From: Candidatus Zhuqueibacterota bacterium
GTDB lineage: Bacteria; Zhuqueibacterota; QNDG01; JABMRT01
DNA: 35,510 nt
Direction of reading: 5' to 3'
NCBI GenBank assembly: GCA_013202295.1
Contig: JABMRT010000175.1
Location: 1-35,510, forward strand
The notes under the pieces are model-generated. The model was not told where the DNA came from. It saw only the letters and a list, made by a program, of their open reading frames with translations, and did no database searches. Shown here piece by piece: positions 1 to 35,510 of this stretch (the first letter of the stretch is position 1; the number at the start of each line of letters is the position of its first letter). The translations under genes and the position numbers were made by a program.

Positions 1-87
1 GCCTCCAATTTACCGGGCGGTGTGTATTTCGCGCGGATTGAAGGGGAGAGCTTCAAGAAAACGGTGAAGATGGTTTATATGCCGTAA
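1..87 (+). CDS. C-terminal end of a secreted protein with FlgD-like/sorting domain (partial)
   Basis: The window opens inside a reading frame whose last 28 codons read LPGGVYFARIEGE.., then a lysine-containing tail ending KMVYMP and a TAA stop. 'G(V/I)Y..RIE.....KK.VKM' is the last strand of the FlgD-like Ig fold/type-A sorting domain that closes many secreted FCB-group proteins. It matches the ends of the glycosidases further along this window (GIYLVRM, GVYLIEL, GIYLIRM). The protein was therefore probably exported, but nothing can be said about its catalytic part, which lies outside the window. Confidence 0.75.
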   Translation, partial: ASNLPGGVYFARIEGESFKKTVKMVYMP

Positions 88-156
88 AAAAATGAGTAAT
101 TTTTAATTATAAATTATGAATTATAAATTTCGAAATAGTGAGGATGGGGAGGGTCT
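88..156. repeat. AT-rich intergenic spacer with short repeated motif
   Basis: The 69-base spacer contains the near-tandem words 'aattataaatt' and 'gaattataaattt' at about 105-131, followed by a strong ribosome binding site for the next gene. I see no hairpin terminator after the partial gene. This is simple-sequence DNA with no assigned function. Confidence 0.4.
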
Positions 157-1125
157 ATGATCCTTCCCATTCTGGCATTAATCGGCGGGCTGGCTTTGCT
201 GGCCTGGAGCGCGGATATCATGGTGGACGGGGCCTCTGGTACAGCCCGTCACATGGGCTTGCCGTCGCTTCTGATCGGTATGCTGATTGTGGGATTTGGT
301 ACATCCGCGCCTGAGCTGGTGGTCTCTGCCATTGCTTCTGTTCAAGGTAATCCCGGATTGGCTTTGGGCAATGCTTACGGTTCCAATATCGCGAATATCG
401 CTCTGATCCTCGGAGTGGCTGCACTTATCAGCCCGATCCTTGTGCACTCCAAAGTATTGAAACGTGAGCTGCCGGTTTTAATGGGTGTAACCGCTCTGGC
501 GCTTTTTCAGCTTTCGGATGGATTTATCTCCAGAGCGGATGCCCTCATTCTCCTGATAATTTTTCTAGGTCTTGTGGGCTGGTCGATCCGGGAGGGCTAT
601 TCACAGCGTCACGACGCGTTTGGCGATGTGGTGGCCCATGACCTGGACTTACCCCGTATGTCTCTGAAACCGGCTTTATGGCGGCTTATCGGCGGTATTG
701 TGTTTCTGGTTGTGAGTTCACGCATGTTGGTTTGGGGAGCTGTGGAAATCGCGGAGATTCTCCATATCAGTGATACGGTCATTGGTCTTACGGTGGTTGC
801 GATTGGCACGTCTCTGCCTGAGCTGGCTTCTGCTGTGGCTGCGGTTCGAAAAAATGAGCATGATCTGGCACTGGGAAATGTGATCGGTTCGAACCTTTTT
901 AATACTCTGGCTGTGGTTGGGTTGGCCGGGATAATTCATCCCATCCGCGCGGATGCTGAATTGCTTGTGAGGGATGGGTCTGTGATGGGTGTGCTGACTC
1001 TGTCGCTTTTTGTGATCGGGTTTGGTTTTCGCGGTCAGGGCCGAATTAATCGTTGGGAAGCGTGTGGACTGCTGGCGATTTATATCGCTTATCTCGGATT
1101 TCACATCTGGACGCAGATTGGGTAA
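157..1125 (+). CDS. Calcium/sodium antiporter (CaCA family, YrbG-like)
   Basis: Polytopic inner-membrane cation/Ca2+ exchanger of 322 aa, the usual length of bacterial K+-independent Na+/Ca2+ exchangers. The two inverted alpha-repeats typical of the family are visible: GFGTSAPELVVS near residue 47 and VAIGTSLPELASA near residue 214. Each carries the ion-coordinating Glu in the 'SxPEL' turn, and they are followed by GNAYGSNIANI and GNVIGSNLFN. About ten hydrophobic segments are evident. The ATG is preceded by a strong Shine-Dalgarno (ggggaggg, 3 bases before the start). The role is extrusion of Ca2+ using the Na+ or proton gradient. It stands alone, with spacers on both sides. Confidence 0.93.
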   Translation: MILPILALIGGLALLAWSADIMVDGASGTARHMGLPSLLIGMLIVGFGTSAPELVVSAIASVQGNPGLALGNAYGSNIANIALILGVAALISPILVHSKVLKRELPVLMGVTALALFQLSDGFISRADALILLIIFLGLVGWSIREGYSQRHDAFGDVVAHDLDLPRMSLKPALWRLIGGIVFLVVSSRMLVWGAVEIAEILHISDTVIGLTVVAIGTSLPELASAVAAVRKNEHDLALGNVIGSNLFNTLAVVGLAGIIHPIRADAELLVRDGSVMGVLTLSLFVIGFGFRGQGRINRWEACGLLAIYIAYLGFHIWTQIG

Positions 1126-1273
1126 GGTGTACACCAAGACCTATTATTTCTTCTGATTTATGATATTCTTATCCATTCATAATACGTGTATGACATTGAC
1201 ATCATACTTGGGATGGATATGTCGAGTGATCAGTTCTCCATTGATCCAGGAATTATAAAGTTAAACTAAAAAC
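1126..1273. other. Intergenic spacer between antiporter and glycerate kinase
   Basis: A perfect 10-base palindrome (ggtgtacacc, 1126-1135) directly follows the antiporter stop codon. A possible -35 box TTGACA lies near 1196, with only a poor -10 about 16 bases later. There is no convincing Shine-Dalgarno before the glycerate kinase ATG. Nothing else is recognisable. Confidence 0.3.
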
Positions 1274-2419
1274 ATGAAGATTATTCTGGCTCCTGATTCA
1301 TTTAAAGATTCGCTTTCTGCGCCAAGGGTTTGTGAGGCGATGGCGAATGGCATTCGGCGAGTGATCTCCAACGCAGATATTGTCCAATTGCCATTGGCAG
1401 ATGGAGGGGAAGGAACAGTACAGGCACTGGTGGTTGCGACAGGGGGATCTTTTAAGAATGTGGAAGTCACGGGGCCGTTGGGTGAATCTGTCAATGCCCA
1501 GTACGGATTTCTCGGGGATGGTGAGACAGCAGTGATTGAGATGGCTGCAGCTTCAGGACTGGAGATGTTGCCAAAGGCAAAACGCAATCCACTTCACACA
1601 AGCACGGTTGGTACGGGTCAGATGATCCGTGACGCGCTTGAACGGGGAATGCGGAGAATCTTCATTGGGATCGGTGGATCAGCTACCACGGATGGAGGGT
1701 GCGGTATGGCACAGGCCCTGGGTGTCCGATTTTTTAATGTCTCCAATCAGCAAATTATGGAACCCATGACAGGAGATCGGATGGGGATCGTCCGGCGAAT
1801 CGATCTCTCCGGTCTGCACCCTGCTGTTTGCAAATCTGAATTCCGGGTCTTATGCGATGTGGCAAATCCACTTTTGGGTCCTGATGGATCAGCGCGGGTG
1901 TACGGGCCGCAGAAGGGAGCGAGCCCGGCGGATGTTGAAATACTTGAACAGAATATGACAAGTGTCTTTGATGTGATTGAATCCGAGATCGGTCATGATG
2001 TCCGTCATATACCAGGCGCGGGAGCAGCGGGTGGTCTGGGTGCGGGCCTAATGGCGTTTCTCAACGCCAAACTGGAATCAGGGATTGAGCTGATTCTTGA
2101 TGCCATCCATTTCTATGAAAAAAGTAAAAATGCTGATCTGATACTGACTGGCGAGGGGAGGGTGGATCATCAGACGGCATTTGGCAAGACGATAGCGGGT
2201 GTGGCCGGGGCAGGGAAGGCATTAAACATTCCGGTAATTGTTTTAGCTGGTTCTATTGGTTCAAACATAGAGAATCTGTATGATACTGGTGTTACGTCTG
2301 TATTTGCCATTTGTGACGAGTCGATCACTCTGGAAGAATCGATGAATCGGGCGGCTGAATTGGTGGCGAATGAGACTGAACGGGTAATTCGATTTCATTG
2401 GATAAAAGGGGAAGGATAA
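1274..2419 (+). CDS. Glycerate 2-kinase (GlxK/GarK type I family)
   Basis: This 381-aa protein has the full-length layout of the bacterial type I glycerate kinase family. The N-terminus MKIILAPDSFKDSLSA is diagnostic. The LADGGEGTVQAL segment (about residue 43) and the glycine-rich GIGGSATTDGGCGMAQALG loop (about 132-150) form the substrate and nucleotide sites. PGAGAAGGLGAGL and LTGEGRVDHQTAFGKT follow in the C-terminal half, as expected. The reaction is ATP-dependent phosphorylation of D-glycerate to 2-phosphoglycerate, feeding glyoxylate or sugar-acid catabolism into lower glycolysis. That suits an organism degrading uronic-acid polysaccharides, but the gene is not adjacent to those enzymes. 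The start is ATG; no strong ribosome binding site is seen. Confidence 0.93.
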   Translation: MKIILAPDSFKDSLSAPRVCEAMANGIRRVISNADIVQLPLADGGEGTVQALVVATGGSFKNVEVTGPLGESVNAQYGFLGDGETAVIEMAAASGLEMLPKAKRNPLHTSTVGTGQMIRDALERGMRRIFIGIGGSATTDGGCGMAQALGVRFFNVSNQQIMEPMTGDRMGIVRRIDLSGLHPAVCKSEFRVLCDVANPLLGPDGSARVYGPQKGASPADVEILEQNMTSVFDVIESEIGHDVRHIPGAGAAGGLGAGLMAFLNAKLESGIELILDAIHFYEKSKNADLILTGEGRVDHQTAFGKTIAGVAGAGKALNIPVIVLAGSIGSNIENLYDTGVTSVFAICDESITLEESMNRAAELVANETERVIRFHWIKGEG

Positions 2420-2519
2420 ACTGAGTACAATGAATGGTGAAAGGAGAATGTAATTATATTGACAAGATCAGGATCGTTTTCTTTAATGGATCAGGAATGA
2501 TCTAATCCTTAGATCCCAG

Positions 2520-2544
2520 AAAAAAAAGGGCAGGTCAATGACCC
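2520..2544 (-). terminator. Possible weak terminator of the DEAD-box helicase gene
   Basis: Read on the minus strand just after the helicase stop, a short GC-containing inverted element (gggtcattgacctgccc) is followed directly by eight T residues. The stem is short and can pair in alternative ways, so the call rests mainly on position and the T tract. Confidence 0.4.
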
Positions 2545-2558
2545 ACGCTACAAAAAAA

Positions 2559-3797
2559 TCACTTCCTCTTCTTCGACCGCTTTCTTTCCCTTTTTGTATC
2601 TGCATCGACCAAAGCCTGAAGATCATCCATTAGTGTGGAAGCGGGAGGTTCAAGCGTAAATGCGTATTCTTTCTTACTGATTTGAATCACTTCAATATTT
2701 TTATTAATAAACGTCTGAATCTCATCCAGGCGTTCTTTTTCCTCAGGGCTGCAGAAAGAAATGGCGATGCCTTTGTTCACGCCCCGTCCGGTGCGGCCTA
2801 CGCGATGCACATAATTCTCCGCCTTATCTGGCAAATCATAATTGATCACATAATGCACGTTCGGTACATCAATCCCCCGGGCGCTGACGTCTGTGGCGAT
2901 GAGAAGCTGACAGTCTCCTTCTTTAAACATTTTCATGACTTTTGAGCGGTCTTTCTGTTCCTTCTCCCCATGAATCGTGTACGATTTGATTTGAACACGC
3001 TCCATGGCCTTGACCACGCGCTCTGCACGAACCCGCGTCCTCACAAACACGATGATTTTGCTTTCCGGGTGATCGTTGATGAACCGCTCCAGGAAAAACC
3101 GTTTGTCATCCATCTCCACAAACATAACATAATGAGAGACATTCTTTGCGACCGGATCATCGGGCGAAATCTGAATGCGAATGGCTGAGCTTTTCACCTG
3201 AGAAAAGGCCAGTTTTTTGATTTCTTTATTGATGGTCGCGGAGAAGAAGAGGGTCTGATGTTTTTGCGTGAGTTTGCGTTTGACGTAGGTGATATCGTCA
3301 ATAAAGCCCAAATCCAGCATGTGATCGGCTTCATCCAGCACAAGGGTATTCACATGCTTGAGATCCACATATCCCTGGCTGATCAAATCAAACAGACGGC
3401 CCGGTGTGGCGATCAATACGTCAAGGCCATTCTGCAGCTTCTTGATTTGCGGGTCCTGCTCCACACCCCCATAAAGTGCGAATGGATTGGTTTTGGTATG
3501 TTTTGACAGGCTTGAGAAGACTTCACCGATTTGCATGGCCAGTTCGCGTGTGGGCACCATGACGATGCATTGAATGCCTGCGGTGCGCCTGCTGCTTTTA
3601 CCCCGATGAATCCGGTCTATGAGGGGGATCGCGAACGCGGCGGTTTTGCCTGTGCCGGTCTGTGCGATGGCCAGTACGTCTTCCCCTTTCAGGATAGACG
3701 GGATGGCCTTGAACTGGATGTCTGTCGGTCTTTTAAATCCAAGGCCCGCAAGGTTCTTCTTTATTTCAGGAGTGATGTTGTATTGTTCAAATTTCAT
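2559..3797 (-). CDS. DEAD-box ATP-dependent RNA helicase (RhlE-like)
   Basis: A 412-aa two-RecA-domain helicase with every core motif: the Q-motif region (F.RPTDIQ, about 21-28), motif I AQTGTGKT (45-52), Ia PTRELA, Ib TPGR, motif II DEAD (155-158), motif III SAT (186-188), IV VFVRTR, V ATDVSARGID and VI HRVGRTGR. A short lysine/arginine-rich tail (KRERKRSKKRK) closes the protein, as in RhlE/CshA-type proteins that bind structured RNA. The likely role is ribosome assembly or mRNA turnover, especially in the cold; the exact subfamily is not certain. It is transcribed alone, and a terminator-like T tract lies immediately downstream. Confidence 0.95.
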   Translation of the reverse strand: MKFEQYNITPEIKKNLAGLGFKRPTDIQFKAIPSILKGEDVLAIAQTGTGKTAAFAIPLIDRIHRGKSSRRTAGIQCIVMVPTRELAMQIGEVFSSLSKHTKTNPFALYGGVEQDPQIKKLQNGLDVLIATPGRLFDLISQGYVDLKHVNTLVLDEADHMLDLGFIDDITYVKRKLTQKHQTLFFSATINKEIKKLAFSQVKSSAIRIQISPDDPVAKNVSHYVMFVEMDDKRFFLERFINDHPESKIIVFVRTRVRAERVVKAMERVQIKSYTIHGEKEQKDRSKVMKMFKEGDCQLLIATDVSARGIDVPNVHYVINYDLPDKAENYVHRVGRTGRGVNKGIAISFCSPEEKERLDEIQTFINKNIEVIQISKKEYAFTLEPPASTLMDDLQALVDADTKRERKRSKKRK

Positions 3798-4046
3798 GAT
3801 CTGTCCAATTCTATAAATGCTGATAGAAAATATCGATTTATGGATTCATTTCAAAATTAAAAAAATTGTGAGTGGATCTTGGTCCACCATCATTCTATTC
3901 CAGATGAGAAAATAGATAAATTCTAAATATTTCCTTGGAGTTTTGAAAATTTATACTATATTTTTTTATGGAAAAAAAATCCATTAAATCTAGCAAACAA
4001 CAAAAGAGGCAAAAACCGTCTGTGTATTAAAATCGAGGAGTGTGTT
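3798..4046. other. Divergent intergenic region with palindrome gtggatcttggtccacc
   Basis: AT-rich region between the divergently transcribed helicase and outer membrane protein genes; promoters for both are expected here, but I cannot place them with confidence. It contains the 17-base palindromic word gtggatcttggtccacc at 3872-3888. The same word recurs exactly at 5168-5184. Before the plus-strand gene there is a good Shine-Dalgarno (gaggag) seven bases upstream of the ATG. Confidence 0.5.
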
Positions 4047-4742
4047 ATGTCCAAATTCAAGTCCTATCAAAGTCAAGTCATTTTGATTGCGATTTTCATT
4101 GTTTTATTTTGTGCGTCCAATGTTATAGCGGGTGGCAAGCTGGGTATTTACTTTATTAGTATGGTGCCGCGTGGTGAAGATGCTGATAATTACAGCCGTC
4201 CGGGATATGGAGGAGGCATTCATGTGGTTGCGCCGCTTCCACAAGTGTCAAATTTTATCGCAGTGACCGGTGGTTTTGAATATATAAACCTAATGAGTGA
4301 AACGAAGGAATTTAGGCAGGAACTCACCCAATTAAGAATAGAGCAGCAAACAGATCAGCATTATCTCCGTTTTTACGCTGGAGGTCGTGTCGGCGGACAT
4401 GGGCTTGGATTCATACGACCCTATGCGGGGATGAATTTGGCTCTCGTGGTTTATGGTATTGATATGGATGTGGTTATTCCGGATGACCATAATTATGAAA
4501 ATGAAATAAATCAGGATTTAGATTCGGAAAACCACGCTGTTTTTGGTTCTGACATTACATTGGGTGTGGATTTCAATTTCTGGAACAAGTGGAATCTGGA
4601 TACGGGTGTACGGTATCTGAAAAGCTTCTCCGTACCGGAACAGCTTTGGGAAGGATCTGAAAAAATCCATTCGGAGTATTTTCAGTTCTATTTTGGTGTT
4701 GGGGTTTCTTTTCGGACGTTACGAAAAGCAAGTACGGATTAG
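4047..4742 (+). CDS. Predicted outer membrane beta-barrel protein (hypothetical)
   Basis: The 231-aa protein has a clear signal peptide: basic start MSKFKSYQSQ, hydrophobic core VILIAIFIVLF, then a cleavage-like CASNVIAGG around residue 30. The mature part alternates short amphipathic strands and turns (GGIHVVAPLP, AVTGGFEYINL, LRFYAGGRVGG, YAGMNLALVVYG, LGVDFNFWNKWNLDTGVRYL). It ends with FQFYFGVGVSFRTLRK, which resembles a final beta-strand. This suggests a small eight-stranded OmpA/OmpW-like barrel. No specific family is recognised and no function is assigned. It is a single-gene unit with its own terminator. Confidence 0.7.
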   Translation: MSKFKSYQSQVILIAIFIVLFCASNVIAGGKLGIYFISMVPRGEDADNYSRPGYGGGIHVVAPLPQVSNFIAVTGGFEYINLMSETKEFRQELTQLRIEQQTDQHYLRFYAGGRVGGHGLGFIRPYAGMNLALVVYGIDMDVVIPDDHNYENEINQDLDSENHAVFGSDITLGVDFNFWNKWNLDTGVRYLKSFSVPEQLWEGSEKIHSEYFQFYFGVGVSFRTLRKASTD

Positions 4743-4776
4743 TTAAAGATCTTTCACTTTGATTAGGATGACAATA

Positions 4777-4805
4777 GAAGGGTGGGCTTAGGCCTACCCT
4801 TCTTT
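4777..4805 (+). terminator. Rho-independent terminator after the outer membrane protein gene
   Basis: An 11-base-pair stem (gaagggtgggc / gcctacccttc, with one G-T pair) closes over a four-base loop and is followed by a short T run. It starts about 35 bases after the stop codon. Confidence 0.85.
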
Positions 4806-5200
4806 ATAACTAAAACAACAATCCTTGGTGATACTCCAATTAATTTGTATAACTTGAATGATTCCGCTAGAATAACACAAACAAGATTTACGTTCTTTTG
4901 TCTTGATACAAAAGAACCATCCCCGATAAATCGGGACTAATCTATTGTATTTTTAGGATTTTGAAAGAAAATCAAGGCTATTTGAAAATTTACTAAAATC
5001 CTTCATGTTTTCCCTAAAATGAAAAAACTCTCCAGCCCAGTCTATAGGGATATCGATTTATTGAAGGGCGGGATCAAACAGTTTCCATTTTTTAACGGGA
5101 AAACACACGGATTTCTTAACGCAATTTTCAAAATGCCTAACATAAGAGCATTCATGATAGTGGTAGGGTGGATCTTGGTCCACCCTTTTTTATTTGGGAT
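4806..5200. repeat. Gene-free intergenic region with several palindromes
   Basis: No convincing gene lies here. It holds two clustered palindromes: gttcttttgt/acaaaagaac (4892-4917, six-base loop) and cccgat/atcggg (4922-4935, two-base loop). These look like intergenic repeat units of the kind scattered through FCB-type genomes. At its right end lies a terminator-like hairpin (separate entry). A 61-codon open frame at 5019-5204 runs through that hairpin and has no ribosome binding site, so I do not call it a gene. Confidence 0.55.
5166..5191 (+). terminator. Terminator-like hairpin built on the gtggatcttggtccacc repeat
   Basis: The sequence gggtggatcttggtccaccc forms a stem of at least seven base pairs followed by TTTTTTATTT on the plus strand, which is a good intrinsic terminator. 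The outer membrane protein gene already has its own terminator about 360 bases earlier. This one therefore either ends an unrecognised short transcript or is a mobile palindromic repeat. It shares 17 identical bases with 3872-3888. Confidence 0.6.
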
Positions 5201-6313
5201 TTAACCTTTTCGCTTGATAATTATCAATGAGAGATCATCTGTGGGACGGGCGTCATCTGTGAAGGTTGCGACAGCATCCAGAACCAGCTTGCCGCACTCT
5301 TCTGCGGATTTATATCGAAAGGTCTTCACCAGTTCAAGCACACGGTTGTCCCCGAAAAATTCACCAGACTTATTCTGCGCCTCCGAGACACCATCCGAAT
5401 GAAGAAAGAGAAAATCTCCGCTGTTTAGATCCACGGTCTGTTCTTTAAACTGAGCCTTGGCAGATAATCCTATGGCCTGATTGGTATGGGGTACTTCTTC
5501 GGTTTTAAATCCTCTTAAGATAATGGGCGGTAGGTGACCAGCGTTGAGCATTTGAATTCGGCCTTTTTCGGGGCAGAGTTCGAGGTAGATCAGGGAAGCA
5601 AAACGGTTGGGCAGGCAGTCGCGACAGAACACCTGATTTAGCTCTTTCCCCAACCAGGGGAAATTCTTTTTCATGCGCACAAGCGCATGAATTGTGGCCT
5701 GGAGCTTGGCCATGAGCAAGGCGGCACCGAGTCCTTTTCCGGACACGTCTCCAATTGCGAGCCCGTGACATGTTTCGCTTATAACCATATGATCGACCAG
5801 GTCGCCGCCCACGTCATTGGCGGGCTTGGTGTAAAGCCAGACGTCCCATCCGGGAATGCGGGGTTGTTCTTCGGGCATGAGTGCGATTTGCACGGAACGG
5901 CCGGTTTCCAACTCACTGCGGGCGAGGAGCTTGTCTTTCAATTCAAGCATGAGCACAATCATAAGCAGCGCATAGCTCGCGGTGTTGAATTCAATTCCGA
6001 ATTGCACAGTGCCACCATCATCATACTGGTCGACTTTTGATCCGGCGGAGATTGCAAGAATGACCGAGATCACGAGTAAGATTCGCCTGCCGGGTGTCAG
6101 GCGTAGAATGGCTTCTCTGAGAATACGCCAGGACGCGGAGAGCCAACGACGAAACCATCCATGTTTATCGAGCCGGTCACGGGTTTTGGAGTCAATGTAA
6201 AATTCATACAGATCCTTCAGATCCTGCAAGAGTGTGCGTTTGATGTTTCCGTGGCGGATGTCGTTCCATACAGTTTCGCGTAGTTTGGGTTCTTTCTTTG
6301 TCTGCTGATTCAC
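5201..6313 (-). CDS. SpoIIE/RsbU-type PP2C serine phosphatase, membrane-associated
   Basis: A 370-aa protein with an N-terminal region containing two hydrophobic segments (about residues 78-90, RRILLVISVILAISA, and 112-124, ASYALLMIVLMLE), a short linker helix and a C-terminal PP2C-like SpoIIE domain (about 140-368). Metal-binding acidic residues are visible at D171 (GGDLVD), D189 (GDVSGKG), D307 (HSDGVSE) and DD359-360 (TDDLSLI). Such phosphatases dephosphorylate anti-sigma antagonist (STAS) proteins in partner-switching or respond to sensor partners; no STAS or anti-sigma kinase gene is nearby. The start is GTG, chosen because AGGAG precedes it at good spacing. Confidence 0.9.
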   Translation of the reverse strand: MNQQTKKEPKLRETVWNDIRHGNIKRTLLQDLKDLYEFYIDSKTRDRLDKHGWFRRWLSASWRILREAILRLTPGRRILLVISVILAISAGSKVDQYDDGGTVQFGIEFNTASYALLMIVLMLELKDKLLARSELETGRSVQIALMPEEQPRIPGWDVWLYTKPANDVGGDLVDHMVISETCHGLAIGDVSGKGLGAALLMAKLQATIHALVRMKKNFPWLGKELNQVFCRDCLPNRFASLIYLELCPEKGRIQMLNAGHLPPIILRGFKTEEVPHTNQAIGLSAKAQFKEQTVDLNSGDFLFLHSDGVSEAQNKSGEFFGDNRVLELVKTFRYKSAEECGKLVLDAVATFTDDARPTDDLSLIIIKRKG

Positions 6314-6387
6314 GAAGTCAGGTCTCCTAAAATAAGTCTAGTACAGAGTACGCAGGGAAGCAGTGTGTGTTTCCTTGCGCGGTTCAA

Positions 6388-6421
6388 TAAAAAAGGCGTT
6401 CCCGAAAACCAGAAACGCCTT
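6388..6421 (-). terminator. Rho-independent terminator of the NifU-like gene
   Basis: On the minus strand, aaggcgtt and aacgcctt form an eight-base-pair stem around a 13-base loop, followed by a T-rich run (TTTTTATT). It lies 20-55 bases after the NifU-like stop codon and separates it from the phosphatase gene. Confidence 0.8.
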
Positions 6422-6442
6422 GATTATCAAAATGGATTTGGA

Positions 6443-6661
6443 TTACACAGATTCGACAGACACGACTTCTGGCAATTCTTGTTTAAGTGTGCGTTCAATA
6501 CCGGATTTTAAAGTCATTTGGGACATGGGGCATCCGGCGCAGGCGCCTTTCAGTCTGACTTTAACAACACCGTCTACAACATCGACGAGTTCGACATCAC
6601 CACCGTCGGCCTGGAGGCTGGGTCTGATTTTGTCTAATGCGGCTTGTACTTTTTCTTTCAT
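6443..6661 (-). CDS. NifU-like (Nfu) Fe-S cluster scaffold protein
   Basis: A small protein of 72 aa consisting of the NifU C-terminal (Nfu) domain alone. It shows the signature [16 protein letters not shown] and the cluster-binding CxxC in [19 protein letters not shown]. It carries or transfers [4Fe-4S] clusters to apo-enzymes; possible clients in this window are two radical SAM proteins and the Fe-S aldo/keto reductase. I chose the start at [12 protein letters not shown] because GAGGAGC sits eight bases upstream. An in-frame extension of 24 residues upstream is hydrophobic and unlike the family, so it is rejected. Confidence 0.93.
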
Positions 6662-6733
6662 GATGTATGCTCCTCGTTTCGAGTTACTATTTATGTCAAG
6701 TTCAAAATAAAGCAGAAATTTTAACATAATCAA

Positions 6734-7108
6734 GTGAAAAATGGTTCCTGAGTATAAACTTTCAAATGATTTGACTTTCTTTAGAAGAATGGGACGAAAG
6801 AATCAGCGTTTTAATTTATTCTGATTTCATTGTCCTTTTCTTTGGCGCAAAGAAAAGGACTAAAAGAAACATGCCTTTTCGTATGCGTGACTTAAGCTAA
6901 GTGATATCGCGAATACGGATGACAAACCACCCACAATCCACCAAAACTTTCCGAGTCTCTTCGAACTCGGAAAGAAATCTTCCATTCTATTCTGATGATA
7001 CAGAAATAATTGAATGATGCACGAAAAGGCGAGCCCTACCCATCCATTATATACTTTAACCTCTCAGTCATTCCAATTTGTTGAGATGGTGCCACCTCTT
7101 AATTAATA
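6734..7108. repeat. Intergenic composite of three palindromes (possible non-autonomous repeat)
   Basis: No gene is seen in these 375 bases. They contain a perfect 12-base inverted repeat gtccttttcttt/aaagaaaaggac (6832-6860, five-base loop) and a perfect 10-base inverted repeat ctttccgagt/actcggaaag (6947-6974). A widely spaced 10-base inverted pair, gccttttcgt (6873-6882) and acgaaaaggc (7021-7030), encloses the second hairpin. The nested arrangement resembles a degraded miniature element or a family-specific intergenic repeat. It lies between two minus-strand genes. Confidence 0.55.
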
Positions 7109-8047
7109 TTAATTTCCTTCCGGGAATTCTTTTCCCTGATACAGATTTTGACGTTCCAGAGCTTCGATGATTTTTTGGATCATTCGGGGCTTGGGGGATA
7201 CCCATTTGGGTGCGATGAGCATGGAGGTGAGAATGTCCCCAAAGAGGCGATGAAGTACCATGTCCGGTCGAATTTGGGGAATGAGTCGAACCATGAGTTG
7301 GATATAACTCTCCTCGTCAAACACTGAGACACGCCCCTGTTGAAACCAATCTGCGAGCACGGTGTTTATAACCACTTCCAAATGGTGGATCTTCACACCG
7401 TGAATCTCCATTTGATTTAGAGTTTGGATCGTATGCTCCATATCTGATTCAGTTTCGCCGGGCAATCCCAGTATAATATGCGCACAGGTGAGCAGGTGCT
7501 GATGTACTTTGACCCTATTCACAGCATCCAGAAATGATTGCACATCATGGCCGCGGTTGATGCGCTTAAGCGTCTCATCATTCGCGGATTGCAATCCCAG
7601 TTCAATCCATACCATGATTTCCCGCCCCAGCTTTGAAAGGATGGCGATGTTTTCTTCCGACAGACAATCAGGCCGGGTGCTGACAGAAAGCCCAATAATG
7701 TCCTTCGGAAATTCCAAAACCGTACGCCACCAGGCCTCGAGCAACTCCGGTTCGGCACAGGTGTTGGTGCCGGTTTGAAAATAGGCAATGAGTTTTTCCT
7801 GCTTTCCACGATCACGAGCGTCTGAAATTCCTTGCTGAATCTGTGAGCGGATGTTTCTTTCCTGCTTTTCCAGATCGCTGAATCCCGATTCATTACAGTA
7901 GACGCATCCACCATGGCCGGTTTTGGCATCCCGATGCGGGCAGCCAAGATAGGTATGTATGGGCAGTTTTCGGATGGGTACTTCAAAGTGTTCATCCAAA
8001 AATTGCTTCAATGTATAAATGGTTCGTTCCATATTGATTATAACCAT
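7109..8047 (-). CDS. Radical SAM protein of the YhcC/YtqA family (TIGR01212-like)
   Basis: A 312-aa protein with an N-terminal radical SAM domain. The cluster cysteines appear in the family's unusual spacing (C-x11-C-x2-C, around residues 36-51: CPHRDAKTGHGGCVYC). They are followed by FQTGTNTCAEPELLE, GLSVSTRPDCL, WIELGLQSANDETLKRINRGHD and ILGLPGETESDM, all typical of this family. The biochemical role of the family is not firmly known; an RNA or tRNA modification function is usually suspected. The start is uncertain between the first ATG and an ATG five codons later, and neither has a strong Shine-Dalgarno. It follows the propeller protein gene on the same strand after only 58 bases, so the two may be co-transcribed. 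Confidence 0.9.
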   Translation of the reverse strand: MVIINMERTIYTLKQFLDEHFEVPIRKLPIHTYLGCPHRDAKTGHGGCVYCNESGFSDLEKQERNIRSQIQQGISDARDRGKQEKLIAYFQTGTNTCAEPELLEAWWRTVLEFPKDIIGLSVSTRPDCLSEENIAILSKLGREIMVWIELGLQSANDETLKRINRGHDVQSFLDAVNRVKVHQHLLTCAHIILGLPGETESDMEHTIQTLNQMEIHGVKIHHLEVVINTVLADWFQQGRVSVFDEESYIQLMVRLIPQIRPDMVLHRLFGDILTSMLIAPKWVSPKPRMIQKIIEALERQNLYQGKEFPEGN

Positions 8048-8105
8048 TTGTCAGGCGGGGAAGATTCCGAAAATGATTTAAGGCAGCAAAAATCCAATAA
8101 ACACA

Positions 8106-11100
8106 TTATTTAATCAAGATGATTTTCCGGTTCTGAATGACGGATCCAGCCATCATGCGAACGAGATAAATACCACCCGATACGGGATGGCCTTCATCAT
8201 TCCGGCTGTTCCAGCGGATTTCATGATGTCCTGCGGATTTATTTGCATCCAGTACAGTTCGCACGCACTGGCCCTGCAAGTTGTAGATTGTGATTTTAAC
8301 TCGTGAATCCTTAGCGAGCGCGAATGGAATCACGGTTTCCGGATTGAAGGGATTGGGGTAATTGGTTCCGAGATAGGTTGTGCTGGGTAATTGAGGTTCG
8401 TCAAGGACTGCAGTTACAACTGCCACATCAGATGGATTTGAGGAAAGGGTCACTGTGGTTTCACCAAGTTTGTTTTCTTCCTCATCGAGAAATGACACAA
8501 AGAGTTCATCGCCGGGTTTCCATGCAGAGTTGAAGTTTCCGCATTGAACGGTCCAGACTTCATTGGTGAGTTTACATCCGGGCGAATTCTGAGTTAAAAT
8601 GTCCCCGGGCCGTGAATTAATATAGGCACTCAATCCAGCTATCCCGGAAACCGGTTCACCCCATACCAAATGGGGGGCCTGACTGGATTCCGAAACAGAT
8701 CCATAAGATTCTACAAAAAGATTCTGTTTCGATGCCGAGGAAGACGGCCAGGTTCCTACAGAAGTGACATTGACCAGATAGGGATGTCCAACCTGAATCG
8801 CAAAATCAGATCCGGGAATGCCCGGATCGTATTGATCTGAATACCCCTGTGCGGAAGCATCCCATTGGGCCACTGCATTACAATTGGGGATGTCATCGCA
8901 CAAATCTGATGCATCCGCGAGATCGGTTCGATCCAATGGTAGAAGAACCTGATTGAATGAACTTGTCGCGGATGTAACCAAAGTGTACGAGGGAGAAATG
9001 ACCTTTCCGGTCAATGTCCAGAACGAATCCGAGGACACGTTTACATAATAGACCTGACCCATTGCGACTGAAAAATTATTGATATTATATTCCGGGATAT
9101 ACTGTTCGAATCCCTGATGTTGCGCATCCCAACGGGCGACGCTATTGCATCCGGGAATCGCGGACATCAACGTACTCGCGGTTCCGATCCCTGATATCTC
9201 AAGCGGGAATCCCACGGCATTGAAATCCGTCCCTGAGGTTACTACGAGGGTGTAATCAAATTCACCATAGACATCCGAAGGATCTCCTTCATACAATCCG
9301 CTGATGGCGGTGACTTTGTAAAAGTACTGTGTATTCGGGTCACCGGTCACGCTTCCCGGATCGGTCCATTGCAACTCCGTGACTCCAGCTGCCACCTGTT
9401 TGGCCGGTGTGATTTCAACATCCACATCGGTATCGCGATAAACATTAAATTCGCTCACATTGTTCATTTGCTGCCAGGTGAGGGTCACCTGATCCGGCGC
9501 GGTCTGTTCGATTCCGGTTAAAGTCACTGGCGACAACTCCACCAGATTCAATTCCGTGATATGAGAGATGCCCACCATGCCGTTCGTATTTGAAGAGCGG
9601 ACCCTAAGATAATAATCCGTATTTTGCAGAAGTGTATCGATATGGATTGAATGGGACGTATTTAACCCAGAGTCTTTCGTCGAAAGTTCACCCAGGTTCT
9701 CAGTGGTGCCGAACTCAATGAGAGAGTTTGAGGATTGGTCAGTCTGCCATGTGATTGTCGCGCCACTGGCAGTGACTTCAGTAATCTGCACATTCGAGAT
9801 GGTTGGATAATCCGGATATGTATAGCTGCCGGGTGAGTAGTAATTCCAATTTTGTTTTAACCGTCTGTAGAGTGGATCTTCCCATTTTGGAAACTTAGGC
9901 TGATAAGGATTGTCTGCTGCGTTCCAGAAAACTTTGAATTGTCCGTCTGCTGAGTCATACACGATCATTTCTTCACGTCCATCTCCGGCGATGTCGGCAA
10001 CATAAAGTATGTGTGCCTGTATTGAGGGATAATGACCCATGGATGTCCACAATGAGTCGCAGGTGATCGCGTCAAATATGCCGAAATGTCCTTCAACCCA
10101 GCGTGCCTTGGCTGCTATATTCTCCTTAGGACTACCGGTCCAGTCTATGGTCCAGATCATCTCAAGACCCATTCGATTGCCCATCTCTGGAAATGTGTTA
10201 AATCCTAAAGGAAGTCTTTCATAGGTTCGATAAGTTGCGATGATGGAACCAGTGCTGTTAAAAACCCATGGCCACTGGGAATCGAATGGCCGGTAGTAAA
10301 CGGCCGGATCTCCGCCACCGAGACGTGAGCGCACCCAGATCTCGGTGTGTGGGCTGGATAAATTGAAATTACCCACCGCAGTGTGTTGCGGCTCTCTGAA
10401 TATTTCATACCCGCCAAAATTTATCTCTTCATACCATGCGACTCCCTCGCTGGAAACCAGGGCGGTGTGATATTCTGACAGACTTCCATCCTCTTCGGTG
10501 ACCACCCATTCGAGACCAGGCAAATCCGGCCTGAAATTTCCGACCGAGACTCCATCCAGATGGTCGACAAAACTGGTACTTTCGTCGAATGAAAGCCAGC
10601 CGGTCGGGTATCCGATGTCATGCACACTGCCATCATCTTCAATCAAATTGCCGCCGACGACTTCATCCAATCCATCCAGATCGACATCGGCCGCGAAGAA
10701 GGGGCCGTGCGCCTGTCCCCAGTATCCTTCATAAAGTCCATCGCCCGGATCGGCATTTTGTTTCACCGTCCAAAGCGTGTCGCCACTTTCCAGATTCATT
10801 GCGATGAGGGTTCGGTTCAGATAATAGCCGGTGGCATGAGCTTGATAATCATGATTTTCATCCAGGACATCGCAGGTTTGAATGATGGCGTCACGATCGC
10901 CCATATTGCGCAAATTCACAATAGCTACATGACATCCCAGTTGATTGATATCGAGAGGCGGCAGGTCGTAAGTGGTCTCCAAATCACCGCTGGCACCATC
11001 AAAGATCAGAAGTTGTTCACTATTGTTAAGAGCAACCACTTCCACATTACCATCGCCATCAACATCGGCAGCACCATGTTTTACCCCGTAATTATTGATT

Positions 11101-11360
11101 GTCGGTCCTGGATAGGGTACGTTGGTGTACCAGAGAAGGGATCCATTGTGCCGGTAAGCATATAGAGTCGTTTCAGAACGAAATGTGAAATCAGGCAAAT
11201 CGTCATTGTCCAGATCGGCTACGAAGAATGTACCCCAGAAAGGGCTTTCAGGCACAGAGAAAGTAAATGGATTGGTTGCATACTCTGGGAAATCTGCATG
11301 CGAAAGCAGTGAGAAAAATATAATATTGAGAAGAAGTAATCGTGTGAGATTCTGACGCAT
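8106..11360 (-). CDS. Secreted PL11-like rhamnogalacturonan lyase / FG-GAP propeller protein with accessory modules and FlgD-like C-terminus
   Basis: A 1084-aa exported protein with a signal peptide at about 1-22. Residues 40-515 form a beta-propeller with calcium-loop repeats: ADLDNDDLPDF, ADVDGDGNVEVV, ADVDLDGLDEVVGG and ADIAGDGREEMIV. The order QAHGPFFAADVDLDGLDEV, then a 'DDG' segment, PGLEWVVTEEDG, then ADIAGDGREEMIV and a final QNWNYYSPG resembles PL11 rhamnogalacturonan lyases (YesW/YesX). PL11 membership is inferred from this pattern and from the GH105 neighbour; a generic FG-GAP protein is the alternative. Two fibronectin-III-like domains follow (517-610, 612-700). Then come two copies of an about 85-residue module (703-791, 792-872), a third module (895-975) and a FlgD-like domain (996-1084, NYPNPFNPETVIPF to ILIK). 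Confidence 0.72.
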   Translation of the reverse strand: MRQNLTRLLLLNIIFFSLLSHADFPEYATNPFTFSVPESPFWGTFFVADLDNDDLPDFTFRSETTLYAYRHNGSLLWYTNVPYPGPTINNYGVKHGAADVDGDGNVEVVALNNSEQLLIFDGASGDLETTYDLPPLDINQLGCHVAIVNLRNMGDRDAIIQTCDVLDENHDYQAHATGYYLNRTLIAMNLESGDTLWTVKQNADPGDGLYEGYWGQAHGPFFAADVDLDGLDEVVGGNLIEDDGSVHDIGYPTGWLSFDESTSFVDHLDGVSVGNFRPDLPGLEWVVTEEDGSLSEYHTALVSSEGVAWYEEINFGGYEIFREPQHTAVGNFNLSSPHTEIWVRSRLGGGDPAVYYRPFDSQWPWVFNSTGSIIATYRTYERLPLGFNTFPEMGNRMGLEMIWTIDWTGSPKENIAAKARWVEGHFGIFDAITCDSLWTSMGHYPSIQAHILYVADIAGDGREEMIVYDSADGQFKVFWNAADNPYQPKFPKWEDPLYRRLKQNWNYYSPGSYTYPDYPTISNVQITEVTASGATITWQTDQSSNSLIEFGTTENLGELSTKDSGLNTSHSIHIDTLLQNTDYYLRVRSSNTNGMVGISHITELNLVELSPVTLTGIEQTAPDQVTLTWQQMNNVSEFNVYRDTDVDVEITPAKQVAAGVTELQWTDPGSVTGDPNTQYFYKVTAISGLYEGDPSDVYGEFDYTLVVTSGTDFNAVGFPLEISGIGTASTLMSAIPGCNSVARWDAQHQGFEQYIPEYNINNFSVAMGQVYYVNVSSDSFWTLTGKVISPSYTLVTSATSSFNQVLLPLDRTDLADASDLCDDIPNCNAVAQWDASAQGYSDQYDPGIPGSDFAIQVGHPYLVNVTSVGTWPSSSASKQNLFVESYGSVSESSQAPHLVWGEPVSGIAGLSAYINSRPGDILTQNSPGCKLTNEVWTVQCGNFNSAWKPGDELFVSFLDEEENKLGETTVTLSSNPSDVAVVTAVLDEPQLPSTTYLGTNYPNPFNPETVIPFALAKDSRVKITIYNLQGQCVRTVLDANKSAGHHEIRWNSRNDEGHPVSGGIYLVRMMAGSVIQNRKIILIK
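8745..9254 (-). repeat. Tandem pair of a protein module within the PL11-like gene
   Basis: Two adjacent copies of an about 85-residue module are encoded here. Both share the pattern Y-T-L-V .. FN-x4-PL-x4-D/G .. A-S-x-L .. IPxCNxVAxWDAxxQG(F/Y) .. Y.P .. F-x4-G-x2-Y-(Y/L)-VNV .. W. The same pair occurs in the GH105 protein at 14142-14648. The repetition is at the protein level; the DNA copies have diverged. Confidence 0.8.
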
Positions 11361-11577
11361 TTGATTCCAATCATTGTATCACTGTGCAACCTGTTAATAG
11401 TGTTGTTATTTATGCAAATTTTATTCCGTACTGATGAGGATTTAATTCTACATAAAATTAACATTATAAATTCTGGAGTTAACTCGAATTTTAAATAATC
11501 TGTTCCCCAAAATATAAAAATATCTTAACCTTATGTTCGAATGTAAACCGATCTTATGGGCAGTATCTGACCAGTGG
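11361..11577. other. AT-rich spacer inside the pectin-degradation gene cluster
   Basis: A 217-base spacer between the glycosyltransferase gene and the PL11-like gene, both on the minus strand. It is very AT-rich and could hold a promoter for the PL11-like gene. I find no confident box, hairpin or small gene. Confidence 0.3.
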
Positions 11578-13401
11578 TTATAATATGTCGGATTTCATAT
11601 AAATCTTTACTTCTTTAAAATCTGAGACTAAATGATAACCAGATTCACCATGGTCCAATCCCCGATAATAATTAAATCTTTTAGTAAACAACTCACTTCC
11701 ATGGACATATGTATCAACAGCGTTGCTGTCCGCGAAAGCATATCGAATTCTGAAATTGGTCAGAACCACATCGGGATCAGTTAATTTTAAAGAATCATTT
11801 GTTGCATAATAATGGAAATTGACATTCAAATATTCCGGGGGGATGTATGTAAAATGATCCGCTAGGATCTGCTGTTCAGGAGAGATATTTTCTTTAATCC
11901 ATTCACCGGCCATGATCGAAGGATTCCTGACCGCTTTACCCAGCAGGTAGTTCTGAAATTCGAATAAGGAGTGGGTAGAATAGGATACATCTGCAATTGT
12001 AATAACGCAGAATATCATCAATAGAATTTTATAAATCAATTTTGTTTGATGGTTTAACCAGAAGAATATCTGGCTCCAGGTTATGGCAGTAATGACAATG
12101 ATTGATGGAATAACGGGTAATAAATATCTCATTCTGGCCATATTAATACGAACCGCTAAAAATCCGATATATAGTACAGTCCAGCCCCAAAAAAGAGTTT
12201 CCGGTACCGACATGATGTTTTTTCTATATCTGATAAAATAATAGATAATGAATGCCAATCTTGAGAATAATATCGTTGTAAGGAAGATCCCGAAAAACGG
12301 CTTTGAAAAGAGGAAACCAATCCATGTTATTAAAGTAGATGATTCCTGAAATACATGTCCCGATGCAGTGTGATGGGATTCATATAATATACCGGAAATA
12401 AAATTGAAACCGATAAAAGATGCGGGGGATGTGATAAAAAAGGCAATTACGAACGAAATAAGAAATAAATATGATGTTATGAGCAGATGATAAAAATTTA
12501 CCCATAAAGTGTGAATGATTCTTGTTTGCTGAAATTTCCATTTTATTATGTAAATCAGGATGAATATTACTACACATCCCAATGATACAAACCTCAAAGT
12601 TTCCAACATACGCAGCATTGTAGGATTGTCTATCACACCATCTGTTGTGATTAACCTGGCGATGATTTTTGGAGAGGCTAATAAAGAGAACACAATAAAA
12701 AATACAATTGTCAGGATATGACTCCAGGTTCCATAGCAATCGGAAATGAGAAGTGAATGGACGTTCTCTTTTTTATTCAGTTGAATCATAACCAATATGG
12801 GGACCAGGATGAATATAAATATACCAGAGTATTTACATGCGAAAGCGAGTCCACTTAAACATCCCGCAAGGATCAACCATTTAATCGAATGACGTATATA
12901 GAATTTGTATAGAGCGATTAAACTACCTGTTATGAAAAACATTTGTAGCATGTCAGGATGTGAAATGATCGCATAGTCATGTGCAATAAATGTATATATT
13001 GCGATTATAATAATGGCAATGTACGCACTTATTTGATTGATGTGTTTTCTAATGAAAATAAAGAGCAGTGCTGCTGTAAGGTATTCAAAACATAATGGAA
13101 TAATTCTCAATGTTAATATGATTGTTTTTTCTGATATAAATGTGAAAAGACTTATCAATTTTAACAATATTATCGAGAGATTAAAATAGAGATGTCCATA
13201 ATTTGAAAAAACAATCGTATAGTTGGGATCCTCAATAGAATTTTTCACAATATCAAGATGCAGTGCTTCGTCGACATTATTGGCTTCAACCATTCTTGCA
13301 TTTTCAGAAAAGGTTTGGATGATATCCCTTGAAAAAAACAAGTAGAAGAGCAATAGAGTGAGGAGAATAATGGGTAGCTCAAAATTCAGTTTTCGCATCA
13401 T
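11578..13401 (-). CDS. GT-C fold membrane glycosyltransferase (PMT/ArnT-like)
   Basis: A 607-aa polytopic protein with about 11-13 hydrophobic segments. It has the GT-C layout: a first transmembrane helix (ELPIILLTLLLFYLFF), then a periplasmic loop with the acidic motif NVDEALHLDIV. A conserved HPDMLQMFFITGSLIALYKF segment and RMRYLLPVIPSIIVI in the last transmembrane part follow. The C-terminal tail is soluble. Such enzymes move sugars from polyprenyl-phosphate donors to proteins or lipids in the periplasm. I start at ATG 13401 (MMRKLNFELP) because AGGAAAA lies seven bases upstream. A TTG at 13470 would add 23 polar residues and nearly touch the preceding gene. It sits between two secreted polysaccharide-degrading enzymes, which suggests co-regulation. 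Confidence 0.8.
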   Translation of the reverse strand: MMRKLNFELPIILLTLLLFYLFFSRDIIQTFSENARMVEANNVDEALHLDIVKNSIEDPNYTIVFSNYGHLYFNLSIILLKLISLFTFISEKTIILTLRIIPLCFEYLTAALLFIFIRKHINQISAYIAIIIIAIYTFIAHDYAIISHPDMLQMFFITGSLIALYKFYIRHSIKWLILAGCLSGLAFACKYSGIFIFILVPILVMIQLNKKENVHSLLISDCYGTWSHILTIVFFIVFSLLASPKIIARLITTDGVIDNPTMLRMLETLRFVSLGCVVIFILIYIIKWKFQQTRIIHTLWVNFYHLLITSYLFLISFVIAFFITSPASFIGFNFISGILYESHHTASGHVFQESSTLITWIGFLFSKPFFGIFLTTILFSRLAFIIYYFIRYRKNIMSVPETLFWGWTVLYIGFLAVRINMARMRYLLPVIPSIIVITAITWSQIFFWLNHQTKLIYKILLMIFCVITIADVSYSTHSLFEFQNYLLGKAVRNPSIMAGEWIKENISPEQQILADHFTYIPPEYLNVNFHYYATNDSLKLTDPDVVLTNFRIRYAFADSNAVDTYVHGSELFTKRFNYYRGLDHGESGYHLVSDFKEVKIYMKSDIL

Positions 13402-13478
13402 ATATTTTCCTGATAAGTTATCTCTATCCATTGAGAAATATTTGAAATTATTTGATACCCGATAATCCAATAATTAGA

Positions 13479-16187
13479 CTATCTGACCAAAAGGATTTTT
13501 TGCTTAAAAATCTGTTCTGATGCAGACAATTCGATCAGGTACACACCACTTGCGACAGAATGCCCCTGATCATCCATGCCGCTCCAATTGATTTCATGTT
13601 TCCCAGCAAACATTTCCCGCTTAAGCAATGTGCGAACCAAACGTCCAGTGATATCCATAATGCGGATATCCACTGGGCCAGATGCTGCGATTTCATAGGG
13701 AATACGTGTTGTACTGTTAAACGGATTGGGATAATTGGCATATAATTGCGTTATATAAGGCTGATGGTCCGGTTCTTCAGGATATAATAATGCGGCTTTA
13801 TCTGAAGGATTCCAACTGAGAGCCGCTTCATAATATTTGACATTATTATTTCTGTCTATAGCCTGAATCGTAACGATTTCACCTTCTCTCCATCCAGATG
13901 GAAGGGAAGCGCATTGTATCACCCATCCCGATTCAAAGATATCACATCCCGGTGAATCTGCTGTGAGGATTTCATCTGGTCGTGAACCGATGAATGCTGC
14001 AAGTTCAACAGGTTGGAACTCATGCTGCGAGTCCTGGACTCTCCAGATGATCAGATGTGGAGCGCTGGAACATTTATCTACCAGAACAGGCTGCTTGGGT
14101 GATTGATGTACCGATTTATTGGAATTAAGCAAAGGGGTTGGCCAGACACTGTTGTCTGTGACATAGACCAGATACCCATATCCTGGATATATGGTAAAAT
14201 CTGTTTCAGGGGCAGATGGATCGTATTGAATATAACCCTGTATTGTTACATCCCATTTTGCGACACTGTTGCAGTCATTGATATCGACCAACAGATCGGA
14301 AGCATTTTCTATATCCTGCTTATCAAACGGAAGTGTGATTGTATTGAAATGTGTGCTTTCACCGACGGCTAAAAGTGAATATACTGGCAAGTCGTATTGT
14401 CCATACATTATATAAAATGTATCGGCAACAACATTTATGAAATATACTCCATGTGTCATCACATCGAAATTTGTTGAATGTACTTCATCAACATATTGAG
14501 AATACCCTTGATACTCTGCACTCCAATACGCAGCAGAATTACAGGCTGGCACAGCTTCGATAAGGGTTGCTGCATTAGAAATATCTGTTTGGTGAAAGGG
14601 AAGTGCGATAAGATTAAAATTAGTAGAAGACGTTGTAGACAATGGATACCTAATAAATCCAAATACCTCAGAAGGATCTGATTTTTTGCCTTGATCATCA
14701 ATTGCACAGATTTTATAAAACTGAGCCTGATATGAATATCCAGACAACTCAATATTTGTATCAATAAATAAATTATTGTTTAAAATGTCGGTTGAATCTG
14801 AACTCACGCAATCAAACTCCGGACATGAAGCGTGATATAGGCGGTAATGTGAAATATTTACTGGATAATCATACACATCAAGTGTAACCGGTTGCCATTG
14901 AACTGAGGGATTGTTTCCATCGATGGATATTTCCAGTTCATCCACTGGTTTCGGTTTATGGACGCTAGAACGAAAAAAGGTTTTTGCCATGAGATATGCA
15001 CCAAGACCCCATACTCTGTTGTTGCCCAGCGGCACATTGACATAATAGTTATAATCTCCAATGGTTGTTCCACCAGATATGCTGTGTATAATAACTTCAC
15101 TATTCTGGGATTGGATGTATACCCTTTCATTTAACCCATCATTTCCCAGCTGGCTATAGACAGAATGATCAAATGGAAGCCATCCATTTAGAATGCCTTT
15201 TTCAATGCCGTATACATACATTGCTGAAGCGGATGTTTCAAGGTAATTCCCCGATGCCCCTCCCTGGTCAACCACGGTATACCACAATCCAGTCGCAGGA
15301 TCCTGTAACGACAGCAGCTTATTGATTAGATCTGAATATAATCCTTCAAGGGCGGTTCTGTTTACATGATCAAGAGGAACATAATCTAGTAATTCACTCA
15401 ACACAACAACCGCCCATCCGTTACCCCGTCCCCAGAAACAAGCCGATTGATGGGTAACCGGATTTGCCCATATCGCAGATCCATCTTCATCCCAACCATG
15501 ATAGAACAGGTTCGATGCATCGTCGAAAATGTACTCCTTGTGCCATAGCATCTGATTTACTGCTTCATCAATATAGGTCATATTTCCAGATACTTCAGCG
15601 TAATACATCAGAAAGATGCTGGTCATAAAAAGGGTGTCAATCCATAATTCATCTTCAAATATATGGGCCAGCGCTCCATTGGAAACACGTAATACAGTAT
15701 TTTGAATATAATCCGCGACGATTTGAGCGGCAGTGAGGTAGTGCTGATCCGATGTTTTTTGATAGAGAAGGGGCAGCAGTATTGCCGGTGAGATTTTATT
15801 TGCATATGCAATTGGATCAATATGAACAGTAATATTTCCGTTCTGTGGAACATAATGGTCAATATAATCCTTTACATACAAGTAATATGCCAAATTCCCA
15901 GTCGCCTCATAAGCCTGCCACAATCCATACATTAACACGCCTTCTCCCCAATTCCAATCCCAACTGGAGGGATCTGGATGAAATTGCAAGATTGAGTTTG
16001 CCAGAAGGATGAGCCAATCCGGTTCGCTGTTGGAATTTAATGATGGAAGTACCTTTTGCTGGTACGTATTATCAGGCAGGCAAGTGATCTCGGTAGTTGA
16101 CGCAATACTTCCCTGCCATCCTAAAAGGCTTAAGAGAATTATTATTGCCAAGGTGAACTGTGGAATATTTGCAGCCCATTTAGGCAT
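13479..16187 (-). CDS. Secreted GH105 unsaturated rhamnogalacturonyl hydrolase with accessory modules and FlgD-like C-terminus
   Basis: A 902-aa protein. The signal peptide is at 1-30 (hydrophobic FTLAIIILLSLLGW). The catalytic (alpha/alpha)6 barrel of the GH88/GH105 type spans about 55-408: DWNWGEGVLMYGLWQAY, then ELWIDTLFMTSIFLMYYA with D184 matching the general acid of the B. subtilis YteR type, FWGRGNGWAVVVLSELLDYVP (250-270) and YLETSASAMYVYGIEKG. It would remove the unsaturated galacturonate from rhamnogalacturonan lyase products. After a fibronectin-like stretch (410-512) come tandem modules (514-602, 603-682), a third module (708-790) and the FlgD-like domain (815-902). An AGGAT ribosome binding site precedes the ATG by five bases. 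It is the first gene of a minus-strand cluster. Confidence 0.92.
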   Translation of the reverse strand: MPKWAANIPQFTLAIIILLSLLGWQGSIASTTEITCLPDNTYQQKVLPSLNSNSEPDWLILLANSILQFHPDPSSWDWNWGEGVLMYGLWQAYEATGNLAYYLYVKDYIDHYVPQNGNITVHIDPIAYANKISPAILLPLLYQKTSDQHYLTAAQIVADYIQNTVLRVSNGALAHIFEDELWIDTLFMTSIFLMYYAEVSGNMTYIDEAVNQMLWHKEYIFDDASNLFYHGWDEDGSAIWANPVTHQSACFWGRGNGWAVVVLSELLDYVPLDHVNRTALEGLYSDLINKLLSLQDPATGLWYTVVDQGGASGNYLETSASAMYVYGIEKGILNGWLPFDHSVYSQLGNDGLNERVYIQSQNSEVIIHSISGGTTIGDYNYYVNVPLGNNRVWGLGAYLMAKTFFRSSVHKPKPVDELEISIDGNNPSVQWQPVTLDVYDYPVNISHYRLYHASCPEFDCVSSDSTDILNNNLFIDTNIELSGYSYQAQFYKICAIDDQGKKSDPSEVFGFIRYPLSTTSSTNFNLIALPFHQTDISNAATLIEAVPACNSAAYWSAEYQGYSQYVDEVHSTNFDVMTHGVYFINVVADTFYIMYGQYDLPVYSLLAVGESTHFNTITLPFDKQDIENASDLLVDINDCNSVAKWDVTIQGYIQYDPSAPETDFTIYPGYGYLVYVTDNSVWPTPLLNSNKSVHQSPKQPVLVDKCSSAPHLIIWRVQDSQHEFQPVELAAFIGSRPDEILTADSPGCDIFESGWVIQCASLPSGWREGEIVTIQAIDRNNNVKYYEAALSWNPSDKAALLYPEEPDHQPYITQLYANYPNPFNSTTRIPYEIAASGPVDIRIMDITGRLVRTLLKREMFAGKHEINWSGMDDQGHSVASGVYLIELSASEQIFKQKILLVR
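14142..14648 (-). repeat. Tandem pair of the shared module within the GH105 gene
   Basis: Residues 514-602 and 603-682 are two copies of the module seen in the PL11-like protein: FNLIALPFHQTDISNAATL with AVPACNSAAYWSAEYQGY, and FNTITLPFDKQDIENASDL with INDCNSVAKWDVTIQGY. Copy 1 of each protein resembles copy 1 of the other, and copy 2 resembles copy 2, so the pair was inherited or transferred as a unit. Confidence 0.8.
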
Positions 16188-16658
16188 TTATCCTACCCCT
16201 AAAGCATTCGATTACATATAAAAGATCCAGTTTAACTATATAAAATCGTAGGAAAATGGTATCGATTATTTCAATAAAAATCAAGAGATAATTCAGTTTC
16301 TAATTATTAAGTGGTACAGGCTTCCATCCAGGAAATTATTCCATTTTCCAAAGTTACTTTATTTATGAGTCAATGCGGCCAACTGTAAGGCATTTGAAGA
16401 TTCTATATAATCCTTGCACGACTCATCAGTTTTTCGTAAATTATACATGCTTGTGAATGATAAAAACTTTGGTGCGCCGGATTTCACACAATCTGTAGTA
16501 TGTCAATTCCTTTCGGCACTCAAAGTTTTCTTTTTATTTAAATTCCGCATTCATATATTACCCTTTATTGAATGGTGAAAGAAAGCGGAATAGAGCTCCC
16601 GAGAATTAGGATTTTACATGATGTGGTGGATAATCCCGGGAGTCTAGAATTTTGATAA
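16188..16658. other. Divergent intergenic region between GH105 and radical SAM genes
   Basis: This AT-rich region of about 470 bases must hold promoters for both divergent units. The only structure I can point to is a bulged hairpin at 16596-16642: ctcccg pairs with cgggag, and ggatt with aatcc, with a seven-base bulge in the left arm. It lies in the probable leader of the plus-strand gene. No small gene or repeat is recognised in the remainder. Confidence 0.4.
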
Positions 16659-16661
16659 TTG

Positions 16662-19253
16662 ATGAATGAATTTATACAACAGTTAAATCACATTTTACCG
16701 CGCGTACTCAAACCCGGACGTTATGTCGGCAATGAATTGAATGCCGTCCATAAGCCCTGGGAGAGTGCAGAAGTACACTTTGCGCTTGCCTTTCCAGATG
16801 TTTATGAAATCGGCATGTCGCATGTCGGAATGCAGTTGCTGTATCATATCCTGAACAGCAAGGAGGCTGTACTTGCCGATCGTGTCTATGCACCCTGGGT
16901 GGATATGGAAGCAGAGCTGCGAAAAGCCGAACTGCCTCTTTTTGGTCTTGAATCCAAACATGCGTTGCGGGATTTTGATATAGTCGGATTTAGTCTTCAG
17001 TACGAGCTGCTCTATACCAACGTGCTTAATATGCTCGATCTGGCCGGAATTCCCCTGCTGAGTCAAAATCGTACTCCTTCTGATCCTCTAATCATTGCGG
17101 GTGGTCCCGGTGCGTTCAATCCCGAACCTCTGGCCGATTTCCTTGATGTCGTTGTGGTAGGTGACGCAGAGGATATCGTCGTCGAAATTGCGGACATTAT
17201 CCGCCATGCAAAAAAAGAGGGAAGAGCACGTAAAAGCATCCTTCGTGATCTCGCACGCCTTCCCGGTGTTTATATTCCGTCGTTTTACAAAATTAAATAT
17301 GCGGATAATGGCTCAGTCTCCAGCATAGAAATACTCGAAAAGGAAGCTTCAGAGACTGTTCAGGCGAGGATGCTGAAAGGATTGGATTCCTCTTGTTATC
17401 CCGAAAAACCACTGGTGCCGATGATTCAAATTGCGCATGATCGCTATTCTCTTGAAATCATGCGAGGTTGTGTGCGGGGTTGCCGGTTCTGTAATGCGGG
17501 CATGATTTACCGACCATTGCGAACCCGTCCCATGAATGAGCTGGTAAATCAGGCAAAGACCATCATCCGCAACACGGGTTTTGATGAGATCTCACTGGTC
17601 TCTCTTTCAAGTTCTGATTATCCCGATTTATTCACATTGCTTGTGAAACTTCAGCAAATTTTAAAGCGGGATCGTGTTTCCATTTCGTTTCCATCACTTC
17701 GTGCTGAGACTTTTACACCGCAAATCGCCGATTTCGCTCAGGATTTCCGGCGTAGCGGAATCACACTCGCGCCTGAAGCGGGCACGCAGCGGTTGCGTGA
17801 TGTGATAAACAAAAACAATTGTGAAGAGGATTTGTTGTGTGCACTCCGAACCGCGTTCGAACGGAAATGGCGCAATGTAAAGCTTTATTTCATGATCGGG
17901 CTGCCCACAGAAACCGAAGAGGATTTACAGGGGATTGTCGATCTCGTGGGCAAAGCGGCCAAACTGGCGAAGGGATTTGGGAAGAAAGAGATTAACGTGT
18001 CCATCTCTCCCTTTTCACCCAAACCACATACGCCATTTCAATGGGAACGTCAGGATTCTGTTGAAATGCTCAATGAAAAGATAAATTTCCTAAAAAAACA
18101 CAACCATTGGAACAATGTCAAATTGAGCTGGCGGGATCCCGAAGTCTCTCATCTCGAAGGCGTTCTGGGTCGGGGCACTCGCCAGTTAGGTGCAGTGATT
18201 CAAACCGCATGGGAGAGCGGTGCCAAATTCGACGCTTGGACCGAGCATTTCAGACCCCAGATCTGGAAAGATGCCTTTGAATCTGCTGGATTGAAATCGG
18301 AACTCTATTCACAGGCACGAGATGTTGAACAGCAGCTTCCCTGGGATCATCTGCAAAAAGGACTATCCAAATCATTTCTTCTGAAAGAGAGAGAGAAAGC
18401 TTTCATTCCTGAGAACACTGGTGACTGCCAAACCTCAGACTGTCCCGGTTGTGGATTATCCAAACACACTGCCTGCAAAGAAGAAAATATAAAGGCTCGA
18501 AAGATAGCGGCTGGAAAGATTCTTCTTCCTGAAAAAGAGTATGACCGCAAGGTGCAAAGAATTCCGACTGAGACGATGACATGTACTTTCCGGGTAGGAT
18601 ATCGGAAAACAGAACAGGTGCGGTTTACATCCCATCTTGACACACAGCGTGTATTGGGCCGTACATGCCGCAGGGCGGGCATTCCGGTTGCGTATTCCGC
18701 CGGATTCAGGGCGCATCCTAAAATTTCATTGGGGCCGCCTCTCGTACTTGGGTACACAAGTGATGCCGAGTATTTCGATATCGAGGTGGAAACGCCCATG
18801 CCCCATGATTTGATGGAACAATTGAATCAAAATCTGCCTGCGGGATTTGAAGTATTCGAAGCATTGATGATTCAATCTAAAGTTCCCTCGCTGAATCAGA
18901 GTATCAATATTGCGGCGTATCAGGCCTTCTGGGACGAGCCGCTTGATCGCAAATTGTGGGAAGTTTCGATCCGATCCTTTCTCCAAAAGAACACGTTTAA
19001 AATTACCCGTCGTGATAAGGAAGTTGATATCCGGCTTCACGTGGTATCCATTTCACTGAATAGCAAAAGTATTGAAATGGTCATTCGCATGGGCGCTTCG
19101 GGTACGGCTCGGCCTGATGAAGTGATCCGGGCCATTCAGCCGCGACATGAATCACTAATCGAACCAAGAAATATCCACCGCGCAGGGCTCTTTATCCATC
19201 AACATGGAAAACAAAAGACGCCCATTGAGCTGGTGTGGGAAAAAAATAGATAA
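16662..19253 (+). CDS. Radical SAM protein with B12-binding-like N-terminus and DUF2344 C-terminus (TIGR03960/TIGR03936-like)
   Basis: An 863-aa fusion. The N-terminus (1-240) has LPRVLKPGRYVGNELNAV and a cobalamin-binding-like fold (FPDVYEIGMSHVGMQLLY, IIAGGPGAFNPEPLADFLD). The radical SAM core has cysteines C270, C274 and C277 in MRGCVRGCRFCNAG, then SLSSSDYPDL, LAPEAGTQRLRDVINKN and MIGLPTETEEDLQGI. A cysteine-rich linker (DCQTSDCPGCGLSKHTAC, about residues 588-605) precedes the DUF2344 domain (RFTSHLDTQRVLGRTCRRAGIP). The biochemical role is not established; the family is commonly next to RNase G/E, as here. I start at ATG 16662 rather than the TTG one codon earlier; the Shine-Dalgarno is weak. 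Confidence 0.92.
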   Translation: MNEFIQQLNHILPRVLKPGRYVGNELNAVHKPWESAEVHFALAFPDVYEIGMSHVGMQLLYHILNSKEAVLADRVYAPWVDMEAELRKAELPLFGLESKHALRDFDIVGFSLQYELLYTNVLNMLDLAGIPLLSQNRTPSDPLIIAGGPGAFNPEPLADFLDVVVVGDAEDIVVEIADIIRHAKKEGRARKSILRDLARLPGVYIPSFYKIKYADNGSVSSIEILEKEASETVQARMLKGLDSSCYPEKPLVPMIQIAHDRYSLEIMRGCVRGCRFCNAGMIYRPLRTRPMNELVNQAKTIIRNTGFDEISLVSLSSSDYPDLFTLLVKLQQILKRDRVSISFPSLRAETFTPQIADFAQDFRRSGITLAPEAGTQRLRDVINKNNCEEDLLCALRTAFERKWRNVKLYFMIGLPTETEEDLQGIVDLVGKAAKLAKGFGKKEINVSISPFSPKPHTPFQWERQDSVEMLNEKINFLKKHNHWNNVKLSWRDPEVSHLEGVLGRGTRQLGAVIQTAWESGAKFDAWTEHFRPQIWKDAFESAGLKSELYSQARDVEQQLPWDHLQKGLSKSFLLKEREKAFIPENTGDCQTSDCPGCGLSKHTACKEENIKARKIAAGKILLPEKEYDRKVQRIPTETMTCTFRVGYRKTEQVRFTSHLDTQRVLGRTCRRAGIPVAYSAGFRAHPKISLGPPLVLGYTSDAEYFDIEVETPMPHDLMEQLNQNLPAGFEVFEALMIQSKVPSLNQSINIAAYQAFWDEPLDRKLWEVSIRSFLQKNTFKITRRDKEVDIRLHVVSISLNSKSIEMVIRMGASGTARPDEVIRAIQPRHESLIEPRNIHRAGLFIHQHGKQKTPIELVWEKNR

Positions 19254-19302
19254 GAGCATCCAAATTATATATACAAAGTGATGCTTAAAGGACAGGATTT
19301 AG

Positions 19303-20859
19303 ATGAAAAAAGAAATTATTATTAACAGTTCTTCCACGGAAACCCGAATAGGGATTCTGGAAGACAGCCAATTGGTCGAAATATTTATCGAACGGCCCGA
19401 AAATGAGCGCATGGTGGGTGATATATTTAAGGGACGGGTGGACAATGTGGTCAGCGCGGTTCAGGCGGCATTTGTAAATATTGGCCTGAACGCCAATGGT
19501 TTTCTGCCATTTTCGGATGTTGGAGAGCATGTACATGAATTCAGTGCGCTGGCTGAACGTGTCACAGATTCAGATACAGATGACGATGAATCCAAAACAA
19601 CTTCTCGGCACAGAGGCCGCGGCCGGAGAAAACCGGCTCGAACCAAGTCTCATTTGAAGCGGGGGCAGGAGATTCTTGTTCAGATCACAAAGGAACCGAT
19701 CAGCAGCAAAGGTGCCCGGTTGACCACAGATATCTCAATACCGGGACGGTACATTGTGCTCGTTCCGCAGAATAATTCAATTGGTGTTTCACGCAAAATT
19801 GCCGATTTCAAAGAACGCAGACGACTTCGTGTCGTCGCCAAAACCCTCCGGCCCGAAGGATTTGGTTTAATTGTCCGTACTGTAGCAGTTGGTAAGGATT
19901 TACAGGCGATCAAAACGGATCTGGAAAATCTTCTGAAAATCTGGAACCGGATTACGGACAAGGTTAAAACTCAAAGGGAGCCAGGCCTGATTCACAAAGA
20001 CATGGGGATTACCTCAAGCGTGATCCGTGATTTATTCTCGCCAGATATTGACAGTCTTGTTGTGGATTCCAGAAAATTGTATGGTGAGATCCGTAAATAT
20101 TTAAAAGATGTCGCTCCGCAACTGCTTTCCAACCTGACTTTGTATAAAGGCAAAAAGCCGATTTTTGATGCCTATCCCATTGAAGAAGAAATCGTAAAGA
20201 CTTTATCCCGAAAGATATGGTTGAAAAAAGGCGGTCATTTGGTTTTTGATCAAACCGAAGCAATGGTTGTGGTCGATGTAAACAGTGGTCGTTCTGTCAG
20301 TCAGAAAGACCATGAATTGAATGCTCTGCAAACCGATATGGAAGCGGCTCGTGAGATTGCAAAGCAGCTCCGTTTGCGTGATAACGGAGGCATTATCGTC
20401 ATTGACTTTATTGATCTTCAAAATGAGAACAATCGAAAGAAGGTGTTCTCAGAACTCCAAAAGGAACTGAAGAAAGACCGGGCCGCGTTTGATATGCTGC
20501 CCATGAATGATTTCGGACTGATCTCAATAACGCGCGAACGCATCCGGCCCAGTCTACTGTTCCGGTACAGTGAAGAATGTCCACGATGTGGTGGTCTCGG
20601 CCGCGTGCCTGCTAAAAGCACACTAATTACACAGCTTGAGCGGCGCATACAGAAACTCAAATCAAAGAGCCGGCATCGCAGGCTCGTGTTATACGCACAT
20701 CCTGAAATGGCACATTATTTAACCAAGGGGCTTCGAAGCCGCATCCGTCAGCTCATGATGAAATATCTGGTGACCATTGATGTGAAAGAGAATGACTCTC
20801 TCAGCGATGAGGATTTTAAATTAATGCCCCGACATGAGGATGTTAAACAAGCAGAATAG
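19303..20859 (+). CDS. rng: Ribonuclease G/E family endoribonuclease
   Basis: A 518-aa protein of RNase G length, lacking the long scaffold tail of RNase E. It has an N-terminal S1 domain (about 38-165; MVGDIFKGRVDNVVSAVQAAFVNIG..GFLPFSD) interrupted by an acidic then basic insert (about 88-117, DTDDDESK then RHRGRGRRKPARTK). The catalytic DNase-I-like region follows, with metal aspartates D325 (VVVDVNSGR) and D368 (IVIDFIDL). The zinc-link CPRCGG is at 426-430. It processes rRNA 5' ends and starts mRNA decay. An aggacagga Shine-Dalgarno precedes the ATG, and it lies 49 bases after the radical SAM gene, so the two are probably co-transcribed. A terminator follows. Confidence 0.95.
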   Translation: MKKEIIINSSSTETRIGILEDSQLVEIFIERPENERMVGDIFKGRVDNVVSAVQAAFVNIGLNANGFLPFSDVGEHVHEFSALAERVTDSDTDDDESKTTSRHRGRGRRKPARTKSHLKRGQEILVQITKEPISSKGARLTTDISIPGRYIVLVPQNNSIGVSRKIADFKERRRLRVVAKTLRPEGFGLIVRTVAVGKDLQAIKTDLENLLKIWNRITDKVKTQREPGLIHKDMGITSSVIRDLFSPDIDSLVVDSRKLYGEIRKYLKDVAPQLLSNLTLYKGKKPIFDAYPIEEEIVKTLSRKIWLKKGGHLVFDQTEAMVVVDVNSGRSVSQKDHELNALQTDMEAAREIAKQLRLRDNGGIIVIDFIDLQNENNRKKVFSELQKELKKDRAAFDMLPMNDFGLISITRERIRPSLLFRYSEECPRCGGLGRVPAKSTLITQLERRIQKLKSKSRHRRLVLYAHPEMAHYLTKGLRSRIRQLMMKYLVTIDVKENDSLSDEDFKLMPRHEDVKQAE

Positions 20860-20907
20860 AAATATTATAAAGCAGGACAGGAAAATTACCTTCCATCAGT
20901 ATGTGCG

Positions 20908-20944
20908 AAACCTTCCAGATTATAAACCTGGAAGGTTTTTTAAA
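20908..20944 (+). terminator. Rho-independent terminator after RNase G
   Basis: A perfect 11-base-pair stem (aaaccttccag / ctggaaggttt) with a nine-base loop runs into a T tract. It ends the radical SAM/RNase G unit and separates it from the polysaccharide genes. Confidence 0.9.
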
Positions 20945-21049
20945 TATCATCAATGTCCTTCTTTTTTTACCTCAGAGTTGTTTTTCTCCAGAAAATCCAT
21001 ATATTTAAAAACAATTCACCTCCAATTGTAAAATGGATAGATCGATCGT

Positions 21050-22468
21050 ATGGGCAGAGAAAGACGATTGTTTAAAAACTTTCTGATCTACATGGTCGGG
21101 AATTTTGCATCCAAAGTGCTGGGATTCATCCTGCTGCCGGTATATACAATCTATCTGTCCCAATCCGAATTGGGCTATTACGATCTAATTATTACGACAA
21201 TACAGATTGTGATTTCCATTGTTACGCTCCAAAGCATTGATGGATTATACCGTAATCTCCTCGATGCCAGGGATGAAAGCATCATCCGTCAAAATATTAC
21301 CAATGCTTTCTTTTTAATTACTCGCAATGTTCTGCTCTTTGTGATGGTGTCCACAGGATTTTTCGTTCTGAAGCCGATTCCCCATGCCTGGCTGATTATT
21401 CTTGTTTCTATTTCACAGATTTACTGGAACCTGTGGCAGCAGACAGTTCGCGGATTAAAACGAAATTATGATTTTGCTATGGGTGGACTGATTTTCACTG
21501 TCATCATGCTGGTTGGAAATTTGCTCCTTTTGAAATTCTTCCACATGAAAGTTGCGGGAGTGCTGATTTCCAGTATTGCATCCGCTGTGATTGTGATACT
21601 CTATCTTGAGATCAGGGTTGGAATATTTCGATACATCCGATTGAATGATCTGGATAAAAAACTCCAAAAATCCATTATCACTTATTCGATGCCATTGCTT
21701 CCCACAGCAATCAACTGGTGGCTTCTCTCTTTCGCAAATCGGTATGTCATTAATTTGACGATGGGAAGTGAAGCAAACGGACTCTTTGCTGTGGCTAGTC
21801 GATTTGCTGCAATCTTGGTGATGGTGAACAATATATTTTATCTCGCCTGGCAGGAATCTGCCATAACTGAATATAACGCAGACGACCGAAACCGTTTTTA
21901 TTCACAGATGTTTGATGCCTATATGCGTGTACAATTTTGTGTAATCCTATTATTGCTGCCGATCACTCCGTTTGCTTTTAATTTAATCATTGATGCCAAG
22001 TTCTCAGAGGCCTGGCAATATATCCCTTTTCTCTATATCGGTACAGTTTTTTCTGCTTTCTCTGTCTTTTATGGTACAGGGTATCTCAGTTCGCGGGAAA
22101 CAATGGGAGCTTTTACTACCACACTAATCGGCTCCATTATTAATTTAGTTCTGATGTTCCTGCTTATTCCGATTTGGGGACTTCAGGCAGTGGGTTTTTC
22201 CAGCATGGTCTCACTAATCGTGCTATGGTTAATCCGAATTGTTCAAACGCGTAAGTATTTTCATATACGGATTAACGTGGGTGTTCTCCTCAGTTTCATC
22301 CTGTGTGTTACAGTCTATACCCTTGTTTTTTTCTTGAATATCCCGTATGTTAATGTCGGTTTGCTGGTTTTTGCCATGATCGTGACTTTCTTTATGAATC
22401 GGCGATTTATCCAGAAGGTGATCATAAATCTTCAACAGAAGATTAACTTTAAATCCGGCTCAGAGTGA
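21050..22468 (+). CDS. Wzx-like polysaccharide flippase (MATE/MOP superfamily)
   Basis: A 472-aa integral membrane protein with about 12-14 hydrophobic segments. The N-terminus FLIYMVGNFASKVLGFILLPVYTIYLSQSELGYYDLI is the classic start of oligosaccharide/O-antigen flippases. YRNLLDARDE, YSMPLLPTAINWWLLSFANRYVI and ASRFAAILVMVNNIFYLAWQESA support the call. It moves lipid-linked oligosaccharide repeat units to the periplasmic face of the inner membrane. The stop codon overlaps the start of the next gene (TGATG), so the two are translationally coupled. No clear Shine-Dalgarno is seen before its ATG. Confidence 0.9.
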   Translation: MGRERRLFKNFLIYMVGNFASKVLGFILLPVYTIYLSQSELGYYDLIITTIQIVISIVTLQSIDGLYRNLLDARDESIIRQNITNAFFLITRNVLLFVMVSTGFFVLKPIPHAWLIILVSISQIYWNLWQQTVRGLKRNYDFAMGGLIFTVIMLVGNLLLLKFFHMKVAGVLISSIASAVIVILYLEIRVGIFRYIRLNDLDKKLQKSIITYSMPLLPTAINWWLLSFANRYVINLTMGSEANGLFAVASRFAAILVMVNNIFYLAWQESAITEYNADDRNRFYSQMFDAYMRVQFCVILLLLPITPFAFNLIIDAKFSEAWQYIPFLYIGTVFSAFSVFYGTGYLSSRETMGAFTTTLIGSIINLVLMFLLIPIWGLQAVGFSSMVSLIVLWLIRIVQTRKYFHIRINVGVLLSFILCVTVYTLVFFLNIPYVNVGLLVFAMIVTFFMNRRFIQKVIINLQQKINFKSGSE

Positions 22469-23700
22469 TGAAAAAAACATTGGCCATTTTAGGCGCAATC
22501 GATCGCTTCAATTACGGGGATCTGCTCTTTCCCCTCCTTATTGAAGAGGCGCTACAGAATGTGAAATTTCAGTATCAATTCGAATATTTCGGCTTTAAAA
22601 GAAGCGATCTAAGCGCGACCGGTGCGAAGAAGACAAAGTCCATTCGTGATTTAATTCAGCAATCCACATTGAAGGATGGTGACGTTCTTCTCGTGGCAGG
22701 GGGGGATGTGCTGGGTATTAACTGGATGCCCATGCATCTCCATCAACTCAAATTTTTGCAGGCCCGCGTTTTTGAATCTTATTTCAAGTTTTTCGGCAAG
22801 GCCCTCAAACAGGGGATGGCCATCAATGCCAGGTTGGCAAAACGATATGGCGCTGAATCCTTTGTTCTGCCCTGGATCATCCCACGCTCCGCATTCAAAC
22901 CGGGAGTCCGGATCGTCTATAATACAGTAAGCGGGTCGAAACTTCACACTCTACATCCGGCATATCGATCCTACTTAAAAGAGAATCTAAATGGTGCTGA
23001 TTTGATATCAGTCCGAGATAGTGTGACACGAAATCAACTTATTCAAATCGGCATTGAGATTCCTGTAAGTCTAGTCCCTGACTCAGCTGTGATTATGTCA
23101 CAGTATTATCCTATCGACCGGCTTAAATCTATGATCCGCCCTGAAATTCAAGATTGGATCGACTCACACGCGGGGCGGTATCTTTGTTTTCAAGTGAAGC
23201 AATCTCTGGAGAAGAGGCATTTACAGCAAATCGTGCGGGAATTAGAAGCCATATATAATACTCAGAATCTAAATATCCTTCTATTGCCGATCGGGCGGGT
23301 GCCTATGCATGAAGATCACCTCATTTTAAAAAAGGTTAAGGACCGACTTAAGGTACCCTGTTTTTTACCACAAGATCTGACTCTTTTTGAAATTATGTAT
23401 TGTATCGCATCTAGTAATTTATATATTGGAACAAGCCTGCATGGAGTGGTCACCGCTTTATCATTTTCTGTGCCGCATCTGGGAATAATTCAGGATACAC
23501 CCAAGCTGGCCGCCTTTCTGAATGATTGGGATATTGATGCATTGAAACAAGGCATCCGTATTGATGAAATCAACAAGAAAGCAGCTCAGGCCATTGGAAT
23601 AGATAAAAAAGAATTAAAGGGAATGAAAGATTATCTCATGGGATTGGTTCTGGATCATTACAAGAGAATTTATTCAGAAATTCTGCCTATCCCAAATTAA
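22468..23700 (+). CDS. Polysaccharide pyruvyl transferase family protein
   Basis: A 410-aa protein with the N-terminal LAILGAIDRFNYGDLLFPLLIEEAL typical of the PS_pyruv_trans/CsaB family. The middle has SVRDSVTRNQLIQIGI and the end has the family signature TSLHGVVTALSFSVPHLGI, a GT-B-like architecture. These enzymes add pyruvate ketals to sugars of exo- or wall polysaccharides, although some members have other roles. Together with the flippase this suggests a modified surface glycan; no glycosyltransferases or Wzy polymerase are adjacent, so it is a minimal or split cluster. I use ATG 22468, overlapping the flippase stop by one base, rather than a GTG one codon upstream. Confidence 0.88.
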   Translation: MKKTLAILGAIDRFNYGDLLFPLLIEEALQNVKFQYQFEYFGFKRSDLSATGAKKTKSIRDLIQQSTLKDGDVLLVAGGDVLGINWMPMHLHQLKFLQARVFESYFKFFGKALKQGMAINARLAKRYGAESFVLPWIIPRSAFKPGVRIVYNTVSGSKLHTLHPAYRSYLKENLNGADLISVRDSVTRNQLIQIGIEIPVSLVPDSAVIMSQYYPIDRLKSMIRPEIQDWIDSHAGRYLCFQVKQSLEKRHLQQIVRELEAIYNTQNLNILLLPIGRVPMHEDHLILKKVKDRLKVPCFLPQDLTLFEIMYCIASSNLYIGTSLHGVVTALSFSVPHLGIIQDTPKLAAFLNDWDIDALKQGIRIDEINKKAAQAIGIDKKELKGMKDYLMGLVLDHYKRIYSEILPIPN

Positions 23701-23828
23701 TCGGTTGGTCGATGTCTTACGGGGGATAATGATTATTAAATATATTCAGAAACCTATTTTCATACAAGGTTCTGATTCTCATCTCTGTTACCCCTACGTA
23801 ATCATCGAAATTTAATTCGCATTTTATA
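23701..23828. other. Spacer between pyruvyl transferase and fucosidase pseudogene
   Basis: 128 bases with no clear terminator or promoter. Only weak, imperfect self-complementarity is seen (around 23720 and 23790). Confidence 0.25.
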
Positions 23829-24848
23829 ATGTATGAACGATCTATGGAAAAACAGAATCTCCGGATAATATTCTTCTTGCTGCTGGTCCATTTGTTTAAT
23901 GCGTATGGAATTGTATTCGCACAAGACAGGATGGAATGGTGGCGAGACGACAAGTTTGGCATGTTCATTCACTGGGGGATTTATTCCGTTCTGGGCCGTG
24001 GTGAATGGGTGATGGTCACGGAACTGATACAGAATTATCCGGTTTCGAATATATGGTTTGATGCAGATTATCAGATTGGGTATTCGGATCAGGATGCGAT
24101 AAATCTGTACAACTTGTGTCTTTATCTCAATCCGGATATCATTGTTAATAATCGTGTAAATCATGATTTGCCAAATGCAGGTGATTACCTCACACCAGAG
24201 CAGGAAGTTCCAGAAACACCACCAGAACGTGATTGGGAAACTTGTATGACGATCAATTCCAATTGGGGATTTCATCAGTATGATCACAATTGGAAAACGA
24301 GTGAATCGCTCATCCATACTTTACTGGAAATCAACTCAAAGGGCGGTAATCTTCTTCTCAACATTGGTCCGACCGCTGATGGTGTGATCCCCAGCCAAGT
24401 GTGAATGTACTGGTTGAAATGGGTGAGTGCCTGGAAGGCTGGTGAAAAGCTGATCGTCCAGTTTCGAGATTTAGAAAAAGTATTGCTTGAAGAAATTGAG
24501 GTTCCCCTGAGTTACAATCCTGATGATCAAGCAGGGGAAGTGAATTTGGATGAAATGAACTTTCTGCCATCCAGATTTCACCTCGGTCAAAATTATCCGA
24601 ATCCGTTCAATCCGAGTACGATAATCAATGTTGCTGTACCGAGATCTTCGCAAGTTCGGGTCGTTGTGTATAATATCCAAGGGCAAATTGTCAGAATTTT
24701 AAAAGATGGGGATATGACAGCAGGGTTTCACCAGGTCGTTTGGGATGGCCATGATGATATGGGACGTTCCCTCGGGAATGGTGTGTATTTGATACAAATG
24801 GAGGGTGTTAATTTTATTCAAAGGCGAAAAGCCTTGTATATCAAATAA
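23829..24848 (+). pseudogene. Decayed GH29 alpha-L-fucosidase with FlgD-like C-terminus
   Basis: The 5' part encodes a signal peptide and GH29 start (RMEWWRDDKFGMFIHWGIYSVLG). At about 24009-24020 it jumps to a segment normally more than 100 residues further on (ELIQNYPVSNIWFDADY, keeping the nucleophile-type Asp78). It continues through DWETCMTINSNWGFHQYDHNWK to GGNLLLNIGPTADGVIP. A base has been lost from the C run at 24389-24392. The TGA at 24402 follows, but the shifted frame still reads QPSVNVLVEMGECL, the expected GH29 continuation. A second junction near 24425-24433 changes frame again into a remnant of the third module (SAWKAGEKLIVQF) and a complete FlgD-like domain (NYPNPFNPSTIINV to ALYIK). 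Most of the barrel is missing, so activity is unlikely. Confidence 0.88.
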
Positions 24849-24853
24849 CGTTT

Positions 24854-25678
24854 TTAATTTTCCTTCATAAATTTTACTGTATTTTTAAAACTTGTTGCCA
24901 AAGGCACATTCCCGTAATCTGCATAGCGTTGTTTGAGTTCCTCCAGTTTTTGCGGATTGTCCAGTCCCTTGCGGATTGAAACGAAATATTCTTTCGCATC
25001 CCCAATCGCATTTTTATCAGCGATCTTACCATGTCCGGGAACAACGGTTTTAATTTGCCACTCCGCGAGTGTGTTGAACGCATTGATCCAACTATCGATA
25101 TCCGTTCCTTCCTCCCTAAACAAGGCGGGATGGATGTGATGGAAGATGATGTCTCCGGTTGCCAACAACTGCTGCTTCGGAAGATAAACCACGAGGCTAT
25201 TGTAGGTATGGGCACGTCCGACATTTCGCACGAATGCAGTGTCTGCTCCGATCACAACAGGATATTCTTCTCCTTGTTTTACAAGGATGATCTTAGCTGA
25301 TTCATTCGGAATCATTTCATCCTTTTCACCCGTAAGGATTGTGGCTCCGGGAAAGAGTTTGTTGCCGCCAGTATGATCAAAATGAGGGTGTGTGTTCACG
25401 ATGAAGACGTCCAGATTTGTACCAAGTGCCTCAACATGCGATTTCAGTTTCTTTGCACCACCGAAGACTTTGGTATCCACAATTAATACTTCTTTGCCAT
25501 CCGGATCACTCAAAACGACAGTATTGCCACCATATCCAAGTAGGACAGTCAGATTGTCATCCAAATCCGTACTTGTATAAGTGAAGAAGTTTTTTATATC
25601 GGGGCCGGCAGTGATCGTGATATAGAGGATTAAAACGATGATCAATCCAAGTATTCCAAAAAGAATTTTTTTAATCAT
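24854..25678 (-). CDS. Membrane-anchored metallo-beta-lactamase-fold hydrolase
   Basis: A 274-aa protein. A single N-terminal transmembrane anchor or uncleaved signal (KKILFGILGLIIVLILYITI) leads to a periplasmic MBL domain. Zinc ligands are visible: THPHFDHTGG (HxHxDH), the His in GRAHTYNSLVVY, the Asp in ATGDIIFH and the His in VPGHGK. The pattern resembles SoxH/quinoprotein-relay-type and class-B-like hydrolases; the substrate cannot be deduced. A caggggc Shine-Dalgarno precedes the ATG. Its stop lies only five bases from the end of the convergent fucosidase pseudogene. Confidence 0.88.
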   Translation of the reverse strand: MIKKILFGILGLIIVLILYITITAGPDIKNFFTYTSTDLDDNLTVLLGYGGNTVVLSDPDGKEVLIVDTKVFGGAKKLKSHVEALGTNLDVFIVNTHPHFDHTGGNKLFPGATILTGEKDEMIPNESAKIILVKQGEEYPVVIGADTAFVRNVGRAHTYNSLVVYLPKQQLLATGDIIFHHIHPALFREEGTDIDSWINAFNTLAEWQIKTVVPGHGKIADKNAIGDAKEYFVSIRKGLDNPQKLEELKQRYADYGNVPLATSFKNTVKFMKEN

Positions 25679-25703
25679 GGTTTGCCCCTGATTCTAGTTG
25701 TAT

Positions 25704-25731
25704 TTGACATGAAGAGTTGTTATTATATTCT
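25704..25731 (+). promoter_or_regulatory. Candidate sigma-70-type promoter
   Basis: A perfect TTGACA (25704-25709), a 16-base spacer and TATTCT (25726-25731, 4 of 6 matches to the -10 consensus) lie on the plus strand. They would start a short transcript leading into the ribosome binding site at 25754 and the hairpins at 25810-25884. The call depends on consensus only; FCB-group promoters often differ. Confidence 0.35.
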
Positions 25732-25765
25732 TGTCGCGCGTTATTTCAAACATAAGGAGATGAAC

Positions 25766-25798
25766 ATGAAAAGTCAACTGAATTTCCTGCGTGCGTGA
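25766..25798 (+). CDS. Possible 10-residue peptide with strong ribosome binding site
   Basis: An ATG preceded by a perfect AAGGAG (25754-25759) with six-base spacing opens a ten-codon frame, MKSQLNFLRA, ending in TGA. It lies alone between two minus-strand genes, behind a TTGACA promoter-like box and before two hairpins. It could be a leader-type or regulatory peptide, the remnant of a lost gene, or chance. I do not recognise it. Confidence 0.3.
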   Translation: MKSQLNFLRA

Positions 25799-25809
25799 CG
25801 TTATGTTCG

Positions 25810-25845
25810 CCTTTCCTGAGAAAACGCTTGGGAAGGGTTTTATAT
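25810..25845 (+). terminator. Stem-loop with T-rich tail on the plus strand
   Basis: cctttcc (25810-25816) pairs with ggaaggg (25831-25837; one G-T pair) around a 14-base loop and is followed by TTTTATATATATTT. It could end the putative short transcript starting near 25738. Confidence 0.45.
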
Positions 25846-25852
25846 ATATTTG

Positions 25853-25884
25853 AAAAAGGGTCCTGTTTTAGCCGGGCCCTTTTT
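25853..25884 (-). terminator. Bidirectional terminator after the CDF transporter
   Basis: aaaaagggtcc and gggccctttttt-type arms form an 11-base-pair stem (one G-T pair) around a 10-base loop. It is flanked by A and T runs, so it works on either strand. It begins five bases beyond the transporter stop codon and most likely ends the xylanase/MBL/CDF operon. Confidence 0.85.
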
Positions 25885-25888
25885 CATT

Positions 25889-26500
25889 TTAATCTTCATC
25901 CTCTTCAAAAAACAGTTCGTAGCCTTCTTTAAATAGAAATCCGACGATGATCAATCCGACAATGGGATCGGCCAGCCAGAATCCGAACAATGTGTGTGTG
26001 AGAAGTCCAAGCAGCAGTGCAAGTGACATCCAGGCGCAGACGAGTGTTTCTTTGGAATCGGCCACGAGTGATTTCAGATTCAATTCCAGTCCCAATTTTA
26101 ATTTGGCGCGGGCAAGAAGCGGCATGATGATGAGTGAGAGGGAGGCGATGATGATTCCTGCCAGACTTTTCTCCGGTACTTCCCTGAACCATATTTTTTG
26201 AATGGATTCAAAGGCGATGTACGCGCCTAGCAGGAAGAAACTGATTCCTACGAAACGGGATGCGCGCTGTTCGATCCGTTCTTCCTCTTCCTTTGAAATC
26301 GAGCCGTGTTTCTTGAGCCGCCATATCAGAATGAAGCCGGATGTATTTTCCACAATACTGTCCAGCCCAAAACCGATTAATGAAATGGAACCTGAAATCT
26401 TGCCTGCGATGATGGCCGCGCCTGCTTCCAGAAAATTGTAAATGATGGTGAAATATTCCAGCCGAAGCGCTTTTTGAAATCCACTCTCTCTCACAGCCAT
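25889..26500 (-). CDS. CDF-type cation transporter, transmembrane domain only
   Basis: A 203-aa protein with about five to six hydrophobic segments. It carries the cation diffusion facilitator signatures SISLIGFGLDSIVENTSG (site-A aspartate in the GLDS turn) and SLVADSKETLVCAWMS (second site in helix V). It lacks the usual cytoplasmic metal-binding C-terminal domain and ends in an acidic tail (FFEEDED), as do other short bacterial members. Probable export of Zn2+, Fe2+ or a related divalent cation. The ATG directly abuts the TAA of the upstream MBL gene, with GGGAG just before, so it is operonic with it. Confidence 0.85.
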   Translation of the reverse strand: MAVRESGFQKALRLEYFTIIYNFLEAGAAIIAGKISGSISLIGFGLDSIVENTSGFILIWRLKKHGSISKEEEERIEQRASRFVGISFFLLGAYIAFESIQKIWFREVPEKSLAGIIIASLSLIIMPLLARAKLKLGLELNLKSLVADSKETLVCAWMSLALLLGLLTHTLFGFWLADPIVGLIIVGFLFKEGYELFFEEDED

Positions 26501-27103
26501 TTAATCTCCCACATAAAATCCATATTCTTTGGCGTTCACATTGTTCCGTTTTTCCCAACCAATTGTGGATGTTTGGGTCGGTCCATAATCATGACCGGGA
26601 AAGACGACAGTGTCATCCGGCAATTCCATTAATTTACGAATCGAAGCGCCTAGCGCAAGGCGATCTCCGCCGTCCATGTTGGTTCGTCCACTGTCACCCA
26701 CGAAGAGCGTATCCCCTGTAAAAAGACTGCCCTGTGCGTAAAGACAGATTCCACCAGGTGTGTGGCCCGGTGTGTGAATGATGTCAAAATGGATGACACC
26801 GACCTGGAGGGTTGTCTCCTTGTCCAGAACAAGATCCGCGTCAGGTACCTGTTCTGCATCCCCTTTATGGATGATGAGTTGCGAACCGGTTTCGAATTTG
26901 AGCCGGGCATTTCCCGCGGTATGATCGAAATGTCCATGTGTATTTAGGATGTATTTGATGTTGAGTTCTTCCTCTTCGGCCATATCAAGAACCGGATTGG
27001 GATCTCCGGCCGGATCGATGACCAGTGCTTCCTTGGTGACCACACATCCGATTAGGTAAGTGAAATTATCCAGACTGCCGATGCAAAGTTGGTGGATGAA
27101 CAT
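26501..27103 (-). CDS. Glyoxalase-II-like MBL-fold hydrolase
   Basis: A 200-aa soluble metallo-beta-lactamase-fold protein without signal peptide. Motifs are VIDPAGD, the binuclear zinc site THGHFDHTAGN, HTPGHTPGG, FTGDTLFVGDSGRTNMDGGD and FPGHDYGP. The GDSGRTN.. stretch and the short length match the YcbL-type/glyoxalase-II-like group, which hydrolyses thioesters such as lactoylglutathione analogues. A persulfide dioxygenase role is less likely because the two-His-one-Asp iron signature is not clear. An AGGAT Shine-Dalgarno precedes the ATG. It sits 25 bases after the xylanase gene and abuts the CDF gene. Confidence 0.9.
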   Translation of the reverse strand: MFIHQLCIGSLDNFTYLIGCVVTKEALVIDPAGDPNPVLDMAEEEELNIKYILNTHGHFDHTAGNARLKFETGSQLIIHKGDAEQVPDADLVLDKETTLQVGVIHFDIIHTPGHTPGGICLYAQGSLFTGDTLFVGDSGRTNMDGGDRLALGASIRKLMELPDDTVVFPGHDYGPTQTSTIGWEKRNNVNAKEYGFYVGD

Positions 27104-27128
27104 GATGGTATCCTATATTCCTATTCTT

Positions 27129-29237
27129 CTAACGAAGCAGTGTAATCTTTCGTGACGCCGAGAAATTCTTCGCCTGCATCCGGATCAAATAGATACCACT
27201 GCTGACCTGTTGATCCATCTCATTGGAGCCATCCCAGGTGAGACGATATTGACCTGGTTTATGGCCAGCATCTATTAAAACCTTAATTCGTTGACCCCTT
27301 GAATTATATATTGTGATGCGCACGTTTCCCGATCTTGGCACGATATAAGGGATTGATGTATCTGAATTAAATGGATTGGGGTAGTTGGAACCTAATGAGA
27401 ATGAGGAGGCTTGTTGATGATCTGAATCTGAAATTCCGTTTTGGATGCCGATTGAGCTGCCGATAACTGTGATCATTGTCTCACCCAGACCGAGTGAAAA
27501 ATCTGTGGTTAACTGCGATTCACCATTTTGAATTGAGATTTCATACTCACCCAAAAAACCTCTTGTTGCTGCCTCACCTTGACTGTCGGTGAAGAGTTCC
27601 TCGTTTGTCCACCAGGTTTCAGTGACCAGTTCCACCCATGTTTCACCATGGGGCCGCAGGTTCCAGTCTTCATCCCAAAAAGCTGCGGTCGGTTTCCAAT
27701 GCTGTCCGGCCCAGAATCCCCAGGTTAAAATTCCAACTGTAGAAGGATGGGCGAAATAGGCAGTCATGAAATCGCGCGTGTAATCGACTTGCAGATCCTC
27801 ATAAGGTGAATCAATATCAAATTCTGTGGCCTGAATTTCCAGTCCATAGCCAGCAAGATGATCCAGAACCGCCCAGATGCGTTCCGGGGGAGTGACATTG
27901 GTACCGAAATGGCATTGCGTACCCAATCCCTGAAGCGGTGCACCATTGTCCAGCAGAAATTGAACTGTATTGTAGAAATCTTCCTGATGGGCAGCGTCTA
28001 CACCTCCACCGGAGATGATGTTGTTGTCGTTGAGATAGAGTATGGCGGTCTGATCCATCTCGCGGGTTTTGTTAAACCAATCCACCATAACTTCATCGCC
28101 GAGGACATCCATAATATCATGGTTCCAGAAGGGTTCATTGATCACATCCCAGTCCACAAGCATACCAGACAGAGCTCCCGCTTCCTCCTCAATGTGATCA
28201 AGCACCCTGATTTCAAGATAAATCGGATTATTTTCGTTCTCTTCCAGATCGTCTGGCGTATTATTCCATGACGGCCAGACGAGACAATGGCCGCGAATCT
28301 CAATTCCCATATCATTGAGCATGTCCAAAGCATCAAGTGTGGCATTTCGGTCCCAGCTTTCCCACGGTCCCCATTTCAGATCATTCTCCATGACCACACG
28401 ATTGAAATAGGTTTCAATGGTCTCATTGTATTGCTGGGCATCCGAATCGCCCTGCATCATTCTCCGGGCATCGACAGCTGAGCCGAATTTGTAGGCGTGC
28501 TTTTTCATCTCCACGCGAACGAGGGCGTCCTCTACCGGATTGCTATTATCATCCAGAACCAAAATAGAAATGTCCGCTTTGCGATATGTGTCAATCATTT
28601 GCTCAGCTTGTGCACGCCAGGGTGCATCCGGATCCTTACCCTCATAATCCGGCGTGGTTCTTGGCAGGTCTTCCACCTCATAAGCGTCATGATAATTCAA
28701 TAACTCCAATCCACCGAACTGAATGGTCTGGGGATTGTATCCCAATCGGAACAGGACATTTGCACCACCGATTGAATAATCCTGAACGGGACTGAACGGG
28801 ATGAAATACTGCTTCCATTCACCTACGACAGAGATTGGGAATGAGATGGATTTATCCCATGGATCGGCTGCGGTTTCGAAAATAAATTCAGAGAAGGCTT
28901 CTCCGCTCTCCTGACTGGATTCAATCCCTCTTGCATAAAAGACAGCAAGCAGGGCATCGTCTTCATCCACTGCGGCGGAGATAGAAAGGCCGAGTTGTAC
29001 GCCCCAGGTGTTATCTGGAAGTACGGTTGTCTCGGCCTGTATGGCCCGGTCGAATGGCATGCTATCCACATCCACAATTGTTCTTCGCCCCAGACTGCTG
29101 CCCTGCAAACTCATCCGAATTGCTGCATCCTCCGGTAAAACAGGATCGCCACCAGTGGGAATTTCCTGTGAGAGAACCGGGATGGAAAGGGCAAGGCCGA
29201 TTAATAAGATTGATACAATAGTGTTTTGCTGTGCCAT
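27129..29237 (-). CDS. Secreted GH10 endo-1,4-beta-xylanase with FlgD-like C-terminus
   Basis: A 702-aa protein with a signal peptide at 1-23. Residues about 40-185 form a jelly-roll CBM4/9-like domain (FPISVVGEWKQYFIPF, GGLELLNY). A short beta region containing KKHAYKFGSAVDARRM leads into the GH10 barrel (about 205-545). Visible there are VMENDLKWGPWE, RGHCLVWPSW, the acid/base E368 in DWDVINEP, and the nucleophile E472 in IQATEFDI, followed by GILTWGFWAGQHW and RPHGETW. A linker leads to the FlgD-like domain (about 612-702; NYPNPFNSDTSIPY to KITLLR). It cleaves internal xylan linkages outside the cell. A gagg ribosome binding site precedes the ATG; it heads the operon with the MBL and CDF genes. 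Confidence 0.95.
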   Translation of the reverse strand: MAQQNTIVSILLIGLALSIPVLSQEIPTGGDPVLPEDAAIRMSLQGSSLGRRTIVDVDSMPFDRAIQAETTVLPDNTWGVQLGLSISAAVDEDDALLAVFYARGIESSQESGEAFSEFIFETAADPWDKSISFPISVVGEWKQYFIPFSPVQDYSIGGANVLFRLGYNPQTIQFGGLELLNYHDAYEVEDLPRTTPDYEGKDPDAPWRAQAEQMIDTYRKADISILVLDDNSNPVEDALVRVEMKKHAYKFGSAVDARRMMQGDSDAQQYNETIETYFNRVVMENDLKWGPWESWDRNATLDALDMLNDMGIEIRGHCLVWPSWNNTPDDLEENENNPIYLEIRVLDHIEEEAGALSGMLVDWDVINEPFWNHDIMDVLGDEVMVDWFNKTREMDQTAILYLNDNNIISGGGVDAAHQEDFYNTVQFLLDNGAPLQGLGTQCHFGTNVTPPERIWAVLDHLAGYGLEIQATEFDIDSPYEDLQVDYTRDFMTAYFAHPSTVGILTWGFWAGQHWKPTAAFWDEDWNLRPHGETWVELVTETWWTNEELFTDSQGEAATRGFLGEYEISIQNGESQLTTDFSLGLGETMITVIGSSIGIQNGISDSDHQQASSFSLGSNYPNPFNSDTSIPYIVPRSGNVRITIYNSRGQRIKVLIDAGHKPGQYRLTWDGSNEMDQQVSSGIYLIRMQAKNFSASRKITLLR

Positions 29238-29431
29238 GTTTATCCTCGTTGTGGGTTCTTGTGTTGTGCTAGAATATATAACTTTAACATGAAAAAGTCA
29301 TTTTAAATTCATGTCATAATTCCTGAAAAGTGTCATAAATTGTCCAAGACCTGTTTAAATGCTCGATATTGGTAAACAGTTTCATTATATTGTCAATCGA
29401 AAATCCAAATCTATGAAATGCTGGAGGGTGT

Positions 29432-30661
29432 ATGCAGGATTCAAAACATGTCTCACGAAGAAATTTCCTGAGCCGGACGGCTGCCGGAATCGGAAGCCTC
29501 AGTCTGGTTGGAGGACTAAAAGCACAGTCTGCAGAAGATAAACCATCCCCGGATAAGATTAAAAAAATCATTACGCGTACACTGGGGCGGACCGGCTTAG
29601 AAGTCCCCGTGATCAGTATGGGTGTGATGAATGCCAGTGTGGATGATCTCTTGGCATCCTCTTATGAAATAGGCGTGCGTCATTTTGATACGGCCTGGAT
29701 TTATCAACGCGGCAACAATGAACGGATGGTGGGCAAGGTTATTAAGCAGATGAATTGCCGGAAGGATGTGATTATTGGTACAAAAATCCATCTCGGTGAT
29801 GTGATGGGTAAGAAATCATCTGAAGAATTGCTCGCAATTTTTAAGGATCGGTTTGAAGAGAGCCTTGACCGCCTGCAGACCGATTACGTGGACATCCTCT
29901 ATTTTCATGACATCAATAATCCGGAACATATGCAGTGGCCGGAATTACAGGAAATGCTGACTCAGTGGAAAGCTGAAAAGAAAATCCTGGCTACTGGAAT
30001 TTCCTGCCATAGCAACATGACGGCCATACTCAATGAAGCGGCTCGAGGCGAATTCTGGGATGTTATTCTGTTTGCTTATAATTTTGCTATGGTCGATGAT
30101 CAAAAAATCCATGACGCGATCAAGCAGGCCGCAGATAAAGGAATCGGACTTGTCGCTATGAAGACACAGGCTGGCGGAGATTGGTATCGTGATGGAGTGC
30201 AACAATCGGATGCGTTTAAAGGACTGCTGAACCAGACCGCGATGCTGAAATGGGTGCTGAGCAATCCGCATATCACGACAGCTGTTCCCGGATATACCAA
30301 TTATGATCATTTGAAAGAGAATTTTTCCGTGGTGTATGATTTGGCTTATACATCCGACGAAAAGAAATTTTTGGAAGATCGCAACATTAAACTTGGCTTG
30401 GGATATTGCCATCAATGCGGTGAGTGCAAGCCATCCTGTCCCAAAGGCGCTGATGTGCCGACCTTGATGCGGACACATATGTACGCGTATCAGTATCACA
30501 ATCTTGAGCAGGCACATGATGCCATGCAGGAAGCCAACCGCAACGGCGGATTGAATCTCTGTATGGATTGCGAAACCTGCACAGCACAATGCACTCAATC
30601 TGTTGCCATTAAGGATCGAATTGCGTCACTCAAGACTTTGGCGGATTATCGCTGGGCGTAA
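29432..30661 (+). CDS. Tat-exported aldo/keto reductase with C-terminal Fe-S cluster motifs
   Basis: A 409-aa protein. The N-terminus carries a twin-arginine signal (SRRNFLSRTAAG, residues 8-19, then a hydrophobic stretch and AQS). The aldo/keto reductase barrel (about 45-315) keeps the catalytic tetrad D86, Y91, K118 and H159 (RHFDTAWIYQRG, GTKIH, LYFHD). The C-terminus has two cysteine groups: CHQCGECKPSC (326-336) and CMDCETCTAQC (377-387). They resemble 2[4Fe-4S] ferredoxin motifs, so electrons may come from or go to an Fe-S partner. Export suggests cofactor insertion before Tat transport. A ggaggg Shine-Dalgarno precedes the ATG. It is divergent from the xylanase gene and is followed by its own terminator. 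Confidence 0.92.
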   Translation: MQDSKHVSRRNFLSRTAAGIGSLSLVGGLKAQSAEDKPSPDKIKKIITRTLGRTGLEVPVISMGVMNASVDDLLASSYEIGVRHFDTAWIYQRGNNERMVGKVIKQMNCRKDVIIGTKIHLGDVMGKKSSEELLAIFKDRFEESLDRLQTDYVDILYFHDINNPEHMQWPELQEMLTQWKAEKKILATGISCHSNMTAILNEAARGEFWDVILFAYNFAMVDDQKIHDAIKQAADKGIGLVAMKTQAGGDWYRDGVQQSDAFKGLLNQTAMLKWVLSNPHITTAVPGYTNYDHLKENFSVVYDLAYTSDEKKFLEDRNIKLGLGYCHQCGECKPSCPKGADVPTLMRTHMYAYQYHNLEQAHDAMQEANRNGGLNLCMDCETCTAQCTQSVAIKDRIASLKTLADYRWA

Positions 30662-30687
30662 TTTTTCTATCCTATTATAAAATTTAG

Positions 30688-30722
30688 ACCTCAAAGCTTT
30701 TAAAAACCTTTGAGGTTTTTTA
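30688..30722 (+). terminator. Rho-independent terminator after the aldo/keto reductase
   Basis: A perfect nine-base-pair stem (acctcaaag / ctttgaggt) with an 11-base loop, followed by TTTTTTAATT. Confidence 0.9.
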
Positions 30723-30802
30723 ATTGATTTTCTTCTGGATTTTCCTGCCGCATTGTTTTATCTTTTCATAATTCAATTTTCGCACCAATGGGGAGACCTT
30801 TC

Positions 30803-32941
30803 ATGAGCACGGCAAATCAATCTGACCGCAAGAAATTTTCAGGCCAATACTGGCTCGTCATTCTTTTCGAATTCTTCGAACGTGGCGCGTATTATGGCAT
30901 GATGAGTTTTATTTCAGTCTATTTTGTGAACGTGCTTCATTTTCCAAAAGAGAATGTAGGCGTGATCAAAGGTGTCATCCAACCGCTGCTTTATTTCCTG
31001 CCCATTCTCTCTGGCGCATTGGCCGACCGGTTCGGATTTCGCAAGCTGTTGATGATTGCGTTTTCCCTGTTAGGCGGAGGCTATTTCCTTACGAGCCAGA
31101 CCACAACATACGGGGCAGTCTTTGCCGCGCTCGTGATCATGGGTGTGGGTGCCGGAATTTTCAAACCGCTCATCTCCGGCTCTATCGCCAAACTCACGGA
31201 TGAGAGCAACAGTACGCTCGGTTTCGGCATTTACTACTGGTCTATTAATATCGGCGCGTTTCTCTTTCCGCTCTTTCTCGTGCCCTTTCTCAAGGCCATC
31301 AATCCAAGCTATGTGATTATTGCCTCTGCGATTTGCACGGCAGCCATGCTGATCCCAACCGCATTGTTCTTTAAAGATCCTGTCCAAAAAGAAAAGGCGG
31401 AGAAACGCGAGCAGACGAACCTGATACAAACTCTGGCGAATGCGTTCGAGATTATCTATTCCCCGATTGTATTGATCTACCATCAGATGAAGGGATCCCG
31501 AACTGCGCGCCTCATCTGGGGTACAGCTCTCATTGGCCTTCTTGTCTGGTCCGGATTTCAGTACGCGGGCGACCGTACAGTAAGTGCCAGGTATTCAAAG
31601 ATCGGTGTCGTGCGCGAGGGAACAATTCTTGTTTTTGATATTTATCGCAACATGCTCAACCGATCTGACTATGCACTTCAGACTCAAGAATCGGATTCGA
31701 CCCATCACAGTTTGACTTTATTTAAACCATCCTATTTATCCAATTACGCGGATGAACTCCTCGCTAAGATACAATCCTGGCCGGGATTTGAAGGAACCAC
31801 TCAATTGGATCTTGAATCCTGGATCGCCCAATCCAATCAAAAAATCCTGTTGGAATTCATCCCTGACAAGGATCAGGAACGCAACTTTATCGCGCAAAAA
31901 GATGCGGAAGGCGCATTCTCTGTCCATCTTGATCCTGAATTGGCTTCGATGAATCTTGAGATGGATTTGACAAAAGCACTTCAATCGTATCCTGAACTTA
32001 TCTGGATCGCGCCCAAAGACTGCACAGATCTGCTAAAGTCCCTGAAGGGGCGTCCTTTCTTTATGTTATATGTGTTCGCATTAATAGGGATTGGTCTGGG
32101 CATCATCACACTTGCCGGGAAGAAGAATCCCAAAACGAAAACATCCGGCGGTAAAGGAGTGCCGTTCGCGGCAGTTCTTGTTTTTGGTGGATTGATCTGG
32201 CTACTTCCAGGGATCGGATTGCTTGGCCGGATCATCGCATCCGTGATATATCTTTCCATCACATCCCTTTTTATTATTGACTCATCCAGTCAATCCCGGT
32301 TCGCTGACCATGCCAAGTTTCTGCTCATGATCTTTCTGTACTCCGGATTCTGGGTGCTCTATTTCCAGATGTTTGATTCTGTGCTCTGGTATGTGCAAGC
32401 TTATGTGGATGGCTCTTCACTGAATTTGGCTGTGAATAAATTCCTTGGATTTTTCGGCGCGGATACAGATTGGTTCTTTGATGTCGAGCATGTGACTGTA
32501 ATCAACGCGGGTACAATTATCCTGCTGCAGCTCTGGGTGTCGTCCATCGTCAAGCATAAGAAAGCCTTGCCAACGATGATGTTTGGTATCCTGCTGGGTA
32601 CGATTGGTATGGCCATTCTCGCGATTAATACGAGTATCTGGGTGTTCTTCGCGGGGATCGTGATTTTCTCCGTTGGCGAGATGACCGCGCATCCCAAGTT
32701 CATCAGTTATATCGGGCTGGTCGCACCGCAAGACCGCAAGGCCATGTACATGGGGTATCTTTTCCTCTACGGCGTGTTCGGCAGCTCCATCGGCGGGATT
32801 TTAGGCGCAAAGCTCTATGTCCATTTTGTGGATAATCTGAATCAGCCGCGCACACTTTGGCTGATATTCAGTGGGATCGGGGTGTTCACGATTGTGGCGC
32901 TGGCGCTGTATAATAAATATTTGAGTCCGAAGGAAAAGTAG
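30803..32941 (+). CDS. POT/PTR-family proton-coupled transporter with large soluble insert
   Basis: A 712-aa major-facilitator protein. The family signature ExxERxxYYGM appears as FEFFERGAYYGMMSF, followed by PLLYFLPILSGALADRFGFRK and the PTR motif GVGAGIFKPLISG. A central hydrophilic stretch of about 165 residues (about 255-420 of this protein) lies after GTALIGLLVWSGFQYA and before RPFFMLYVFALIGIG. It separates N- and C-terminal bundles. Typical members take up di- and tripeptides with protons and are about 450-500 aa long, so the extra length is notable. I start at the ATG 15 bases inside the longest frame, because GGGGAGA then lies six bases upstream. No terminator follows. Confidence 0.87.
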   Translation: MSTANQSDRKKFSGQYWLVILFEFFERGAYYGMMSFISVYFVNVLHFPKENVGVIKGVIQPLLYFLPILSGALADRFGFRKLLMIAFSLLGGGYFLTSQTTTYGAVFAALVIMGVGAGIFKPLISGSIAKLTDESNSTLGFGIYYWSINIGAFLFPLFLVPFLKAINPSYVIIASAICTAAMLIPTALFFKDPVQKEKAEKREQTNLIQTLANAFEIIYSPIVLIYHQMKGSRTARLIWGTALIGLLVWSGFQYAGDRTVSARYSKIGVVREGTILVFDIYRNMLNRSDYALQTQESDSTHHSLTLFKPSYLSNYADELLAKIQSWPGFEGTTQLDLESWIAQSNQKILLEFIPDKDQERNFIAQKDAEGAFSVHLDPELASMNLEMDLTKALQSYPELIWIAPKDCTDLLKSLKGRPFFMLYVFALIGIGLGIITLAGKKNPKTKTSGGKGVPFAAVLVFGGLIWLLPGIGLLGRIIASVIYLSITSLFIIDSSSQSRFADHAKFLLMIFLYSGFWVLYFQMFDSVLWYVQAYVDGSSLNLAVNKFLGFFGADTDWFFDVEHVTVINAGTIILLQLWVSSIVKHKKALPTMMFGILLGTIGMAILAINTSIWVFFAGIVIFSVGEMTAHPKFISYIGLVAPQDRKAMYMGYLFLYGVFGSSIGGILGAKLYVHFVDNLNQPRTLWLIFSGIGVFTIVALALYNKYLSPKEK

Positions 32942-32944
32942 TAA

Positions 32945-32984
32945 ACAGTACACAGTATACGGTATACGGTATACAGTATACAGT
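32945..32984 (+). repeat. Seven-base tandem repeat c(a/g)gtata
   Basis: Directly after the transporter stop codon, four complete units (cagtata, cggtata, cggtata, cagtata, 32953-32980) and a partial unit are arranged head to tail, with degenerate material before them. The repeat contains gtatac palindromes. No function is evident. Confidence 0.85.
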
Positions 32985-33098
32985 TTGATATTCCTGGCTC
33001 TGATCTCCCGTCTCATTGTGAGCGGGTATATCGTGAGGTCGTATATTGTATGTCGAATTTAAAATTCATCATTATTAATTCAACATTGGAGCATTGAT

Positions 33099-33959
33099 AT
33101 GCAGGGACATATTCCGGCACTGTTGGTTGAAGGGCAGAATCTCGCGCAGGCGTGGGAGAAATCCCTGATTGAATTGTATGAGAAGGGGTGCGATGTCAAG
33201 ACTGAGTATGACAAACCGGAAGATCCTCCGAGCAAAGACTGCTCCATGACGATTGTGGTGCATGATCCGCTTGCCGAGCCGATGATTCATATGGATTTCC
33301 CCGGGGGTTTGGAGGATTTGCAGGAATATGTTATGGAGGTGCTGGACGGCATCAAGGATCATTGTGTGCGAACCGATTCCGATGATCCAGACGATACACG
33401 ATGGGAATATACGTATCATCAGCGCTTGTTTGCATACAAAGTCCCTGGCATCAAAGAAGTGGTTGACCAGATCGAGATTATGGCTCAGAAGCTGGCGAAG
33501 ACTCCTTTCACGCGGAGGGCACAGGCAGTAACGTGGCAGGTGTGGGAGGACAATACGTGTTATGATCCCGCATGTCTGCAAAGTATCTGGTGCCGCTGCC
33601 TTCCAGATGAGAATGGCGATCTCGCGCTCAATATGAACATTCGCTTCCGTTCCAACGATGCATACAAAGCGGCTTTCATGAATATGTTTGCACTGGTTCA
33701 GCTCCAGCAGAAAATCGCGAACCGCATTGCCGAACTCTCCGATAAAACTGTGAAGCTGGGGCGATATGTGCATCAGGCGGACAGTTATCACATTTATGGT
33801 TCCTATTTTAAAACTTTTGAAGAGCGGTTCATCAACGCGCTGAGTGAACGCACCTTTGAACAGCGCACTTTTCCCTATATGATGGCCAAAGAGATGATGG
33901 ATGCTGCGATTCCGTCCATTCTTGAGAAAGCGAAGAAGATGGGGGAGAGGTCGGAGTAG
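33099..33959 (+). CDS. Thymidylate-synthase-family protein (non-canonical, ThyA-like)
   Basis: A 286-aa protein with the ThyA fold signature in altered form: TRRAQAVTWQVWEDN (about 138-152), DPACLQSIWCR with the probable nucleophile C159, IRFRSNDAYKAAFMNMFAL (181-199, the phosphate-binding RS pair and conserved Asn region) and YVHQADSYHIY (223-233). The N-terminal half (YDKPEDPPSKDCSM, EPMIHMDFPGGLEDL) differs from classical ThyA. The family makes dTMP or modified pyrimidine nucleotides (for example hydroxymethyl-dCMP) using methylene-folate; which one applies here is open. A ggag Shine-Dalgarno lies nine bases upstream of the ATG. A strong terminator follows. Confidence 0.82.
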   Translation: MQGHIPALLVEGQNLAQAWEKSLIELYEKGCDVKTEYDKPEDPPSKDCSMTIVVHDPLAEPMIHMDFPGGLEDLQEYVMEVLDGIKDHCVRTDSDDPDDTRWEYTYHQRLFAYKVPGIKEVVDQIEIMAQKLAKTPFTRRAQAVTWQVWEDNTCYDPACLQSIWCRCLPDENGDLALNMNIRFRSNDAYKAAFMNMFALVQLQQKIANRIAELSDKTVKLGRYVHQADSYHIYGSYFKTFEERFINALSERTFEQRTFPYMMAKEMMDAAIPSILEKAKKMGERSE

Positions 33960-33977
33960 AACTCCTTTTTCTTCTGG

Positions 33978-34033
33978 TTCCCAGACTCTGTCTGGGAATC
34001 TACTCATGCGTTACCAGGCAGAGCCTGGTAACG
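33978..34033. repeat. Two adjacent palindromic repeat units
   Basis: Hairpin 1 is ttcccaga/tctgggaa with a five-base loop (33978-33998). Hairpin 2 is cgttaccaggc/gcctggtaacg with a three-base loop (34009-34033). They are ten bases apart and resemble each other (cccaga and ccagg cores with 'ctctg/caga' loops). They lie between the gene end and its terminator, like REP/BIME-type intergenic repeats. Confidence 0.75.
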
Positions 34034-34056
34034 AGTAAATGGAAATTACAGCAATT

Positions 34057-34088
34057 AAAAGCGGGATATTTTTATCCCGCTTTTTTTA
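34057..34088 (+). terminator. Rho-independent terminator after the ThyA-like gene
   Basis: gcgggata and tatcccgc pair perfectly around a TTTT loop, extended by A-T pairs and followed by seven T residues. Confidence 0.92.
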
Positions 34089-34301
34089 TGGAATTTTGTG
34101 TGATAATCCGTCTCATTAATATAGGTGGATTGGAATTTTAAAATATTCCTTGCATTTTTATCAGATATTTATTAATTAGAATTAATTAATCTTTAATTGT
34201 ATTACATCTTTTGAATTGACAGCGATTTATTTATTGTTTTTTTACGAATTGGGCAACTTGCATTGGTTTGCTATCCCACATAATAAACGGAGGTAGGACT
34301 C

Positions 34302-35417
34302 ATGATGCGAAGAATTCTTGCTGCTTTGTTAATCCTGATTAATCTGATTCTATCTGCATTTATATTTGCTCAAGAAACCGGCACAGTGACCGATATTGAT
34401 GGCAATGTCTATCAAACTGTTAAAATTGGTGTTCAATGGTGGATGGCAGAAAACTTAAAAGTTACACATTATAATAATGGTGATGCAATACCAAATGTTA
34501 CGGACAATACTGAATGGGATAATCTGACATCGGGTGCTTACTGCAATTATAATAATGATGTAACTAACATTGCAACCTATGGCAGACTGTATAATTTTTA
34601 TACAGTCAAGGATGCCCGAGGAATCGCTCCTAATGGTTGGCATGTATCGACTGAGGGCGATTGGGAGGTCCTTGCGCATTATCTGGGTGGTGCTGCCAAT
34701 GAGGCTGGAGGCAAACTCAAGGAGGCCGGTTTTGCCCATTGGAATTACCCAAATAATGGAGCGACTAATGAGAGTGGATTTACAGCATTGCCGGCAGGTA
34801 TGCGTTGGAACGGTAGTTTTAAAAATTTAGGAGGAAAGACACTCTATTGGAGTACTGTGACTTCGAGTCCTCCTTCTGGGACTTCTTATCAAAGTCAATT
34901 AAATGACTATTCTGCTGCTATCTTTATGTCTGGAATTCCAAATAACTGGTGGATAAATGATGGTTATTCAATTTGCTATGTGAAGAATTCACCTGCCCCT
35001 GGTACAGATTTCATTGGAGAGCCTCTCTTTGGAGTTGTGCCTTTAGAAGTACAATTCTTAAATAGGTCAACGGGTTATATCATTGGATATGATTGGGATT
35101 TTGGAGATGAGACGAGTAGCACCGAACAGGATCCAATTCATATATTTAACACACGAGGTATATTTACTATTAATCTGGATACAGAACATGTGACTTTTAT
35201 TCAATCCGAGATGAAGGAAAATCATATCCTCTGCCTTCCATCATTACCACCTGAGTGTACTAACGGCATTTTTTCTGAAGATTTTGAATCAATAATATCC
35301 GATCTGTGGACATATAAAGATCCCGGTCATTGGGCCATTCAAGATAATAACAGTTCCTTGTGCATTACAGATTCCGATTATTCACCCGAAGTCATTAGTG
35401 TCCGGTTAAAACATTAA
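34302..35417 (+). CDS. FISUMP-domain surface protein with PKD domain, apparently shortened
   Basis: A 371-aa secreted protein with a signal peptide at about 1-24 (ILAALLILINLILSAFIFAQ). The FISUMP domain spans about 25-230: TVTDIDGNVYQTVKIGVQWWMAENLKVTHYNNGD, YGRLYNFYTVKDARGIAPNGWHVST, GFTALPAGMRW and YSICYVKN. A PKD domain starts near 245 (PLEVQFLNRSTGYIIGYDWDFGDETSSTEQDPIHIF). A further short segment (FSEDFESIISDLWTYKDPGHWAI) then stops at ISVRLKH without any FlgD-like sorting end. The abrupt end next to a structured element suggests truncation. Function is unknown; FISUMP proteins are usually cell-surface. A ggagg Shine-Dalgarno precedes the ATG. The gene is AT-richer than its left neighbours. 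Confidence 0.85.
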   Translation: MMRRILAALLILINLILSAFIFAQETGTVTDIDGNVYQTVKIGVQWWMAENLKVTHYNNGDAIPNVTDNTEWDNLTSGAYCNYNNDVTNIATYGRLYNFYTVKDARGIAPNGWHVSTEGDWEVLAHYLGGAANEAGGKLKEAGFAHWNYPNNGATNESGFTALPAGMRWNGSFKNLGGKTLYWSTVTSSPPSGTSYQSQLNDYSAAIFMSGIPNNWWINDGYSICYVKNSPAPGTDFIGEPLFGVVPLEVQFLNRSTGYIIGYDWDFGDETSSTEQDPIHIFNTRGIFTINLDTEHVTFIQSEMKENHILCLPSLPPECTNGIFSEDFESIISDLWTYKDPGHWAIQDNNSSLCITDSDYSPEVISVRLKH

Positions 35418-35432
35418 AAAACAAATAAAAAA

Positions 35433-35504
35433 GGCCCGATTAACCTCAAAAATTGTTATATTTTATTGCCCATAAACTATAACAAAACAGGAGGTTGTCA
35501 GGCC
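35433..35504 (+). promoter_or_regulatory. Long nested hairpin covering the ribosome binding site of the next gene
   Basis: Three arm pairs nest in order: ggcc (35433-35436) with ggcc (35501-35504), aacctc (35442-35447) with gaggtt (35491-35496), and ttgttata (35453-35460) with tataacaa (35478-35485), around a 17-base loop. The outer right arm ends at the base before an ATG. The Shine-Dalgarno aggagg (35489-35494) is largely within the right arm, so the fold would hide it. It could be a translational repressor structure, or the left end of an insertion sequence (IS200-type elements use such a hairpin). Confidence 0.6.
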
Positions 35505-35510
35505 ATGAAA
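35505..35510 (+). CDS. Start of a gene running off the window (partial)
   Basis: Only ATG AAA is visible. The ATG is supported by AGGAGG ten bases upstream. Identity cannot be determined from two codons; a transposase is one possibility given the hairpin in front and the shortened gene behind. Confidence 0.55.

Follow-up and report, generated by a model that had tools for sequence, protein, structure and literature searches.

The two carrier genes

The window, that is, the whole stretch of 35,510 nucleotides that was analysed, belongs to a genome of 5.1 Mb in 303 contigs. It holds two large genes on the reverse strand, called P1 and P2 here, separated by a gene for a PMT-family membrane glycosyltransferase (11578-13470) that lies on the same strand as both. 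A third member of the group has decayed. The features are as follows.

8106..11360 (-): P1, ORF of 1084 aa; signal peptide, divergent PL11-like beta-propeller head, fn3 domains, module pair, PHV domain and type IX sorting domain
8988..9254 (-): P1 module copy 1, from pairwise alignment (model residues 2-90)
8748..8987 (-): P1 module copy 2 (C-terminal end ...TWP), from pairwise alignment and the structure model
8418..8684 (-): P1 PHV domain, about 95 aa, unnamed, Ig-like beta-sandwich
8109..8381 (-): P1 C-terminal type IX sorting domain (FlgD_ig / Por_Secre_tail)
13479..16187 (-): P2, ORF of 902 aa; signal peptide, GH105 head (YteR-like unsaturated rhamnogalacturonyl hydrolase), fn3-like region, module pair, PHV domain and sorting domain
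14382..14648 (-): P2 module copy 1, from pairwise alignment
14142..14381 (-): P2 module copy 2, from pairwise alignment
13788..14069 (-): P2 PHV domain
13482..13754 (-): P2 C-terminal type IX sorting domain (TIGR04183, 39.9 bits; cut-off 23)
23829..24848 (+): decayed third member, a GH29 alpha-L-fucosidase remnant with an in-frame stop, the C-terminal half of PHV and a sorting domain

P1 matched FG-GAP_3, fn3, FlgD_ig and TIGR04183 (34.1 bits against a cut-off of 23). Its head is of the rhamnogalacturonan lyase 11 type, and the genome search gave RGL11_C at 31.7 bits (cut-off 27). A full-length relative in genome G002, 52 % identical to P1 across 1102 aa, has a head that matches RGL11_C at 5.9e-15. 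The head of P2 was assigned from Glyco_hydro_88 (2.4e-83) and from YteR (1nc5; E 8e-57).

P1 and P2 share a C-terminus of 419 residues that is 39 % identical and made of the two modules, the PHV domain of about 95 aa and the sorting domain. The earlier note had described a two-copy block common to the two proteins; the block is present, but the common region is the whole 419-residue C-terminus, and the PHV partner had been missed. The GH29 remnant aligns with residues 2-68, 178-303 and 893-1028 of a 1028-aa protein of G002 (L056, laid out as GH29-pair-PHV-CTD). Two internal stretches are gone, including the region that holds the module pair in this intact relative. A GH10 protein in the window (27129-29237, -) has a type IX sorting domain with neither the pair nor PHV, and provides a contrast to the carriers.

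The module is an obligate tandem pair

The four copies of approximately 85 residues, two in each protein, were found as the earlier note had reported them. They are 36-47 % identical; the scores of the six pairings run from 134 to 200 (z 22-34), and shuffled sequences reach 45-60 at most. The correspondence of copy 1 with copy 1 (score 197) and of copy 2 with copy 2 (200) was borne out as well, since every cross pairing is lower (134-158). Across 45 tandem pairs of the phylum, 88 of the 90 copies have their closest counterpart in another protein among copies of their own type. Tandem pairing is obligate in the phylum: two tandem copies were seen in all phylum module proteins with both sides visible, and when a 56-row profile was run on 82 phylum genomes, the module count was even in every one of the 27 positive genomes. 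The proposal that the two-copy block moves as a unit is supported by these counts.

In the wider family, 34 of 56 copies have the Cys that the earlier note took to be conserved, which means that this residue does not define the module. A metal-binding or disulfide role for it was dropped, as the residue is not conserved.

No credible match to the module was found in Pfam, NCBIfam or the PDB sequences with the four copies, with 14 two-copy blocks or with the 56 phylum copies. The earlier note's view that the module has no name holds for these libraries. Isolated low scores of the PTPS/QueD type came from one member and were dropped because the others did not have them in common. Searches for relatives of the module in viral contigs and on plasmids found none.

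Modelled by AlphaFold2 together with 13 relatives, the two-copy block of the window has a pLDDT of 89.8 and a pTM of 0.84. Each copy is predicted to fold roughly as b-b-a-b-b-b-b, a mixed alpha/beta arrangement with one helix. The compact beta domain suggested earlier is thus compact and folded in the model, not disordered, but it is not purely beta. Comparison of the predicted structure of the pair with the PDB and with viral structures by Foldseek gave no match at E <= 0.001. The remaining hits were implausible, among them a weak match to the TDP-43 N-terminal domain (probability 0.23). The confident model, taken with the empty Foldseek and library searches, points to a module that is probably folded and has no named relative in the libraries searched.

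By profile comparison, the module appears to be a divergent relative of a widespread, unnamed tandem domain with the pattern WNLIS...GYWV. The alignment of the two profiles covers 68 columns from end to end (hhalign probability 91.9 %, E 7e-7), against 0.1-0.4 % for the controls (A6 0.2 %, CTD 0.1 %). This domain has no Pfam name. Like the module, it is arranged in tandem, with two copies in 20 of the 21 proteins examined, and its similarity to the module spans the whole domain. It differs from the module in that the identity is only about 10 %, the CN.VA.W / QGY motif is missing, and its position is not limited to the stretch just before PHV or the C-terminus. An example in the window's genome (G000:C10:53896-54399) belongs to a protein unlinked to P1 and P2. 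Three GYWV proteins have PHV at the N-terminus. In L107 (G000:C10, ORF 2021-4078, 685 aa), an N-terminal PHV is followed by the tandem WNLIS...GYWV pair and a sorting domain, which is the opposite order to that in P1 and P2. Proteins like L107 occur in G001 (L115) and G005 (L113).

The PHV domain accompanies the pair

The most telling feature of the arrangement is the PHV partner. PHV is a domain of about 95 residues that starts with 'APHLVWG' or 'APHLIIW' and follows the pair in P1 and P2. It found no match in Pfam or in the PDB sequences. In Foldseek, its model weakly resembles Ig/fn3 and CBM20/48 sandwiches; among the latter, the AMPK glycogen-binding domain was matched with a probability of 0.75 and a TM of 0.50 on the target, and fn3 domains score equally high.

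The pair and PHV occur together, and they are either fused or adjacent. Of the 82 phylum genomes, 26 have both, one has the pair only (weak, at a contig edge), two have PHV only (marginal) and 53 have neither (Fisher p 6e-18, with shared ancestry ignored). In families f13, f16, f18 and f20, the genera with the pair are also those with PHV, apart from a marginal PHV match in f13; in f19, the single genome without the pair is also without PHV. Outside the phylum, the module was found in 14 and PHV in 10 of approximately 306 genomes, and both were found in 7, against about 0.5 expected (p ~1e-8). Pair and PHV lie in neighbouring genes in five genomes outside the phylum (G084, G221, G232, G238 and G371).

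In the genome search, PHV was found downstream of 49 of 54 pairs, on their strand and no further than 1.2 kb away (shared ancestry again ignored). Two of the remaining five are at contig ends, and the other three have a PHV gene a short way upstream in their cluster. When 52 pairs were classified by what follows them, two populations emerged. In 27, a further 202-239 aa follow the pair, and all of these contain PHV and a sorting domain. In the other 25, the ORF ends within 0-41 aa, and none has PHV or a sorting domain. Of these ORF-ending pairs, 19 adjoin a PHV gene, three share a cluster with one and two are cut by a contig end; the last, L089, is next to a gene for 250 aa in which a divergent PHV is weakly detected (8e-4). 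The neighbouring PHV genes mostly encode signal-peptide-like N-termini and usually their own sorting domain, the usual protein at a split locus being signal peptide-PHV-(fn3)-sorting domain. A minimal split system lies outside the phylum (L091 in G221, 3104-3781, -), where a 225-aa protein of signal peptide and pair only is encoded next to a 734-aa signal peptide-PHV-PEGA-sorting-domain protein.

PHV domains also occur away from any pair (21 of 85, weak matches included). Extra PHV genes, some of them very large, often come after a fused pair-PHV protein (L035, L037, L041, L042, L044, L045, L048, L053, L088 and L106).

Heads and distribution

The module is present in 27 of the 82 phylum genomes, which are of the KSB1 type, and its relatives include MAGs of the KSB1 candidate division. 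The heads of the pair proteins vary and comprise PL11, GH105, GH2, GH29, GH31, DUF5060/apiosidase-like, FG-GAP/ASPIC, subtilase, CotH and unannotated ones. A set of secreted proteins of approximately 1490-1640 aa (L060, L061, L063-L066 and L068, in families f7, f9 and f19) has a C-terminal pair and is followed by a gene for PHV, fn3 and a sorting domain; the heads of L060 and L063, when scanned, gave no match to a Pfam domain.

The earlier note had tied the module to pectinolytic enzymes. The link is understandable, because nearly all carriers in the window's order are plant-polysaccharide enzymes (PL11, GH105, GH2 and GH29). It did not survive the wider survey. Only two proteins of the window's genome carry the pair, and they account for one of the genome's four RGL11_C and one of its seven GH88/105 matches; elsewhere the pair is found with subtilases, CotH, GH31 and FG-GAP/ASPIC heads. 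Pectin specificity as a defining trait was therefore rejected. A general need of the module for type IX export was rejected too, since the same genome has at least 150 sorting-domain matches, and nearly all such proteins lack the module. With so few PL11/GH105 and sorting-domain proteins carrying it, neither pectin degradation nor type IX export requires the module. The module is also separate from the type A sorting domain (TIGR04183 / FlgD_ig), although both sit at the same end of the same proteins: TIGR04183, PF13860 and PF18962 have no match inside the module and match only C-terminal to it.

Single-copy module proteins were found in G120 and G265, outside the phylum, with E values to the profile down to 7e-12. 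They (L092-L097) have a single module, a different domain of about 100 aa and a 'NYPNPFNPETWIPYQL' sorting domain, and there are seven copies in G120. Like P1 and P2, they have the module followed by approximately 100 aa and a sorting domain, but there is one copy and no convincing PHV. Homology of the 100-aa domain to PHV was unsupported (hhalign probability 9.8 %).

We found no paper on the module or on PHV, nor on type IX secretion in KSB1. A KSB1 survey lists CAZymes and does not mention pectin (PMC9012183).

A putative docking couple and its alternatives

We propose that the module pair is a protein-docking unit and PHV its cognate, so that the two form a couple, acting in cis or in trans, that would tie secreted heads to a sorted tail. 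We give this reading an even chance. The couple would link a secreted head (an enzyme, propeller, protease or adhesin-like protein) to a type IX sorting tail that is probably held at the surface. In P1 and P2, where head, pair, PHV and sorting domain are fused, it would act in cis. At split loci, the head protein ends after the pair with no sorting domain, and would dock in trans on the separately exported PHV protein of the neighbouring gene.

Docking is our best reading in view of the obligate pairing, of the co-occurrence and fusion or adjacency of pair and PHV, of the split arrangement, of the presence of the type IX translocon and of the packing in the fused model. The translocon protein SprA was found at 844 bits in the window's genome, and the cut-off was passed in 22 of 25 genomes. 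AlphaFold2 modelled the pair, linker and PHV of P1 (293 residues) with a pTM of 0.84 despite a disordered linker (residues 177-190). By arithmetic on pTM, an undetermined position of PHV would give approximately 0.6, and the value obtained implies an average error in the predicted placement of PHV of about 1-4 Å. PHV is thus predicted to be confidently placed against the pair in this fused form; the model is an intramolecular one, of one covalent chain, from a single run with a 14-sequence alignment. From these results we infer that pair and PHV could also bind physically in trans, and that docking would serve export or surface attachment.

Some observations go against docking. Further PHV genes lie behind many of the fused proteins as well, which leaves the choice of partner in trans ambiguous, and there are the PHV domains that lie away from any pair. 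P1 and P2 do not need docking for export, because they have their own sorting domain. The gene neighbourhood of pair and PHV could also be explained by co-regulation or gene fission.

The strongest alternative is that pair and PHV form one rigid stalk that joins the head to the sorting tail and involves no recognition of a partner, the split genes being products of fission kept together by co-transcription. The position fits, as the pair is found without exception towards the C-terminus, with fn3/Ig-like domains ahead of it and the sorting domain behind; the heads are mutually unrelated; and the packing in the fused model would suit a stalk equally. We nonetheless consider it unlikely. At split loci, a signal peptide and in most cases a sorting domain belong to the PHV product, and the head product lacks a sorting domain, so that a split stalk would have lost its connection to the tail. 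A passive spacer needs no strict co-occurrence of its parts, and pair and PHV are absent from more than 100 sorting-domain proteins of the window's genome.

It is decidedly improbable that the pair is a carbohydrate-binding module, for plant pectin or for the cell's own surface glycan, with PHV as a second sugar-binding domain. The idea draws on the carbohydrate-active carriers of the window's order, on conserved Trp and Tyr residues and on the likeness of PHV to CBM20/CBM48-type domains, which is weak and equalled by fn3. The pair is missing, though, from most of the PL11 and GH105 proteins in the genomes that carry it, and it is found on subtilases, CotH and ASPIC propellers. The 56 copies matched no CBM of Pfam, the Foldseek search gave no PDB fold at E <= 0.001, and a substrate binder needs no obligate partner domain.

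That the C-terminal pair is a new type IX sorting signal, with the adjacent PHV protein as its dedicated carrier or shuttle, would agree with the 25 pairs that end their ORF (0-41 aa after the pair) at the usual site of such signals with no recognised sorting domain, and with the dedicated carriers used by type B substrates of Flavobacterium (PMC10994853), but this is very unlikely, as the pair is internal in 27 proteins with a normal sorting domain after it, and PHV proteins look soluble and sorted, unlike outer-membrane carriers of the PorV/PorP kind.

The docking couple would work like the cohesin-dockerin system of cellulosomes, in which a small duplicated C-terminal module on diverse enzymes has its cognate domain on a surface-bound protein. 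Here too, two putative cognate domains are in strict genomic association, and unlike cohesin and dockerin they are often fused in cis. The likeness would be one of working principle only, and no Pfam or PDB match relates the module or PHV to cohesin or dockerin.

What is new to the libraries searched is two co-occurring unnamed families, fused or split; the principle of a docking couple is already known. Type IX secretion is understood to require a sorting domain on each cargo. It is possible, if doubtful, that the sorting signal is supplied in trans, with heads that lack a sorting domain being exported or surface-held by docking on a PHV protein, and with P1 and P2 as the cis form. If true, the fused-or-split couple would offer a way round the rule of one sorting domain per cargo in uncultured bacteria. 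It would also give a name and a functional hypothesis to two domain families that are present in dozens of genomes and blank in present databases, and the pair and PHV could serve as a ready-made orthogonal docking pair for enzyme display.
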